Source: Myxococcales bacterium (lineage in GTDB: Bacteria > Myxococcota > Polyangia > Nannocystales > Nannocystaceae). From it: DNA of 64,000 nt. Below, piece by piece: positions 1 through 64,000 of the stretch. The stretch spans positions 186,001 through 250,000 of the forward strand of contig JAEUJW010000075.1 in NCBI GenBank assembly GCA_016793465.1. Direction: 5' to 3'. The notes under the pieces were generated by a model, which saw nothing but the letters and a program-made list of their open reading frames with translations, searched no databases and was not told the origin of the DNA. How positions within the stretch are numbered: position 1 is the stretch's first letter; every line of letters begins with the position of its first letter. Both the position numbers and the translations under genes were made by a program.

Positions 1-265
1 TAAAATAGTCGCCCGCGCGTCCGGTCTCGAGGTGCGTATAAAACGCCCGACCGAGCGCGAACTGCTCGCCGCCGAAGTCCGCCGTCCACGCGCCGCGCCG
101 CTGCATCACCGCGCTCGCCGCCGCCGCGCACTCCTCCGCCGACCACAGCCCGCGCACCCCCGCCGCCAGCCCGTGCGTCAGCGACGGCGCGAGCGCCGGC
201 TCGCCGCTCGCCCGCCAGTCCGCGGCGCGGGTCCACGAGATCCGGGGCGGCCTGTCCTTCGCCAT
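1..265 (-). CDS. Hypothetical protein, N-terminal part (runs off the left edge)
   Basis: A minus-strand frame opens at ATG 265 and stays open to base 1, giving about 88 residues with third positions almost all G or C. The readable sequence includes WSAEECAAAASAVMQRRG and then FGGEQFALGRAFYTHLETG, with the aromatic and charged composition of a real globular protein. The opposite-strand frame over the same bases is an Arg/Pro-rich shadow. No family is recognised with confidence; an oxygenase-like fold is only a guess. It is divergent from the AAA-ATPase-like gene starting at 362. A short hairpin (GCCCGG, loop, CCGGGC) lies upstream near 297-313. The C-terminus is outside the window. Confidence 0.6.
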   Translation of the reverse strand, partial: MAKDRPPRISWTRAADWRASGEPALAPSLTHGLAAGVRGLWSAEECAAAASAVMQRRGAWTADFGGEQFALGRAFYTHLETGRAGDYF

Positions 266-361
266 CGCCAGCCCGCGTATCAAACCCGGGGACCCCGGCC
301 CGGTCAAGCCGGGCGCCGCCGATCGTTGTGATCGCCGAGGTTGCGTGATATCAAGCCGTCG

Positions 362-2095
362 ATGCCCACCCACCCGCCCCTGCCGATCGGCACGGCCGAT
401 TTTCGCAAGATCCGGGAGGCGGGCAAGCTGTACGTCGACAAGACTGCGCTGATCGATCAAGTGGTCGCCGACCCCGCCGAGGTGCTCTTGCTGCCGCGCC
501 CGCGCCGGTTCGGCAAGACCACCAACCTCTCGACCCTGCGCTACTTCTTCGAGCGCAGCCCCGAGGATCTCTCGGCCCTGTTCGCCGACCTCGCCGTGTG
601 GCGCTCCGAACCGGCCAGGGCCCGCTTTCAGCGCCACCCTGTCATCTACCTGACCCTGAAGGACCTGAAGAAGACCAGCTTCGACGAGTGCCTCGCCGGC
701 CTCGGATTTTTCATCACCCAGCTCTACAGCGAGCACCAGAGCATCCTTGAAGCTGGCCAGCTCACCGGATCGGAGGCCGATGATTTCCGCGCCATCCTCG
801 AGCGTCGGGCCGACCAGACCCTCATCGAGACCTCGCTGCGCCAGCTCTCGATCTACCTCCACCGGCGCCACGGCGAGCCTGTCGTCATCCTCCTCGACGA
901 GTACGACACCCCGCTGCACAGCGCGTTCTTCCACGGCTACTACGACGCGGCGGTGGCCCTGTTCCGCGGCCTGCTCGGCGGCGCGTTCAAGGACAACCGC
1001 AGCCTCTACAAGGGCGTGCTGACCGGCATCCTGCGCGTCGCCAAGGAGAGCATCTTCTCCGACCTCAACAACCTCGCCGTCCACAGCCTGCTCGAGCCGC
1101 GCTACGCGCCCTACTTCGGCTTCACCGAGCCGGAGGTCGTGGACCTCGCGCGCCGCGCCGACCACCGCGGCTCGCTCGACGAGCTGCGCGACTGGTACAA
1201 CGGCTACCTGTTCGGCGGCGTCGTGATCTACAACCCGTGGTCGGTGCTGTCCGCCCTCGATCGCGGCGTCTGCGCGCCGTACTGGGTGAACACCAGCGCC
1301 AACGAGCTCATCCGCGAGCTGCTCCTGCGCGCCACCGGCGACTCGCACCTCGAGCTCGAGGCTGTGCTCCGCGGCGAGTCGGTGCACAAGCCGCTCACCG
1401 AGCACACGGTGCTCCGCGACATCTACCGCGACACCACCGCCCTGTGGAGCTTCCTGCTGTTCTCCGGCTACCTCGCGGCCCGCGACGTCCGCCGCGACGA
1501 GCTCGGGGGCCTCAGCGCCGACCTCGGCCTGCCCAACCGCGAGCTGCGCTCCGTGTTCGCCAACCTCTTCAAGAGCTGGCTGCAAGCCGGCCTCGGCGGG
1601 CCCCGCCAGGTCGAGGACATGTCGCGCGCCCTGCTGCGCGGCGACCTCGAGCAGTTCGAACACCACCTCGCCCGCCTGCTCGTCGAGTCCGCCTCCACCT
1701 TCGACACCGCGGGGACCGAGCGCATGCCGCCCGAGCAACTGTACCACGCGTTCGTGCTCGGCCTGCTCCTGCACCTGCAGCCCGACCACGCCGTGCGCTC
1801 CAACCGCGAGTCCGGCTACGGCCGCGCCGACGTGCTCGTGGTCCCGCGCCGTCCCGGCCTCCCCGGCGTGGTCCTCGAGCTGAAGGTCAAGTCGCGCCGA
1901 CGGACCCTCGCGCAGACGCTGGCCGACGGCCTGCAGCAGCTCGCCGACCAGGACTACGCCGCCGAGCTGCGGGCCGCCGGCGCCGCTCCGATCCACGAGA
2001 TCGCCGTCGCCTTCGACGGCAAGCGCGTGCTCGTCGGCAAGCGCCCGCCTCCGCGGAGCAGACCCGCGGCCCGGGCGCCGCGCCGCCGGGCGTGA
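362..2095 (+). CDS. AAA-ATPase-like protein with C-terminal PD-(D/E)XK nuclease-like domain
   Basis: The protein has 577 residues from ATG 362; a TTG at 341 would add seven residues but leaves no room for a ribosome site. It begins with LPIGTADFRKIR and YVDKTALI, the signature of the AAA-ATPase-like family (PF09820). A modified Walker A follows (RPRRFGKTT), then Walker B (VVILLDEYDTPLH) and the family motif DWYNGYLFG. The C-terminus carries GYGRADVLVV and VVLELKVKSR, the D...ExK core of the PD-(D/E)XK_9 domain (PF08011). These proteins occur in multiple copies in Bacteroidota, Clostridia and Myxococcota. Their role is not settled; a DNA-processing or defence role is inferred only from the nuclease core. 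No partner gene is adjacent. Confidence 0.85.
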   Translation: MPTHPPLPIGTADFRKIREAGKLYVDKTALIDQVVADPAEVLLLPRPRRFGKTTNLSTLRYFFERSPEDLSALFADLAVWRSEPARARFQRHPVIYLTLKDLKKTSFDECLAGLGFFITQLYSEHQSILEAGQLTGSEADDFRAILERRADQTLIETSLRQLSIYLHRRHGEPVVILLDEYDTPLHSAFFHGYYDAAVALFRGLLGGAFKDNRSLYKGVLTGILRVAKESIFSDLNNLAVHSLLEPRYAPYFGFTEPEVVDLARRADHRGSLDELRDWYNGYLFGGVVIYNPWSVLSALDRGVCAPYWVNTSANELIRELLLRATGDSHLELEAVLRGESVHKPLTEHTVLRDIYRDTTALWSFLLFSGYLAARDVRRDELGGLSADLGLPNRELRSVFANLFKSWLQAGLGGPRQVEDMSRALLRGDLEQFEHHLARLLVESASTFDTAGTERMPPEQLYHAFVLGLLLHLQPDHAVRSNRESGYGRADVLVVPRRPGLPGVVLELKVKSRRRTLAQTLADGLQQLADQDYAAELRAAGAAPIHEIAVAFDGKRVLVGKRPPPRSRPAARAPRRRA

Positions 2096-2157
2096 TCCGC
2101 GGATCCGCGCCGCGCTTTTGCGCTGGCGGCCGCGCCCCCCGGCCGTCGCGGCTCCGC

Positions 2158-2163
2158 TATCGT
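2158..2163 (+). promoter_or_regulatory. Putative -10 element TATCGT before the propeller lipoprotein gene
   Basis: TATCGT lies 14 nt before ATG 2178. The hexamer matches the TAnnnT pattern seen before many starts in this window, although here the spacing leaves a short leader. No clear -35 box is visible. Confidence 0.35.
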
Positions 2164-2177
2164 GGCGACGGTCCGGC

Positions 2178-3407
2178 ATGCGACGAAGCGGCGAGATCGT
2201 GCTGTGCTGCGCCGCCCTGAGCTGCGGCGACGCGACCGGCGGCGACGCCGGCGGGGGCGCGAGCACCGGCACCACCGCGCTCTCGATCTTCGCCACCGAC
2301 ACGCCCGTGCCCACGAGCGACGGCCCCAAGCTCGACATCCCGGGCGACGACCTCCCGCCCGCCGGCTGCGGCCCGGTCAACGGCGATCTCGGCCTCTCGT
2401 ACATCTGGATCGCCAACAGCACCGAGGGCACGATCAGCAAGATCGACACCGTCGACATGGTCGAGCGCGGCCGCTACATCGTGCGCCCCGACTCGGCCGG
2501 CGACCCCTCGCGCACCTCGGTCAACCTCACCGGCGACGTCGCCGTGGCCAACCGCAACGGCGGCATCACCAAGGTCTACGCGCTCGCCGAGCGCTGCGCG
2601 GACAGCAACGGCACGCCCGGCGTCCAGACCGCGCACGGCCCCGACTTCCTGGCCTGGGGCGAGGAGGAGTGCGTCGCCTGGCACACCCCGCTCGACTACA
2701 AGAGCCAGCGCCCGGTCGCCTGGACGCAGGGCACCTTCGACAGCGAGACCTGCCGCCACGTCGGCCAGAAGCTGTGGACCTCGGGCTCCAACACCCCCGG
2801 CGTCGTCGACATCCTCCGCCTCGACGGCGACACCGGCGTCGTCGAGCACAAGATCACCGTCGAGGGCGTGCTCGCCGACTCCTACGGCATCTACGGCGGC
2901 GCCGTCGATCGCCGCGGCAACTTCTGGGGCTCGCAGGTCGGCCACGGCAAGCTGCTGTTCGTCGACGCCGACACCCTCGAGCACAAGCTCTACGACTCCC
3001 CCCACGGCGCCTACGGCATCACCCTCGACGCCGCGGGCCGCGTGTGGCTGTGCTCGGGCAACGCCCAGCGCTTCGACCCCGCCAGCGAGACCTGGCAGAC
3101 CGCGCCCGCCGGCGAGTACGGCGGCTGCATGGAGGACGGCGCCGGCACGCTCTACAAGGCCACGCCCGGCGGCATCGCGGCGGTCGACACCGACACCCTC
3201 GAGGTCGTCGCCACCTACGCGCTGCCGACCCACATCCACGGCATCTCGGTCGACTTCCACGGCTACGTCTGGGGCGTGTCGCAGGGCAGCGAGGCCTACC
3301 GCCTCGACCCCGCCGACGGCTCGTTCGAGACCATCGGCGGCCTGGTCGGCGCCTACACCTACAGCGACATGACGGGCTTCGCCCTCAGCAACCAGATCGT
3401 GCCGTAG
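2178..3407 (+). CDS. Secreted lipoprotein with Vgb-like (streptogramin lyase-type) beta-propeller
   Basis: The chosen ATG 2178 gives 409 residues starting with a short signal peptide that ends in a lipobox (AALSC). Upstream in-frame starts would put Arg-rich sequence before it. A Gly/Thr linker is followed by repeated blades such as YIWIANSTEGTISKID, GTLYKATPGGIAAVDTD and GYVWGVSQGSEAYRLD, the pattern of streptogramin-lyase/NHL-type propellers. The arrangement suggests an outer-membrane-anchored surface protein rather than an enzyme, because catalytic residues of Vgb cannot be confirmed by eye. It is a single gene with promoter-like TATCGT upstream. Similar lipoproteins are common in Nannocystaceae. 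Confidence 0.75.
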   Translation: MRRSGEIVLCCAALSCGDATGGDAGGGASTGTTALSIFATDTPVPTSDGPKLDIPGDDLPPAGCGPVNGDLGLSYIWIANSTEGTISKIDTVDMVERGRYIVRPDSAGDPSRTSVNLTGDVAVANRNGGITKVYALAERCADSNGTPGVQTAHGPDFLAWGEEECVAWHTPLDYKSQRPVAWTQGTFDSETCRHVGQKLWTSGSNTPGVVDILRLDGDTGVVEHKITVEGVLADSYGIYGGAVDRRGNFWGSQVGHGKLLFVDADTLEHKLYDSPHGAYGITLDAAGRVWLCSGNAQRFDPASETWQTAPAGEYGGCMEDGAGTLYKATPGGIAAVDTDTLEVVATYALPTHIHGISVDFHGYVWGVSQGSEAYRLDPADGSFETIGGLVGAYTYSDMTGFALSNQIVP

Positions 3408-3473
3408 CTCGACGCGCCCGCGCGCCGTCCGAGCGCGCTTGCCCTGGCCTCGCGTTCGCGCGACGCTGCGAGC

Positions 3474-3665
3474 ATGGCCGACCCCGACAGCCCCGTGCTC
3501 TACCGCGTGGTCCAGATCGCCGACGAACAATTCGCGGTGCTGCCGATCGGCGACCCGCTGCCCGCGGGCGCGATCGACGTCGGCCAGATCGGCACGCACG
3601 ACGCCTGCCTGCAGTTCCTCCGCCGCGAGAACGCCGGCCGCCGCGGCCGACCGCGCGAGGACTGA
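3474..3665 (+). CDS. MbtH-like small protein, divergent and orphan
   Basis: This 63-residue protein contains LYRVVQIADEQFAVLP, PLPAG and HDACLQFLRREN in the order and spacing of the MbtH family (ylVvvNdEgQySLWP, PlPaGW, CLayIee). MbtH proteins bind and activate NRPS adenylation domains. Here the conserved Trp residues are missing: SLW is AVL, PAGW is PAGA, and the C-terminal WTDMRP block is absent. No NRPS gene lies in the window. The match therefore rests on the motif skeleton alone. It could be an MbtH-fold protein with another role or a chance resemblance. It sits between a lipoprotein gene and a small unknown gene on the same strand. Confidence 0.55.
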   Translation: MADPDSPVLYRVVQIADEQFAVLPIGDPLPAGAIDVGQIGTHDACLQFLRRENAGRRGRPRED

Positions 3666-3755
3666 GGTCCCCGCACCCACGCTCGCCGCCCGCGCTGGGG
3701 CCCCTGGCCCGCACTCCGCGATCTGACCTGACGTCGTTGGAATGCCCCGTCGTGA

Positions 3756-3761
3756 TACGGT
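3756..3761 (+). promoter_or_regulatory. Putative -10 element TACGGT
   Basis: TACGGT lies 42 nt before ATG 3804, which is itself preceded by a GAGG ribosome-site match at 3795-3798. This is therefore a leadered arrangement. No convincing -35 box is seen. Confidence 0.3.
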
Positions 3762-3803
3762 CTGCTGTTCACACGCGGACTCTCCCCCCCGCACGAGGCC
3801 ACC

Positions 3804-4037
3804 ATGAAGACCGCACGCACCGACGTCCACTCGCTCGCGCTGCACAAGGTCGCCGAGGTCCTCGGCCCGACCCGGGCCCACGACCTCCTCGCCTCCTTCC
3901 TCGCCGACCACCCCGCCGACCGCCTGTCCTCCCCGTCCGACCTCGCCGCCTTCGGCTCGTGCCTCGACGCCGGCGACGCCCCCGAGCAGGCCGTCGGCGC
4001 CGCCCTCCGCCGCTACGCCCGCATCCTCGCCAGCTGA
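3804..4037 (+). CDS. Small hypothetical protein (77 aa)
   Basis: ATG 3804 is preceded by GAGG at a spacing of five bases. The predicted product is mostly helical, with no signal peptide or membrane segment: it starts MKTARTDVHSLALHKVAEVL and ends AALRRYARILAS. The composition (Ala, Leu, Asp, Arg) and codon bias match a real gene. No family is recognised. It ends 63 bases before proB on the same strand, so it could be co-transcribed, but a functional link to proline synthesis is not supported by its sequence. Confidence 0.55.
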   Translation: MKTARTDVHSLALHKVAEVLGPTRAHDLLASFLADHPADRLSSPSDLAAFGSCLDAGDAPEQAVGAALRRYARILAS

Positions 4038-4100
4038 CCCGCGCCGGGCCCGCCGCCCGCCCGCGCTGGCCCGCTCCCGCGTGTGGCACACTCCCCCGCC

Positions 4101-5264
4101 GTGAGCCCCCGCCAGGACATCACCAGCGCCCGCCGCATCATCCTTAAACTCGGCACCCACGTCGTCACCCACCCGGGCGCCGGCCTCGCGCTCGGGCGCC
4201 TGTGCGGCCTGGTCGAGTCGGTGGCCGCCGTGCATCGCCAGGGCCGCGAGGTCGTGATCGTCTCGAGCGGCGCGGTCGGCATGGGCCAGCGCGTGCTCGG
4301 CCTGACCCAGCGGCCCGACTCGCTGGGCCTGCGCCAGGCCTGCGCCGCCGTCGGCCAGGGCCAGCTCATCGCCCTCTACACCCAGGCCTTCGCGCAGTTC
4401 GGCGTCAAGGTCGCCCAGGTCCTGCTCACCCAGGACGACCTCGCCGACCGCGACCGCGCCCTGTGCGTGCGCACCACCCTGACCCGCCTGCTCGAGCTCG
4501 GCGTCGTGCCGATCCTCAACGAGAACGACAGCGTCAGCGTCCGCGAGCTCGTCGAGCACCGCCGCACCCAGGGCCAGGACAGCCCCGCCCCGTGGTTCGG
4601 CGACAACGACGGCCTGTCCGCCCGCGTCGCCGTGGCCCTCGGCGCCGACCTCCTGGTCCTGCTCACCGACGTCGACGGCCTGCACACCGCCAACCCCGCC
4701 AGGGACCCGTCCGCCACCCGCATCCCCGAGCTCGCCGAGATCGACGACACCAGCCTCGCCCGCGCCGCCGGGGCCAACACCGGCGGCACCGGCGGCATGG
4801 CCAGCAAGCTGAGCGCCGCTCAGCTCGCCAGCAAGGCCGGGGTCGCCGTGCTCATCACCAGCGCCCTCGGCGACGGCGCCCTCGATCGCGCCCTCGCCGG
4901 CGCCGACGTCGGCACGCTGGTCACCCCCGCCCGCAAGTCGACCCAGCGCCGCCAGATCGGCACCTGGGCCGCCTCCCGCGGCGCCCTCATCGTCAACGAC
5001 GGAGCCGTCGCCGCCCTCAACCAGCGCAAGGCCTCGCTGCTGCCGATCGGCGTGGTCCGCGTCGACGGCGAGTTCTCCCGCGGCGACGTCGTCGAGATCC
5101 GCGACCCCAGCGGCCGCGTGCACGGCCGCGGCCTCGTCAACTACGACGCCTCCGAGTGCCGCCAGCTCGCCGGCCGCCACTCCGACGACATCCCCGGCAT
5201 CCTCGGCTGGCGCGGCTACGACGCCATCGTCACCCGCGACAACCTGGTGCTGTCCGCGGTCTGA
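4101..5264 (+). CDS. proB: Glutamate 5-kinase
   Basis: The enzyme phosphorylates L-glutamate to gamma-glutamyl phosphate, the first step of proline synthesis. From GTG 4101 it has 387 residues (E. coli ProB has 367). The amino-acid kinase domain shows RRIILKLGTHVV, the phosphate-binding VIVSSGAVGMG, PILNENDSVS, and LLTDVDGLHTA, followed by GTGGMASKL. The C-terminal third (about residues 285-380) is a PUA domain, with GVVRVDGEFSRGDVVEIRD. An in-frame GTG at 4083 would add only six residues. proA follows on the same strand after an 83-base AT-rich leader. Residue L-K near the N-terminus uses the rare pair CTT AAA. Confidence 0.95.
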   Translation: MSPRQDITSARRIILKLGTHVVTHPGAGLALGRLCGLVESVAAVHRQGREVVIVSSGAVGMGQRVLGLTQRPDSLGLRQACAAVGQGQLIALYTQAFAQFGVKVAQVLLTQDDLADRDRALCVRTTLTRLLELGVVPILNENDSVSVRELVEHRRTQGQDSPAPWFGDNDGLSARVAVALGADLLVLLTDVDGLHTANPARDPSATRIPELAEIDDTSLARAAGANTGGTGGMASKLSAAQLASKAGVAVLITSALGDGALDRALAGADVGTLVTPARKSTQRRQIGTWAASRGALIVNDGAVAALNQRKASLLPIGVVRVDGEFSRGDVVEIRDPSGRVHGRGLVNYDASECRQLAGRHSDDIPGILGWRGYDAIVTRDNLVLSAV

Positions 5265-5347
5265 TAATTTTGATTATTGATTGTTAAACTGTCCCGAAGG
5301 CCATTGTTTATACCTGTCCCGAGGGACATCCACGGAGATCATTTATA
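5265..5347 (+). promoter_or_regulatory. AT-rich proB-proA intergenic leader with direct and inverted repeats
   Basis: This 83-base spacer is strikingly AT-rich for the genome (5263-5290 is nearly pure A/T). It holds two near-identical 12-mers, CTGTCCCGAAGG (5289-5300) and CTGTCCCGAGGG (5314-5325), 25 bp apart centre to centre. The second lies inside a perfect inverted repeat, TGTCCCGAGGGACA (5315-5328). A TTTATA at 5307-5312 could be a -10 element. GGAG at 5333-5336 precedes proA ATG 5348 by 11 bases. A regulator-binding site or attenuating hairpin for proA is inferred. Confidence 0.5.
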
Positions 5348-6649
5348 ATGTCACGGATCCGCGACCTCGCCCGCGCCGCCCGCACCGCCTGCCGCCCGCT
5401 CGCCGCCCTCGCCGGGCCGGCCCGCTCCGCCCTGCTGCGCGACCTGGCGGCCGCCCTGCGCGACCCGGCCGCGCGCGCCGCGGTGTTCGCCGCCAACGCC
5501 GACGACCGGGCCGCCGCCGCCGACCTCCAGGCCCGCGGCGAGCTCGACCCGGCCCGCCTCGCCCGCCTCGGCCTCGACGCCGCCAAGCTCGACGGCGTGT
5601 GCCACGGCGTCGACCAGCTGGCCGCGGCCCCCGAGCTGCTCGGCCGCCCGCTGGTCCGCCGCGAGCTCGACCGCGGCCTCGTGCTCGAGCAGGTCCCGGC
5701 CCCGCTCGGCGTGCTCGCCGTCGTCTTCGAGGCCCGCCCCGACGCCGTGCCGCAGATCTCCGGCCTCGCACTGAAGAGCGGCAACGCGGTGATCCTTAAA
5801 GGCGGACGCGAGGCCCTGCGGACCAACCGCGCGCTCGTCGCGGCGATCCACCCGGTGCTCGCCGCCCACGGCCTGGATCCGGCCTGCGTCACCCTGCTCG
5901 AGCAGCGCGAGGACCTGGACGACCTGCTCGCCCACCACGACCTCATCGACCTGGTGATCGCCCGCGGCGGCAAGGCCTTCGTGCACCACGTCCAGGCCCA
6001 CACCAGGATCCCGGTGATGGGCCACGCCGAGGGCCTGTGCCACCTCTACGTCCACCGCTCGGCCGACCCGGCCATGGCAGCCGCGATCGCCGTCGACGCC
6101 AAGTGCGGCTACCCGGCCGCCTGCAACGCGATCGAGACCCTGCTGTGGGACCAAGACGCCGGCCCCGCGCTCGACGCCTGCGTCGCCGCCCTGCTGGCCG
6201 CCGGCGTCGAGCTGCGCGGCTGCCCCGCGACCCGCGCCCGCCACCCGCAGCTCGTCGCCGCGACCGAGGCCGACTGGGACACCGAGTACGGCGCCAAGAT
6301 CCTCGCGCTCCGCCAGGTCCCGGACCTCGACGCCGCGCTCGCGCACGTCGCCGCCCACGGCTCGCGCCACACCGAGGCGATCGTCGCCGCCGACCCGGCC
6401 GCCGCCGAGCGCTTCCTCGCCGAGGTCGACGCCGCCGACGTGTTCTGGAACGCCAGCACCCGCTTCGCCGACGGCTACCGCTTCGGCCTCGGCGCCGAGG
6501 TCGGCATCTCCACCGGCAAGCTCCACGCCCGCGGCCCCGTCGGCGCCGCGGGCCTGCTCACCTCGCGCTGGCTGCTCCGCGGCGACGGCCAGGTCGCCGG
6601 CGACTACGGCCCCGGCAAGCGCCCGTTCACCCACCGCGACCTCGCCTGA
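5348..6649 (+). CDS. proA: Glutamate-5-semialdehyde dehydrogenase (gamma-glutamyl phosphate reductase)
   Basis: The product (433 residues) reduces gamma-glutamyl phosphate to glutamate semialdehyde with NADPH, the second step of proline synthesis. Family motifs include VPAPLGVLAVVFEARPDAVPQ, LALKSGNAVILKGG, IDLVIARGGKAFV and IPVMGHAEGLCH. The catalytic Cys is at residue 259 in KCGYPAACNAIETLL. The C-terminus has EVGISTGKLHARGPVG and GLLTSRW, as in E. coli ProA. The start is fixed by GGAG upstream and by alignment of the N-terminal helix. It forms a proBA unit with the preceding gene. Confidence 0.95.
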   Translation: MSRIRDLARAARTACRPLAALAGPARSALLRDLAAALRDPAARAAVFAANADDRAAAADLQARGELDPARLARLGLDAAKLDGVCHGVDQLAAAPELLGRPLVRRELDRGLVLEQVPAPLGVLAVVFEARPDAVPQISGLALKSGNAVILKGGREALRTNRALVAAIHPVLAAHGLDPACVTLLEQREDLDDLLAHHDLIDLVIARGGKAFVHHVQAHTRIPVMGHAEGLCHLYVHRSADPAMAAAIAVDAKCGYPAACNAIETLLWDQDAGPALDACVAALLAAGVELRGCPATRARHPQLVAATEADWDTEYGAKILALRQVPDLDAALAHVAAHGSRHTEAIVAADPAAAERFLAEVDAADVFWNASTRFADGYRFGLGAEVGISTGKLHARGPVGAAGLLTSRWLLRGDGQVAGDYGPGKRPFTHRDLA

Positions 6650-6698
6650 GCGACCGCCGCGCGAGAAACTTGCACCGCCGCGCGCCGGTCTTCCTCGC

Positions 6699-6704
6699 TA
6701 TCCT
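6699..6704 (+). promoter_or_regulatory. -10 element TATCCT of a probable leaderless promoter
   Basis: TATCCT ends exactly 6 nt before ATG 6711, so transcription starting about 7 nt downstream of the hexamer would begin at the start codon. No ribosome site is present between them. The same geometry recurs at 7101-7106 and 13105-13110. Confidence 0.5.
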
Positions 6705-6710
6705 GCGGCG

Positions 6711-7073
6711 ATGGCCGACGACACCCTCCGCGACCGCCTCGCCAACGAGCGCACCCTGCTCGCCTGGCTGCGCACCGCCATCGCGCTCATGGGGTTCGGC
6801 CTGGTGGTCGCCCGCTTCGGCGTGTTCATCGACGCCCTCGCCGTGGCCAACGGCCGGACGTCCGACACCGGCGACACCTCGCGCCAGATGGGCGCGGCCC
6901 TGCTGTTCATCGGCACGCTCGTGGCCCTCCTCGGCGCCTGGCGCTCACGCGCCTACGCCCGCAGCCTCGGCGTGCTCGGCAAGCCGCCCGGCGAGGGCAC
7001 GCTCATGGTGACCACCGCGCTGGTCGTGTGCCTCGGCCTCGGCCTGACGGCGTGGATCCTCCTGCTCGGCTGA
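6711..7073 (+). CDS. DUF202 (YidH-type) inner-membrane protein
   Basis: The 120-residue protein starts DTLRDRLANERTLLAWLRT, the hallmark N-terminus of the DUF202/YidH family, followed by three hydrophobic segments (about residues 20-38, 60-80 and 97-118). The NERTLLAWLRTAIALMGFG motif is intact. The function of the family is unknown; it is a small inner-membrane protein sometimes found near stress genes. It follows proA by 61 bases but has its own TATCCT element placed for leaderless transcription. Confidence 0.85.
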   Translation: MADDTLRDRLANERTLLAWLRTAIALMGFGLVVARFGVFIDALAVANGRTSDTGDTSRQMGAALLFIGTLVALLGAWRSRAYARSLGVLGKPPGEGTLMVTTALVVCLGLGLTAWILLLG

Positions 7074-7100
7074 TCCGACCGCGCGCCCGTCCGAACCGTG

Positions 7101-7106
7101 TATCGT
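7101..7106 (+). promoter_or_regulatory. -10 element TATCGT of a probable leaderless promoter
   Basis: TATCGT ends 6 nt before ATG 7113, matching the spacing at 6699-6704. The placement argues against the upstream GTG at 7098 as the start. Confidence 0.5.
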
Positions 7107-7112
7107 CGACCC

Positions 7113-7445
7113 ATGACCCGCAACTTTAAAATAATTAACATCTTCGGCCTGCTCTCCGGCCTCCTGCTCGCCACCTGCGGCCCCGAGGACGACCCCGGCA
7201 GCTTCCCCTGCGGCGACCAGGGCGGCTCGTGCGATCGCGACACCGAGGTCTGCATCGTCGGCGCCGACTGCTCGACCTGCGCGCCCAAGCCCGAAGCCTG
7301 CGACCCGATCATGACCTGCGGCTGCCTCCCGCCCGGCACCGACCCGGGCTGGGCCCCGTACGGCTGCACCGACGAGGGCAGCTGCGCCGAGCTCGACGGC
7401 GGCCTCGTGCTGACCTGCACCCCCGACGGCTGGGGCTGCGGCTGA
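7113..7445 (+). CDS. Small Cys-rich secreted lipoprotein
   Basis: From ATG 7113 the product has 110 residues: a hydrophobic signal segment (FGLLSGLLLATC) with a lipobox at LLAT-C, then a Cys-rich domain with eleven or more Cys in about 85 residues (for example DCSTCAPKPEACDPIMTCGC). This suggests a disulfide-stabilised mini-domain exported and lipid-anchored. No family is recognised. The N-terminus contains an AT-rich codon pocket (NFKIINI). It converges with the histidine kinase gene, whose stop lies 7 bases away. Confidence 0.65.
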   Translation: MTRNFKIINIFGLLSGLLLATCGPEDDPGSFPCGDQGGSCDRDTEVCIVGADCSTCAPKPEACDPIMTCGCLPPGTDPGWAPYGCTDEGSCAELDGGLVLTCTPDGWGCG

Positions 7446-7451
7446 GCGCGC

Positions 7452-9358
<1,907 letters not shown>

Positions 9359-9362
<4 letters not shown>

Positions 9363-9637
9363 CCGTCGAACCCCAGGAGCGCGTGGAGGTCGGCGATGTC
9401 CGCCGGCGCGCAGCCGCGGCGGCGCAGCACCGTGATCGGGTTGCCGAGCGCGGTGGCGCGGAGCGTGAACTGCGGGGCGGCGATCTCCATGGTGCGGAAC
9501 GAGTCGTTGCGGTGGATGGGCCCGTAGCGGGCGGACAGGCGCTGCCACGTCGTCAGCACCTCGTCGCGCTCGAGGAAGTACTTGTAGGTCTCGGGGTGGA
9601 TGCAGGCGGGGACGCGTTCGCGGTGCACGGCGGTCAC
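9359..9637 (-). CDS. Small hypothetical protein between V4R and histidine kinase genes
   Basis: A 92-residue frame starts at GTG 9637, which overlaps the stop of the upstream V4R gene (GTGA), and ends at 9359, overlapping the kinase ATG (ATGA). Coupling at both ends is strong evidence for a real gene. The sequence contains [37 protein letters not shown] and a C-terminal [13 protein letters not shown]. No family is recognised. It may be an adaptor between the V4R sensor and the hybrid kinase; that is inference from gene order only. Confidence 0.65.
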
Positions 9638-10830
9638 TCCACGCGGCTCACCGCGAACCCGCACGACGGCTCGCCGCAGGCGACGCAGTGCTCCTCGCGC
9701 GAGGCGAACGTCCCGTAGCGCTCCTCGACCGTGCCCTCGCCGTAGACCAGCTCCATCACCCCCGCCGCCACGCCGGTGAGCATGGCGCACTGCGGGCCGG
9801 GGGCCAGGCCGCGGTACTCGCGGAAGCCGACCGCCTCGTAGCCGTAGCGCGACTCGAGGGCCAGCGAGCGGGCGTCGTGGGCCGTGACGTGCCAGTCGCC
9901 CCAGCCGAGCGCGTTGCTGATGGCGATGATCGCGTGCAGCGCGTCGGCCTTGTCGCGCACCATCGGCGCGATCAGCCCGTCCCACTCCGGCGAGTGCATG
10001 ATCCCGCGGAAGGTGTTCATGCCGCAGTGCTCCGCGTCGGACACCAGCACCCGCTGGGCCGTGCGCTCGCGGCCCGTGGCGCGCATGGCCTCGACGAACC
10101 CGATGCACAGCCGGTTGTAGAAGTCCGCCGGCATGTTGGCGAGGTACACGCTGAACGCCGGGATGAGCCCCGCCTCGTCGCCGTGCATCGGCATGCCGAC
10201 CACCGCGTCGATGATCGCCTGCTCGTCGACGTGCGGCGAGCGCACGTACTCGCGGCTCGGCGCGCTCGGCGGGGCGATCGCCGGCTGCTTGTGGTTCGTC
10301 GCCACCGGCGCCCGCGGCCCGCGCTCGACCGTGAAGCGGCAGCGCGCCGCACCGCAGGCCATGCACTCGAGCTCGCGGACCGTCACCGACTCGCCCGTCG
10401 CCGCGAACACCGCCCCCTGCAGGTAGCCGGCGGTGAAGCTGCACACGCTGTGCTGCGGCTGCTCGAGCCCCGCCAGCCAGCCCTCGACGAAGTGCGAGGA
10501 GCTCGCGCTCACCTCGCCCTCGGCGACGCGCGAGAGGTCGAGCCGACCGAACCCGAGGTGGCGATACAGCCGCTCGACCAGCCGCCAGCGCGCCGCCTCG
10601 TCGTCCCCGGGTCGCAGCGCCCGGGCGATCTGATCGGCGAACACGGTCTCCGCGGCGCCGACCAGGATCCCGCGGCCGTCGATGCCCCGCGCGCCCTCGA
10701 CGGTCCGCTGCAGGCGGGCGTTGTAGTGGTGGCAGTGGATGATCACGTCGTGTCCGGCGATGCGGCGGCGGTAGGTCGCCGCCTCGTACTGCATCGCCAC
10801 GCGGGAGTCGAACGGGTCCGCGGCGGTCAT
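9634..10830 (-). CDS. Tandem V4R (4-vinyl reductase) domain protein
   Basis: The product of 398 residues carries two V4R/4VR-like domains, each ending with a Cys-rich, possibly metal-binding motif: [17 protein letters not shown] near the middle and [15 protein letters not shown] at the C-terminus. V4R domains bind small hydrophobic ligands or porphyrin precursors and occur in sensors such as XylR/DmpR and BchJ. Start ATG 10830 is preferred over 10839 because a TATCAT (10838-10843) ends 7 nt before it. It is the first gene of a three-gene operon with 4-nt overlaps ending in a hybrid histidine kinase, so a ligand-sensing role is inferred. Confidence 0.75.
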
Positions 10831-10837
10831 GCCCCGC

Positions 10838-10843
10838 ATGATA
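10838..10843 (-). promoter_or_regulatory. -10 element TATCAT for the V4R-kinase operon
   Basis: On the minus strand TATCAT ends 7 nt before ATG 10830 with no ribosome site between. It overlaps the alternative upstream ATG, which makes that start unlikely. Confidence 0.45.
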
Positions 10844-10882
10844 CCCGCCGCCGCCGCCCCGACGCGCTGGTCAAGACCGCGC

Positions 10883-11581
10883 TCACAGCACGAGGGTCAG
10901 GACCCCGGTCACGACGAGTGCCACGGCCCACACCACGTCGAGGTTGAACCACGCCTTGCGTAGAATCGAGAGGCCCACCTTCTCGTAGACCACCACCGCG
11001 ATCACCGCCATCACCAGCAGGTAGCCGAGCGTGTGGATCGCCGTCGCCAGCAGGCCCAGCAGCGGCGTCGAGGCGGCCGCCGCGACCGCCGAGGCGTGCT
11101 CCGCGTGCGCACCCATGTCCGCAGCTGCAGCCCCCACGTGGTGGGCGTGGTGGGCGTGCTCCGCGTGCGCCCCGCCGCGATGCCAGCCGAGCAGCACGGG
11201 CGCGAGCATCAGCCCGGCCCCGTGCGCCGTCGCCATCAGGAAGCTCCACGCCGTCAGGTCGGCGAAGCCGACCCGCATGCCGACCCACCGCGGGTGACGC
11301 GAGCGCACCAGCTTGTACACGCCGAAGCCCGCAAGCAGTGCGCCGACCGGCCAGCGCAGCCAGGCCTCGTCGATCGCGTCCTGCAGCAGCCCGAGCGCGA
11401 GCACGACGACGCCGATCGACAGCGCGTGGCCGAGGGCGATCGGCACCAGCGAGCGCAGCACGGCGCTGCGCCGCTGCTCTTGCAGGCCGAGGGCGACGGC
11501 GAACAACCAGCCCATCCCGGGGTTGATCCCGTGGAAGGCGCCGAGTCCGAGGAGGGCGAGCCAGGCGGCGGTGTCGGTCAT
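10883..11581 (-). CDS. Polytopic membrane protein with His-rich loop, NicO/UreH-like; partner of methanethiol oxidase
   Basis: The 232-residue protein has about six hydrophobic segments. The first contains LGAFHGINPGMGWLFAVALGL, recalling the HGxxPDH helix of NicO/RcnA-type Ni/Co permeases. A loop between the middle helices is His-rich (HAEHAHHAHH, then MGAHAEHAS), typical of metal-handling transporters. Its ATG overlaps the stop of the methanethiol oxidase gene (ATGA at 11578-11581), so the two are translationally coupled. Copper is the cofactor reported for methanethiol oxidase, so metal supply to that enzyme is a reasonable inference. The transported ion is not shown by the sequence. Confidence 0.7.
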   Translation of the reverse strand: MTDTAAWLALLGLGAFHGINPGMGWLFAVALGLQEQRRSAVLRSLVPIALGHALSIGVVVLALGLLQDAIDEAWLRWPVGALLAGFGVYKLVRSRHPRWVGMRVGFADLTAWSFLMATAHGAGLMLAPVLLGWHRGGAHAEHAHHAHHVGAAAADMGAHAEHASAVAAAASTPLLGLLATAIHTLGYLLVMAVIAVVVYEKVGLSILRKAWFNLDVVWAVALVVTGVLTLVL

Positions 11582-12981
11582 GGGTAGCAGTACGAGTCCG
11601 AGGAGCTGTCGCCGCCCTGCAGGCGGATCTGGTGGCCGCGCAGGCCCTTCTCGAATTGCAGGAGGAAGCGCGGGTCGAGGGTCATGCCCTGGCCGCTGTC
11701 CGGCACGTCGAGCTTGACCATCACGCCGTCGAACCCGCCCGGGTAGAACTGCTCGTCCCACGGCGCGTACAGCGAGTTGGTGAAGTACACGCGACGTCCG
11801 TCGCGCGACACCTCGACCATCTGCGGCCCGCCGCCGATCGGCGCGCCCGGGTCGGCCGGGTGCGCCGCCCGGCGGACGATCCCGCCGAGGTGCACGCTGC
11901 CGGTCTTCCTGGGGTTGTGCGGGTCCGACACGTCATACTGCAGGAACTCGCCGGTGCCCCAGCACGACACGTACAGCGTGCGGTCGTCGAGCGACAGGTT
12001 GATGTCGGTGACGAGCGGCGGCACCGCGCCGAAGCCCTGCAGCAGCGGCGGCAGGCGGTCCTTGTCGGCCGGCTCGGCGGGGATCTCGATGACCTTCTTG
12101 ATCTGCCACTTGCCCTTCTCCAAGAACCACAGCCAGATCGACGCGCTGAGGTCCTTCAGCGACACGACCACGCCGACGAACCCCCACGGGCGCGTCGGGT
12201 TGTGGGCCGGGCGCAGCTCGAGCACCATCTGCTGCTCCGCTCCGAGCTCGAGCCGCTCGACGTGCCTCCGCCGGCGCAGGTCCCAGATGTGCAGCGCGTG
12301 GCCGTAGCGCCCGGCCAGCAGCGCCTCCGCGTCGACGCCGCGGCGCACCATGTTGGGGAAGCCCCACTCGCTGCTGATCATCGTGTCGTGGCCGAGGTGC
12401 CACCAGAAGTCGTAGTGCAGCTGCTGCGGCCCGCGGTCGATCTCCCAGCGCCCGAGGATGTCGAACGAGTCGTGGTCGAGCATGAAGATGCCGCCCGGGC
12501 CCCCGCCGTCGGGGCTGCCGAGCGCGCTGACGTAGATGCCCTCGGGCCCGCAGTGCGTGGTGTGCGGGCTGGCGTAGCCGGTGCGCGCGAACAGCTCCTC
12601 CGGCTCGATCGTGCGGACGATCTTCGGCCGCTTCGGGTCGTCCTTCACGTCCATGATGTAGATCCGCGACGAGTTGATGCCCGGCACCACCAGGTAGCGG
12701 CGCTCGACGTGGGGGTGCGGCGCGTACGGGCACAGGCACGCGCTGCACGCGTTCCACCCGAAGTGGTGCAGCTCGTCGCCGATGTTCGGCAGGTCGGTCT
12801 GCCCGACCACCTTCGCGTAGCTCTTCGAGTCCGGGTCGACGTCGACCACCGCCATGGCGTCCGGACGCGTCGTGCCGGTCGGGTCGAGCAGCGCCACGTA
12901 CGCGAGCTGCTCGCGCGGCGCCTGCATCGCCATCGTCGGGGAGGGGTAGAACGTCGGATCAGGACGAAAACGAGCCACCAT
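11578..12981 (-). CDS. mtoX: Methanethiol oxidase / selenium-binding protein SBP56
   Basis: SBP56 proteins oxidise methanethiol to formaldehyde, hydrogen sulfide and hydrogen peroxide. This 467-residue copy matches the family length and starts RPDPTFYPSPTMAMQAPREQ, then DELHHFGWNACSACLCPY with the conserved Cys pair, and later HYDFWWHLGHDTMISSEWG and LSLDDRTLYVSCWGTGEF. The start at ATG 12981 keeps the conserved DPTFYPSP segment. No obvious signal peptide is seen. The gene heads an operon with a His-rich membrane protein. It is divergent from the DUF1592 gene, leaving a 135-base shared control region. Confidence 0.9.
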   Translation of the reverse strand: MVARFRPDPTFYPSPTMAMQAPREQLAYVALLDPTGTTRPDAMAVVDVDPDSKSYAKVVGQTDLPNIGDELHHFGWNACSACLCPYAPHPHVERRYLVVPGINSSRIYIMDVKDDPKRPKIVRTIEPEELFARTGYASPHTTHCGPEGIYVSALGSPDGGGPGGIFMLDHDSFDILGRWEIDRGPQQLHYDFWWHLGHDTMISSEWGFPNMVRRGVDAEALLAGRYGHALHIWDLRRRRHVERLELGAEQQMVLELRPAHNPTRPWGFVGVVVSLKDLSASIWLWFLEKGKWQIKKVIEIPAEPADKDRLPPLLQGFGAVPPLVTDINLSLDDRTLYVSCWGTGEFLQYDVSDPHNPRKTGSVHLGGIVRRAAHPADPGAPIGGGPQMVEVSRDGRRVYFTNSLYAPWDEQFYPGGFDGVMVKLDVPDSGQGMTLDPRFLLQFEKGLRGHQIRLQGGDSSSDSYCYP

Positions 12982-13104
12982 CGGGGGGCAGCGTGCCTCG
13001 CCTGCCGACGAGGCGTCAAGCGGCGCCCCGCAGGTGAACGCCCGCGCACGGCGGAGAGTGCACGCCGATATCCGACATCCGCGAGATCCTCCCTCGCGAC
13101 CTGT

Positions 13105-13110
13105 TACCGT
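13105..13110 (+). promoter_or_regulatory. -10 element TACCGT of a probable leaderless promoter
   Basis: TACCGT ends 6 nt before ATG 13117, the same geometry as at 6699 and 7101. The divergent 135-base region also serves the methanethiol oxidase gene. Confidence 0.5.
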
Positions 13111-13116
13111 GCCCCC

Positions 13117-14796
13117 ATGCTCGCCCGCCGGATCGCCGCGCTGCTCGCCGTCGCGGCCTGCCGCGGCCCCGATCCCGCGGGCGAGCCCGGGACCACCGGC
13201 GCCGACACCACCGACCCCCTCGCTATGTCCTCGTCGACGAGCGACACGACCACCGGCGACCCCGCCCCCGCCTTCACGCCCGGTCCGCCCGTGCTCCCGC
13301 GCCTCACCCGCGCCCAGTATTTCAACAGCCTGCGCGACATCTTCGGCCCCGACCTGCCGACCCCGCCGCTCGAGCCCGACCAGAACCCCCACCTGTTCGA
13401 CTCGATCGGCGCCGCCACCACCACGCTCTCCGAGCTCGGCGCCCAGCAGTACGAAGAAGCCGCCGACCTCATCGCCGCTCACATTTTTGATAATTCGGAG
13501 CCGTCACGCCGCGAGGCCCTCGTCGCCTGCGACGTCGCCGACGCGACCTGCACCGCCGAGTTCCTCGCCCGCGTCGGCCGCCGCCTCTACCGCCGCCCGC
13601 TCACCGAAGCAGAGCTCTCCCGCTGGACCGGCGTCGCCGCCGAGCTCGCCCTCGGCGACCCCTGGCGCGGCCTGCGATTCGCCGTCGCCGGCCTCATCCA
13701 ATCTCCCCACTTCCTCTACCGCGTCGAACCCGGCCACCCCGACAGTCTTAATAATTTTAACTTTAATTATTATGACTCTTACGAAATGGCGGCGCGCCTG
13801 TCGTTTCTCCTGTTGAACACGGGGCCCGACGACGTCCTGCTCGACGCCGCCGAGCGCGGTGAGCTCGGCGACGCCGCCAGCCTGCGCGCCCACGCCGAGC
13901 GCATGCTCGCCGACCCCCGCGCCCGCGTCGCCGTCCAGGAGTTCTTCGCGCAGCTGCTCGACCTGCGCCGCCTCGACGCCGTCGTCCGCGACCCCGCCGC
14001 CCACCCGCGCTGGACCCCGACCCTCGCCGCCGCCATGCGCCGCGAGGTCGAGCTGCTCGTCGACGACCACGTGTTCCGCCGCGACGCCGACATCCTCGCG
14101 CTGTTTAATCAGCGTCACACCTTCGTGAACGCCGACCTCGCGGCGCTGTACGGTGTCGCCGCGGAGGGGGCCGACGCGATCACCTACGTGCCCGTCGACC
14201 TGCCGGGCGAGCGCGCCGGCGTGCTCTCGCTCGCCGCCTTCCTCACCCTCACCAGCCACCCCGTCGAGACCTCGCCGACGCGCCGCGGCAAGTACCTGCG
14301 CGAGCGGATCCTGTGCCAGACCGTGCCGCCCCCGCCGCCCGGCGTCGACGCCAGCCTCGACCCGCCCGAAGGCGACACGCCCACCTCCGTGGCCGAGCGC
14401 CTCCTGGCCCACCGCAGCGACCCGGTGTGCGCCGGCTGCCACGACCTCATCGACCCGCCCGGCCTGCTGTTCGAACACTTCGACCCGATCGGCGCCTGGC
14501 GCGACGAGGCCCTCGGCCTGCCCGTCGACGCCGCCGGCGGCCTCGACGGCCTCACGATCGACGACGCGAGCGAGCTCGCCGACCTGCTCGCCGCCGACCC
14601 CCGCGTCGCCCGCTGCCTCGTCACCCAGCTGCACCGCCACGCCAGCGGCCGCCTCGCCGCCGCCGGCGAGCTGCCCGCGCTCGACGCCCTCGACGCCGCC
14701 TTCGCCGACCACCACCACAGCTTCCGCGCCCTCCTGCTCGACCTCGTGACCAGCGACGCCTTCCGCGCCGTCGCCCCCGCGGAGGAGGGCCCATGA
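13117..14796 (+). CDS. DUF1592/DUF1588/DUF1585 lipoprotein (cytochrome-like, PSD1-type family), copy 1
   Basis: The 559-residue product has a signal peptide with lipobox (LAVAAC), a Thr/Ser-rich linker and the domain chain of planctomycete/myxobacterial cytochrome-like proteins: DUF1587 (PRLTRAQYFNSLRDIFG), DUF1595, DUF1592 (FLYRVEPG, AARLSFLLLNTGPDD), DUF1588 (TSPTRRGKYLRERILCQT, then PPPPPGVDASL) and DUF1585. A CxxCH motif (DPVCAGCHDLIDPPG) could bind heme c. It overlaps a DUF1552 gene by 4 nt, the usual pairing. The biochemical role is unknown. The gene has the densest cluster of AT-rich codon pockets in the window (around 13485 and 13745-13790). Confidence 0.85.
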   Translation: MLARRIAALLAVAACRGPDPAGEPGTTGADTTDPLAMSSSTSDTTTGDPAPAFTPGPPVLPRLTRAQYFNSLRDIFGPDLPTPPLEPDQNPHLFDSIGAATTTLSELGAQQYEEAADLIAAHIFDNSEPSRREALVACDVADATCTAEFLARVGRRLYRRPLTEAELSRWTGVAAELALGDPWRGLRFAVAGLIQSPHFLYRVEPGHPDSLNNFNFNYYDSYEMAARLSFLLLNTGPDDVLLDAAERGELGDAASLRAHAERMLADPRARVAVQEFFAQLLDLRRLDAVVRDPAAHPRWTPTLAAAMRREVELLVDDHVFRRDADILALFNQRHTFVNADLAALYGVAAEGADAITYVPVDLPGERAGVLSLAAFLTLTSHPVETSPTRRGKYLRERILCQTVPPPPPGVDASLDPPEGDTPTSVAERLLAHRSDPVCAGCHDLIDPPGLLFEHFDPIGAWRDEALGLPVDAAGGLDGLTIDDASELADLLAADPRVARCLVTQLHRHASGRLAAAGELPALDALDAAFADHHHSFRALLLDLVTSDAFRAVAPAEEGP

Positions 14797-16175
14797 AATC
14801 TCTAATCAATCGTCGCACCCTCCTGCGCGGCAGCGTCGGCGGCGCCGCCGTCGCCCTCGCCCTGCCCCGCCTCGAAATTTTTAATAATCTCTCGCACGCC
14901 GCCCCGACCGCGGACGACCCGATCTTCGGCGTGTTCTTCTGGGGGAACGGCCTGCCGTGGCACGCGGGCCACGGCGAGGAGCAGGGCAGCAAGCCCGAGT
15001 TCGTCGACCTCTGGACCCCCGCCGCCACCGGCCCGGACTACGCCCCGAGCCCGTTATTAAAGATTCTCGCGGCGCACCGACCGAGCGTCGTCACCGGCCT
15101 CGAGCCGCACACCGACATCCCCGACGCGCCGCCCGGCCAGGACGACGGCCACATCCGCGGCTTCATGGTCTCGCTGACCTCGGACCGCATGCGCAGCGAG
15201 CTCTACGACTACGTGACCTTCACGGCCACCGCCCTGCAGCCGACCCTCGATCAGCTCGTCGCCAACCACCCGCGGTTCTACCGCGACGTCGCGCCGCGCT
15301 TCCGCTCGCTCGTGCTCGGCGTCAACCACGACTGCATGCTCAATTATGGCCACTGGCGATCGATCTCCTACAACGGCCCCGAATCTTTAAATCCTCCGAT
15401 CACCGACCCCACCCAATTTTATAAATTGCTGTTCACCGCCCCGCCGGACCTGCCCGACGTCGCCGCCCGCGTGCGCCTGCTCGACGCGATCCACGACGAC
15501 GCCGCCAGCCTGCGCGTGCACCTGCCCGCCGGCGACCGCCAGCGCCTCGACGCCCACCTCGAGCATTTGAGCGAGGTCCAGCGCCGGCTCGCGCTCAGCG
15601 TCGGCGTATGCGACGCGGCGCCCGCCGTGCCGGTCCCCGTCGCCGACCTCCACGCCCACGCCGAGCTCATGGCCGACCTCCTCGCCGTCGCCCTCGAGTG
15701 CGGGCTGACCCGCGTGTTCTCGTTCATGTTCACCCCCCCCGCGACCACCCACATTTTTAATAATATCGAGTCGCAGTTCGGCGGCCCGGTCCAGGTCGAC
15801 ATGCACAGCGTGTGTCACAAGGGCGAGTGGGAGACGGTGCGGCGGATCTCCGAGTATCAGCTGCAGGGCTTCGCCCGCGTGCTCGACCGCCTGCAGGCCA
15901 GCGTCGGCCCCGACGACCGCACGCTGCTCGACCGCGCCTGCATCCTCGGCACCTCGGAGTACGGCGAGGGCTGGAAGCACTCGGTCAAGGAGACCCCCAC
16001 GCTCGCCGTCGGCGGCGCCGCCGGGGCGCTGCGCCGCGGCGTGCACGTGCGCGAGCCCGGCGGCAACCTGAGCAAATTTCACCTCACCCTGCTGCGCGCG
16101 ATCGGGCTCGACCTGCCCACCTTCGGCTTCCATGGCGGCGAGACCGACGAAGAGTTCCCGGAGCTCCGCGCCTGA
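14793..16175 (+). CDS. DUF1552 protein with Tat-type signal, copy 1
   Basis: This 460-residue protein starts NRRTLLRGSVGGAAVALALP, a twin-Arg signal, and then shows the DUF1552 pattern: FGVFFWGNGLPWH, LEPHTDI, GFMVSLTSDR, and near the end LDRACILGTSEYGEG and AVGGAAGALRRGVHV. DUF1552 proteins are exported and almost always encoded after a DUF1592 gene; they resemble DUF1501 sulfatase-like proteins. ATG 14793 overlaps the previous stop (ATGA) and is preceded by GGAGGAGGG (14781-14789). Several AT-rich codon pockets occur (EIFNNL, PLLKIL, QFYKLL, HIFNNI). Confidence 0.85.
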   Translation: MKSLINRRTLLRGSVGGAAVALALPRLEIFNNLSHAAPTADDPIFGVFFWGNGLPWHAGHGEEQGSKPEFVDLWTPAATGPDYAPSPLLKILAAHRPSVVTGLEPHTDIPDAPPGQDDGHIRGFMVSLTSDRMRSELYDYVTFTATALQPTLDQLVANHPRFYRDVAPRFRSLVLGVNHDCMLNYGHWRSISYNGPESLNPPITDPTQFYKLLFTAPPDLPDVAARVRLLDAIHDDAASLRVHLPAGDRQRLDAHLEHLSEVQRRLALSVGVCDAAPAVPVPVADLHAHAELMADLLAVALECGLTRVFSFMFTPPATTHIFNNIESQFGGPVQVDMHSVCHKGEWETVRRISEYQLQGFARVLDRLQASVGPDDRTLLDRACILGTSEYGEGWKHSVKETPTLAVGGAAGALRRGVHVREPGGNLSKFHLTLLRAIGLDLPTFGFHGGETDEEFPELRA

Positions 16176-17055
16176 GCGCCTGCTCCTCGCGGCGGCCCTC
16201 GCCGCCTGCTCGAGCGACGCGCCGCTCGCCGAGACCTCGACGACGTCGACCACGACCGGCGGTTCGTCCGGCGAGCCCTCGACCGGCGCCCCGACCACCG
16301 GCGCCCCGACCACCGGCGAATTTTTAACAACCACCGGCGAGCTCGACTGCGGCGGACTGACCCGCTGCGGCGTCGTCTGCGTCGACCTCGACGCCGACCC
16401 CGACAACTGCGGCGACTGCGGCGTCTCGTGTTTCATCAGTCACGCCGCCGCCGTGTGCAGCGCCGGCGCCTGCGGCTTCGGCGCGTGCGAGCCCGGGTAC
16501 GCCGACTGCAACGACGAGCTCGCCGACGGCTGCGAGACCGCGCTCGCCCGCGGCGAGTCGTGCCCGCTCGTGTGCGCCCCGCGGGCCCCGGAGCTATGCA
16601 ACCTGTTCGACGACGACTGCGACGCCGCCTGCGACGAGGACCTCGAGGGCTGCCGCCTCGGCGTGCACCGCGGCGCGAGCGTCGAGTCCGGGCGGATCTA
16701 CAGCCTCGACCCCGCCGCCGCCGACGCCCCGCCGTTCACGCTCGAGCACGCCGACTATTTCCGCGTCTACGCCGCCCCCTCGCCCGGGCTCGTGCCCTAC
16801 TACCATTGCCTGCTGCCGAGCGGTCAGCACTACTACACCACCAGCGATGCCTGCGACGACATCGCCACCGTGGAGTCCACCCTCGGCCACGTCGCCGACG
16901 AGCCGCTGTGCGGGGCCGTCCCGCTGTACCGCCTGAGCAACGGCCCGATGAACAACTATCTCTACACCGTGGATCCGGCCGAGCGAGACGACGCGATCCT
17001 GAATCTCGGCTACATGTACGAGGCCGTCGCGGCCCACGTGTGGATCTTTCCGTGA
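16132..17055 (+). CDS. Cys-rich lipoprotein with C-terminal DUF5648-like repeats
   Basis: ATG 16132 lies inside the end of the DUF1552 gene (44-base overlap) and gives 307 residues with a lipoprotein signal (ERLLLAAALAAC). A Thr/Gly linker with repeated PTTGA is followed by Cys-rich segments, DPDNCGDCGVSC and DDDCDAACDEDLEGC. The last 130 residues contain PYYHCLLPSGQHYYTTS and NNYLYTVDPAERDD, the paired repeats of DUF5648, a surface module of unknown ligand. Co-expression with the DUF1592-DUF1552 pair is likely from the overlap. A later start would lose the n-region of the signal peptide. Confidence 0.7.
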   Translation: MAARPTKSSRSSAPERLLLAAALAACSSDAPLAETSTTSTTTGGSSGEPSTGAPTTGAPTTGEFLTTTGELDCGGLTRCGVVCVDLDADPDNCGDCGVSCFISHAAAVCSAGACGFGACEPGYADCNDELADGCETALARGESCPLVCAPRAPELCNLFDDDCDAACDEDLEGCRLGVHRGASVESGRIYSLDPAAADAPPFTLEHADYFRVYAAPSPGLVPYYHCLLPSGQHYYTTSDACDDIATVESTLGHVADEPLCGAVPLYRLSNGPMNNYLYTVDPAERDDAILNLGYMYEAVAAHVWIFP

Positions 17056-17129
17056 TCGCGCGCGACCTGCCGCCCGCGGCGCGCTCGTGCCCGCCGAATG
17101 CTCGCAAGTACACAATCAATAAACGAGCG

Positions 17130-17159
17130 TAGACGGGCCCGCCGACCTCTTGGTACGGT
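17130..17159 (+). promoter_or_regulatory. Possible promoter of the TerB-like gene (TAGACG, 18 bp, TACGGT)
   Basis: TAGACG (17130-17135) matches four of six bases of TTGACA, and TACGGT (17154-17159) resembles the -10 elements seen elsewhere here, with an 18-base spacer. A leader of about 35 nt with AAGGAG (17189-17194) precedes ATG 17203. Confidence 0.35.
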
Positions 17160-17202
17160 CCCGCGGTCGTCGGGTTCGCCCGCGCGCGAAGGAGTCGGTG
17201 CA

Positions 17203-17646
17203 ATGGGATGGTTCAGTTCGCTCAAGGACAAGCTAAACAACATCGTCGTCGGCACCGCCGCGGGCGAGTGGGCCGCCACGGCGATGGCGGTGATGGTGTT
17301 CGCCGACGGTGAGGTCGAGGACGCCGAGATCGAGAAGGCCAAGCAGATCGCCTTCACCAGCCCCGTCATCAAGAACTCGATCGGCGTCGCCCGCGGCGAG
17401 CAGCTGTTCAAGGAGGCGGTCGAGTCGATCAAGATGGAGCCGCACTCGATGGTCCAGACCTACCTGACCAAGCTCGACAACCTCGCCCGCAAGATCGGCA
17501 AGCAGGAGGACAAGGACTTCGCCCTCGCCGGCGTGATCGCCGTCGCCGCCGCCGACGGCGAGGTCGAGCAGCCCGAGTACGAGCTGCTGGTCCGCTTCAA
17601 GGCCATCCTCGGCGCCTCGGTCGACCTGCCGCGCCCGAAGAAGTGA
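17203..17646 (+). CDS. TerB-like (tellurite resistance family) protein
   Basis: The 147-residue acidic helical protein contains AVMVFADGEVEDAEIEKAK and AVAAADGEVEQPEYE, the two metal-binding-like DGE motifs of the TerB fold. TerB domains occur in stress and metal-response systems, often with TerD proteins, which are not found here. AAGGAG eight bases before ATG 17203 fixes the start. It is a cytoplasmic protein with no signal peptide. It stands alone, converging with the methyltransferase-like gene at 17701. A specific link to tellurite is not claimed. Confidence 0.85.
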   Translation: MGWFSSLKDKLNNIVVGTAAGEWAATAMAVMVFADGEVEDAEIEKAKQIAFTSPVIKNSIGVARGEQLFKEAVESIKMEPHSMVQTYLTKLDNLARKIGKQEDKDFALAGVIAVAAADGEVEQPEYELLVRFKAILGASVDLPRPKK

Positions 17647-17700
17647 ACCTCCACCCGCGTGGAGCGCGAGCGGCGACGTCCGACGACGTCGCCCTCATCC

Positions 17701-18336
17701 TCAGAACACGTACGGGACGAGCATGCACGAGCGCCGCTTCCACGCCGCGAACTCCGGGTAGCGGCTGAGCGAGCGGTCCTTCTTCAGCATGTTGGGCAGC
17801 CACAGCCCGAACAGCGCCAGCCCGAGCACCGCCAGCGGCGCCCAGTGCCGCGACAGCAGGACGAACGACGAGTAGATCAGCAGCTCGCCGAGGTAGTTCG
17901 GGTTGCGGTTGCGGGCCCACAGCCCGTGCTGCAGCAGCGTGCCCGGGCGCAGCTGCAGGTGCATGTGCTTCTGCATGTCGCTGGCGAAGTGCAGGCACAC
18001 CCCGAGCCCCCACATCGCCACGCACAGGCCGAGCAGCCACGGCGCCGCGTGCAGGTCGCGGCTCGTGATCACGTACGGCCCGACCCAGTACAGCGTCAGG
18101 AACGCCCAGGTCGCCAGCCCCATCGACCACGGCACCGGCTGCTCCCACTGCTTGTCGGGGAACACGTTGCTCTTCAGCAGCCACAGCAGCCCGTAGGTCC
18201 CGTGCAGCGCCAGGTAGACCCAGGCGGTCTCGTTGTGCCAGGCGTCGAACCACGCCATCAGGGCGACGATCGCCACCGCGTTGCTGCCCTTGTGCGAGTC
18301 GATGAAGAACTTGTGTGGGAGCTGCACGGCCCGCAT
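17701..18336 (-). CDS. Isoprenylcysteine methyltransferase/DUF1295-like membrane protein
   Basis: This 211-residue protein has about five hydrophobic segments and a conserved C-terminal block, LLQHGLWARNRNPNYLGELLIY, then FGLWLPNMLKKDRSLSRYPEF. This matches the SAM-binding RNPNYLGE signature of the ICMT/phospholipid methyltransferase and steroid 5-alpha-reductase superfamily. Start ATG 18336 keeps a plausible N-terminus; a longer start at 18393 would add Arg-rich residues. The substrate is unknown; small-molecule or lipid methylation, or enoyl reduction, are both possible. It is divergent from the LTD lipoprotein gene. Confidence 0.75.
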   Translation of the reverse strand: MRAVQLPHKFFIDSHKGSNAVAIVALMAWFDAWHNETAWVYLALHGTYGLLWLLKSNVFPDKQWEQPVPWSMGLATWAFLTLYWVGPYVITSRDLHAAPWLLGLCVAMWGLGVCLHFASDMQKHMHLQLRPGTLLQHGLWARNRNPNYLGELLIYSSFVLLSRHWAPLAVLGLALFGLWLPNMLKKDRSLSRYPEFAAWKRRSCMLVPYVF

Positions 18337-18450
18337 CCTGCCACGCCCGCGGGCCTGTGTGTTAGCGCGCGCGGCGTCGGCCGGGCCTGACATGTCCGTC
18401 GCGGGATCGTCGCTTGAGCCGGCGCCGGGCCGCGGTTAGCGTCCGCGCGC

Positions 18451-20058
18451 ATGAAACCGCACCTGCTCCTTGGGTTGACCCTCACCACCGCCGCCGCCTG
18501 CGGGGACGACGGCAACGTCACCACCGGCCTGACCACGGAAACCACCGGCACCACCGCCGAGGACACCTCCGGCTCGCCGACGACGAACGACCCGGACACC
18601 ACCACGCCGACCACCGACGGTCCGACCTCGACCACCGCGCCGACCTCCGACACGAGCACGGACACCACCGCCGTCGACCCGAGCACGACGACCACCACCG
18701 AGACCACCCAGGGCCCGACCTCCGCGCCCGACACCGACACCGACACGACCGCCGGCGACACCGGCACCTCGACCGGCACCAGCGGCGACACCACCGGCAC
18801 CTCGACCGGCGACGAGACGACCGGCACCTCGACCGGCGGCGAGTCGACCGGCACCACCGACACCGGCACCGACGACACCAGCACCGGCGACGCCCTCGAC
18901 GACGAGATCTACGACGTCCAGAACGGCACGATCGCCGAGGGCGTCGACGTCGACGTGCAGGGCGTCATCGTCACCGCGATCGCCACCACCAAGAGCGGGT
19001 TCTTCGCCCAGGAGATGGACGGCGGCGAGTTCAGCGGCGTGTGGGTGTTCGTCGGCGCCATGGGCCCCGACATCAGCGGGCTCGCGGTCGGCGACGAGGT
19101 CGACGTCACCGGCGTCACCCAGGAGTTCAACGGCCTGACCGAGCTCAACGCCAGCGCCGGCACGGTCATGGAGACCGGCGTCAGCGGCGTCGTCATCGAC
19201 CCCGAGCTGCTGCCGATCGCCACCTTCACCGACCCCGTGCTCGCCGAGCCGTGGGAGGGCGTGCACGTGGCCGTGGCCGGCGCGCCGCTGACGGTCTCGC
19301 AGGTGCTCCCGGGCGACGAGTTCCAGCTCAGCGACGGCGACACCGCCGTCGTCGACAACCTGGCCTACAGCGTGCCGATGGCCCCCGTCGACTTCCCGTC
19401 GTTCGGCGTCGACGCCTCGTTCACCCAGGTCGCCGGCCCGCTCAACTACTCGGCCAACACCTTTAAAATCGTCCCGCGCGGCAAGGCCGACCTCCAGGGC
19501 TACATGCCGCCCCTCAACCCCAAGCTCGGCGTCGAGGACCTGGTCGCGGGCGACCTGGTGGTCACCGAGGTCATGTACAACCCGACCTGCGCCGGCGACA
19601 ACTGCGAGTGGATCGAGATCTTCAACAACACCGCGCAGCAGGTCGACCTCAACGGGCTCGTCATCCAGGACAGCCTGCAGCAGGCCAACCAGCAGGGCAA
19701 GGTCAACGTGTCCGTGCTCGTCGACCCCGGCGCCTACGCGGTGCTCGGCAAGACCACCATGGTCAACTGGCCCTACCCCAACCCGCCCGCCGCGTTCTAC
19801 GGCGCCAACCCTGCCCTCAACAACAGCGGCGGCGACCAGGTGTTCCTCAAGAACTCGACGATCACGATCGACAAGTCCGCCGCCTACACCACCGTCATGG
19901 GCGACCAGGGCCTGTCGTGGAAGCTCGCCCCCACCAAGGTCAACGCCGTCGACAACGACGTCGCCGCCAACTGGTGCTACTCGGCCGACGTGTTCTACAT
20001 GGCCGAGAAGGGCAGCCCCGGCGTCGCCAACGAGGCCGCCTGCACGCCGCTCCCGTGA
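18451..20058 (+). CDS. Lipoprotein with Thr-rich linker, OB-fold-like and lamin-tail domains
   Basis: The 535-residue product has a signal peptide ending in a lipobox (TTAAACG), a linker of about 130 residues built from Thr, Asp, Gly and Ser with recurring GTSTG units, an OB-like domain (VDVQGVIVTAIATTKSGFF, VGDEVDVTGVTQE) and a C-terminal lamin-tail domain (LVVTEVMYNPTCAGDNCEW, IEIFNNTAQQVDLNG). OB plus LTD combinations are found in secreted nucleases and surface proteins; no nuclease domain is present. TAGCGT (18437-18442) lies 8 nt before ATG. The linker-coding DNA (18512-18890) is highly repetitive. Confidence 0.75.
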   Translation: MKPHLLLGLTLTTAAACGDDGNVTTGLTTETTGTTAEDTSGSPTTNDPDTTTPTTDGPTSTTAPTSDTSTDTTAVDPSTTTTTETTQGPTSAPDTDTDTTAGDTGTSTGTSGDTTGTSTGDETTGTSTGGESTGTTDTGTDDTSTGDALDDEIYDVQNGTIAEGVDVDVQGVIVTAIATTKSGFFAQEMDGGEFSGVWVFVGAMGPDISGLAVGDEVDVTGVTQEFNGLTELNASAGTVMETGVSGVVIDPELLPIATFTDPVLAEPWEGVHVAVAGAPLTVSQVLPGDEFQLSDGDTAVVDNLAYSVPMAPVDFPSFGVDASFTQVAGPLNYSANTFKIVPRGKADLQGYMPPLNPKLGVEDLVAGDLVVTEVMYNPTCAGDNCEWIEIFNNTAQQVDLNGLVIQDSLQQANQQGKVNVSVLVDPGAYAVLGKTTMVNWPYPNPPAAFYGANPALNNSGGDQVFLKNSTITIDKSAAYTTVMGDQGLSWKLAPTKVNAVDNDVAANWCYSADVFYMAEKGSPGVANEAACTPLP

Positions 20059-20115
20059 GCCCGCCCGCGTGACACGCAGCCGCCGCGCCCGCGTGGGCCG
20101 GCGGCTTCGTCGCGC

Positions 20116-21279
20116 TCACACCCCGCCGAACTTGGTCGTGCAGCGCAAGAGCCCCGGGCAGCCCTCCGACACGCACTGGCGCACCGTCGGCCGGTTGTAA
20201 TCGTTGAGCCCGAACTCGCAGAACCGCCGGCACAGCTTCGTCATGCGCGTCGCGCCGGCCCCCTCCGGCGGCTGCACGCCGTCCTTCTCCGCCTTGCAGC
20301 GCAGCTCGAGCGCGCAGTAGTCGCGACACACCGGCGTGTCGGGGTTCTCGGCGGTCGTCGGGCTCGGGCTCGCGACCGGCTGGCTCGGCGCGGGCACCGG
20401 CGCGGGCGCAGGCGCCGGCGCCCGCGCCACGCAGCGCCCGCCGACCGGGTCGGTGTCCGGCGGGCAGAACACCTGGCTGACGACGCAGCGCTGCCCGTCC
20501 CAGTGCGAGCCCGCGGCGCACAGCGGCGCCCCGAGCGGCGACAGCTCGATGCGGAGCACCGCGCCGCAGCCGTCCGGCGGGCGCGTGTCGGCCCCGGTCG
20601 CGCCGTCGCAGCGGGCCGGGTCGCCGTCGGCCGACAGCAGCTCCTGCTCGGCCTTGCTGCTGCCGCCGACCCCGGCCGTGTGCTTGACGTCGACGCCGCC
20701 GCCGATCTCCGCCGACCCGCCCGACGAGAACAGGAACGCCCCGACCTGCGCCCCGGAGATCACATGCGTCGCGGCCCCGCAGTCGCCGGTCAGCGCCGCG
20801 CGATCGACCAGGCCCGGCGCCTCGAGCATGCCGACGAGCGCCAGCTTGACGTCGAGTCGCCCGCTGCGCGCGAGCTTCGCCTCGAGGTTGACCGCGCCGA
20901 GCGGCAGCTTGGCGTAGAGGTCGTCGACGTCACGTATCGTCACCTGTTCGTTCTTGCGGGTGAGCCCGAGGTACGCGTACGTGCCCGGCACCGTGCACTG
21001 GCGCAGCACCTCGATCTCGCAGCCCGACGCGCGCACGGCCACCAGCCCGCGCGCCAGCCGGGCCTCGAGCGAGGCGCGGTCGGCCGCCGGCCACTCGACC
21101 ACCAGCGGCCGCGACTGACTGGCCTGCACCGTGCACTTGGCCTGGCCCGCGGGCGCGTACACCGGCGGCTCGATCAGCTCGGCCGCCGCGTTCCGCTGCT
21201 TGCACCCCGCGGCCGCGCCCGCCGTCACCGTCGCCGACACCAGCGCGAGCACCCCCACGATCCGGCGCGTCCTCGTCAT
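20116..21279 (-). CDS. Hypothetical lipoprotein with Cys-rich C-terminal domain
   Basis: The 387-residue product has a signal peptide with lipobox (AGAAAGC). The N-terminal half contains VVEWPAADRASLEARLARG and LRQCTVPGTYAYLGLTRKNE, ending in a glycine-rich stretch (FLFSSGGSAEIGGGVDVKH). A Pro/Ala linker (APAPAPAPVPAPSQP) leads to a domain with eight Cys, CRDYCALELRCKAEKDG to CPGLLRC. The architecture resembles surface lipoproteins seen repeatedly in myxobacterial genomes, but no characterised family is recognised. A TAGGAT (21289-21294) ends 9 nt before ATG 21279. Confidence 0.65.
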   Translation of the reverse strand: MTRTRRIVGVLALVSATVTAGAAAGCKQRNAAAELIEPPVYAPAGQAKCTVQASQSRPLVVEWPAADRASLEARLARGLVAVRASGCEIEVLRQCTVPGTYAYLGLTRKNEQVTIRDVDDLYAKLPLGAVNLEAKLARSGRLDVKLALVGMLEAPGLVDRAALTGDCGAATHVISGAQVGAFLFSSGGSAEIGGGVDVKHTAGVGGSSKAEQELLSADGDPARCDGATGADTRPPDGCGAVLRIELSPLGAPLCAAGSHWDGQRCVVSQVFCPPDTDPVGGRCVARAPAPAPAPVPAPSQPVASPSPTTAENPDTPVCRDYCALELRCKAEKDGVQPPEGAGATRMTKLCRRFCEFGLNDYNRPTVRQCVSEGCPGLLRCTTKFGGV

Positions 21280-21361
21280 GCGCGGGCCATCCTATCAGCG
21301 GCGCCGGACCTGCGCATCCGCCGGCTTGCCCGCGCGCGCGTCTCCGTGGCAGCCTCGCCGG

Positions 21362-23188
21362 ATGGACCCCGCGGACCTCCTCGCCGCGCTGAGCGACCCC
21401 GCGGTCCTCGGCCACCCCGCGGGCACCCCCGTCGACGTGGTCCAGACCCACATCTCGATCGTCGCGCTCGTCGGCGACGACGTGTTCAAGTTCAAGAAGC
21501 CCGTCGACCTCGAGTTCCTCGACTACACCACGCTCGAGCGCCGCGTCCACTTCTGCCAGCAAGAGGTCCACCTCAACCGCCGCCTCGCGCCCGACGTCTA
21601 CCTCGACGTCGCCGAGCTCCGCCGCGACGCGCGCGGCAACCTCCGCCTCGGCGGCCACGGCGAGCTCGTCGACGTCGCCGTGCACATGCGCCGCCTGCCC
21701 GACGCCGCCGCGCTCGACCGCCGCCTCGCGTCCGGCGACGTCGACCCCGCCGTGTTCACGCGCATCGGCGCCCGCCTCGCCGAGTTCCACCGCGGCGCCC
21801 ACCGCGGCCCCGAGGTGTCCGGCTACGCGACCTACGCGATCGTCGCCGCCAACGCCCGCCAGAACTTCGCCCAGCTGGCCGCCGTGCACGGCAACCTCGA
21901 GCTCGACGCCCCGCGCGCGCCGATCCCGAGGCGCAGCTCGACCCGCCGCGCCGCCGCCCCGCGCCCGGGCGCCGCCCGCCCGCAGCCGACCCCGACGCCG
22001 CCCGCCGCCGGCGCCCCGCCGCTCGTCGCGACCTCGCACCACCCGCCGTACACCCACCACGCGGCGCCGCACCTCACCGCCTCGCCGAGCCCGCGCGCCC
22101 CGCACCCGCCGCCGCCCGCGGACCGCGACCGCCCGGCCCGCACGCGCCTGCTGGCCCGCCTCGAGCACCACACCGAGTCGGCGCTCGCCCGCCTGCACGC
22201 GCTGATCGACGCCCGCGCCGCGCGCGTCGCCTGCGACACCCACGGCGACCTGCGCCTCGAGCACATCTACCTGTTCCCCGAGCGCCCCGCGCCGGGCGAC
22301 CTGGTGATCCTCGACTGCATCGAGTTCAGCCCGCAGTTTCGCAGCGCCGACCCGATCGCCGACCTCGCCTTCCTCGTCATGGACCTCGACCGCGTCGGCC
22401 GCCGCGACCTCGCCGAGGCCGCGCTCGCCGGCTACTTCGCCGGCCGCGCCCCGGCGGAGGAGGCCGAGGCGCGCGCCCTGCTGCCGTTCTACACCGCCTA
22501 CCGCGCGACCGTGCGGGCCAAGGTCGAGGCCATGAAGGCGGCCGAGCCCGAGGTCCCCGCCGAGGCCGCCGCCCGGGCCCGCACGGCCGAGCTGCGCCTG
22601 CTGCTGCTCGCGCTGCGGGAGATCGTGCCGCCGGCGCTGCGCCCGTGCCTCGCGCTCGTCGCCGGCCTGCCCGGCGCCGGCAAGTCGACGCTCGCCCGCA
22701 GCCTCGCCGCCGACGGCTTCCACTGGGTCCGCTCCGACGCCGTGCGCAAGCAGCTCGCCGGCCTGTCCCCCGAGACATCCGCCAGCAACGCCGTCGACTC
22801 CGGCATCTACACCCCGCAGTGGACCGCCCGCACCTACGCCCGCTGCCGCGACCTCGCCCGCGAGGCCCTCGCCGCCGGCGACCGCGTGGTCGTCGACGCC
22901 AACTTCAAGACCGCCGAGCAGCGGGCCCTGTTCGCCGAGCTCGCCCGCGACCTCGGCGTGCCCTTCCACCTGTTCGTGTGCGCGACCGACCCCGCGACCG
23001 CGCGCGACCGCCTGGCCAAACGGACAGGTGACGCGTCCGACGCCGACGTCGCCGTCTACGAGGCCGCCCGCGCCGCCTGGGAGCCGCCGAGCCCGGCCGA
23101 CGGCGCCGTCACCGTCGACACCGGCAAGACCCCCGAGTCGGCCGCCGCCGCCGTGCTCGCCGTGCTCCGCCACGGCGGCCTCGCCTGA
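21362..23188 (+). CDS. Aminoglycoside-phosphotransferase-like / P-loop kinase fusion protein
   Basis: This 608-residue protein matches the bifunctional APH-AAA_33 family. The N-terminal kinase-like part shows DVFKFKKPVDLEFLDY, catalytic-loop CDTHGDLRLEHIYL and DCIEFSPQFRSADPIADLAFL. The C-terminal part has Walker A ALVAGLPGAGKSTLARSL, RSDAVRKQLAG and a lid region, typical of small-molecule kinases. Between residues of about 180 and 258 lies a Pro/Ala/Arg-rich insert not expected in the family, falling between the sugar-kinase lobes. The substrate is unknown. The start ATG 21362 fits the conserved N-terminus; no ribosome site is obvious. Confidence 0.85.
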   Translation: MDPADLLAALSDPAVLGHPAGTPVDVVQTHISIVALVGDDVFKFKKPVDLEFLDYTTLERRVHFCQQEVHLNRRLAPDVYLDVAELRRDARGNLRLGGHGELVDVAVHMRRLPDAAALDRRLASGDVDPAVFTRIGARLAEFHRGAHRGPEVSGYATYAIVAANARQNFAQLAAVHGNLELDAPRAPIPRRSSTRRAAAPRPGAARPQPTPTPPAAGAPPLVATSHHPPYTHHAAPHLTASPSPRAPHPPPPADRDRPARTRLLARLEHHTESALARLHALIDARAARVACDTHGDLRLEHIYLFPERPAPGDLVILDCIEFSPQFRSADPIADLAFLVMDLDRVGRRDLAEAALAGYFAGRAPAEEAEARALLPFYTAYRATVRAKVEAMKAAEPEVPAEAAARARTAELRLLLLALREIVPPALRPCLALVAGLPGAGKSTLARSLAADGFHWVRSDAVRKQLAGLSPETSASNAVDSGIYTPQWTARTYARCRDLAREALAAGDRVVVDANFKTAEQRALFAELARDLGVPFHLFVCATDPATARDRLAKRTGDASDADVAVYEAARAAWEPPSPADGAVTVDTGKTPESAAAAVLAVLRHGGLA

Positions 23189-23408
23189 GGATCGCCGACG
23201 CCGCGCCGCTCCAGCGCTCGCGTCGCGTGGCGCGTCCCGTCGCAACGCGCCATGCGACGCGGGCAGGCCGCGGACGACGAGCGATGCACGGCCGCGCCAC
23301 GAGCCGCCGGCGCGGCCACCGAGAAACTCGGCCCAGAAACGCCGGTCGCGCGGTTCGCGGCCCGGGCCGAGCTTCATCCGCCACGGATGGACGGAGGCCA
23401 TGGAGGAC
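23189..23408. other. Convergent intergenic region, no gene seen
   Basis: This 220-base gap lies between the stops of two converging genes. It contains several GC-rich inverted repeats (for example around 23219-23262) that may act as transcript ends. No open frame with plausible composition is seen. Confidence 0.4.
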
Positions 23409-24164
23409 TCACTCGCGGCAGGCCGTCGCGGTCGTGCTCGCGTGCGGCGACTCGGGGTACGCCGCCAGCAACGCCGCCACCGCCGCCCGCGCCGCCGCGA
23501 CCTCGCCCCGCTCGCACAGCGCCTGGGCCCGCAGCACCATGCGCTCCTCCGCCAGGTGCCCCCTCAAAAATTGCCGCTCGTGGTCGGCGACCAGCCGCAG
23601 CGTCGTCGCCGGGTCGCCCTTCGTCAGCGCCGCCCGGGCCGCCCGCAGCAGCGCGAGCTCGGCCTCGAGCGACGAGCCCGCGTCCTGCTGCGCCGCCGGC
23701 TCGCTCGCCGCCGGCTCGCTCGCCGCCGGCCGCTGCACCCGCCGCTCCGGCGCCGGCCTCGGCGTCGGCGCCTCGCGCGGCGCCGGCGGCTGCGCGGTGC
23801 GCTCGCCGTCGCGGCGCTCGGTCGGCACCGGCGGCGGCGACGGCCGCACCTCGTGCACCGCCTGGTTGTCGCTCGCGCCGCGCTGCGGGCCGAGCCTCCG
23901 CGACAGCCCCGCGACCACCAGCACCACCGCCGCCGCCAGCATCACCACGACCGCCACGCTCGCGCCGCGGCGCCGGGGCTCGCTCCGCGGCGCCTCCTCG
24001 TCGTCCGCGGTCGCCTGGGTCACCAGCGTCGGCGGCCCCTCCTCCTCGTCGATGTCCGCGAGCAGGCGCTGCCACGTCCGCCCCCGGACGTCCTCCGGCA
24101 CGCGCCCGGCGCGGTAGGCCGCGAGCACGGCGCGGCAATCTTGCTCATTCCGATCGGGATCCAT
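23409..24164 (-). CDS. Anti-sigma-like single-pass membrane protein with TPR-like C-terminus (module 1)
   Basis: The 251-residue product has a short N-terminal cytoplasmic helix pair (NEQDCRAVLAAYRAGRVP), one membrane segment (VAVVVMLAAAVVLVVAGL, about residues 69-88), a Pro/Ala/Arg linker and a C-terminal helical domain (LALLRAARAALTKGD, QALCERGEVAAARAAVAAL). The gene overlaps the end of the ECF sigma gene by 20 bases, the usual position of a cognate anti-sigma factor. The C-terminal domain aligns with the C-terminus of the fused sigma protein at 51189-52250. Inhibition of the sigma factor is inferred from position; no classical zinc anti-sigma motif is seen. Confidence 0.75.
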   Translation of the reverse strand: MDPDRNEQDCRAVLAAYRAGRVPEDVRGRTWQRLLADIDEEEGPPTLVTQATADDEEAPRSEPRRRGASVAVVVMLAAAVVLVVAGLSRRLGPQRGASDNQAVHEVRPSPPPVPTERRDGERTAQPPAPREAPTPRPAPERRVQRPAASEPAASEPAAQQDAGSSLEAELALLRAARAALTKGDPATTLRLVADHERQFLRGHLAEERMVLRAQALCERGEVAAARAAVAALLAAYPESPHASTTATACRE

Positions 24165-24711
24165 GGCGGCCTCCGGTGCCGACCTGGGCGTCGGCGATGA
24201 AGCGAGCGAACTGCCTGCGGGCGCTGTACAGGCGTGAATAGAGCGTGTTGAGGTTGACCCCGAGCTGCTCGGCGATCGCCGGCATGCGCAGCCCCTCGAT
24301 CTCCGCGAGGATGAACACGTCGCGCTGGTCGTCGCCGAGGCCCGCGAGGAACCGCTCGACCAGCGCCCGCGCCTCGCCCTCGGCCACCACCTCGTCCGGC
24401 TCCGGCTCGGCCGACGGCGGCGGCGCCACCGTCAACCGCCGCAGGTGCCGCGCCACGCTGCGCCGGTGGTGCAGCACCACGTTGCGGGTGATCCCGAACA
24501 ACCACGTCGGCAGGCTCGCCCGCCCGTCGAACGTCGCCAGCCGGCGATGCACGACCAGGAACACCTCGTGGAACGCGTCCTCCCGGCTCGCCTCGGCTAC
24601 CCCGAGGCTGCACAGCAGCCGCCACACATAGTCCGCGTGCTCGCGGTACACCCGCTCGAGCGGCGGCACCACGAAGCCGGGGGTCGCGGTCGGCTGGGCG
24701 TGCTCGGTCAT
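24145..24711 (-). CDS. ECF RNA polymerase sigma factor (module 1)
   Basis: The 188-residue protein contains sigma region 2 (HADYVWRLLCSLGVAEASREDAFHEVF, then LPTWLFGITRNVVLHHRRS) and region 4 (LGDDQRDVFILAEIEGLRMP, IAEQLGVNLNTLYSRLYSAR). Length and spacing are normal for ECF factors. The start is ATG 24711. A GGAACC-type motif (24725-24737) upstream also precedes the lipoprotein gene at the head of the module, suggesting autoregulation. The stop overlaps the anti-sigma-like gene. Upstream are the beta-barrel-like protein and lipoprotein genes on the same strand. Confidence 0.9.
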   Translation of the reverse strand: MTEHAQPTATPGFVVPPLERVYREHADYVWRLLCSLGVAEASREDAFHEVFLVVHRRLATFDGRASLPTWLFGITRNVVLHHRRSVARHLRRLTVAPPPSAEPEPDEVVAEGEARALVERFLAGLGDDQRDVFILAEIEGLRMPAIAEQLGVNLNTLYSRLYSARRQFARFIADAQVGTGGRHGSRSE

Positions 24712-24724
24712 CTCGCGCGTGGTT

Positions 24725-24737
24725 GTTTCCCGGTTCC
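24725..24737 (-). promoter_or_regulatory. GGAACC-type ECF promoter motif before the sigma gene
   Basis: On the minus strand GGAACCGGGAAAC lies 13 bases before ATG 24711. Nearly the same string, GGAACCGGCGAAAC, precedes the lipoprotein gene at 26845-26858. GGAAC is the usual ECF -35 core. A matching -10 for the sigma gene would fall at the start codon, so the exact role is uncertain. Confidence 0.4.
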
Positions 24738-24788
24738 CGGCAAAATTTTGAGCCCCGTCCGCCGCAAACCGCCCCCGAACCGCGTCCG

Positions 24789-25781
24789 CTAGAACCGCGC
24801 CTCGACCCCCAGCCCCGCCCGCAGCGAGAAGCGCAGGAGCGTGTACAGCCGGTCGTCCGGCTCGCCCCGGCTGCGAAACCTCCCGCCGACCAGCGGGACG
24901 CCGGCGTCGACCCCCAGCCACAGCGCGAACCACCGCCGCGGCGCCCACGCCAGCGCCGGCCCGACCAGCGCCGCCGCCCACGGGATCCGGTCCGTCTGCC
25001 GCATCTCGTAGCCCAGCCCCTGCCCGACCACCTGCCCCGCCTCGAGCCCCGCGCACAGCGGCACCTCGAAGATCGCCGCGCGGACCACCCCGCACCCCCG
25101 CGCCCCGACGGCCCACATGCGCAAGCGAGCCCACGCCAGCCGCGCCCCGTCCTCCTCGACGTGGACGTCGCTCGGCGCGCGATACATCCCGAACACCTCG
25201 ACCCGCCACGCCTCGCCGAGCACCCCGCCGGCGAGGCTCACGGTCGGCCCGATCTTCGGCATCCCGAACGCCTCGAACCCCCCGCTCGGCCGCACGAACC
25301 CTCGCACCCGCCGCGGCCGCGCCGGCTCGGACGCGGGCGCCCGCGGGATCGTCGGCTCCGGCTCCGGCGCGGCGATCTCCGGCGGCCCCGGATCGGCCGG
25401 CGCGGGCACCTCGTGCGGCTCCGGCACGATCGGATCCTCCGCCAGCGCCGGCTCGGCCGCCGGCCGCGTCAGCACCCCCGGGTCGACGACCACCGCCGTC
25501 ACGAACGCCGCCGCCTGCGAGACCTCCGCGCACGAGCTGCCCGACAGCGCCCGCCGGCTGCTCGCGTCCTCGGTCTTCAGGACGAGCTCCGCCGTCCAGC
25601 GCTTCGCCGCCGCCTCGCGCACCTCGACCGTCACCCTGACCGCCCGCGGCTCCCGCGAGTCCGCCAGGTACGCCTCGAGCTCACTATTAAAGCCCGCGAG
25701 CGGACAGCTCGCCTCGCCCTGCCACGTCACCTCGACCGGCAGCGCCGGCGCGACGAGGACGACCAGGGCGAGCGCTCGCAC
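24789..25781 (-). CDS. Exported Pro-rich-linker surface protein, beta-barrel-like (module 1)
   Basis: From GTG 25781 (330 residues) the product has a signal peptide (MRALALVVLVAPALP), an N-terminal domain with EASCPLAGFNSELEAYL and SSCAEVSQAAAFVTAVVVDP, a Pro/Glu-rich linker (about residues 100-150) and a C-terminal region of alternating Gly/aromatic strands (GGVLGEAWRVEVFGMYRAP, FEVPLCAGLEAG) ending in ...GVEARF, as in outer-membrane beta-barrels. TACATT (25789-25794) sits 7 nt before GTG; a TTG at 25790 is the alternative start but overlaps that element. It is homologous to the frameshifted gene at 50098-51151 along its whole length. Upstream is the module lipoprotein, 25 bases away. Confidence 0.75.
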   Translation of the reverse strand: MRALALVVLVAPALPVEVTWQGEASCPLAGFNSELEAYLADSREPRAVRVTVEVREAAAKRWTAELVLKTEDASSRRALSGSSCAEVSQAAAFVTAVVVDPGVLTRPAAEPALAEDPIVPEPHEVPAPADPGPPEIAAPEPEPTIPRAPASEPARPRRVRGFVRPSGGFEAFGMPKIGPTVSLAGGVLGEAWRVEVFGMYRAPSDVHVEEDGARLAWARLRMWAVGARGCGVVRAAIFEVPLCAGLEAGQVVGQGLGYEMRQTDRIPWAAALVGPALAWAPRRWFALWLGVDAGVPLVGGRFRSRGEPDDRLYTLLRFSLRAGLGVEARF

Positions 25782-25788
25782 GCGCCGC

Positions 25789-25794
25789 AATGTA
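25789..25794 (-). promoter_or_regulatory. -10 element TACATT, 7 nt before GTG 25781
   Basis: The hexamer fits the recurring leaderless geometry and supports GTG 25781 over TTG 25790 as the start codon. Confidence 0.4.
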
Positions 25795-25806
25795 TCCCAG
25801 CCCGCG

Positions 25807-26823
25807 TCACTCGACCTGCTGGAACGCCACCGCGAACGCGTACAGGTCGACGTCGACGCTCGGCGGGCCGGGGATGCAGTTGTTGCCTCGCACCATGGTC
25901 CGCACCTCGACCCGGTACATCCCGCCCTTGACCGGCGCGTCGAGGGCCGCGCCGGCCTTCAGCGGGACCGGCGGGTCGAGCCCGACCCGCACCGCCAGGT
26001 AGATCGGCGCCGTGAACTCGCACGCGAACCCGTCGTCGCGCAGCGGCGGCCAGTCGGTGCCCGTCGGCGCCAGCGCGCACGGCCCCTCGACCGCGTCGAG
26101 CCTCAGCGGCGCGTACACCTCCGGGTCCATGCCCTCGGCCACGAAGGTCGCGCCGACCATGGTCGCGTAGACCAGCGCCCCCTCGCGGCGGAACACCACC
26201 CACTGCCGCTGCTCGTCCGGGCTCTTGGTCTGCATGACGAGGTCGACCTCGAAGCTCTCGCCGACCAGCTCGCCCCAGTCCGCCAGCGGCCCGTCGAGGA
26301 TCTCCACGTGCACCGCCCCGTCCTCGCACGCCAGGTCCAGCCCGGTGAACGCCGGCACGTCCTTGCCCGGCCCCACCTTCTGCAGCACGCACGCCCCGTG
26401 CACCTCGATGTCCCCCAGCGCCGCGTACGTGGTCGGGAACGGGTGCAGCGGGTCCATCGGCCCGCAGTCCCCCGCGCTCATGGTCGTAGCCCCGGTCTCC
26501 TCGCTCGCCGCCGTGTCGGTCGTCTCCCCGCTCGTCGGCGCCATCATCACCGTCGTGCCGACCTCGCCGGTGTCGCTCGTGCCCGGGACCGCCGTCGTCG
26601 TCGCGCCCGCCGTCGTCGTGTCCGCCGCGCCCGTCGACCCGCCGTCCTCGCCGCCCGTCGACGTCGCGCCCGCCGTCGCCGTCGCCCCGCCCTCGTCCGG
26701 CAGCGTCGTCGCGGCCCCGGTCTGCGCGCTCGTGTACGGCCCGAGGTCACCCTCCGGCGGCGGGCACCCGGCGAGCGTCGCCGCGAGCGCCAGGACCTTC
26801 GAACACGAACCACGAAGCGACAT
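25807..26823 (-). CDS. Module 1 lipoprotein with Thr/Ala-rich linker
   Basis: ATG 26823 gives 338 residues with a signal peptide and lipobox (ALAATLAGC), a long Thr/Ala/Gly linker (about residues 30-120) and a globular domain with GDIEVHGACVLQKVGPGKD, RQWVVFRREGALVYATMVG and MYRVEVRTMVRGNNCIPG. The domain aligns with that of the lipoprotein at 52285-53181 (there FLHSEGVLLYAAAIG). It heads a four-gene minus-strand module with the surface protein, sigma and anti-sigma-like genes. GGAACC, 16 bases, TACAGG, 7 bases, ATG is a good ECF-type leaderless promoter. The function of the domain is unknown. Confidence 0.75.
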   Translation of the reverse strand: MSLRGSCSKVLALAATLAGCPPPEGDLGPYTSAQTGAATTLPDEGGATATAGATSTGGEDGGSTGAADTTTAGATTTAVPGTSDTGEVGTTVMMAPTSGETTDTAASEETGATTMSAGDCGPMDPLHPFPTTYAALGDIEVHGACVLQKVGPGKDVPAFTGLDLACEDGAVHVEILDGPLADWGELVGESFEVDLVMQTKSPDEQRQWVVFRREGALVYATMVGATFVAEGMDPEVYAPLRLDAVEGPCALAPTGTDWPPLRDDGFACEFTAPIYLAVRVGLDPPVPLKAGAALDAPVKGGMYRVEVRTMVRGNNCIPGPPSVDVDLYAFAVAFQQVE

Positions 26824-26844
26824 CGACAAGCCTGTATGTTCCCG

Positions 26845-26858
26845 GTTTCGCCGGTTCC
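26845..26858 (-). promoter_or_regulatory. GGAACC-type ECF promoter motif before the module 1 lipoprotein gene
   Basis: GGAACCGGCGAAAC on the minus strand. GGAACC is followed after 16 bases by TACAGG, which ends 7 nt before ATG 26823. The shared string with 24725-24737 suggests control by the module's own sigma factor. Confidence 0.45.
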
Positions 26859-27005
26859 TGTGAGCCCACGTCGACAAATAACACGCCGTCCACCCAGCTG
26901 AATCCGCCTCCGCAAGGCCCCCGCATTCGCAGAGAACGTCCGGACAAAAACCCGTGAGTCCTGCCTCGTCACCTCACCTGGCGCCGCGGGCGCTGGCCAG
27001 GTTAT

Positions 27006-27023
27006 TAAGTGAGCGCTCAGTTA
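27006..27023 (+). promoter_or_regulatory. TetR-type operator palindrome
   Basis: The 18-mer TAAGTGAGCGCTCAGTTA is an inverted repeat with a perfect 10-bp core (TGAGCGCTCA) and a single mismatched pair. It ends 9 bases before the ATG of the TetR gene. Core and position match autoregulatory TetR-family operators. It probably controls the regulator and the downstream export operon. Confidence 0.65.
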
Positions 27024-27032
27024 CAAACCAGT

Positions 27033-27671
27033 ATGCCCCGCCCGATCTCGATCAAGGACCAGACCATCATCGCGGCCGCACGGGCGGTATTCCTCGAACG
27101 GGGCTTCGCCGCGACCACCGCCGAGGTCGCCGAGCGCGCCGGAGTTTCTGAAGGCACGCTCTTTAATCGGTTCCACAGCAAGTCCGGGCTGTTCCAGGCG
27201 GCGATGGCCCCGACCCTCGAGACCCTCGACTTCACCGAGCAGCTCGAGGACCGCGTCGGCGCCGGCGACCTGCGCGAGCACCTGACCCTGCTGGCCGAGG
27301 AGGCGGTGAACTTCTTCCGCCAGATCATGCCGCTGACGATGATGAGCTGGTCGAACCCCGGCCCGCACGGCCTGCCCGACATCCTCACCCAGCCGAACCC
27401 GCCCCCGCTGCGAGCGCTGCGCAAGCTGTCGGCCTACTTCGAGGCCGAGATCCGCCTCGGCCGCCTGCGCCCGTTCGACCCCGAGATCCTGGCCCGCATC
27501 TTCCTCGGCGGCGTGCAGCAGTACGTGTTCTTCGAGCTCGTAATTAAAGCCCAGCACGCGCTGCCGCTGCCGCTGCCGACCTTCATCCGCGGCCTCGTCG
27601 CCGTGCTGTGGGACGGCGCCGGCCCCGACCGCGACCCCGAAGCCACCCTCGCCGCCAGGAGGTCGCCGTGA
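27033..27671 (+). CDS. TetR/AcrR-family transcriptional regulator
   Basis: The 212-residue protein has a typical N-terminal helix-turn-helix: KDQTIIAAARAVFLERGFA, TTAEVAERAGVSEGTLFNRF and KSGLFQAAM. The C-terminal ligand domain is variable. ATG 27033 is preferred; a GTG at 27009 would lie inside the operator. The stop overlaps the GTG of the TolC gene (GTGA), so regulator and exporter form one transcript. It likely represses this operon in the absence of a ligand, as is usual for this family. Confidence 0.9.
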   Translation: MPRPISIKDQTIIAAARAVFLERGFAATTAEVAERAGVSEGTLFNRFHSKSGLFQAAMAPTLETLDFTEQLEDRVGAGDLREHLTLLAEEAVNFFRQIMPLTMMSWSNPGPHGLPDILTQPNPPPLRALRKLSAYFEAEIRLGRLRPFDPEILARIFLGGVQQYVFFELVIKAQHALPLPLPTFIRGLVAVLWDGAGPDRDPEATLAARRSP

Positions 27672-29074
27672 CCCGCCTGCTCGCCAGCCTCGCCGTGCTC
27701 TGCACGCTCGCCCCGCACGCCGCACACGCCCTCCAGCCGCTGCCCGCCTTCCTCGAGTCGGCCCGCAAGCACAACTTCGACAACCGCGAGGCCGCCGCGA
27801 CGGTGCGCCAGCGCCAGCACCAGGTCGACCAGGCCAGGTGGGACATGACGCCCACCGTCAACGCGACGGCCGCCTACACGCGCAATCAATACGAGGTCAA
27901 GGTCACCCTGCCGACCGGCGGCGACCCCGTCACCCGCACGATCACCCCGTTCAACCAGCTCGACGCCCAACTCACGCTCACCCAGCCCGTCGTCGACGTG
28001 AGCGCGCTGCGCAGCATCGACGCGGCCAAATTGAACCTGGCCTCGGGGACAGCCCGCGTCGCCGCCACCCGCCAGCAGGTCGAGCAGTCGGTCGCCACCG
28101 CCTACTTCACGCTGCTCGCCGCCGAGGCCTTCATCCGCGCCACCGAGGAGGTCCACGCGGCCACCCGCGCCAACCTCGCGATCGTCGAGCAGCGCGCCGC
28201 CGCCGGCGTCGCCTCCGACCTCGACCGCCGCCGCGCCGAGGTCGAGGTCGAGCGCTCGCGCAAGTCGATCGCCGACGCCGAGTACAACCTCGCGATCGCC
28301 CGCCAGCGCCTCACCTCGCTGTCCGGCCTCGCCCCCGAGCCCGGCGCCCCCGGCCTCGACGTCTCGCTCGCCGACGAGGCCCCCCTGAAGTCCTGGGTCG
28401 ACGGTAACGACGTCGCCGCCGTCAAGGCCGCCGAGGCCGAGGCCACCGCCAGCGCCAGCGCCGTGCGCTCGGCCTCCGCGCTGCTCTACCCCTCGCTGTC
28501 GGTGTCCGCCAGCGAGCGCTTCACCAACGCCACCGGCTTCCTCGGCAAGTACGCCATCGCCTCGGCCTCCGCCAACCTGTCGTGGCGCTTCGACCTCGCC
28601 GTCCTCCCGCAGCTGCGCGCCTCCCGGGCCCAGTCCGACCTCGCCCGCGTCCGGGCCGAGCGCGCCCGCCAGAGCGCCTACGACGACATCCACGCCGCCT
28701 GGCATCAGGTCCGGGCCGCCCTCGCCAAGGCCCGCTCGGCCCGCGCCGAGCGCGACACCAGCAAGGTCGCGGTGGCCCAGGCCCGCCAGCGCTACGAGGC
28801 CGGCACCGGCCTGTTCCTCGAGGTCACCCAGGCCGAACGCGACGCCTTCTCGGCCCAGATCTCCCTGATCCAGGCCGACGCCGACCTCGCCTCCGCCCGC
28901 ATCCTGCTGCGCCTGCGCGCCGGTCGCGAGCTCGGTGACAGCGTTCGCATCAGCCCCGCGGGCGACCGCGATCCAGGACCGCCCGTCGCCCCGCCGCCCG
29001 CGACCCGGCCCCCGGCCGATCCACCCGCCCCCGCACCTGCAACAATCGAGACGCCCCCGGCCCTCCCGCGATGA
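27668..29074 (+). CDS. TolC-family outer-membrane efflux protein
   Basis: The 468-residue product starts at GTG 27668 with a signal peptide (LLASLAVLCTLAPHAAHA). It contains the two OEP repeats of TolC-like channels, with long helical heptads (SARKHNFDNREAAATVRQRQ, VEQRAAAGVASDLDRRRAE, RQRYEAGTGLFLEVTQAERD). A Pro-rich tail of about 40 residues follows. AGGAGG (27657-27662) precedes the start by five bases. It overlaps the next gene, an FtsX-type permease, by 4 nt. It is expected to form the outer-membrane exit duct of the ABC exporter. Confidence 0.9.
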   Translation: MTRLLASLAVLCTLAPHAAHALQPLPAFLESARKHNFDNREAAATVRQRQHQVDQARWDMTPTVNATAAYTRNQYEVKVTLPTGGDPVTRTITPFNQLDAQLTLTQPVVDVSALRSIDAAKLNLASGTARVAATRQQVEQSVATAYFTLLAAEAFIRATEEVHAATRANLAIVEQRAAAGVASDLDRRRAEVEVERSRKSIADAEYNLAIARQRLTSLSGLAPEPGAPGLDVSLADEAPLKSWVDGNDVAAVKAAEAEATASASAVRSASALLYPSLSVSASERFTNATGFLGKYAIASASANLSWRFDLAVLPQLRASRAQSDLARVRAERARQSAYDDIHAAWHQVRAALAKARSARAERDTSKVAVAQARQRYEAGTGLFLEVTQAERDAFSAQISLIQADADLASARILLRLRAGRELGDSVRISPAGDRDPGPPVAPPPATRPPADPPAPAPATIETPPALPR

Positions 29075-30255
29075 GCCTGCGCCACCCCGCCCAGCCGATC
29101 ACCACCCGCCCGGGCTTCGGCCTGCGCTGGCGCACGCTCGCCAGGGTCGGCGTACGCATGATGCTGCACGACAAGCTGAAGATGCTCGGCACGCTCGCCG
29201 GCGTGGTCTTCGCGGTGCTGCTGTCCAACCAGCAGGCCGGCACCTTCATGGGCCTCCTCTACAAGAACGTGATGTTCGTGGAGAACGCCGACGCCGACAT
29301 CTGGATCGCCCCGCCCGGCACGGAGGCGTTCCAGCCCGGCAAGCCGATCCCCGAGAGCGCCGTGCTGCAGGCCCGCGTGGTCGACGGCGTGGCCTGGGCC
29401 GAGCCCCTGCTCTACGGCGCCTCGACGATCACCCTCCCGAGCGGCGGCGCCGAGGCCGTCACGTTGGTCGGCACCCGAGCCCCCGCGCTCCACGGCGGCC
29501 CGTGGAACGTCGTCGCCGGCGACCCCGCCGACCTCACCATCCCCGACCGCATGTTCTTCGAACAGGCCGACCGCGAGAAGTTCGGCGGGATCAACCTCGG
29601 CAGCGTGCGCGAGCTCGGCGGCAAGCGCGTGGTCGCGACCGGCTTCACCTGGGGCCTCATCCCGTTCGGCCCGTCGTACGCGTTCGGCGAGTACAACCTC
29701 GTGCAGCAGATCCTCCACATGCCCGCCGACCAGACCAGCTTCGGCCTGGTCGGCGTGGCCGCCGGCCACGACCCCGAGGCCGTGGCCGCCGCCGTGCAGG
29801 CCCAGCTGCCCGAGACCACCGTGCTGACCCGCGAGCAGTACCGGCGATCGATCGTCCGCTACCTGCTCACCCGCACCGCGATCGGCATCACCTTCGGCAC
29901 CTCCGCCCTGTTCGGTTTGATCATCGGCTTCGTGATCGTCTCGCTGTCGATGTTCTCGGCCGTGCTCGACAACGTGCGCGAGTTCGGCACCCTGAAGGCG
30001 ATCGGCGCGACCAACCGCGACCTGGCCCGCCTCCTGGTGGTGCAGGCCGTCGCCTACGCGCTGGTCGGCTCGCTGCTCGGCCTGTCGTTCGTCACGTTCG
30101 TCGCCGACAAGATCCGCTCGCCCCAGCTCGCCGTGTTCCTGCCCGCCGAGCTGCTGATCGGCACCACCATCGTCATGATCCTCATGTGCGTGCTGGCCTC
30201 GTCGCTCGCGCTGCTGCGCCTGCGCAAGGTCGAGCCCGGGATGGTGTTCCGGTGA
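29071..30255 (+). CDS. ABC transporter permease, FtsX/MacB-type (DevC-like)
   Basis: The 394-residue protein has one N-terminal membrane segment (LKMLGTLAGVVFAVLLSNQQAG), a large extracytoplasmic domain (for example ADADIWIAPPGTEAF) and three C-terminal membrane segments around FGLIIGFVIVSLSMFSAVLDN and EFGTLKAIGATNRDLARLLV. The last motif is typical of FtsX-like permeases. Length and N-terminal MLHDKLKMLGTL resemble DevC of cyanobacterial DevBCA exporters. It overlaps neighbours by 4 nt on both sides. The transported compound is unknown. Confidence 0.88.
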   Translation: MSLRHPAQPITTRPGFGLRWRTLARVGVRMMLHDKLKMLGTLAGVVFAVLLSNQQAGTFMGLLYKNVMFVENADADIWIAPPGTEAFQPGKPIPESAVLQARVVDGVAWAEPLLYGASTITLPSGGAEAVTLVGTRAPALHGGPWNVVAGDPADLTIPDRMFFEQADREKFGGINLGSVRELGGKRVVATGFTWGLIPFGPSYAFGEYNLVQQILHMPADQTSFGLVGVAAGHDPEAVAAAVQAQLPETTVLTREQYRRSIVRYLLTRTAIGITFGTSALFGLIIGFVIVSLSMFSAVLDNVREFGTLKAIGATNRDLARLLVVQAVAYALVGSLLGLSFVTFVADKIRSPQLAVFLPAELLIGTTIVMILMCVLASSLALLRLRKVEPGMVFR

Positions 30256-30971
30256 TCCGCCACGAGCCCCGCGCCATCGAGGTCCGCGGCCTCACCAAGG
30301 TCTACGGCTCCGGCGCCACCGCCTACCCCGCCCTGCGCGGCGTCGACATGCACGTCAACGTCGGCGAGTTCATCATGCTCGCCGGCCCGTCCGGCTCCGG
30401 CAAGACCACCCTGCTGTCGATCCTCGGCTGCGTGCTCCGCCCCACCGAAGGCTCCGTCAAGCTGTTCGGCGAGTCGGTGTCCGACCGCTCCGAGTCCGAC
30501 CTCCCCGACCTGCGCCTGTCGTACATCGGCTTCGTGTTCCAGGGCCACAACCTCGTCGCCTCGCTGTCCGCCCGCGAGAACGTCATGCTCGTGCTCCAGC
30601 TCCGCGGCATGAAGCCCCGCCCCGCCCGCCAGGAGGCCGAATTCCTGCTCGACCAGGTCGGCCTGCCCGGCAAGGCCTCCGCCCTCCCCCGCGACCTGTC
30701 CGGCGGCCAGCGCCAGCGCGTCGCCATCGCCCGCGCCCTCGCCGGCGGCCCGCCCCTCATCCTCGCCGACGAACCCACCGCCGCCCTCGACGCCGAGAAC
30801 GGCCTGCGCATCACCGAGCTCCTGCGCACCCTGGCCCGCGAGCAGGGCCGCACCGTCGTGGTCGTCACCCACGACAACCGCATCTTCCACCTCGCCGACC
30901 GCATGCTCCACATCGAGGACGGTCGCATGCTGCCCGAGCCCAAGAAGCCCGAGGGAGCCGCCCTCGCATGA
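30252..30971 (+). CDS. ABC transporter ATP-binding protein (LolD/MacB/DevA-like)
   Basis: From GTG 30252 (239 residues) the protein has Walker A (AGPSGSGKTTLLSILGC), Q loop (IGFVFQGHNLV), signature (LSGGQRQRVAIARAL), Walker B (LILADEPTAALD) and H loop (VVVVTHDNRI). This is the LolD/MacB subfamily, which works with FtsX-type permeases. The GTGA overlap with the permease gene fixes the start. It energises export together with the HlyD-like protein encoded 355 bases downstream; a repetitive ORF lies between. Confidence 0.92.
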   Translation: MIRHEPRAIEVRGLTKVYGSGATAYPALRGVDMHVNVGEFIMLAGPSGSGKTTLLSILGCVLRPTEGSVKLFGESVSDRSESDLPDLRLSYIGFVFQGHNLVASLSARENVMLVLQLRGMKPRPARQEAEFLLDQVGLPGKASALPRDLSGGQRQRVAIARALAGGPPLILADEPTAALDAENGLRITELLRTLAREQGRTVVVVTHDNRIFHLADRMLHIEDGRMLPEPKKPEGAALA

Positions 30972-31336
30972 CCGCCGCCACGCTCGCCGTCGTCACCGCC
31001 ACGCGCGACGCGCACGTCACCGCGTTCACCGCCCTCGACGTGCACCTCGACAGGCGCACCGCCCTCGCCACACACCTCGCCGAGCCCGTCCTCGCCGCAC
31101 ACCTCGCCGAGCCCGTCCTCGCCGCACGCCCCGCACGCCTCGCCGCGCCCGTCCTCGCCGCACGCCCGGCGCTCCTCGCCGCGCCCGTCCTCGCCGCGAC
31201 CGTCCTCGCCGCACGCCCGGCACGCCTCGCCGCGCCCGTCCTTGACGGACACTTCCTCGCCGCACGCCCGGCGCTCCTCGCCCACGCACCTCCGCGCCGC
31301 GTCTTCACCCCGACGGAGCCCTCCGATGTCCGGTAA
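30968..31336 (+). CDS. Low-complexity repetitive ORF inside the export operon (doubtful gene)
   Basis: A 122-residue frame begins at an ATG overlapping the ATPase stop (ATGA) and ends inside the HlyD gene start. From residue 35 it consists of near-repeats of HLAEPVLAA and then RPARLAAPVLAA or RPALLAAPVLAA. There is no recognisable domain, and the minus strand is also open. It may be a translated spacer or a non-coding direct-repeat tract. The first 30 residues (MTAATLAVVTATRDAHVTAF) look slightly more ordinary. Confidence that a functional protein is made is low. Confidence 0.25.
   Translation: MTAATLAVVTATRDAHVTAFTALDVHLDRRTALATHLAEPVLAAHLAEPVLAARPARLAAPVLAARPALLAAPVLAATVLAARPARLAAPVLDGHFLAARPALLAHAPPRRVFTPTEPSDVR
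31062..31285 (+). repeat. CTCGCCGC-rich direct-repeat tract between ABC ATPase and HlyD genes
   Basis: The tract starts with two copies of a 27-bp unit (CACCTCGCCGAGCCCGTC followed by CTCGCCGCA). It continues with degenerate 36-bp units combining CTCGCCGCACGCCCGGC and CTCGCCGCGCCCGTC. Units stay a multiple of three. The tract separates transporter genes that are otherwise overlapping. Similar CTCGCCGC-containing arrays occur at 45141-45236 and 46711-46918. Confidence 0.6.
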
Positions 31337-32417
31337 AACCTCCGCCCTCCTGGCCCTCCTGATCGGCTGCGCCTTGCTCGCGTTCGTGCTGCGCTCGGCC
31401 CTCGGCGGACCGCCGACATCCCCGCGCGAGGCCGACATCGCCGGCGCCCAAACGGAGGTCGCCCCGCGCAGCGGCCGCGACGAGCGCGTCGAGCTCGCGG
31501 CCGTCTCCGGCGTCGCCGGCAACGGCATCGTCGAGCCCGCCGACCGCGAGACCAAGGTCGCCGGCCAGGTCCCCGGCCGCATCGCCCGCGTGCTCGTCAA
31601 GGAGGGCGACAAGGTCGAGGTCGACGCGCCCCTGCTCGCGCTCGAGGCCGCCACCGAGGCCGCCTCGCTCGCCGCCGCCGAGGCCGACCTCGGCGCCGCC
31701 GAGGCCGACCTCACCCGCACCCTCCGCGGCCTCCGCCGCCAGGACATCGACGCCGTCGAGGCCGACGCCGAGGCCGCCAAGGCCCGCAGCGAGCTGTCGA
31801 GGGGCGCCCTCGATCGCATCAGCAAGCTCGCCGAGGGCGGCGCCGCCACCCCAGACGAACTCGACCGCGCCAAGCGCAACGCCGAGGCCGAGGACATGGC
31901 CTTCAAGGCCGCCGACGCCCGCCGCAGCGCCGCCCTCGCCGGCTCCCGCCGCGAGGACGTGATGGCCGCCCGCGCCCGCGTGCTCGCCGCCCAGGCCCGC
32001 CGCGACCAGGCCCGCGCCCTGCTCGACCGCCTGACCATCCGCGCCCCCATCGCCGGCGAGGTGCTCTCGATCAAGTTCCGCAGCGGCGAGTACTACAACC
32101 CCGGCGCCGGCGAGGCGGTGGTCCTCGGCGACACCCGCGTCCTCCGCGTGCGCATGGACGTCGAGGAGCGCGACATCGGCAAAATTCGCAAAGGCCTGCG
32201 CGCCCACGTCACCGCCGACGCGTTCCCCGGCGAGCGCTTCCCCGGCCGCGTCGTCGAGATCGGCCGCCGCATGGGCCGCAAGAACATCCGCACCGACGAC
32301 CCGGTCGAGCGCATCGACACCAAGATCCTCGAGGTGGTCATCGAGCTCGACCGACGCGACGGCCTCATCCCGGGCCTGCGCGTCGTCAGCGTGATCGACG
32401 ACAAGAGCCTCAACTGA
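31326..32417 (+). CDS. HlyD/MacA-type membrane fusion protein of the ABC exporter
   Basis: The 363-residue protein has an N-terminal membrane anchor (SALLALLIGCALLAFVL), a lipoyl/barrel-sandwich domain (VAGQVPGRIARVLVKEGDKV), long coiled-coil helices rich in Ala/Glu (AAEADLGAAEADLTRTLRG onward), and the second lipoyl half IRAPIAGEVLSIKFRSGEY. A C-terminal beta-barrel domain follows. GGAG seven bases before ATG 31326 supports the start. With the TolC, FtsX-type and ATPase genes it completes a tripartite exporter of the DevBCA/MacAB kind. The next 288 bases (32418-32705) hold no convincing gene. Confidence 0.88.
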   Translation: MSGKTSALLALLIGCALLAFVLRSALGGPPTSPREADIAGAQTEVAPRSGRDERVELAAVSGVAGNGIVEPADRETKVAGQVPGRIARVLVKEGDKVEVDAPLLALEAATEAASLAAAEADLGAAEADLTRTLRGLRRQDIDAVEADAEAAKARSELSRGALDRISKLAEGGAATPDELDRAKRNAEAEDMAFKAADARRSAALAGSRREDVMAARARVLAAQARRDQARALLDRLTIRAPIAGEVLSIKFRSGEYYNPGAGEAVVLGDTRVLRVRMDVEERDIGKIRKGLRAHVTADAFPGERFPGRVVEIGRRMGRKNIRTDDPVERIDTKILEVVIELDRRDGLIPGLRVVSVIDDKSLN

Positions 32418-32705
32418 GGAATTGCTCCGTCAAGGAGGCGTCGACGCGACCGTCGAAAGGTCGGCGTACGGACCCCGAGCACCACACCGACGGCACGCGC
32501 ATGAGGTCGGCCGGCTGCAGCGTCCCGCCCGGCTGCGCCGTCAGCGAGCCCTTCGACCGACGTTGGTGACCGCGGCCGTCCGCTCACCGGCACGCCGGCG
32601 CCTCCTCGCGGCAAGTGTCGACCTCGTGGTCGTGCAGCGCCGCGCTCGAGGTTCATCTCCGCGCCCGCCGGGCAGCGTTCGCAGGAGAGCGCGTGGCTCC
32701 CGCGG

Positions 32706-34373
32706 CTAGCGCCGCCGGCGGCGCTGCGCGTGCTGGATCGCCGCCTGCAGCGTCCCGCAGACCACGATGCCGCCGAGCGGCACGTCGAGGTCGATCAGCG
32801 CCTGCGCCACCTCGGGTCGCAGCCCGCTGATCACCGCCTCCACTCCGAGCAGCCGCAGCGCGTGGGCCGCGCCGGTCAGCACCTGGGCCGCGCGGGTGTC
32901 GATCGCCGGCACGCCGGTGACATCGAGGATCGTCACCCGGGCCCGGCGCTCGCGCGCCCCGTTCAGCACGACCTCGAGGATCTGCTCGCCGCGGTTGCCG
33001 TCGATCGTGCCGATCAGCGGCAGCACCAGCACGTCGTCGAAGATCGGCATGAGCGGCGTGCTGCGCTCGGCCAGCGCCGCCGCCTGCACGCGGATCACCT
33101 CGTCCTGCAGCCGCACGCGCGCCGCGGCCTCCTGCTTGTGCGCCGTCACGTCGGACAGCAGCACGACCACGCGCTCGGGCTTGCCGTCGGCGCCGAGCAG
33201 CGGCACCCCGACCACCTCGAAGTTGCCGCGCTTGCCGCCCGGCGGCACGATGTCGACCTGGTCGCGGACCAGCTCGCCGGTCACGCCGGCGCGGGCGCCA
33301 GGGCGCTCGCCCTCGGGGATCGACTCGTCGGTCCCGGGGTACAGGATCTCCGCCTTGATGTCGTCCGGGTGGGCCGCGTCGCCGCCGAAGTACGCCTGCG
33401 CCGCCCGGTTGATCATCACCGTGCGCCGCGAGCCGCCGTCGAGGCACATGATGCCGACCGGCACGTGGTCGAGCACAGTGCCCAGCAGCTGCGCCTGCTT
33501 CTGCGCCGCCGTCAGCGTCGCCTGCAGCCGCTCGACCAGCGCCGTGTTGTCGACCAGGACCGCCGCCTGCCGCGCCAGCGAGCGGTAGATCCGGCGCTCG
33601 CGCTCGCCCAGCGCCACCGGCCGCGTCCACGTCAGCGCCAGCGTGCCGGCGACGCGCCCGCGCAGCATGAGCGCCATCATCAGCACCGCCTCCACGCCCA
33701 TGCGCGCGTAGGCCTGCCGCGTCGCCTCGTCGATCCGCGAGTCCTGCGCCAGCGAGCCGATCAACACCGGCGTGCCCGGCTCGGCCAGCAGCCACCGCGA
33801 CACCGGCAGGTCGGGCAGGTGGAACCGCGTCCCGATCGGCGTCGTCGCCGGCTTGCCCGGGGCCGGCGCCGACGCCACCACCGACATCCACTTCGGCGCC
33901 CCGTCCGGCCCGTCCTCGACCGCGCACAGCAGCATCGACACCTCGTCGGGCGCCGGCGCCGGCAGGCGGAACGCCCGCATCGCCGCGTCGAGCGTCGAGG
34001 CCTCGCTCAGCCGCGACGTCACCGCATGCAGCACCGCCCGCTCCTCCGCCATCTCCGCGTGCGCCGCCGTCATCCGCAGCAGCCGCAGGTGCCCGGCCAC
34101 CAGCGTGGTCAGCACGCGCAGCAGCGTCGCCGCGCGCCCCTGCAGGTCCCACGCGTCCGGCGCCTGGCCCTCGTGCCAGGTGTCGCGCACCCGCGCCGTC
34201 GCCGCCGCGATCGTGCGCTGTTCGTCCGCCGTCAGCCCGAGCCGCGGCAGGTGCGAGGCCACCGCCGCGAGCGCGGCGTCCTCGTCCTCGGTCAGCGCCA
34301 GCGCGTCGGTCAGGTCGGCCAGCGCGACCCCCGGCAGCGCGTCTCCTCGGTACTCCTCGACGTCGTCGGCCAC
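32706..34373 (-). CDS. GAF-PAS-STAS protein, RsbR-like stressosome/signalling component
   Basis: The 555-residue protein begins at GTG 34373. It has a helical N-terminus, a GAF-like domain (about 115-285; VLMMALMLRGRVAGTLALTW), a PAS domain (VLDHVPVGIMCLDGGSRRTV, VVLLSDVTAHKQEA) and a C-terminal STAS domain (TPLMPIFDDVLVLPLIGTID, ILDVTGVPAIDTRAAQVL). The D-[VI]-T-G-V-P STAS motif with the phosphorylatable Thr is that of RsbR-type proteins. No kinase (RsbT) or RsbS gene is adjacent. A redox or small-molecule sensor role is inferred from GAF and PAS. Confidence 0.85.
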   Translation of the reverse strand: MADDVEEYRGDALPGVALADLTDALALTEDEDAALAAVASHLPRLGLTADEQRTIAAATARVRDTWHEGQAPDAWDLQGRAATLLRVLTTLVAGHLRLLRMTAAHAEMAEERAVLHAVTSRLSEASTLDAAMRAFRLPAPAPDEVSMLLCAVEDGPDGAPKWMSVVASAPAPGKPATTPIGTRFHLPDLPVSRWLLAEPGTPVLIGSLAQDSRIDEATRQAYARMGVEAVLMMALMLRGRVAGTLALTWTRPVALGERERRIYRSLARQAAVLVDNTALVERLQATLTAAQKQAQLLGTVLDHVPVGIMCLDGGSRRTVMINRAAQAYFGGDAAHPDDIKAEILYPGTDESIPEGERPGARAGVTGELVRDQVDIVPPGGKRGNFEVVGVPLLGADGKPERVVVLLSDVTAHKQEAAARVRLQDEVIRVQAAALAERSTPLMPIFDDVLVLPLIGTIDGNRGEQILEVVLNGARERRARVTILDVTGVPAIDTRAAQVLTGAAHALRLLGVEAVISGLRPEVAQALIDLDVPLGGIVVCGTLQAAIQHAQRRRRR

Positions 34374-34452
34374 AGCGAGGCCTGCATCCTATCACCTCGC
34401 GCCGGACCTCGAACGCGCACAAGCGCGCGAGCACATGAAGGCCGCGGCCCGC

Positions 34453-34929
34453 TCAGCGCCCGAGCAGGCGGGCCAGCAGCCCCCTCGGCGCCGGCTCGAC
34501 CACGACGCGGAGCTCGTCGCTCTCGACGCGCCCGCGGAACTCGCGGGGATCCGCCGCGTGCTGCGTGAACCCGTGGGCGGGCGGCGCCGCGTACACCAGC
34601 ACGATCCCGTACTCCCCCGGCGCCAGCGCGTACGACCACCCGACCCCCGCCGGCGCCCCCGCGGGCTGCGTGCACGCGAGCGGCTCGGCCCGCTCCTCGC
34701 GCTCGCCCGGCCCGAGGATCGTCAGCTCCTCCGCCGCCCCGCACGGCAGCACGGGCCCCGCCCCCGGCGCGACCACCCGCCCCGCCGCGTCGCGCACCCG
34801 CATGCTCCGCCGCCACCAGAACGCCAGCGCCAGCGGCTCGTCGCCGGTGTTGTGATACACGCCGGTCAGCGCGATCGACTCGTCGGCCCGAAACGCCGCC
34901 CGCGGGGCCCTCAGCGCGATCTCCAGCAT
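34453..34929 (-). CDS. Hypothetical protein (158 aa), Ig-like fold suspected
   Basis: The product runs from ATG 34929 (MLEIALRAPRAAFRADESIA) to LLARLLGR. Alternating beta-type segments (ALTGVYHNTGDEPLALAFWW, GEYGIVLVYAAPP) resemble an intracellular beta-sandwich as in BsuPI or DUF-type Ig folds. There is no signal peptide. A perfect -10, TATACT (34938-34943), ends 8 nt before ATG. It is divergent from an SDR gene across a 50-base region. The family is not identified. Confidence 0.6.
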   Translation of the reverse strand: MLEIALRAPRAAFRADESIALTGVYHNTGDEPLALAFWWRRSMRVRDAAGRVVAPGAGPVLPCGAAEELTILGPGEREERAEPLACTQPAGAPAGVGWSYALAPGEYGIVLVYAAPPAHGFTQHAADPREFRGRVESDELRVVVEPAPRGLLARLLGR

Positions 34930-34937
34930 ATCGGCCG

Positions 34938-34943
34938 AGTATA
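34938..34943 (-). promoter_or_regulatory. -10 element TATACT, 8 nt before ATG 34929
   Basis: This is the closest match to TATAAT among the short-spaced -10 elements in the window. The divergent SDR gene has TATGGC at 34968-34973, ending 6 nt before its ATG 34980. Confidence 0.5.
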
Positions 34944-34979
34944 TCAGCCGCGCCCCGCCGCCCGTGGTATGGCACCGCC

Positions 34980-35762
34980 ATGGATCTCGGGCTCGAGGGC
35001 AAGGTCGCGATCGTCACCGGCGGCAGCGAGGGCATCGGCCAGGCCACCGCGCGCTCGCTCGCCCGCGAGGGCGCCCGCGTCGTCGTCTGCGCGCGCCGCC
35101 CCGACGTGCTCGAGCGGGCCGCCGCCGACATCCGCGCCGCCACCGGCGGTCAGGTCGTCGCCGCGCCGGCCGACGTCACCGACCCCGACGCCCTCGCGCG
35201 CGTCGTCGCGGCCGCGGTCGACCGCTTCGGCCGGCTCGACGCCGTGATCAACAACGCCGGCACCTCGCGGGCCGCCGCCTTCGAGACCGTCACCGACGAG
35301 ACCTGGCAGGCCGACCTCGACATGAAGCTGTTCGCCGCCGTCCGCCTGACCCGCCTCGCCCTGCCTCACCTGCGCGCGGCCGGCGGCGGCAGCGTCGTCA
35401 ACCTGCTCAACATCGCCGCCAGGCACCCGCCCGCCGCCTCGCTGCCGACCTCGGTCAGCCGCGCCGCCGGCCTCGCCCTGACCAAGGCCCTGTCGAAGGA
35501 CCTCGCCGCCGACGCGATCCGCGTCAACGCCGTGCTCATCGGCCTGATTAAAAGCGGCCAGCACGACCGCAAGTGGGAGCAGCAGGGCGGCGACCGCGAG
35601 GCCTTCTATCACCGGATGGCCCGCGACCGCGGCGTCCCGCTCGGCCGCATCGGCGAGGCCGAGGAGGCCGCCGACCTCATCACCTTCCTCTGCTCCCCGC
35701 GCGCCGCGTTCATCACCGGCGTGGCGATCAACGTCGACGGCGGCGCCAGCCCCGTCGCCTGA
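34980..35762 (+). CDS. Short-chain dehydrogenase/reductase, atypical active site
   Basis: The 260-residue protein has the Rossmann fold motif VAIVTGGSEGIGQATA, then DAVINNAGTSRA and the C-terminal GRIGEAEEAADLITFL and INVDGGAS of classical SDRs. The catalytic YxxxK is replaced (LPTSVSRAAGLALTKAL, so T..SR), and the catalytic Ser position reads NLLNIAARHP. This matches the BKR-like SDR subgroup known to lack a perfect catalytic tetrad. A redox function is therefore uncertain. The gene carries an AT-rich codon pair in GLIKSG. It ends just before a tRNA cluster. Confidence 0.85.
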   Translation: MDLGLEGKVAIVTGGSEGIGQATARSLAREGARVVVCARRPDVLERAAADIRAATGGQVVAAPADVTDPDALARVVAAAVDRFGRLDAVINNAGTSRAAAFETVTDETWQADLDMKLFAAVRLTRLALPHLRAAGGGSVVNLLNIAARHPPAASLPTSVSRAAGLALTKALSKDLAADAIRVNAVLIGLIKSGQHDRKWEQQGGDREAFYHRMARDRGVPLGRIGEAEEAADLITFLCSPRAAFITGVAINVDGGASPVA

Positions 35763-35789
35763 ACTTTAAATTTCCTCGCCGCAGTTGAG

Positions 35790-35862
35790 GGCGTGCGATG
35801 GGACTCGAACCCACAACCCTCCGATGCACAGTCGGTCGCTCCACCATTGAGCTACGCACGCC
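35790..35862 (-). tRNA. tRNA-His (GTG)
   Basis: The minus-strand cloverleaf is complete: G-1 paired with discriminator C73, acceptor GCGTGCG/CGCACGC, D arm GCTC...GAGC, anticodon loop CTGTGCA giving GTG, T arm GTGGG-TTCGAGT-CCCAT. The extra 5' G and C73 are the identity marks of tRNA-His. The 27-43 pair is A-A. CCA is not encoded. First gene on the right-hand side of the SDR gene, in a three-tRNA cluster. Confidence 0.9.
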
Positions 35863-35940
35863 ATGGGGTCCGCACCGCTCCGGACCCCGGATGTCGAGCT
35901 GTCACGCGCATATGTGTCCCTCCTTCTCCTGAGATTGTGA

Positions 35941-36014
35941 TTGCGAGGGCGGGATTCGAACCCGCGATCTTCGAGTTATGAGCCCGCTATGTTGGCCGAC
36001 TACACCACCTCGCA
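35941..36014 (-). tRNA. tRNA-Met (CAT)
   Basis: Acceptor TGCGAGG/CCTCGCA with discriminator A, D arm GTGT...ACAT with the GG pair in the loop, anticodon loop CTCATAA (CAT), T arm GCGGG-TTCGAAT-CCCGC. The paired first position (T1-A72) argues against an initiator. CAT could also be a lysidine-modified tRNA-Ile2; the sequence alone does not decide. The 27-43 pair is mismatched (G-A). Confidence 0.88.
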
Positions 36015-36061
36015 GCGAACCGACCCGAACCCCTCATTCGCATGAGTTGGTGGATCGTCGG

Positions 36062-36133
36062 AGCTGGCGGAGGGATTCGAACCCCCGACCGGCTGATTAC
36101 AAATCAGCAGCTCTGCCCCTGAGCTACGCCAGC
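36062..36133 (-). tRNA. tRNA-Thr (TGT)
   Basis: Acceptor GCTGGCG/CGCCAGC with discriminator T, D arm GCTC...GAGC, anticodon stem GCTGA/TCAGC with loop TTTGTAA giving TGT, T arm GGGGG-TTCGAAT-CCCTC. This is the most upstream tRNA in the minus-strand cluster Thr-Met-His. The following 288 bases (36134-36421) contain no gene. Confidence 0.93.
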
Positions 36134-36421
36134 GTTTTGCGCGACAGGCCGTCTCGCGGCAGCGCCGGCGCCCTCCGGAGGGTGGATTCGCGATCGCTCG
36201 GATCACTCGCCGGGAGACGCTCAGCGCGTACGCATGCGATGGCCCGCTGTGGCGGCCCGCATGGTCGTATGGTGCGTGGAGCGAATCATGGCGCGGATCT
36301 CGGACGAGACGAAAGCGAACCGGCCGCGCCAACAAAGCGCGACACGAACCACTGTCTACTCGCATTCGAATCGGTCGTCAAGCCTCGAACATTGCATATT
36401 TCTCGTGGTAGCGATCGCTCC

Positions 36422-36811
36422 GTGAACGACACGCCCTACGAGCAGGTCGGCGGCGAGGCGGCGGTCCTGCGCCTCGCCGCGCGCTTCTACGACGTGATGG
36501 AGCGCGACGAGCCGGCCCTCGCGGCGGTCCACCGGCGCGACGCGGCCGGCCGCGTCACCCAGGACTCGCGCGACCGCTTCGCGCTGTTCTTGATCGGCTG
36601 GCTCGGCGGGCCCCAGACCTACATGGAGCGCCACGGCCACCCGCGCCTGTGCATGCGCCACGGCCACCTGGCGATCGACCAGTCGCTGCGCGACGCGTGG
36701 ATGCGCAGCATGACCACCGCGATGGACGAGCTCGGCATCGCCGGCGACATCCGCGGCTTCCTCGAGCAGCGCCTCGGCGAGGTCGCCAGCTTCCTGCGCA
36801 ACAGCGGGTGA
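36422..36811 (+). CDS. Truncated hemoglobin, group II-like
   Basis: The 129-residue protein from GTG 36422 contains TPYEQVGGEAAVLRLAARFYD, the GG motif of truncated hemoglobins, then FLIGWLGGPQTYMERHGHPRL and MRHGHLAIDQSLRDAWMRSM, with the proximal His in the HGHPRLCMRHGHLAI region and the conserved Trp of group II. These proteins bind oxygen or NO and take part in oxygen supply or NO detoxification. GTG is chosen because upstream in-frame sequence crosses the tRNA cluster. TAGCGA lies 7 nt before it but is a weak match. Confidence 0.88.
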   Translation: MNDTPYEQVGGEAAVLRLAARFYDVMERDEPALAAVHRRDAAGRVTQDSRDRFALFLIGWLGGPQTYMERHGHPRLCMRHGHLAIDQSLRDAWMRSMTTAMDELGIAGDIRGFLEQRLGEVASFLRNSG

Positions 36812-36953
36812 AGCGGGCCAACCAGCTGGCCGGCTCGCTGCCGGCCGCGCTCGCCGCCCTCATCGACGAAGTCGGCGTCACACCGTGACGCCGCAAGCTT
36901 CGCGCGCCCCCCCGGCCCGGCGAGCAAATCCCGCCGGGGGCGCGGCCCCGCCA

Positions 36954-36971
36954 TCGCCGGCAAGCTTGCCG
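36954..36971 (+). promoter_or_regulatory. Perfect 18-bp palindrome GCCGGCAAGCTTGCCGGC before the OmpA-like gene
   Basis: The palindrome ends 2 bases before ATG 36974. It could be an operator or, as RNA, a hairpin that occludes the start codon. A partial copy (CCGCAAGCTT) lies at 36891-36900. Confidence 0.5.
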
Positions 36972-36973
36972 GC

Positions 36974-37507
36974 ATGCAACGCCATGCCCTCGTCTTCACC
37001 GCGCTGATGGCCGCGACCATGGCCGTCGGCTGCGCCCGCACCTCGGCCGACCGCGTCCCGGCCGTGCCCGAGTCCGAGTCGAAGCCCGCCCAGGCCGAGA
37101 TGCCCGCGCCCGTCGAGCACCCCTACCACGTCACCGGCGTGAGCCTCGACCCGCAGCTCATGTCGAGCTGCAAGATCTCCGAGGTCCAGACCTTCTTCAC
37201 CTACGACTCCAAGGAGGTCGACCCGCCGAAGGACACCGTGCTCTACCAGGTCGCCCAGTGCCTCACCGACGGCCCGCTGAAGGGCCGCAAGGTCCGCGTG
37301 GTCGGCCACACCGACCCCCGGGGCTCCGACCGCTACAACGACGAGCTCGGCCAGTCGCGCGCCGAGTCCGTGCGCGGGTACCTGGTGTTCCACGGCGTCG
37401 GCCCCGACACCATCGAGTTCCTGTCGATGGGCGAGGCCGGGGCCGACGAGTCGAGCCCCGCCGAGTGGCCGTACGACCGCCGCGTCGACATCCACCTCGT
37501 GCCCTGA
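36974..37507 (+). CDS. OmpA/Pal-family peptidoglycan-associated lipoprotein
   Basis: The 177-residue product has a signal peptide with lipobox (TMAVGC), a short Pro/Glu linker and an OmpA domain with FFTYDSKEVDPP, VRVVGHTDPRGSDRYNDELGQSRAESVRGYL and the C-terminal PYDRRVDIHLV. The Asp and Arg that bind diaminopimelate (HTDxRG...R) are present. It probably anchors the outer membrane to peptidoglycan. It is not next to tol genes, so it is one of several Pal-like paralogs rather than Pal itself. A perfect palindrome abuts the start. Confidence 0.88.
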   Translation: MQRHALVFTALMAATMAVGCARTSADRVPAVPESESKPAQAEMPAPVEHPYHVTGVSLDPQLMSSCKISEVQTFFTYDSKEVDPPKDTVLYQVAQCLTDGPLKGRKVRVVGHTDPRGSDRYNDELGQSRAESVRGYLVFHGVGPDTIEFLSMGEAGADESSPAEWPYDRRVDIHLVP

Positions 37508-37516
37508 GCCGCGCGC

Positions 37517-37810
37517 CTACTCGTCGTCGTCGGCGATCTCCTCGCCGATGTCGACGCGGATCGTCTGCCCCTTGGCGCCCCGCGCCTGCGTCCGCTGCAG
37601 CAGCATCGCGCTCGCGCCCCCGGTGTTGAGCCAGCCGCGGTCGCTCTCCTCGACCACGTGCCCGAACCCCGCGATCAGCCGCAGCGGCACCTGCGGCGTC
37701 ACCCGCAGCCCGTTCTTTTGCCAGTAGAAGAACGGGCTGTACCACAGCGTGTCGATCGTCTCCCACTCGCCGTCGGTCTTGAACGTGTGGGTGGTGATGT
37801 GCATCTCCAT
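37517..37810 (-). CDS. Small hypothetical protein (97 aa)
   Basis: ATG 37810 is preferred because GGGAG lies eight bases upstream; ATG 37834 is an alternative. The protein contains MEMHITTHTFKTDGEWETID, TLWYSPFFYWQKNG and RLIAGFGHVVEESDRGWLNTG, ending in an acidic tail (DIGEEIADDDE). There is no signal peptide or membrane segment. No family is recognised. It lies 102 bases downstream of the dioxygenase-like gene on the same strand and converges with the OmpA-like gene. Confidence 0.55.
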   Translation of the reverse strand: MEMHITTHTFKTDGEWETIDTLWYSPFFYWQKNGLRVTPQVPLRLIAGFGHVVEESDRGWLNTGGASAMLLQRTQARGAKGQTIRVDIGEEIADDDE

Positions 37811-37912
37811 CGCGGCGACTCCCTCGCGCGGCATCGTAGTCCCCCGGCCGCGCCCCCGCACCCCCGCACACTCGTGAGCCCGCGCCCGCGACCTCGCGTC
37901 GCGGACGCCAAC

Positions 37913-38719
37913 TCACCCGCAGTGAAACGCCGACAGCCGGTTCCCGACCATCGTCCCGTGGTACGGCCGCGTCGCCGCGTCGCCGCCAGCGGCCCCGGCG
38001 ATCACCATCAACGGCAGCAGGTGCTCCTCGCGCGGGTGCGCCTGCCGGGCCGCCGGCGCCTCCGCCCACGCGAGCAGCCGCCGCGTACGTTCGTCCGGCG
38101 CCTGCGTCATCGCCTCGCCGAGCCAGGCGTCGAAGGCCGCCGCAGCCGCCGTGGCCCCGCCGAAGAACGCCCGCAGGTTGTGGAAGCTCATCCCGCTGCC
38201 GACGATGAACACCCCCTCGTCGCGCAGCGGCGCGAGGGCCCGCCCGATCGCCAGGTGCTCCGCAGGGTCGAGCCCACGCTTCAGCGACAGCTGCACCACC
38301 GGCACGTCCGCCCGCGGGTACGTCAGCTTCAGCGGCACGAACGTGCCGTGGTCGTACCCGCGGTCGGCATCGGTCGCGCTGGCGATGCCCGCCCCCGCGA
38401 GCAGCTCGCGCACCCGCGCGGCCACCCGCGGACTGCCCGGCGCCGGCCAGGTCAGCTCGTACGCCGCCCGCGGGAAGTTGTAGTAGTCGAACAGCAGCGG
38501 CGGACGCTCGCCCGTCATTACCGTCGGCACCGCCGCCTCCCAGTGCGCCGAGATCACCAGCACCGCCGTCGGTCGCCGCCCCGGCGCGTCGGCCAGCCCG
38601 CGCAGGTAGGCCGCGAGCTCGTCGCACTCGCGGCGGTCGAACCCGAGGTCGACGAACGGCCACGGCCCTCCGCCGTGCGGGATGAACACCACCGGCATGC
38701 GCCCCTGTGCTTCGGACAT
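37913..38719 (-). CDS. Class III extradiol dioxygenase (DODA/LigB-like)
   Basis: The 268-residue protein matches the DODA-type aromatic ring-opening dioxygenases. It has VVFIPHGGGPWPF near the N-terminus (metal ligand His), VLVISAHWEA (second His), GYDHGTFVPLKLTYP (conserved catalytic His) and C-terminal EEHLLPLMVIAGAAGGD (Glu/His pair), ending YHGTMVGNRLSAFHCG. These Zn/Fe-binding residues are all present. The substrate is unknown; plant and bacterial homologs cleave catechols or DOPA. Start ATG 38719. The divergent gene at 38836 encodes a membrane protein. Confidence 0.88.
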   Translation of the reverse strand: MSEAQGRMPVVFIPHGGGPWPFVDLGFDRRECDELAAYLRGLADAPGRRPTAVLVISAHWEAAVPTVMTGERPPLLFDYYNFPRAAYELTWPAPGSPRVAARVRELLAGAGIASATDADRGYDHGTFVPLKLTYPRADVPVVQLSLKRGLDPAEHLAIGRALAPLRDEGVFIVGSGMSFHNLRAFFGGATAAAAAFDAWLGEAMTQAPDERTRRLLAWAEAPAARQAHPREEHLLPLMVIAGAAGGDAATRPYHGTMVGNRLSAFHCG

Positions 38720-38835
38720 GCCGCGAGCATGCGCCCGGCCCCGCCGCGCAACAATCCGCGCCGCTCGCAACGGATCGTTGCAGCCCCGGCAACACCGCGC
38801 ACCATCGCGCCGGCATTGCTGCGATCCTGGCCGGC

Positions 38836-39300
38836 ATGTCCGGCACGAACCCCTTCCTGGTCCTGTTCGGCGCCCTCGCGCTGTTCGCGGCGATCCTCGC
38901 GGCGATCCTCGTGCCCCTGGTGCGCTGGGCGAGGCGCGCCACGGCCCTCAAGGTCGCCGAGATCGCCGGGGAGCTCGCCGCCGCCGGCGAGCGCGTGCTC
39001 GTCGCCCCCGCGCCCGCCGTCTACCGCGGCGCCACCGGCGACGGCGGCCTGCCCCGCGCCAGGGGCAACGGCGCCGCCGCCCTCGGCGAGCGCCGCCTCG
39101 TCGTGCGCAGGCTCGTCGGCGCCGGCATCGAGGTCAAGACCGCCGACATCGTCGGCGTCCGCGAGGACAAGTGGTTCGCCCGCGCCTACGCCGGCCAGCA
39201 GCACGTCATCGTCCAGCTCCGCGACGGCGGCGAGCTCGGCCTGTTCGTCCGCGACCACCCGGCCTGGATGAGCGCGCTGCGCCGGCTCACCGGCTCCTGA
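38836..39300 (+). CDS. Membrane-anchored hypothetical protein (154 aa)
   Basis: An N-terminal membrane segment (FLVLFGALALFAAILAAILVPLV) is followed by a basic stretch (RWARRATALK) and a cytoplasmic domain with ERVLVAPAPAVYRGATGDG, GERRLVVRRLVGAGIEV and QHVIVQLRDGGELGLFVRD. The last part looks like a PH-like beta domain as found in bacterial membrane-anchored proteins. No family is assigned. ATG 38836 follows a GATCCT string 7 nt upstream. It is monocistronic as far as can be seen. Confidence 0.6.
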   Translation: MSGTNPFLVLFGALALFAAILAAILVPLVRWARRATALKVAEIAGELAAAGERVLVAPAPAVYRGATGDGGLPRARGNGAAALGERRLVVRRLVGAGIEVKTADIVGVREDKWFARAYAGQQHVIVQLRDGGELGLFVRDHPAWMSALRRLTGS

Positions 39301-39386
39301 GCGCGCGCGCGACGCCGCGGGCGCCCGCGCGCCGCCGCCCCCAAAAAAGCCCGCGACCCCGCGTACGATGTTCACGGGGTCCCGCG

Positions 39387-40310
<924 letters not shown>

Positions 40311-40317
40311 GCGCGCC

Positions 40318-41235
40318 TCACGTCTCGTCGAGCACGCGGTCCTGCGGCAGCAGGTACAGCTCGACGTTGCCGCGCCCGTCGGGCCGCACGAGGTCGGCGC
40401 GCACGCCGGCCTCGCGCAGGTGGGCCCGCAGCCGCCGCATGTTGCGGTCCCAGTTCTGGCGCATGACGTTGCGGTCGCTCTCGTCGCCCCAGATCTCGCG
40501 CGCGACCGCCTCCCACGACACCAGCTTGCCGATCGTCACCAGCTCGCTGACGATGCGCGCGAGCAGCCCCGAGAGCACCGCCTGCGGCCGCCCCGGCGTG
40601 TGGATGTAGACCGTGTCGTAGCGGGCCGTGATCGTCAGCGGCGGGTCGTTCTGACCCAGGCTGCGCGTGCTGAGCGCGCCGTCGCCGAGCGGCCGCGCGA
40701 CGATCTTCAGCCGGTGCCCGTGCTGCGTCCACTCGGTCCCGTCGGTGGCGTCGACCGGCGGCTGGTTGCCGACCCGCAGGGTGAAGCCCTCCGCGTTGCC
40801 CCACAGGTGGGCCTCCGCCGCCGGCACGTAGTCCGGCGTGGCCACCACCCCGCCGGCCGCGAACGACAGCGAGTACACCGCCTCGGTCAGCGCGCATACC
40901 TCGCGGTCGCCGCTGGTCAGCGTGAGCACGTGGTCGGGCAGCTCGACCGCCTCGACCTCGAGCATCACCGTCTGGGCCAGGAAGATGCGCTGCCCCGGCT
41001 TCAGCGTGATCGACGAGCAGCGCTCGCCGTCGAGGATGATCCAGCGGCGCAGCGACAGCATGTGCAGCTGGTGCCCGCGCAGGCTGATCAGCGCGTGGGC
41101 CTCCGAGACCTCGGGGTTGGCGATCTTCAGCTCGGCGCCGATCGCCCGCCCGATCAGGCCGCCGGGCGCGACCTGGGCGGTCTGCCCGTCGGGCAACCGG
41201 AACCGCACGTACGGAATGTAGCGACCGACCGTCAT
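40318..41235 (-). CDS. FHA domain protein with C-terminal winged helix-turn-helix
   Basis: The 305-residue protein has an N-terminal FHA domain (GGLIGRAIGAELKIANPEVS, EAHALISLRG) able to bind phospho-Thr, and a C-terminal region with LLARIVSELVTIGKLVSWEAVAREIWG and MRRLRAHLREAGV, resembling the OmpR-type winged helix. It lies 22 bases after a small lipoprotein gene and two genes after a large Ser/Thr kinase, all on one strand. A transcription factor activated by that kinase is a reasonable inference. AGGAGG five bases before ATG 41235 fixes the start. Confidence 0.8.
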   Translation of the reverse strand: MTVGRYIPYVRFRLPDGQTAQVAPGGLIGRAIGAELKIANPEVSEAHALISLRGHQLHMLSLRRWIILDGERCSSITLKPGQRIFLAQTVMLEVEAVELPDHVLTLTSGDREVCALTEAVYSLSFAAGGVVATPDYVPAAEAHLWGNAEGFTLRVGNQPPVDATDGTEWTQHGHRLKIVARPLGDGALSTRSLGQNDPPLTITARYDTVYIHTPGRPQAVLSGLLARIVSELVTIGKLVSWEAVAREIWGDESDRNVMRQNWDRNMRRLRAHLREAGVRADLVRPDGRGNVELYLLPQDRVLDET

Positions 41236-41257
41236 GACCGTCCTCCTGCCGCTGACC

Positions 41258-41469
41258 CTACGTCGCGCCCCACGGCGGCGCGTTGACCCCGCCCTGCGGC
41301 TTCGCCGACCACTTGCGCCGACAGCCCTCGCAGTCCTCGCCGGTGTTCGCCGAGCCGCCGCCCCGCTCGACCGTGTCGAACCCGCGGGCCTCGGCGTGCT
41401 CCCGCCACGTCTCACAGCCGGTGACAGCCCCGAGCGCCAGCGCAACCATCATTAATTTGAACGTGTACT

Positions 41470-41473
<4 letters not shown>
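41258..41473 (-). CDS. Small lipoprotein between kinase and FHA regulator
   Basis: A 71-residue product starts at ATG 41473, overlapping the kinase stop (ATGA) with GGGAG upstream. The signal peptide (MKYTFKLMMVALALGAVTGC) ends in a lipobox, and the mature part holds two more Cys in DCEGCRRKW and a basic/Gly tail. No family is recognised. Coupling to the kinase suggests a secreted or periplasmic component of the same signalling unit. Confidence 0.7.
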
Positions 41474-44319
<2,846 letters not shown>

Positions 44320-44433
44320 TCCTCACGCGACCCTAACACAAGTCTTTTCAGACCAGCACCGGACAACGATCGGACACCGAACATCCCCGCGGGCCGCCAC
44401 GGCCCTGGAGCCAGTTTAATTGGCAGCGCCGGC

Positions 44434-45031
44434 TCAGACCGCCCGCCGACGCCGCCGCCCGACCACCATGAACGCGGTCACCCACGCCATCGCCGACAGC
44501 GCCCCCTTGCCCCGCGCCCCCGGCCGGGCCTGACGCTCCGGGCGCAGGTGGGCGCGGTGCACGGCGCAGAAGTCGAGGCTGTCGCCGCACGAGTCTCCGA
44601 TCCCCGTGCACGCGCCGCGACCGCGGCGTCACTTCGATGACCCCGTCGACCTCCTCGACCGCGAGCTCGTCGATCCCACGCAGCCACCCGCCCTCGATCG
44701 TCAGCTCCCCGCCGACCACCAGCAACACTCCGTCGCCCTCCTCGTCGGCCAGCCGCACCGGCGTGAACACCAGCAGCGGCACGCCCTGCCGCACGCTCTC
44801 GTCGACCCGCAGGCGAAACGGCGCCGCGTAGTCCTCGCGCCCCTCGCTCGCCATCTCCCCGCCCGCCTTCAACCCGCGCTCGCTCACCACCTCGCCGGCC
44901 GAGGTCTCGCTCGCCCCGCCCTCGCTACCTTCTCCCCCCGCCTCGGATCCCCCGCCCGCGTGGCACCCGATCGCCACGACCCACGCACCGACGACCCCGC
45001 GGCACCACGACAGATCCAGCACACGCGTCAT
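44434..45031 (-). pseudogene. Frameshifted lipoprotein gene with C-terminal membrane anchor
   Basis: From ATG 45031 (GGAGG seven bases upstream) a lipoprotein frame runs through a signal peptide (GAWVVAIGC), a Gly/Glu linker and VLLVVGGELTIEGGWLRGID to EVDGVIEVTPRSRR. Near 44611-44622 the coding phase shifts by one: the other frame reads CTGIGDSCGDSLDFCAVHRA and ends in a hydrophobic segment plus Arg cluster (SAMAWVTAFMVVGRRRRRAV) at TGA 44434. The total length is 3n+1, so removal of one base restores a 198-residue protein. Sequencing error, decay and programmed frameshift are all possible. Confidence 0.6.
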
Positions 45032-45140
45032 GACCAGGCCTCCGAATTTTTAAAAATATAAAGTTCGGCCCCTCCGCCCCGCGGGGGCCCAGATCACACC
45101 GCTCCACGCCAGCGCGGTCCCGCGTAACACCGTGAAGCGA

Positions 45141-45236
45141 CACGCCGCGCTCCTTCCCCTCGTCACCACACCTCGCCGCCACGCCGCGCTCCTTCCCCTC
45201 GTCACCACACCTCGCCGCCACGCCGCGCTCCTTCCC
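45141..45236 (+). repeat. 39-bp tandem repeat, about 2.5 copies
   Basis: Copies start at 45141, 45180 and 45219. The unit joins CACGCCGCGCTCCTTCCCCT to CGTCACCACACCTCGCCGC. Copies 1 and 2 are identical, and copy 3 breaks off after about 18 bases. The period is a multiple of three although no gene is evident. Confidence 0.75.
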
Positions 45237-45356
45237 TCCGCGCACGCCCCACCCCGACGACGAGCCGCGCCTCGCCCTCGGACCCGCCCGGCGGCTTTTC
45301 CGCGGCGAGCCTGCGATCCCGCCTGCGCGGCCTCCCCGCGGACCCGCGCGATCGCG

Positions 45357-45362
45357 TACCCT
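45357..45362 (+). promoter_or_regulatory. -10 element TACCCT, 8 nt before GTG 45371
   Basis: It fits the recurring short spacing between a TAnnnT hexamer and the start codon. No ribosome site lies between. Confidence 0.4.
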
Positions 45363-45370
45363 CGCGCCGC

Positions 45371-46684
45371 GTGCCGTCCGTCGTCGTCCCCGATCGCCTG
45401 ACCCCCCACGTCGCCGCCGGCCACCCCTGGCTGTACGCCGACGCCTTCCCCGGCGTCGCGGCCCGCACCGGCGACATCGTCACCCTGCTCGGCGCCGGCC
45501 GCCGCAAGCTCGGCGTGGCCCTCTACGACGCCGACTCACCGATCGCCCTCCGCGTGCTCGCCACCCGCAAGGCCGAGCCCGCCGGCCCGGCCCTGTGGCG
45601 CCGCCGCATCGCCGACGCCTGGGCCCTGCGCCGCACCACCCTCGACCTCTCCGCCACCGACGCCTTCCGCGCGCTCCACGGCGAAGGCGACCGCCTCCCC
45701 GGCGTCGTCGTCGACCACTACGCCGGATTTTTAATAATTAAACTCGACACGCCGGCGTGGCTGCCTCACCTCCCCGACCTCACCGCCGCCCTCGTCGACA
45801 CCTGCCACCCGCGCGGCATCTTTTATAAGGGGCTCACCGGCGAGCGCAGCGGGCCCGAGGCGGCCGACAAACGCACCCGCTCGCCCGACGCGACCGACCG
45901 GCGCGCCCGCTCGCCCGCGACCGACAAACGCAACCAGCGGACCGCCGAGCTCGAGCCCGACGACAGCGCGAGCTCCTCCTCGCCCGCCGCCCCTCGCGAC
46001 CCTCGCGTGCTGTACGGCGAGGACCCGCCCGAGCTCATCGGCGTGCGCGAGCACGGCATGCGCTTCCTCGTCGACGTCCGCCGCGGCCAGAAGACCGGCC
46101 TCTTCCTCGATCAGCGCGACAACCGGGCCCTCGTGCGTCAGGTCGCCCGCGGGCGCAGCGTGCTCAACCTGTTCGCCTACACCGGCGGCTTCTCCCTCGC
46201 AGCGGCCCTCGGCGGCGCCGCTCACGTGACCACCGTCGACATCGCCAGGCCCGCCGTCGACGCCGCCCGCGTCAACTTCCACGCCAACGACCTCGACCCC
46301 GCCGCCCATGCCTTCGCCGCCGCCGACGCCTTCGATCACCTCGAGGCCTGCGCCGCCGCCCAGCAGACCTTCGACCTCGTGATCGTCGACCCGCCCTCGT
46401 TCGCCCCGCGCAAGCAGGCCGTGCCCGCCGCCGAGGCCGCCTACGCCCGCCTCAACGCCGCCGCCATCCGCCAGGTCCGCCCCGGCGGCCTGGTCGCCTG
46501 CGCCAGCTGCTCGAGCCACATCCCGATGGACATGTTCCTCCACACCATCCTCCGCGAGGCCGCCCGCCAGGCCCGCCGCACCCTCCGCGTGCTCGAGGTC
46601 CGCCACGAGCCCGCCGACCACCCGAGCCCCCTGCACTTCCCCGAGGGCCGCTATCTAAAATTCGTGCTCGCCGTCGCCGAGTGA
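45371..46684 (+). CDS. Class I SAM-dependent rRNA methyltransferase, RlmI-like, with an insert
   Basis: The 437-residue protein starts at GTG 45371 with a PUA domain (HVAAGHPWLYADAFPG, LGVALYDADSPIALRVL) followed by the RlmI/YccW core: RFLVDVRRGQKTGLFLDQRDNR, NLFAYTGGFSLAAALGGA (SAM motif), FDLVIVDPPSFAPRK and ACASCSSHI. RlmI methylates C5 of a cytosine in 23S rRNA. Between PUA and core, residues of about 157-215 form a Ser/Arg/Asp-rich insert with internal repeats (TRSPDATDRRARSPATDKR) absent from the E. coli enzyme. AT-rich codon pockets occur in GFLIIKL and IFYKGL. Confidence 0.87.
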   Translation: MPSVVVPDRLTPHVAAGHPWLYADAFPGVAARTGDIVTLLGAGRRKLGVALYDADSPIALRVLATRKAEPAGPALWRRRIADAWALRRTTLDLSATDAFRALHGEGDRLPGVVVDHYAGFLIIKLDTPAWLPHLPDLTAALVDTCHPRGIFYKGLTGERSGPEAADKRTRSPDATDRRARSPATDKRNQRTAELEPDDSASSSSPAAPRDPRVLYGEDPPELIGVREHGMRFLVDVRRGQKTGLFLDQRDNRALVRQVARGRSVLNLFAYTGGFSLAAALGGAAHVTTVDIARPAVDAARVNFHANDLDPAAHAFAAADAFDHLEACAAAQQTFDLVIVDPPSFAPRKQAVPAAEAAYARLNAAAIRQVRPGGLVACASCSSHIPMDMFLHTILREAARQARRTLRVLEVRHEPADHPSPLHFPEGRYLKFVLAVAE

Positions 46685-46710
46685 CCCGCCGTCGCGCGCT
46701 CACGCGCACG

Positions 46711-46918
46711 AGCAGCGACCACCCTCGCCGCCTACGAGCAGCCCGCGACCTCCCTCGCCGCCCACGAGCAGCCCGCGACCTCCCTCGCCGCCCACGAGCA
46801 GCCTGCGACCGTCCTCGCCGCCCACGAGCAGCCGTCGACTCCGCGACCGTGCGGCCATCCTCGCCGCGCACGAGCAGCCGTCGACCCCGCGACCGTGCGA
46901 CCATCCTCGCCGCCGCAC
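46711..46918 (+). repeat. 30-bp tandem repeat (four copies) plus two longer variants
   Basis: Contiguous 30-bp units start at 46711, 46741, 46771 and 46801, each joining a CGACC...CTCGCCGCC segment to CACGAGCA. Two longer variants of about 46 bases follow (from 46831 and 46877), carrying CGCGACCGTGCG. The array runs up to the ATG of the WD40 gene. There are no unique spacers, so it is not a CRISPR array. Confidence 0.75.
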
Positions 46919-47920
46919 ATGACCCTCCGCGTCCCCCTGCCCGCCGCCACCAGCCCGACCTGGCACCCCGACGGCACCCACCTCGCGGCGATCGTCCGCG
47001 ACGCCGTCGCCGTCGTCGACACCACCACCGCCGCCGTCCGCACGATCGCGGGCCCGCCCGCTCGCTCGCTCGCCTGGTCCCCCGATCGCACCATCCTGTT
47101 CGTCGCTCACGACGACCGCGACCTCCAGCGCATCCACAGCGCGACCGGCGAGCGCCTCGCCGACCTCACCCTCGGCGACACCGCCATCGACGAGCTGCTG
47201 TGGGCCCCCGACGCCAGCCTGCTCGTCGCCCGCGGCGATTGTTTAATCGTCTGCGACCCCGACGGCGCCGTGCGGTGGCGCCGCAGCGAGACCCGCCGCG
47301 CCGCACGCAGCGACGCGCACACCACAGTCGACGACGCCGGCGCGCTCCGCGTCGCCGACCGCTTCACTCTGAGCGACGACCCCATCCTCCCCGCCGAGGC
47401 GCACTGGTCGCCCGACGCCGCCCTGCTCGCCGTCCGCTGGGGCGAGCGCTGCCACGTGTACACGCGAGACGGCGCCCTCGTCGCCGATGTCCCCGTGCGC
47501 GCCGCCCTGCGCTGGGGCCCCTGGGGCGAGCCCGTCTACCGCGGCGAGCGCTACACCCTCGCCCAGCACCCGGTCCGCTTCACCGACCGCTTCGCCCGCG
47601 GCTTCACCCTCAACCACGACGGCCGCCTGCTCGCCGCCGAGGGCGACCGCCACTGCCTGTGGCTGCAGGACCCGCACGACGCGCGCGCCCTGCCCGGCCA
47701 CCCGCGCACGATCACCGGCATGACCTGGTCGCGCACCGACGTGCTCGCCACGGCCTGCCGCGACGGCCGCGTCCGCCGCGTGCACCCGTCCGGCGCGCTG
47801 GTCGAGTGGGCCGACGACGCCGCCTACGCCGAGCTCGCCTGGTCGCACGACGGCGCCCGCCTGGCCGTGTGCCGCACGCACTCGCTCGAGGTCCTCGCGC
47901 TGCCGGATCCTCCGCCGTGA
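46919..47920 (+). CDS. WD40-like beta-propeller protein
   Basis: The 333-residue protein from ATG 46919 has repeated strands typical of WD40/TolB-like propellers: SPTWHPDGTHLAAIVRD, SLAWSPDRTILFVAHDD, AHWSPDAALLAVRWGERCH, TGMTWSRTDVLATACRDGRV and ELAWSHDGARLAVCRTH. There is no signal peptide, so it is probably cytoplasmic. Its partner is unknown. The 5' region is a 30-bp tandem repeat instead of a normal promoter, so its transcription may depend on the methyltransferase gene upstream. Confidence 0.75.
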   Translation: MTLRVPLPAATSPTWHPDGTHLAAIVRDAVAVVDTTTAAVRTIAGPPARSLAWSPDRTILFVAHDDRDLQRIHSATGERLADLTLGDTAIDELLWAPDASLLVARGDCLIVCDPDGAVRWRRSETRRAARSDAHTTVDDAGALRVADRFTLSDDPILPAEAHWSPDAALLAVRWGERCHVYTRDGALVADVPVRAALRWGPWGEPVYRGERYTLAQHPVRFTDRFARGFTLNHDGRLLAAEGDRHCLWLQDPHDARALPGHPRTITGMTWSRTDVLATACRDGRVRRVHPSGALVEWADDAAYAELAWSHDGARLAVCRTHSLEVLALPDPPP

Positions 47921-48035
47921 TCCTGTGCGTCGCCCCGGCGACGCCCTCGCCGGGGCCGCCACGCGCACCTGGGCGCGCAAACCCGCCCGGCAAACGCTGA
48001 CCGCCCGCTCCGCTCGCGCTCCGTCCGCGCGCGTG

Positions 48036-48044
48036 TTATCCACA
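48036..48044 (+). promoter_or_regulatory. Perfect DnaA box TTATCCACA upstream of an ATPase gene
   Basis: The 9-mer matches the DnaA consensus exactly and lies 7 bases before ATG 48052. No second box is seen nearby, so this is not an origin. The same bases could also serve as a -10 (TATCCA). Confidence 0.45.
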
Positions 48045-48051
48045 GGGCCCT

Positions 48052-49542
48052 ATGTTGCGCAGCATCCGCCTCCGGAACTTCCGCAGCCTGCGCGACACGG
48101 GCGACGTGGAGCTGCGGCCGATCGTGCTCCTGGTCGGCGGCAACGACACCGGCAAGAGCTCGCTCCTGCGGTTCTTCCCGCTGCTCGAGCAGACCGCCCG
48201 CGCCGCCGCCCTCACCCCGCTGCTGTGGTACGCCGACGCCGGCGACGTCGACTTCGGCGAGTTCTCGCAGACCCTCCTGCGCGGCGCCGCCGACCCGTGG
48301 ATTGAGGTCTCCGCCGCCACCGCCGGCCCCGGGCGCCGCACCGGCTGGCCCCTGCAATTCACCGCCCGCATCGTCGCCGGCCAGGACGGCCGCTCCCGCG
48401 TCGAGCGCCTGGTCGTCGAGTGCCTCGGCGACAGCGTCAGCCTCGACGTCGCCCCCGACGGCGGCCTCGTCGCCCTCCGCCTCAACGACGTCCCGCTGCC
48501 CGCCGTGGCCGGCGTGCGCCTGGTCCAGCGCACCCCCGGGCCGATCCTCCACCTCGAGGGCGACGAGCTGGTCGCCTTCACGGTCGAGCGCATCGTCGAG
48601 GTCGTCGCCGCCCAGGTCGAGGGCAAGCTGACCCTCGACGAGCTCGTGCGCATCGTCGAGACCATCGCCTACGGCCCCGGCGAGCACCTGCTCGCCAGCC
48701 TCGGCAGCGTCCGCGGCGGCCGCTTCTGGCGCGACGCCATGGCCGGCGTCACCGCCGACGGCGAGCTCGTGTGCCAAATTAAAGCCCTCGCGTTCCTCCG
48801 CCAGCTCGACCGCGCCCTCGAGGACCTCGCCGACGCCGTCCGCGACCACGCCCGCGGCGTGCGCTACCTCGGCCCGTTCCGTCGACCGCCCCAGCGCTAC
48901 CACCGACGCACCGAGTTCGGCCTCGGCCAGCTCGGCCGCGACGGCAGCAACCTCGCCATGCTGCTCGACGCCCTGCCCGCCGCCGAGCGCGACGCCTTCT
49001 CCGCCTGGCTGCGCCGCCACTTCGGCTTCGGCGCCCACGCCGAGCGCCTCGGCGCCCACGTGTGCGTGATGGTCGACCAGGCCGCGCAGCACAGCCTCAA
49101 CGTCGCCGACACCGGCTGCGGCACCGCCGAGCTCTTGCCCGTGGTCGCCCAGTGCTGGCTCGCCGGTCGCCACCCGCACATCCCCGACACCGGCCCCGCC
49201 ACCACCCTCCTCGCCGTCGAGCAGCCCGAGCTCCACCTCCACCCCAGCCGCCAGGCCCCGCTCGCCGACATGTTCCTCGCCACCGCCCGCGCCCTCGCCG
49301 ACGCCGGCCAGTCGGCGTGCCTGTGCATCGAGACCCACAGCGAGGCCATGCTGCGCCGCTTCGGCCAGCTCGTCGCCGCCGGCGCGGTCCGCCCCGACGA
49401 ACTCACGATCCTCCGCTTCGACCCCGACGGCGACGCCACCACCGTCGTCCCCCTCGCCTTCGCCGCCGACGGCACCCTGCCCGGCTGCCCGACCACCTCC
49501 CCCGCCTCCGCCCCGCCCGCCTCCGCCTCGCCCGCCCAGTAG
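48052..49542 (+). CDS. AAA/OLD-like ABC-type ATPase (RecF/SMC-like head, DUF3696-type)
   Basis: The 496-residue protein starts RSIRLRNFRSLRDTGDVELR and has Walker A IVLLVGGNDTGKSSLLRF, a conserved YLGPFRRPPQRYHRR segment, Walker B TLLAVEQPELHLHPSRQ and the downstream switch His in CLCIETHSEAMLRR. This is the AAA_15/AAA_21 type of RecF-like ATPases; no TOPRIM domain is present. Such proteins occur alone or in anti-phage systems, but no nuclease or effector gene is adjacent. The C-terminus ends in a Pro/Ser/Ala tail. It converges with the DUF4240 gene. Confidence 0.83.
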   Translation: MLRSIRLRNFRSLRDTGDVELRPIVLLVGGNDTGKSSLLRFFPLLEQTARAAALTPLLWYADAGDVDFGEFSQTLLRGAADPWIEVSAATAGPGRRTGWPLQFTARIVAGQDGRSRVERLVVECLGDSVSLDVAPDGGLVALRLNDVPLPAVAGVRLVQRTPGPILHLEGDELVAFTVERIVEVVAAQVEGKLTLDELVRIVETIAYGPGEHLLASLGSVRGGRFWRDAMAGVTADGELVCQIKALAFLRQLDRALEDLADAVRDHARGVRYLGPFRRPPQRYHRRTEFGLGQLGRDGSNLAMLLDALPAAERDAFSAWLRRHFGFGAHAERLGAHVCVMVDQAAQHSLNVADTGCGTAELLPVVAQCWLAGRHPHIPDTGPATTLLAVEQPELHLHPSRQAPLADMFLATARALADAGQSACLCIETHSEAMLRRFGQLVAAGAVRPDELTILRFDPDGDATTVVPLAFAADGTLPGCPTTSPASAPPASASPAQ

Positions 49543-49557
49543 TCGCCCGCCCCGGCC

Positions 49558-50022
49558 TCAGCCGCGCCCGCGGATCACCGGCCCGTACACCTCGCTGTCG
49601 TACGGGTCGAACGCCGGCTCGACGAACGGGCACAGGTCCTCGCCGGTGCGCTCGTGATAGACCTGCTCCGCCTCGTAGCGCACGGCCACGCTGGCGCCGC
49701 GCCGCTCGTCGCGGTCGAACCGCGCGACGTAGGCCGCGTCGAGGCTGTCCGGATCGGCGAGCGCCCGCATGTAGCCGTCCTTGCCGCACGCGACGACCCA
49801 GCCGCAAAAATCGTCGGCCCCGTCCTCCGACGCGATCAGCAGCCGCGAGCGCTCGGCGAGCTCCGCCTCGAGCGCGAAGAACATGTGACCGAAGCCCGCG
49901 ATCACCGGCGTCGACAGCTCGCGCAGCCGCTTCTCGAACCCCGGCCAGTCCTCGCGCGCGAGCTCGACGAGCCCCCAGAACGCGTCGTCCGCGGGAAATT
50001 CGATGTCCGTCTCGCTCGCCAT
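49558..50022 (-). CDS. DUF4240 domain protein
   Basis: The 154-residue product contains ADDAFWGLVELAREDWPGFE, LRELSTPVIAGFGHMFFALE and CGWVVACGKDGYMRALADPD, matching the DUF4240 pattern (FW.lI.., L..Ls...i..F, wlI..G+..Y..al.dPD). It is cytoplasmic, with no known activity. It lies 16 bases from the stop of the converging ATPase gene and is divergent from module 2 at 50098. Confidence 0.78.
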   Translation of the reverse strand: MASETDIEFPADDAFWGLVELAREDWPGFEKRLRELSTPVIAGFGHMFFALEAELAERSRLLIASEDGADDFCGWVVACGKDGYMRALADPDSLDAAYVARFDRDERRGASVAVRYEAEQVYHERTGEDLCPFVEPAFDPYDSEVYGPVIRGRG

Positions 50023-50097
50023 CGCAGCCCCGTTAACACGGCCACCCCCGCGCCGACAAGCGCGAACGGCCGGCGCGTCGTGTTACCGTCGCGGCCT

Positions 50098-51151
50098 GTG
50101 CTGCGACTCGCCCTCGCCGGCCTCGTCACGGCCGCCCAGGTGCCCGATCCGCCGCCCGCGATCAGTTGGCGCGCCCCGGCCTCCTGCCCCGACCGCGCCG
50201 CCGTGCTCCACGGCGTCGAGGCTCGCCTCGGCCGCCCGCTGCGACCCGGCGAGCTCGCGTTCACCGGCGTCGTCGACGTCCACCCCACCCCCCCCGCTCT
50301 ACCGCCTGCGCCTGCGCCTGCGCGTCGGCGGCCACAGCGAGCAGCGCAGCCTCGGCGCCGAGACCTGCAGCGCCCTCGTCGACGCCACCGCCGTTCTCGC
50401 CGCCCTCGTCGTCACCAACAACCCGCCGCCGCAGCGCCCCCAGATCCTCGCACCGCTCGTCCCGCCGCCTCCGATCATCACCCCACCGCCGCCCGAGCCG
50501 CCCGCCCTCGAGACCCCACCTCCTCCGCTCCCCGACGAGCCCGAGCCCGAACGACCCGACACCCCCGCCCCCGCGATCGCCCCGCCGCCCGCTGCCGCGA
50601 CCTTCACGACCCCCGCCCCGCCCGCTCCGCCGCGCCCGACCCTCGGCGGCTTCCTGCGCGTACACGGCGGCCTCGAGCTCGGCGCCCTCCCGCGGTTCAC
50701 CGGCGCCGTCGGCCTCGCCGGCGGCCTGCTGTGGCGACGTGCCCGCCTCGAGCTGCAGACCGTCTGGCTCCCGCCGCGCACCGGCGCCACAGGCCTCGGC
50801 CCCGTGCGCGCCAACCTCATCGCCGGCGCCGCGCACGGCTGCGCGCGCCCCGGCCGCGGCATCCTCGAGGTCCCTCTGTGCGCCGGCCTCGAGCTCGGCG
50901 CCATGCGAGGCAGCGCCCCCGACGGCCGCAGCGCCGCCAACTGGTGGCTCGCTGGCGTGATCGGTGCCGGCCTGGCGATCCACGTGCACCCGCGCTGGAC
51001 CGTGTGGACCGCCCTCCAGTCGGCCACGGCCTTTATCAAACCGAACTTCGTGGCAGCGGGCCCCGGCGACCCCGTGACCCTGTTCCAGAGCGCGCTCACG
51101 ACCGGCCGCCTGCTGCTCGGCGTCGAGGTCAATTTTTTCGACCCCCGCTGA
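50098..51151 (+). pseudogene. Module 2 surface protein, frameshifted at a C8 run (paralog of 24789-25781)
   Basis: GTG 50098, with TACCGT (50084-50089) 8 nt upstream, starts a signal peptide (MLRLALAGLVTAAQ) and a domain with RAPASCPDRAAVLHGVEARL. At 50288-50295 a run of eight C shifts the phase; with seven C the frame continues as PTPPLYRLRLRLRVGGHSEQ to the stop at 51151, giving 350 residues. The restored protein aligns with the module 1 paralog (here ILEVPLCAGLELG, there FEVPLCAGLEAG) and has the same Pro-rich linker and barrel-like end (LLLGVEVNFFDPR). It may be a sequencing error in a homopolymer, a phase-variable gene or a pseudogene. Confidence 0.7.
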
Positions 51152-51177
51152 CGGACCTGCCGCGAGCCGGGCAAGTC
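51149..51177 (+). promoter_or_regulatory. Module 2 promoter-like motif 1 (TGACGGACC, 11 bp, GGGCAAGTC)
   Basis: TGACGGACC begins on the stop codon of the surface-protein gene, and GGGCAAGTC ends 11 nt before ATG 51189. The same pair recurs at 52248-52277 with a 12-bp gap. The layout suggests an ECF-dependent promoter recognised by the module's own sigma protein. Confidence 0.45.
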
Positions 51178-51188
51178 CCTCCCAGACG

Positions 51189-52250
51189 ATGCACGCCGAC
51201 CCGCAGCCCGAGCGCACCCGCCAGTTCCGCGCGATCTACCGCAGCGAGTTCGCGTTCATGTGGGCCTGCGCCCGCCGCCTCGGCGTCGCCCCCGCTGTCG
51301 TCGACGACGCCGTCCAGGACGTCTTCCTCACCGCCTACCGCCGCCTCGACCACCTGCGCTACGAGGTCTCCCCCCGCGCCTGGCTGTACGGCGTCACCCG
51401 CCGCGTCGCCTCGCACTACCGCCGCGGCGCCCACCGCCGCGCCCGCAAGGGCGAGGCCCTGCGCGTCGCCCAGCCTGACAACGATCCCCCGCAGCAGCGC
51501 CTCGACGCCGCCCGCCAGCTCGAGCGACTGCTCGCCCCGCTCTCGCCCGCCAACCGCGAGGTGTTCGAGCTGGTCGAGCTGCTCGGCATGAGCGGCCCCG
51601 AGGTCGCCGCCGAGCTCGGCCAGCCGCTCAACACCGTCTACTCGCGCCTCCGCCTGGCCCGCGCCCAGCTCCAGACCGCCGTCGCCGCCGCCGACCTCGA
51701 CGCCGCCGTCGCCGCCCGCAAGCACCTCGACGCCCCGCCCGAAGATCAGTCCCGCCGCAGCTGGACCCTCGTGCTCCCGCTGCTCGGCCAGGCCAGCGCC
51801 ACCACCGGCATCGGCGCCACCCTGTTCGTCCGCGCCGCGATCGCCACCACCCTGCTCGTCGGCGCCGCCGTGCTCGCCGTCCCACAGCCACCGGGCGAAA
51901 CACCGCCCGCACCTCTCCCCACGATCACACCCGCATCCTCCTCACCCGCCCCGCGACCACCTCCATCCTCTTCACCGCCGCAAGACGACAGCCTCGCCCG
52001 CGAGGTCGCCCTGCTCGACCAGGCCCGCGCCCGCCTCGCCGCCCCCGCCGACGCCCTCGCCCTGCTCGCCACCCACGCCGAGCAGTTCCCCCGCGGCGCG
52101 CTCGTCGACGCCCGCGAGGCCATGCGCGCCGAGGCCCTGTGTCGTCACGGCGAGCCCGCCGCCGCCGCCGCCGTGGTCCGCGAGCTCCGGCGCACCCACC
52201 CCGACTCCGCCGTCGCCCGTCGCCTCGAAAATTTCTCCTGCCCGCGCTGA
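51189..52250 (+). CDS. ECF sigma factor fused to a membrane segment and TPR-like anti-sigma C-terminus (module 2)
   Basis: The 353-residue protein combines sigma region 2 (about 12-80; DDAVQDVFLTAYRRL, SPRAWLYGVTRRVASHYRRG), region 4 (about 110-165; LSPANREVFELVELLGMSG, NTVYSRLRLARAQL), one membrane segment (about 213-231; AAIATTLLVGAAVLAV), a Pro/Ser linker (232-262) and a helical domain (265-350; LAREVALLDQARARLAAPAD, AEALCRHGEPAAAAAVVREL). The last part matches the C-terminus of the separate module 1 anti-sigma-like protein (QALCERGEVAAARAAVAAL). This predicts a membrane-tethered sigma factor, which would need proteolysis or a conformational switch to act. Confidence 0.88.
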   Translation: MHADPQPERTRQFRAIYRSEFAFMWACARRLGVAPAVVDDAVQDVFLTAYRRLDHLRYEVSPRAWLYGVTRRVASHYRRGAHRRARKGEALRVAQPDNDPPQQRLDAARQLERLLAPLSPANREVFELVELLGMSGPEVAAELGQPLNTVYSRLRLARAQLQTAVAAADLDAAVAARKHLDAPPEDQSRRSWTLVLPLLGQASATTGIGATLFVRAAIATTLLVGAAVLAVPQPPGETPPAPLPTITPASSSPAPRPPPSSSPPQDDSLAREVALLDQARARLAAPADALALLATHAEQFPRGALVDAREAMRAEALCRHGEPAAAAAVVRELRRTHPDSAVARRLENFSCPR

Positions 52251-52277
52251 CGGACCGCCGCCTCACCCGGGCAAGTC
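52248..52277 (+). promoter_or_regulatory. Module 2 promoter-like motif 2 (TGACGGACC, 12 bp, GGGCAAGTC)
   Basis: The motif begins on the stop codon of the fused sigma gene and ends 7 nt before ATG 52285 of the lipoprotein gene. It shares 18 of 18 core bases with the copy at 51149-51177. Confidence 0.45.
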
Positions 52278-52284
52278 ACGAGTC

Positions 52285-53181
52285 ATGCCCGCATCGCACG
52301 CCACCACCGCCGCCCTGCTGCTCACGCTGTCCGCCTGCACCCTCGACACCAAGCTGCTCGACAACCCCGGCGACCCCGGCACCGCCGACGACACCACAAC
52401 CTCGATCCTCACCGGCGACGACGCCGGGACCACGGATGCCCCGACCGGCACCACCACGTCCGAGCCCGTCGACGAGGCCTGCGTCATCCCCGACACCTAC
52501 TTCGAGTGGTTCGTGGTCACCAACAACGACCCGCCCGCCTGGCTCACGCCGATCGACGAGACCTGCACAGTCACCGCCAGCGACCTCACCCCGATCGACG
52601 GAACCATCCCGGCGAGCCTCGCCTTGAAGCTCGACTGCCCGCAGCACGCCGCCATGCACGGCGAGCTCGAGCTGGTGCTCTACAGCGGCCCCCTCCCCGT
52701 CGTCACCCCCCAGGTCGGCGACCTGCTCGACCTCTACTTCCAGCCGCAGGTCTTCGACTTCGCCGACTCGCACCCGCAGATCGTGTTCCTCCACAGCGAG
52801 GGCGTCCTGCTCTACGCCGCCGCGATCGGGCCGATCGTCGACCCCGCCGACGCCGCCGTCGTCGCCGCCAAGCTCGCCCCCCTGACAGTCAGCGTCGAGC
52901 CCGGCCCCTGCGAGCTCGTCGACTTCGAGTTCACCCCCCTCCCGTTCCCCGCGCAGTCGTCCATCAGCACCACCTGCGAGCAGATCGCCCGCGCCGAGCT
53001 CCACGTCGGCTCCCCCGACGACGACACCCGCGTGCTCGGCGACTTCGCCGTCGCCGAGATCGCCGTCGCCGACCGCACCTACACCATCCAAACCACGGCC
53101 GCCCGGCGCGGCGCCCCGTGCGGCGAGTTCGGCGAGCTCGCCTGGGACGGCCACGCCATCGCCCTGCGGTCGGCCCCGTGA
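52285..53181 (+). CDS. Module 2 lipoprotein (paralog of 25807-26823)
   Basis: The 298-residue product has a signal peptide with lipobox (LLLTLSAC), a short Thr/Asp/Gly linker and a globular domain with YFEWFVVTNNDPPAWLTPID, HGELELVLYSGPLPVVTP, QIVFLHSEGVLLYAAAIGP and CGEFGELAWDGHAIALRS. The middle aligns with the module 1 lipoprotein (there WVVFRREGALVYATMVG). It follows the fused sigma gene after a repeated promoter-like motif. The role is unknown; a sigma-controlled surface component is inferred. Confidence 0.75.
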   Translation: MPASHATTAALLLTLSACTLDTKLLDNPGDPGTADDTTTSILTGDDAGTTDAPTGTTTSEPVDEACVIPDTYFEWFVVTNNDPPAWLTPIDETCTVTASDLTPIDGTIPASLALKLDCPQHAAMHGELELVLYSGPLPVVTPQVGDLLDLYFQPQVFDFADSHPQIVFLHSEGVLLYAAAIGPIVDPADAAVVAAKLAPLTVSVEPGPCELVDFEFTPLPFPAQSSISTTCEQIARAELHVGSPDDDTRVLGDFAVAEIAVADRTYTIQTTAARRGAPCGEFGELAWDGHAIALRSAP

Positions 53182-53221
53182 CACCCGCGCGCGCGGATTT
53201 GTAACTAACAATTAAACCCAC

Positions 53222-53248
53222 CGTTCGCGGGCCACCCGCCCGCGAACG
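53222..53248. terminator. Perfect 11-bp hairpin after module 2
   Basis: CGTTCGCGGGC and its complement GCCCGCGAACG flank a 5-base loop. It lies 40 bases after the lipoprotein stop and is preceded, not followed, by an AT-rich stretch (53199-53218). It may end the module 2 transcript or stabilise its 3' end; it lacks the T tract of a standard terminator on the plus strand. Confidence 0.45.
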
Positions 53249-53301
53249 CCCGTCCGCCCGCTGTCGACTCTAGCCGGTCATGCGCTACACCTGACCTCCG
53301 C

Positions 53302-54474
53302 ATGAGCCTCACGCGGGTCGCGATCTTCCTGTCCATCGTCCTGACCGTCTCGTCGGGCATCCACTACTACCTGTGGGCCCGCCTCGTGCGCGACATGGCC
53401 TGGCCGGCGACGACCCACCGCGGCCTCACCGCCCTGCTGATCAGCCTCGCCGTGCTGCTGCCGGCCAGCTTCATCCTCATGCGCGTCGTCCCGCTCACGC
53501 GCTCGCTGCAGAGCCCGATCATGTGGGTGCTCTACACCTGGATGGGCCTGATGTTCTGCCTGTTCGTGCTGCTGATCCCCGCCGACATCGTGCGCGGCGT
53601 CGGCTGGCTGATCGAGAAGGTCTCCGGCGCCCCCGTCGACCCCGCGCGCCGGCTGTTCCTCGCCCGCCTGTTCGGCGGCGCCGTCGGCCTCGGCGGCCTC
53701 GGCATGGCCGGCTGGGGCCTCTACAGCGCCTCGCGCCCGGTCGCCGTCAAGCCGCTCGACGTCGCCGTGCCCGGCCTGCCCGCCGCCTTCGCCGGCTTTC
53801 GCATCGTGCAGATGACCGACATCCACGTCGGCCCCACCATCGGCCGCGAGTTCATCGACCAGCTCGTCGCCCGCGCCAACTCCCTAAACCCCGACATGGT
53901 CGCCATCACCGGCGACCTCGTCGACGGCTCGGTCGAGAGCCTCGGCGAGTTCCTCGCGCCCCTGCGCGAGCTCAGGGCCAGACACGGCGTCTACTTCGTG
54001 ACCGGCAACCATGAGTACTTCTCCGGCGCCGACGCGTGGGTCGACCACCTGCGCGGCCTCGGCGTGACCGTGCTCCGCAACGAGCGCGTCACGCTCGAGC
54101 AGGGCGGCGCCGCCGTCGACCTCGCCGGCATCGACGACCCGACCGGCGCCTCGTTCTCCGGCGGCGGCTCCGACCTCGCCCGCGCGCTCGCCGGCCGCGA
54201 CCCCGCGCGCCCGGTCATCCTGCTCGCCCACCAGCCCAAGTCGGCGATCGAGGCCGCCGAGCACGGCGTCAGCCTGCAATTGTCCGGGCACACCCACGGC
54301 GGCCAGATCTTCCCGTTCAACTACCTCGTCAAGCTGCAGCAGCCGTTCGTCGCCGGCCTCCACCGCCTGAAGGACACCCTCGTCTACGTCAGCCCCGGCA
54401 CCGGCTACTGGGGCCCGCCGATGCGCGTCGGGGTCCCGGCCGAGATCACCGACATCACCCTGCGCACCGCCTGA
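53302..54474 (+). CDS. Membrane-anchored metallophosphoesterase (YaeI/YkuE-type)
   Basis: The 390-residue protein has about four N-terminal membrane segments (residues 5-130) and then a calcineurin-like phosphoesterase domain with all metal motifs: VQMTDIHVGPTI, AITGDLVDGS, YFVTGNHEYF, ILLAHQPKS and LSGHTHGGQIFPFN. Homologs act on lipid-linked phosphates or peptidoglycan-related substrates. The active site is predicted outside or at the membrane surface. ATG 53302 is the only start that retains the first segment. It stands alone upstream of proS. Confidence 0.88.
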   Translation: MSLTRVAIFLSIVLTVSSGIHYYLWARLVRDMAWPATTHRGLTALLISLAVLLPASFILMRVVPLTRSLQSPIMWVLYTWMGLMFCLFVLLIPADIVRGVGWLIEKVSGAPVDPARRLFLARLFGGAVGLGGLGMAGWGLYSASRPVAVKPLDVAVPGLPAAFAGFRIVQMTDIHVGPTIGREFIDQLVARANSLNPDMVAITGDLVDGSVESLGEFLAPLRELRARHGVYFVTGNHEYFSGADAWVDHLRGLGVTVLRNERVTLEQGGAAVDLAGIDDPTGASFSGGGSDLARALAGRDPARPVILLAHQPKSAIEAAEHGVSLQLSGHTHGGQIFPFNYLVKLQQPFVAGLHRLKDTLVYVSPGTGYWGPPMRVGVPAEITDITLRTA

Positions 54475-54492
54475 TCCGCCCGTCGCGGGTTG

Positions 54493-54521
54493 TTGACGGG
54501 CCCGCCGGGCCCCGGCATGGT
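54493..54521 (+). promoter_or_regulatory. Promoter of proS (TTGACG, 17 bp, CATGGT)
   Basis: TTGACG (54493-54498) and CATGGT (54516-54521) are separated by 17 bases, the optimum for a housekeeping promoter. The -10 ends 8 nt before ATG 54530, so the leader is very short or absent. Confidence 0.55.
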
Positions 54522-54529
54522 TCGGCCCC

Positions 54530-56077
54530 ATGAAGCCGAAGGCCAGCAGCGAGCACGACAGCGAGACCACCGAGAGCTTCGGCAAGACCGGCGGGAAGAT
54601 CACCCCGCGCGCCGAGGACTACCCGCAGTGGTACCAGGACGTGATCCGCGAGGCCGAGCTCGCCGAGCCCGCCAAGGTGGTCAAGGGCTGCATGGTCATC
54701 AAGCCCCACGGCTACGCCGTGTGGGAGAAGATCCAGCGCGAGCTCGACGCCCGTTTTAAGGCCACCGGCCACAAGAACGCCTACTTCCCGCTGCTCATCC
54801 CCCAGTCGTTCATCACCAAGGAGGCCGAGCACGTCGAGGGCTTCGCGCCCGAGCTCGCGGTCGTCACCCACGCCGGCGGCGAGCAGCTCGACGAGCCCTA
54901 CGTGGTCCGCCCGACCAGCGAGACGGTGATCGGCTACTTCTTCTCGCGCTGGGTCGACAGCTACCGCGACCTCCCGCTGCTGGTGAACCAGTGGGCCAAC
55001 GTCATGCGCTGGGAGAAGCGCACCCGCATGTTCCTGCGCACCACCGAGTTCCTGTGGCAGGAGGGCCACACCGCCCACGCCTCCCACGAGGAGGCCCAGG
55101 AGGAGGTCCGGCGCATGCTCGGCGTCTACGGCGACTTCGCCGAGGAGGTCATGGCCATGCCCGTCGTGCGCGGCGTCAAGACCGACAGCGAGAAGTTCGC
55201 CGGCGCCCTCCAGAGCACCTGCATCGAGGCCATGATGCAGGACGGCAAGGCCCTCCAGGCCGGCACCAGCCACGACCTCGGGCAGAACTTCGGCAAGGCC
55301 TTCAACGTCATGTTCCAGACCCAGGCCGGCGCCCGCGACTACGTGTGGCAGACGTCGTGGGGCGTCAGCACCCGCCTCATCGGCGGTCTGATCATGACCC
55401 ACAGCGACGACGCCGGCATGGTCCTCCCGCCCCGCCTCGCGCCGATCCACGTCGTCATCGTCCCCATCTTCCGCAGCGACGAGGAGAAGAGCGCCGTCAT
55501 GGCCGCCTGCGCGACCCTCAAGGCGCGCCTGGCCGACATCGACATCTCCCCGCCGCGCAGCCGCTACCGCGACTTCCTCGAGGTCGTGGTCGACGACCGC
55601 GACATGAAGCCCGGCGCCAAGTTCTACGACTGGGAGCGCAAGGGCGTGCCGGTCCGCGTCGAGCTCGGCCCCAAGGACCTCGCCAAGGGCCAGGTCTGCG
55701 TCAAGATGCGCATCGACAGCGAGGCCGGCCGCGGCAAGGAGTTCATCGCCACCGACGAGTTCGTGGCCACCATCCAGGCCCGCCTCGAGAAGTTCCAGCA
55801 GGCCCTGCTCGCCGCCGCCAGGCAGCGCCTCGCCGAGCGCAGCGTCACCCTCGACACCTGGGACCAATTCTTGAAGGCGTTCGCGGGCGACCAGAGCACC
55901 TTCGCCTGGTGCCACTGGGACGGCACCCGCGAGACCGAGGCGAAGATCAAAGAGCAGACCCGGGCCACGATCCGCTGCATCCCCCTGCCCGGCCAGGGCC
56001 CCGACCCCGAGCCCGGCGCCTGCATCGTCACCGGCAAGCCGAGCCGGCAACGCGTGCTGATCGCCAAGGCCTACTGA
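54530..56077 (+). CDS. proS: Proline--tRNA ligase, archaeal/eukaryotic type
   Basis: The 515-residue class II synthetase charges tRNA-Pro. Motif 2-3 regions are visible ([76 protein letters not shown]). The anticodon-binding domain ([17 protein letters not shown]) and a C-terminal extension follow, ending ...LIAKAY with the Tyr-terminal signature. The bacterial INS editing domain is absent, so this is the ProS type 3 form also found in some bacteria. Loss of cis editing would need a separate ProX-type protein, not seen here. Confidence 0.95.
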
Positions 56078-56173
56078 GCCGCGATCGCGCCCGGCGCCGG
56101 CCCCGCGCCGGCCGGGCGTGCAACGTCTGCACGAGGTCTGGCCGTCGGCGAAATGGCTGCCATGGTTCGCGCC

Positions 56174-56797
56174 ATGACGACCGAGCGAGACGACACCGAC
56201 ACCCGCCGCGATTGGCTGACGCTCCTCACCCAGGAGCTGTGTCAGACCGAGCAGTCGGCCCGTGAACACCCGATCGTCGAGGCCCGGCGCCTCGGCGACG
56301 TCCCGCCCGCCTGGGCCCTGCGCGCCGTCGCCGAGCACGCGACCGCCGCTCACGCCGGGCTGCAGCGGCTGACCGCCCGCCCCGACCGCCCCGACGGCGT
56401 CATCGGTCGGACGATCGGCCACGCCTTCTCGGTCCTCCGCGACCACTTCGCCGACGTCCTGCTCAGCAGCGAGAAGTCCTACCGCGCGACCTTGCTCGGC
56501 ATGCGCCACGGCGTCGACCTCACCGAGCTGGTGCGCTCGCTGGCCGCGACCACCGGCGACGACGACCTCGTGGCCTGGTGCGACGCCTGGCTCGACCGCC
56601 GCCGCCCGCTCGTCGAGGCCGCCGCCCGCGAGCTCGCCTGGTTCGCCGCCCACCCCGCCGAGGCCACCGCCCCGGCCCGCCACGACAGCCCGATCGCCCG
56701 CGGCCTGCACAGCCTGCTCAGCGGCTGCCAGCACGCCATCCAGCGCCTGCGCCGCACCGCCGCCCTGCGCGAGCAGACCCCGGCCGCCGCGCAGTGA
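56174..56797 (+). CDS. Hypothetical all-helical protein (207 aa)
   Basis: ATG 56174 is preferred over 56153 because CATGGT (56161-56166) lies 7 nt upstream, as before proS. The protein starts TTERDDTDTRRDWLTLLTQE and continues in long helices (EHATAAHAGLQRLTARP, LRDHFADVLLSSEKSYRATL, ARGLHSLLSGCQHAIQRLRR). A ferritin-like or four-helix bundle is suggested by the pattern, but metal ligands are not evident. No family is recognised. It converges with the DUF1554 gene pair. Confidence 0.6.
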   Translation: MTTERDDTDTRRDWLTLLTQELCQTEQSAREHPIVEARRLGDVPPAWALRAVAEHATAAHAGLQRLTARPDRPDGVIGRTIGHAFSVLRDHFADVLLSSEKSYRATLLGMRHGVDLTELVRSLAATTGDDDLVAWCDAWLDRRRPLVEAAARELAWFAAHPAEATAPARHDSPIARGLHSLLSGCQHAIQRLRRTAALREQTPAAAQ

Positions 56798-56807
56798 CGC
56801 GCGAGCC

Positions 56808-57827
56808 TCAGCGATCTTCGAAGCAGTACAGGCGATTCGCCGTGGCGCACAGGCGGGTCGCGTGGTGCGTCCACTGCGAGTCGGCCTGCTCGGCCGAGCC
56901 GACCGCGCCCACCGTCTCGCCGACGTCGCCCCTGTCGGTCCAGCCCGCGCAGTCGTCGGCGGACGCGACGGTGCCGTCGGCGAGCGTGTTGGACCACACC
57001 CCGCCGTAGACCGGCTCGCCGCGCTCGTCGGCGCCGATGTCCCGCTCGAGGAGGCCATCGACGAGGTCGTGCCAGCCGCGCGCGAGCACCGGGAACCCGA
57101 ACGACAGCAGGCGATAGCGCCCCGTGAACCCGCGGTCGAAGCGCCCCGCCGGAGCCGACCCCGCCGCGCCGAGCCACGCCTTGTAGCTCCCGGACAGCCC
57201 GGCCGCGTGCGCCAGCGTGTCGCAGCGTAAGTCCGCCAGCGCGATCCCGTCGAGCGCCTCCGGATCGTCGACGCCGCGGTTCATGTCGCCGAAGTACGCG
57301 ACGCTGGTGGCGAACACCCGCCGCTCGGCCACGCAGTCGGGCGAGCAGCCGTCGCCGACCTCGTGGTCGGCGTCGTCGCAGCCCTCGCCGGCCGCGGCGT
57401 TGACGACCCCGTCGCCGCACACCGGCAGCCGGCAGTCCGCCTCGCAGCCCGCCGTCTGCGCCCCGCCCTCGTCGCACAGCTCCGGCCCGTTGCGCGATCC
57501 GTCGCCGCAGTGGGCCACGCGCTGGCACTCCGCCGTGCAGGCCACGGACACCGGACGCGACGGCGAATACGCGGGGTCGTCGTTGACCCCGTCGTCGCAA
57601 GCCTCGGCCCCGGCGACCACGCCGTCACCGCAGGTGTTGCAGTCCTCCGGGCAGCCGAGCGCGTCCTCGCCGGTCGCGCACACCTGGTCGCCGCAGCGCC
57701 CCGGCGCCTCGTACCCGGAGGACTCGCCCGAACCTTCGCTCGAAGCGCCGTCCGCGAGCGTCTCGGACGGTTCTTCGGCGGCGCAAGCCGCCACGCACAA
57801 CATGAGGGACAAACTCCGCAGATCCAT
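56808..57827 (-). CDS. Lipoprotein with disulfide repeats and DUF1554 domain, copy B
   Basis: The 339-residue product has a signal peptide with lipobox (MLCVAAC) and several Myxo-type Cys repeats, including RCGDQVCATGEDALGCPEDC, NTCGDGVVAGAEACDDG and VCGDGVVNAAAGEGCDD. A DUF1554 domain follows (RRVFATSVAYFGDMNR, LRCDTLAHAAGLSGSYKAWL) with terminal Cys pair LCATANRLYCFEDR. It is a close paralog of the next gene (57858-58883) and a more distant one of 39387-40310. The two copies lie head to tail 30 bases apart, which points to tandem duplication. Confidence 0.8.
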   Translation of the reverse strand: MDLRSLSLMLCVAACAAEEPSETLADGASSEGSGESSGYEAPGRCGDQVCATGEDALGCPEDCNTCGDGVVAGAEACDDGVNDDPAYSPSRPVSVACTAECQRVAHCGDGSRNGPELCDEGGAQTAGCEADCRLPVCGDGVVNAAAGEGCDDADHEVGDGCSPDCVAERRVFATSVAYFGDMNRGVDDPEALDGIALADLRCDTLAHAAGLSGSYKAWLGAAGSAPAGRFDRGFTGRYRLLSFGFPVLARGWHDLVDGLLERDIGADERGEPVYGGVWSNTLADGTVASADDCAGWTDRGDVGETVGAVGSAEQADSQWTHHATRLCATANRLYCFEDR

Positions 57828-57857
57828 GGTCTTCACGATCTCCCGAAACACAAAAAC

Positions 57858-58883
57858 TCAGCGGTCCTCGAAGCAGTAGAACGCGTGGACCTCGGCGCAG
57901 GCGGCCTCGCCCTCGCTCGTCCACGCGGCGCCGGTGGCCCAGCTGACCCCGGTCGTGGCGAACACCTCGATGCTCCACGCGCTCTTCGACCAGTTCATGC
58001 AGTGATCCGACGAGGCGACCAGCCCGTTGCTCGTCGTCGACGTCCAGACCCGGGCCAGCATCGTCTCCCCGTGCTCGTCGGCGACGATCGGGTGCAGCAG
58101 CTCGCCGTCGACGAGGTCACGCCACGAGCGCGCCACGACCTGCGCCTCGGGCGTCGGCAGGCGATACAAACCCTCGAAGTCGGTGTCGAAGCGGTCCGCC
58201 GGCTCCGTCGTGAAGTCCGCCAGCCACGCCTTGTACACGCCCGGGAGCCCGGCCCGCTCGGCCTGCTGGTTGCAGCGCAGGTCGGCCAGGGCGATCCCCC
58301 GCAGGTCCTCGGGGTTGCTCTCGAGCGGCTCGAAGTCGCCGTGCAGCTCGTAGCTGGTCACGAACACCCGGCGCTCGCGCTCACAGTCCGGCGAGCAGCC
58401 GTCGCCCTCGACCGCGTTGGCGTCGTCGCACCCCTCGCCCGCATCTTTGTTAACGACGCCGTCGCCGCAGACCGGCGCGCGGCAGTCCGCCTCGCACTCG
58501 GCCGTCTGCGCCCCGCCGGCGTCACACTGCTCGGGCCCGTTCTGCACCCCGTCGCCGCAGCTCGCCACCAGCCGACACTCCGCCGTGCAAGCCTCCGCCC
58601 GCACCCCGACCGCGTACGCCGGATCTTCATTAATGCCGTTGTCGCAGGCCTCGCTGCCGAACACCACGCCGTCCCCGCAGACGTTGCAATCTCGCGGACA
58701 GGACTCCACCCCCTCGCCCCGCCCGCACACGGCGTCGCCGCAGACCAGCAGGCCCAGCGCGTCGCCGTCGACCCCGATCGTCGGCTCGGCGCCCGTCGAA
58801 CCCTCGTCGTCGCCGACGCCGGACGCATCAAAAGCACAGGCCGGACCCGCGAGGATCCCCAGGAACAACACACATCGTCGCAT
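57858..58883 (-). CDS. Lipoprotein with disulfide repeats and DUF1554 domain, copy C
   Basis: From ATG 58883 (GTG 58892 is an alternative) the 341-residue protein has a lipobox (LAGPAC), the Cys repeat series (VCGDAVCGRGEGVESCPRDC, NVCGDGVVFGSEACDNG, VCGDGVVNKDAGEGCDD) and DUF1554 (RRVFVTSYELHGDFEP, LRCNQQAERAGLPGVYKAWL), ending CAEVHAFYCFEDR, identical at the last six residues to copy B. It lies upstream of copy B on the same strand and 144 bases after the DUF1552 gene. AT-rich pockets occur at VVNKDAG and GINEDP. Confidence 0.8.
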   Translation of the reverse strand: MRRCVLFLGILAGPACAFDASGVGDDEGSTGAEPTIGVDGDALGLLVCGDAVCGRGEGVESCPRDCNVCGDGVVFGSEACDNGINEDPAYAVGVRAEACTAECRLVASCGDGVQNGPEQCDAGGAQTAECEADCRAPVCGDGVVNKDAGEGCDDANAVEGDGCSPDCERERRVFVTSYELHGDFEPLESNPEDLRGIALADLRCNQQAERAGLPGVYKAWLADFTTEPADRFDTDFEGLYRLPTPEAQVVARSWRDLVDGELLHPIVADEHGETMLARVWTSTTSNGLVASSDHCMNWSKSAWSIEVFATTGVSWATGAAWTSEGEAACAEVHAFYCFEDR

Positions 58884-58975
58884 CGCAGTCACGTGCCATG
58901 AGCGACGCTTCCGCGGGCCTCAGATCGAGGATTTCTCGTGGCATTAACTGTATGGGCCAATACAATTTCTGGCGC

Positions 58976-59009
58976 GGGCGACAACCTGGCAATCCTGCCC
59001 AGGTCGCCC
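58976..59009 (-). terminator. Imperfect hairpin after the DUF1592-DUF1552 operon
   Basis: GGGCGA/TCGCCC and CCTGG/CCAGG form a bulged stem with a 9-base loop, 19 bases beyond the DUF1552 stop on the minus strand, followed there by a moderately T-rich stretch. A second small inverted repeat (TGTAT/ATACA, 58949-58964) follows. It is a plausible transcript end. Confidence 0.4.
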
Positions 59010-59027
59010 GCCACGACCCGCGGCGGC

Positions 59028-60404
59028 TCAGGTCAGCAGCTCGGCCACCGGGTTCGAGGTCGTGAACTGGTCGCTGCCGAAGCTGGCGACCGGCACCCCG
59101 CACGCCTTCAAGCACGTGAACGGCACCCGCGAGGCGATGTCCCCCGCGAGCGCCGCGTGCACCCCCGGGTGCACCAGCGCCCCGCCGGCCTTGCCCGCCA
59201 CGAACAGCGGGAAGTCGTTCATCGCGTGGTCCCAGCCGCCGGCCACGTCGCTGGTGCCGAGGATGCAGCAGCGGTCGAGCAGGTTGCCGCCCGCCTCCGG
59301 CAGCGCCTTCAACGCGGCCACGAAGTCGCCGAACACCTCGACGAAGTAGCGCAGCCCGGTGAGCACGTTGGTGTCGTAGCCGTTGGCGTGCTCGTACTCG
59401 TGGAACGAGGTGCCGAGCCCCTGCCCGGTGATGCCGATGTCGGGGTAGTCGACGTGCGAGGCCGGGCTCGAGAACTCGAGCGACACCACGCGGTTCAAGT
59501 CGCAGGCGAACGCCAGCGCCACCAGCTCGGCCATCACCTTGGCCCGCGCGCGCTCCGACGCCGGGTTGCCCGGGTCCGACGGCAGCGCGCAGGCCTCTCC
59601 GCCCATGACCTGCGCCGTCAGCCGGTTCTGCAGCTCGTAGATCCCCTCGAGGTGCAGGTCGAGCCGCGTGCGGTCGTTCTTGCCGAGGCGCCCGCGCAGG
59701 TCGGCCGCGTCTCCGCGGACCGCGTCGAGCACCATCACCCGGGCCAGCGCCGCCGGGTCGACCGCCCCCGGCTCGAAGCCCCCGCCGAACAGCGCCGCGA
59801 ACAGCGCGCTCGGGTCCATCGTCGGCGGGTTGAACACGTACGGCGCCGGATGCGAGATGTAGCTGATCGCCGTGCCCGGCGCGTTGACGCTGCCCGCGTC
59901 CGACGTGTGCACCGGCGTCACGCCGAGCGCCAGCGTGCGAAACGGCGTCTTGCCGGCCAGCGTGTCGACCGCGATCTGATCGACCGACGGCGACGGCACC
60001 GTCAAAAAATCCCAGTCGTTGGCCTGCCCGTTGAACGACGGGTGCAGCAGCGGGTTGCCCCCCGCCAAAATTCCCACCGCCCCCTCCGCGTGCGGGTTCT
60101 TGACCGCCAGCGTCGGCAGCACCGCGCCGCTCACCACGCTCACGTACTCCTTCACCGCCGCCAGCCCGGCGAGCAGCCCCGTCGCCTCCCAGCCCGCGCC
60201 CAGCGCCGCCGGCGCCCACGCCCCCGGCTGCGTCCCGTTGCCCCAGAACCACACCCCGAAGCGCAGCGGCAGCGGCTCGCCGTCGGCCAGCGCCTCGCCG
60301 TTCGAGTCGAGCATCGCCTCGAGCAGCGGCAGCCCCATGCACACCGCCCCCGCACCGACAGCCCCGCGCAGCAGCGTGCGCCGCTTGATCGCTCGTACCC
60401 TCAT
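59028..60404 (-). CDS. DUF1552 protein with Tat-type signal, copy 2
   Basis: The 458-residue protein begins KRRTLLRGAVGAGAVCMGLP, a twin-Arg signal, and has the DUF1552 pattern FGVWFWGNGTQPGAWAP, VNAPGTAISYISHPAPYVFN and LDRCCILGTSDVAGGWDHAM, ending FTTSNPVAELLT. It is a paralog of 14793-16175 with low identity outside motifs. ATG 60404 overlaps the DUF1592 stop (ATGA). Unlike copy 1 it has few AT-rich codon pockets, which suggests a different history. Confidence 0.85.
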   Translation of the reverse strand: MRVRAIKRRTLLRGAVGAGAVCMGLPLLEAMLDSNGEALADGEPLPLRFGVWFWGNGTQPGAWAPAALGAGWEATGLLAGLAAVKEYVSVVSGAVLPTLAVKNPHAEGAVGILAGGNPLLHPSFNGQANDWDFLTVPSPSVDQIAVDTLAGKTPFRTLALGVTPVHTSDAGSVNAPGTAISYISHPAPYVFNPPTMDPSALFAALFGGGFEPGAVDPAALARVMVLDAVRGDAADLRGRLGKNDRTRLDLHLEGIYELQNRLTAQVMGGEACALPSDPGNPASERARAKVMAELVALAFACDLNRVVSLEFSSPASHVDYPDIGITGQGLGTSFHEYEHANGYDTNVLTGLRYFVEVFGDFVAALKALPEAGGNLLDRCCILGTSDVAGGWDHAMNDFPLFVAGKAGGALVHPGVHAALAGDIASRVPFTCLKACGVPVASFGSDQFTTSNPVAELLT

Positions 60405-62089
60405 GGCCAGTCCTCCGCGTGCAGCGACGCGTAGCGGAAGCTCTCGCTGCGCGCCAGCGCCTCGATCGCCGCCGTCAGGTCGTACCCGCCGTCGATCATC
60501 GCCTTCGTCAGGGCCGCGATCGCCGGCTGCTCGACGCCCTGCTCGATGTGCCCGGTCGCGTAGCGATACAGGTTGCGCACCACGCAATCGCCGGTCGACG
60601 CGTGCTCCGCGATCAGCCCCCCGAGCTCGACCGCGTCGGCGAACATCACCCCGTCGAGCTTCCCGCTCGGGTCGATCTCCAGCCCCTGGTCGGTCGCCCG
60701 CCAGCCCCCGATCGCGTCGAAATGCTCGAGCGCCAGCCCGATCGGGTCCGTGAACTGATGGCAGCCCGCGCAGGTCGGGTCGGTCACGTGCTGGTCGAGC
60801 TGCTGCCGCTTCGTCATCGGCGCGTCGTCGCCCGGCTCCGGCAGCATCGCGTCGACCCCCGGCGGCGGCGGCGGGATCGTCTGGCACATCAACACCCGCC
60901 GCACCACCAGCCCGCGCTTGGTCGGCGACGTGCTCGCCTCCCCCGAGTTGATGGCCAGGAACCCCGCGAGCGTCAGCAGCCCGCCGCGCCCCTCCGGCAG
61001 CGTCACCGGCGTGAACTCGGGCCCGAACGCCCCCTCCAGCCCGTACAGCGCCGCCAGTTCGGCGTCGACGAACCCGCCGTCGCTCGCCAACAATCGCCGA
61101 TAGTCGCGCTGCACGAGCACGGTGTCGGCGATCACCCGCACCATCTCCTCGCGCATCGCCGGCCCGAGCGTCGGCGTGAACGCCGGCAGCAGCACGGCGT
61201 CCTTCTGCAGCGACAGCAGCGCGTCGAGGTCGAACATGTCGACGAACAGCTGGATCACCCCGTCCCGCGCCCGCGGCGACGCGAACAGCCGGTCGACCTG
61301 CGCCAGCGTGCCGTCCTCCTCATCGAGCTCGCCCGCGGCGGCCGCCGCCAGCAGCTCCTCGTCCGGCGTGGTGTTCCAGAGCAAATACGACAGCCGCGAG
61401 GCCAGCTCGTAGCCGTCGAGCCGCACGAACAGCGGATCGTCCGCCGCCACCGGCGCGCCGAGCTCGACGCGATACAAAAAATTCGGCGACTGCAAGATCC
61501 CCGCGACCGCGTACTGCAGCCCGACCCACGCGTCCCCGCCGAGCAGCCCCGACACCCCGACCACGACCTCGCCCCAGCGCTCGACCTCCGCCGCCGTCAG
61601 CGGCCGCCGCCACGCCCGCCGCCCCAGCATCGCCACCACCTGGGCCGCGCACGCGTCGCCCGGGCTGGCCGTCGGCGTGCACCCCGCGACCTGCAGGCGC
61701 ACCGCCGGGTCCGCGAACACCGCCGCCGTGATCGCCTGCGCCGCCTCCTCGTAGTCCTCGACCGCCGCCGCCGCGACCCCGCCCTGCGCCGCCGCGATCG
61801 ACGAGCGCCACTGCCCGACCATCGGCGCCGTCGCCACGCCCAGCACGTCGATCACCGAGTTGCGGTACTGCGTCGGCGTCAGCAGCCGCAGCCCCGTCGG
61901 CCCCGCCGCGTGCTCCTCCGCCGCCTCGCCGGTGGTGCCCTCACCACCGCCGTCCGACGACGACCCGACCTCCACGCCCGAGCTGCCCCCGCTCTCACCG
62001 CCGTCCGCCGCGCTGCCCGAGTAACACCCGCACGCGAGCGTCACCCACGCGACCCAGACCCCGCGGCCGACAGCATGCGCGCGCCTCAT
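60401..62089 (-). CDS. DUF1592/DUF1588/DUF1585 protein (cytochrome-like), copy 2
   Basis: The 562-residue product has an N-terminal signal (VWVAWVTLACGC), a Gly/Ser/Glu linker and the domain chain GLRLLTPTQYRNSVIDVLG (DUF1587), FLYRVELGAPVAADDPLF and RLSYLLWNTTPDEELLAAA (DUF1592), TSPTKRGLVVRRVLMCQT (DUF1588), and CxxCH in DPTCAGCHQFTDPIGLALEH. It parallels copy 1 at 13117-14796 and precedes its own DUF1552 partner. TAGAGT (62097-62102) ends 7 nt before ATG 62089, so the transcript is probably leaderless. Three tRNA-like elements lie just upstream. Confidence 0.85.
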   Translation of the reverse strand: MRRAHAVGRGVWVAWVTLACGCYSGSAADGGESGGSSGVEVGSSSDGGGEGTTGEAAEEHAAGPTGLRLLTPTQYRNSVIDVLGVATAPMVGQWRSSIAAAQGGVAAAAVEDYEEAAQAITAAVFADPAVRLQVAGCTPTASPGDACAAQVVAMLGRRAWRRPLTAAEVERWGEVVVGVSGLLGGDAWVGLQYAVAGILQSPNFLYRVELGAPVAADDPLFVRLDGYELASRLSYLLWNTTPDEELLAAAAAGELDEEDGTLAQVDRLFASPRARDGVIQLFVDMFDLDALLSLQKDAVLLPAFTPTLGPAMREEMVRVIADTVLVQRDYRRLLASDGGFVDAELAALYGLEGAFGPEFTPVTLPEGRGGLLTLAGFLAINSGEASTSPTKRGLVVRRVLMCQTIPPPPPGVDAMLPEPGDDAPMTKRQQLDQHVTDPTCAGCHQFTDPIGLALEHFDAIGGWRATDQGLEIDPSGKLDGVMFADAVELGGLIAEHASTGDCVVRNLYRYATGHIEQGVEQPAIAALTKAMIDGGYDLTAAIEALARSESFRYASLHAEDWP

Positions 62090-62096
62090 CCCACCG

Positions 62097-62102
62097 ACTC
62101 TA
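62097..62102 (-). promoter_or_regulatory. -10 element TAGAGT, 7 nt before ATG 62089
   Basis: Typical short spacing of the leaderless class in this window. If it is the real promoter, the tRNA-like elements at 62199-62461 lie outside this mRNA. Confidence 0.45.
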
Positions 62103-62198
62103 CACGCCCGCCGCCCGCGACATCCAGCACAACGACGAGCACAACGACGCGGGGTACCCCGCCCCCACCGCCAGCCCACACACGCTCGCCCGCACCGA

Positions 62199-62266
62199 CA
62201 GACCGCCAGAGGATCGAACTCTGTCCGCAGGATTTGGTGTCCCGCAGCCCCCCCAGGAAGCGATCG
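62199..62266 (-). ncRNA. tRNA-like element A (68 nt, CCA anticodon position)
   Basis: The minus strand folds as acceptor CGATCGC/GCGGTCT (six of seven pairs), a 15-base D region (TTCCTGGGGGGGCTG) too small for a normal D arm, anticodon stem CGGGA/TCCTG with loop CACCAAA, variable CGGA, T stem CAGAG/CTCTG with canonical loop TTCGATC, and discriminator G. The loop places CCA (Trp) at 34-36, but U33 is A. It differs from copies B and C at many stem positions, mostly with compensating changes. Confidence 0.6.
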
Positions 62267-62307
62267 AAAGTCCCCAATTTTAAAAAATCTCAAAAGATCC
62301 TCCGCCA

Positions 62308-62375
62308 CAGGCCGCCAGGGGATCGAACCCTGCCCGCCGGATTTGGAGTCCAGCGGTCCCCCCAGGAAGCAGCCT
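62308..62375 (-). ncRNA. tRNA-like element B (68 nt, CCA anticodon position)
   Basis: Acceptor AGGCTGC/GCGGCCT pairs fully (one wobble). D region TTCCTGGGGGGACCG (15 nt; at most a 3-bp stem TCC/GGA). Anticodon stem CTGGA/TCCGG, loop CTCCAAA with U33 and anticodon CCA as in tRNA-Trp. Variable CGGG, T stem CAGGG/CCCTG, loop TTCGATC, discriminator G followed by TGG instead of CCA. It is nearly identical to copy C. Confidence 0.65.
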
Positions 62376-62393
62376 ATCTCTCGTCCCGCGCCA

Positions 62394-62461
62394 CAGGCCG
62401 CCAGGGGATCGAACCCTGCCCGCCGAATTTGGAGTCCAGCGGTCCCCCCAGGAAGCAGCCT
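62394..62461 (-). ncRNA. tRNA-like element C (68 nt, CCA anticodon position)
   Basis: Same as element B except for one base in the 3' anticodon stem (TTCGG, creating a G-T wobble). The 5' flank GAGAT and the 3' GTGG are shared with B. The repeat period from B to C is 86 bases. Confidence 0.65.
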
Positions 62462-63025
62462 ATCTCTGCACTCATCGCTGCCCGCGGATCGGGCTCCGAC
62501 GGCCCCTTCCGGGCCACGGCCAATGCTCTCTCGACAATACGAATCTCCGCACTGCACATTCGCAGCACCTTCATTCGCCGCACGCGCCCCGCGTTCGCAG
62601 CACCGCGTGTCGCTCGCGGACGACCCGACGCACGCGGACGCACGTCGTCGCGCGCACGACGTCCTCCGAGACGCCCGCCGTCGCACCGCCGCACGCCAGG
62701 CCGAACCCGCAGAGCCGCGAATTCAGGCCAAAAGACGCCGCAGGAGTCGATTACGCCCGAACGCGAGCCCGAGCTATGCGCGCCACCACGGGCACCAGGA
62801 GCGCGACCAGAGCTCCGCGACGCGCGAAGCGGCGGGCATGGCGGCGGGACCGGCGATGTGGATGGCGAGCGGCACGAGCACCTCGATGAGCCCCGATATC
62901 TACGCTCCCGCCGCCTCAATGTCAACACTCTCGACCCCGCACTATCAACAATTATTAAATCGTCGATCGTCGGCCGCGGCCCCGCGGCCGCGCGCTCACC
63001 CGCGCCCACGCGGCCGCAGTGACCC
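62462..63025. other. Intergenic region without a recognisable gene
   Basis: These 564 bases lie between the tRNA-like array and the end of the glycosyltransferase-like gene. Open frames exist on both strands but are Arg/Pro/Ala-rich and lack domains. Near the right end are an AT-rich patch (62946-62960) and GC-rich inverted repeats (62972-62994, GGCCGCGG...CCGCGGCC), possibly ending the minus-strand transcript that stops at 63026. Confidence 0.5.
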
Positions 63026-64000
63026 TCAACGCCGGAGCGCCCGCACCACCGCCACGAGCGCCCCCGCCCCGACGCCCCCGACGACCACAAACCCGAGCGC
63101 CGGCCCCCAGACCCCGACGCGCGCCAGCTTGATCGCCCCGACGCTGAGCATGTCGACCGGCTGCCCCGCGAACCCGACGACGGGGCTCGCCGAGGGCGAC
63201 CAGTGCGACGCCGCGATGTAGCCCGACCCGTCCATGCGCATCATCAGGCGCGCCATCCACTCGAAGATCGAGTGCACCCCGAACCACCCCGACAGCCCGA
63301 CCGCCAGCCCCACACCGATCCACCAGCACACCCGCCGCCAGCGCGCCCACCCCGGCACCACGTCCTCGAGCGCCGCCGCGAACCCCAGCATCGCCAGCGG
63401 GATCACCGGCACCAGGTGCCGCGCCCCCAGCCCCCACCCGCCGTACCAGTCGCTGCGCGTCGAGATCACCAGCCACCGCAGCAGCATCGTGCCCACCGCG
63501 AACCACCACACCACCGCCCCTCTGCGGCGCAGCGCCGCCCACCCGAGCAGCCCCAGCGCCGCCGCCGGCGAGTACAGCCAGAAGCTGCGCCCCGGCCCCA
63601 CGAGCAGCCCGGCGAGCCCCTCCCACGGCCACACGAACCAGCTGTAGTGGCCGAACCGCCCGGTCTCGAGCGGGTCGCCGAACCGCCACCACTGCCCGAG
63701 CAGCAGCAGCCCCGCCGCGAGCGCCAGCAGCCCCGCCGCGCCGATCCACCCGCGCCGGTCGCCGCGCCCGTACGCCAGCGCCAGCCCGATCGCACACGGC
63801 AACAGCGTCACGTTCAGCGCGTGCACGTGCAGCGAGAACCCGACGATCGCCCCCGCCAACCACAGCCACCGCGACCCCGCCCCGCGCCAGCGCGTCACGC
63901 AGTACGCCGCCGCCACCACGCACAGCCCGCTGAGCGGCTCGGACAGCATGGTGCGGCTGTACGCCCACGCCGACGTCGCCAGCGCGAACGCCCCCGCGGT
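63026..64000 (-). CDS. Polytopic membrane protein, glycosyltransferase (PMT/ArnT-like) family, C-terminal part
   Basis: The minus-strand frame is open from base 64000 to the stop at 63026 (324 residues visible). It begins ATSAWAYSRTMLSEPLSGL, the W.Y...-SEPL motif common in dolichol/undecaprenyl-phosphate-sugar glycosyltransferases. Seven to eight hydrophobic helices follow (AIVGFSLHVHALNVTLLPC, AAGLLLLGQWWRFGDP, LGARHLVPVIPLAMLGFAAAL). The internal ATG at 63949 is not the true start. Catalytic N-terminal acidic residues lie outside the window. Membrane glycosylation is inferred from the family. Confidence 0.7.
   Translation of the reverse strand, partial: TAGAFALATSAWAYSRTMLSEPLSGLCVVAAAYCVTRWRGAGSRWLWLAGAIVGFSLHVHALNVTLLPCAIGLALAYGRGDRRGWIGAAGLLALAAGLLLLGQWWRFGDPLETGRFGHYSWFVWPWEGLAGLLVGPGRSFWLYSPAAALGLLGWAALRRRGAVVWWFAVGTMLLRWLVISTRSDWYGGWGLGARHLVPVIPLAMLGFAAALEDVVPGWARWRRVCWWIGVGLAVGLSGWFGVHSIFEWMARLMMRMDGSGYIAASHWSPSASPVVGFAGQPVDMLSVGAIKLARVGVWGPALGFVVVGGVGAGALVAVVRALRR

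Follow-up and report, generated by a model that had tools for sequence, protein, structure and literature searches.

Compact tRNA-Trp-like elements with a putative tRNA-Pyl-type body in a member of the Nannocystaceae

In descriptions of the tRNA for pyrrolysine (tRNA-Pyl), no more than one nucleotide separates the acceptor from the D stem, the D loop is small, the anticodon stem long, the variable loop short and the discriminator G73, and this compact core is said to set tRNA-Pyl apart from canonical tRNAs (accessible portions of PMC7609411 and PMC11764691). Despite its reduced body, tRNA-Pyl reads codons in translation, and the characterised pyrrolysyl-tRNA synthetases (PylRS) ignore the anticodon (accessible portions of PMC7609411). 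Bacterial tRNA genes, by comparison, were called surprisingly uniform in 2014 (PMC4033280, available excerpt). A non-standard tRNA-Trp(CCA) with a 4-bp anticodon stem is reported to be more prominent in five phyla, among them Myxococcota (PMC13092985, available excerpt). The elements described here resemble the latter in being non-standard tRNA-Trp(CCA)-like sequences; its anticodon stem is shortened, however, whereas theirs is lengthened and accompanied by a reduced D arm. Among the literature matches listed, titles and openings of abstracts name no compact bacterial tRNA-Trp.

Two organellar systems offer further comparisons. The D-armless tRNAs of metazoan mitochondria share a reduced D region with the elements, but are mitochondrial and metazoan. 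In plant mitochondria, t-elements are gene-adjacent structures of tRNA-like fold within non-coding DNA, where they serve as RNA processing signals; the likeness lies in such a fold next to a gene, whereas no sign of processing is seen at the locus described here. An earlier note had described this locus, from its sequence, as three tRNA-Trp-like copies with a collapsed D arm.

Locus, fold and covariation of the elements

The window comprises the 64,000 nt of contig JAEUJW010000075.1 (Myxococcales bacterium, Nannocystaceae) that were analysed, and positions are counted from its first letter. Its minus strand carries three elements of 68 nt, termed A (62394..62461), B (62308..62375) and C (62199..62266), located exactly where the earlier note had placed them. 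The near-identical pair consists of A and B, and C is the divergent copy; the labels A and C had been swapped at first, and the divergent stem sequences CAGAG/CTCTG, CGGGA/TCCTG and CGATCGC/GCGGTCT, real in themselves, belong to C. The element pattern matches the window three times (0 of 100 shuffles), always within one 263-nt cluster, and the suggestion of a tRNA-derived repeat family finds no support past this locus. Together with short flanks, A and B are contained in two minus-strand copies of an 84-nt repeat (62298-62381 and 62384-62467, spanning 62298..62467), which lie head-to-tail at 86 nt start to start and are 96% alike; the stretch with C is 73% alike to this repeat. The two copies represent a tandem duplication, recent by their identity.

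The elements share their strand with both flanking genes. Upstream lies a membrane-protein-like gene (63026..63949, minus strand; assigned by eye, without a Pfam match), and downstream a gene for a protein with the Pfam families DUF1595, DUF1592, DUF1588 and DUF1585 (60401..62089, minus strand), whose likely start codon, picked by eye, is 109 nt from element C. After the DUF1592 gene comes one of two separate DUF1552 genes of the window (59028-60887; the other at 14313-16175), and two adjacent DUF4215 genes, the first just below the cut-off and their similarity and kinship judged by eye, are found at 56808-58892 on the minus strand. A consensus-based promoter search at the elements found none. 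Just 3' of B, a weak hairpin runs into a U run (62282..62303, minus strand; -4.7 kcal/mol, z -0.96), a possible terminator candidate that is absent from the output of the terminator scan.

A position between two minus-strand genes, on their strand, would suit a processing or leader element, whose folds would act as cleavage marks or structure the 5' leader of the downstream DUF1592 gene without any use as tRNA. Structure that is retained while U33 and U8 are not, as across C and the copy in a relative described below, would suit it as well. Such a role would leave the conserved CCA anticodon and G73 without function and would not require three tandem copies, and it is the least probable of the explanations considered here.

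ARAGORN calls tRNA-Trp(cca) at 62307-62376 (B) and 62393-62462 (A), and makes no call at 62199-62266 (C). Rfam yields no tRNA match at the elements at the gathering score. The relaxed-threshold search that the earlier note had proposed returns tRNA-Sec as the best of the tRNA clan, scoring B at 28.5 and A at 24.0 bits, below the cut-off of 47; this identity was rejected, as a long variable arm is missing. A tmRNA identity was likewise rejected, an Rfam match being absent at the gathering score. The 3' CCA end is not encoded, as had been stated, which is uninformative because it is equally missing from the window's ordinary tRNA genes as detected by ARAGORN, all three of them (tRNA-His, tRNA-Met and tRNA-Thr, clustered at 35789-36133 on the minus strand).

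The common fold of A, B and C consists of a 7-bp acceptor stem, one linker U (U8), a D stem UCCU/GGGA with a 3-nt GGG loop, an 8-bp anticodon stem with a 7-nt loop, a 1-nt variable region, a 5-bp T arm with UUCGAUC and the discriminator G (G73). In A, the anticodon loop reads CUCCAAA and the T arm CAGGG-UUCGAUC-CCCUG. The loop of C is CACCAAA, which places A at tRNA position 33. The anticodon CCA and the discriminator G, both noted previously, are present in all three. The D arm is indeed reduced, with a D region of 15 nt compared with 18-20 nt in 13 tRNA-Trp; rather than being collapsed, it pairs as a mini-stem of 4 bp that closes a loop of 3 nt and follows a linker of 1 nt in the consensus fold and in the minimum free energy (MFE) fold of B. 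The MFE structure of C has a slipped 3-bp D stem and that of A is a different fold altogether, and a geometry with a 2-nt linker and a 3-bp stem is also feasible. The 5-bp anticodon stem and 4-nt variable loop originally proposed can be extended to a stem of up to 8 bp, leaving 1 nt of variable region, or 3 nt at 6 bp.

Out of 24 pairs, A and B each form 24 and C forms 23, its D-stem pair 9-19 being U-G and its first acceptor pair a C-U mismatch (C1-U67, or C1-U72 in tRNA numbering). A single position of the 68 distinguishes A from B, an anticodon-stem pair that is G-C in one and a G-U wobble in the other. Between B and C there are 13 differences in 68, whereby three pairs are changed on both sides and kept, four are changed on one side and kept, and one is broken. 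With the same 13 substitutions placed at random, at least three two-sided compensations have P = 0.0028, and pair retention alone, with the D stem left out (19 of 20 kept), has P = 0.062. The observed covariation score and pairing were reached by 15 of 500 shuffles, and the number of further pair types by 177 of 500. Slid structures pair 35-57% of cells versus 98.6% for the proposed structure, and the MFE z-scores (-1.07 to -1.54) are weak when taken alone. This comparison of copies confirms the elements as real and, at the sequence level, their stems as structurally conserved; the earlier view that the stems covary is upheld.

tRNA-Trp identity and tRNA-Pyl-type architecture

Elements listed for bacterial tryptophan identity include anticodon CCA, G73, A1-U72, G2-C71, G3-C70, G4-C69, G5-C68 and A9 (PMC9976931, available excerpt). 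A and B carry CCA, G73, A1-U72, G2-C71 and G3-C70, and have C4-G69, U5-G68 and U9 in place of G4-C69, G5-C68 and A9; of the first three acceptor pairs, C keeps only G2-C71. The features kept in A and B, along with the loop CUCCAAA, constitute the likeness to bacterial tRNA-Trp(CCA). In contrast to the latter, the elements lack a canonical D arm, have a short variable region and score below the Rfam gathering threshold for tRNA, and C and the relative's copy are without U33.

A model built from 13 tRNA-Trp (R3) gives B 41.3, A 36.9 and C 29.0 bits, 11 tRNA-Pyl 24.1-31.4 bits, the three ordinary tRNAs encoded in the window 46.1-57.0 bits, and two true tRNA-Trp, both in the training set, 90.3 and 91.9 bits. 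Across 49 arm positions, with the D and variable regions excluded, B matches the tRNA-Trp of two phages at 39 and 37 positions and that of E. coli at 31, while 10 of the 11 tRNA-Pyl (all but L012) could be used and match it at 28-32. C is equally near to one tRNA-Pyl and one tRNA-Trp, with 33 of 49 each.

A and B could be read as supernumerary elongator tRNA-Trp genes that decode UGG on the ribosome, with C as a dead copy. Their anticodon loop CUCCAAA with its U33 is intact, as are G73 and A1-U72, ARAGORN names both tRNA-Trp, and the ordinary translation machinery is described as using tRNAs with a reduced body such as tRNA-Pyl (PMC7609411, accessible portions). Yet U33 and U8 are missing from the relative's copy, and the R3 scores of A and B lie below those of the window's ordinary tRNAs and of true tRNA-Trp. 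On this evidence, a function as elongators seems distinctly unlikely.

A strict version of the element pattern, run against contigs of one genome per species, has a single match (L001), which was rejected as chance: it lies inside a long frame read as a squalene/phytoene-synthase-like gene and has no tRNA call. The strict pattern required TTCC before the G run, and the relative's copy, with C at position 8, would fail it. Archaeal genomes were reached by way of this chance match, and 17 of the 194 searched contain PylS above the cut-off. The covariance model from A, B and C alone that the earlier note had called for (R1) has been built, and matches once in each of these 17 pylS loci, beside pylS, at 21.1-37.7 bits; by position and CUA loop, these matches are taken as putative tRNA-Pyl. 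ARAGORN names three of the 17 tRNA-Pyl and misses the other 14 likely tRNA-Pyl genes adjoining pylS in this archaeal set (L009-L025).

R1 itself does not select for tRNA-Pyl. It ranks a tRNA-Pyl first in 6 of the 17 pyl genomes and some other tRNA in 10, while one has no top match, in a ranking whose first pass missed some tRNA-Pyl that R1 matched at the pylS loci; moreover, R1 gives the phage Hendrix tRNA-Trp 43.1 bits, above every tRNA-Pyl. A second covariance model (R2) was built from 11 distinct archaeal tRNA-Pyl, to which the 17 collapse, and contains no sequence from the window. On the window, R2 scores B at 46.8, A at 42.4 and C at 30.3 bits (E 4.3e-9, 5e-8 and 4.1e-5), and all else has E >= 0.95, the ordinary tRNA-Met reaching 11.9 bits. 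Its controls were 62 ordinary tRNA genes, some of them near-identical (3 from the window, 4 from E. coli, 44 from phages and plasmids, 11 from archaea). Their maximum is 30.7 bits, for a Latilactobacillus tRNA-Lys, and the 13 control tRNA-Trp score 11.5-30.2 bits; two of the model's own training tRNA-Pyl score 79.5 and 72.2 bits. Two CUA suppressor tRNAs of canonical size from phage XacN1 give only 18.2 and 16.4 bits, so R2 is not simply seeing the anticodon. In this Xanthomonas phage, the two suppressor genes are adjacent (L059, 13358-13516), and ARAGORN names both tRNA-Pyl.

By this model, A and B stand out as apparent tRNA-Pyl-type bodies, whereas the score of C does not exceed that of the highest-scoring ordinary tRNA. 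The description as tRNA-Trp-like with a reduced D arm holds for the identity features and had overlooked this architecture, to which the scores of the independent model point in A and B. The elements share with tRNA-Pyl a linker of at most 1 nt and a short D stem whose loop is within 3-5 nt (in the B and consensus folds), an anticodon stem of at least 6 bp, a variable loop of at most 3 nt, G73 and a length of 68 nt, compared with 67-68 nt in the archaeal set. They differ in their anticodon, CCA instead of CUA, and in the first acceptor pair, which is G1-C72 in tRNA-Pyl, A1-U72 in A and B and C1-U72 in C. Furthermore, no pylS was recognised in the window, and the acceptor and anticodon arms of A and B are nearer to those of the two phage tRNA-Trp.

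A member of the tRNA-Pyl lineage, with an anticodon changed from CUA to CCA and a dedicated synthetase, of PylRS type or other, that charges it without reading the anticodon, would account for R2 exceeding R3 by 5.5 bits in A and B each and by 1.3 bits in C, in so far as bits are roughly comparable across models. By eye, the linker and D-arm geometry of the elements corresponds to that of the archaeal tRNA-Pyl L012, and the anticodon blindness of characterised PylRS (PMC7609411, accessible portions) would allow the change. A1-U72 in place of G1-C72 speaks against such membership, as do the arm sequences of A and B. In addition, Pfam reveals no PylS-like protein among 48 window proteins, where a proline-tRNA ligase is the sole aminoacyl-tRNA synthetase, and a PylS query gave one weak match on a Streptomyces plasmid (E 2e-4, covering 40% of the query) and no relative among viral contigs. 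We regard this origin as very improbable. In sequence terms, the elements are best described as intermediate, with a predicted tRNA-Pyl-type body and tRNA-Trp-type identity; at 68 nt, common descent and convergence would look alike.

A copy in a relative and searches elsewhere

Gene callers translate such RNAs, and the antisense frames of B were for this reason searched against 5.8 billion predicted proteins. One protein of 113 aa matched (P0001, E 0.04); it contains RQAARGSNPARRIWGPAVPPGG, the antisense reading of an element. BLASTP lists this element match with 19 of 20 residues identical and does not list a second segment, which follows RQAARGSNPARRIWGPAVPPGG in P0001 and matches the window at about 62775-62886 in the same order and orientation. 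The alignment score of this segment is 120, compared with 69 for the best of 500 shuffles, and 22 of 34 residues are identical between the window block and P0001 in the plus-strand frame. The starts of element and second segment are 207 nt apart in the relative and 390 in the window. In a composite search, P0001 alone scored among 50 candidates, with a value of 8.6e-19 that is largely a self-match, as the query contained a segment of P0001. Searching with the sense-frame translation of the elements gave no match. These results identify P0001 as a spurious ORF over an element copy at the same locus in a relative.

The conserved block upstream of the elements (62774..62886, minus strand) contains a 35-aa minus-strand ORF that ends in ELWSRSWCPWWRA and has four Trp codons within its last 12. 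As regards the idea of a Trp leader, one of the four Trp sites cannot be Trp in P0001, and the other three can be Trp or stop (one also Cys).

The relative's copy is accessible by back-translation, in which many bases are codon-degenerate. Changes relative to B are forced at element positions 4, 5, 8 and 29, all 24 pairs are possible, and the copy retains G73 and anticodon CCA, with C both at position 8 and at position 29, which corresponds to tRNA position 33. Elsewhere, viral contigs gave no match in four DNA-pattern scans for the elements and one for tRNA-Pyl, and a protein scan of them with P0001 detected no relative. On plasmids and phages, the blastn matches to the elements were all short and weak, and several lie within ordinary tRNA genes.

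Possible roles of the elements

The anticodon CCA is present in 4 of 4 copies, if the back-translated one is included, whereas tRNA position 33 varies, with U in A and B, A in element C and C in the copy of the relative. U33 is near-universal in tRNAs. As to the earlier alternative of unusual tRNAs or tRNA mimics, its absence from C and the relative's copy counts against ordinary decoding by those two. Because anticodon and discriminator are kept and U33 is not, a role off the ribosome or through tryptophanyl-tRNA synthetase (TrpRS) appears more likely than the reading of UGG, a lean drawn from three distinct lineages (A and B as one, C, and the relative with its degenerate back-translation).

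Decay explains much of the pattern at position 33, and the loss of U33 fits decay equally well. A strong rival explanation is that the elements are relics of a compact tRNA-Trp gene, perhaps brought in by a mobile element, which was duplicated and is now decaying, with A and B as the freshest copies and C and the relative's copy as pseudogenes. A33 and the broken first acceptor pair of C, C33 and C8 in the relative, the omission of C by ARAGORN and the tandem duplication of A and B all agree with this history. It is harder to reconcile with 23 of 24 pairs and three two-sided compensations being kept in C, or with 24 of 24 being possible in the relative, many bases there being degenerate; no mobile-element family was recognised by Pfam among 10 proteins of the window, 4 of which have no Pfam family at all. 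Relics seem somewhat doubtful, though a serious contender.

The explanation we tentatively prefer, itself somewhat short of an even chance, is that the cluster gives rise to compact tRNA-Trp-like RNAs that remain recognisable to TrpRS and are under no constraint to decode, although A and B may be competent in translation as well. RNase P and 3' nucleases would release the RNA from its transcript, and a nucleotidyltransferase would add CCA, as for the other tRNAs of the window. TrpRS, for which the known bacterial identity set is largely kept, would recognise and perhaps charge the RNA, which may then act through TrpRS or off the ribosome as Trp-tRNA, as a decoy, a sensor or a tryptophan donor. 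Among 48 window proteins scanned with Pfam, many of them matchless, no biosynthetic family that uses aminoacyl-tRNA was noticed.

A more far-reaching version, which we consider unlikely, is a miniature tRNA lineage that would combine a tRNA-Pyl-type body with tryptophan identity, be charged by TrpRS or by a synthetase of its own and, serving off the ribosome as a donor of tryptophan or as a TrpRS decoy or sensor, be freed from U33. The tRNA-Pyl pair is described as a main tool of genetic code expansion (accessible portions of PMC7609411 and PMC11764691). If such a lineage exists, the tRNA-Pyl shape would have been adopted for a second amino acid, by independent origin or by re-use. A bacterial RNA in which this body is joined to tryptophan identity would show the shape to be separable from pyrrolysine, offer a fresh starting point for orthogonal tRNAs and be a candidate for a non-translational tRNA-Trp.
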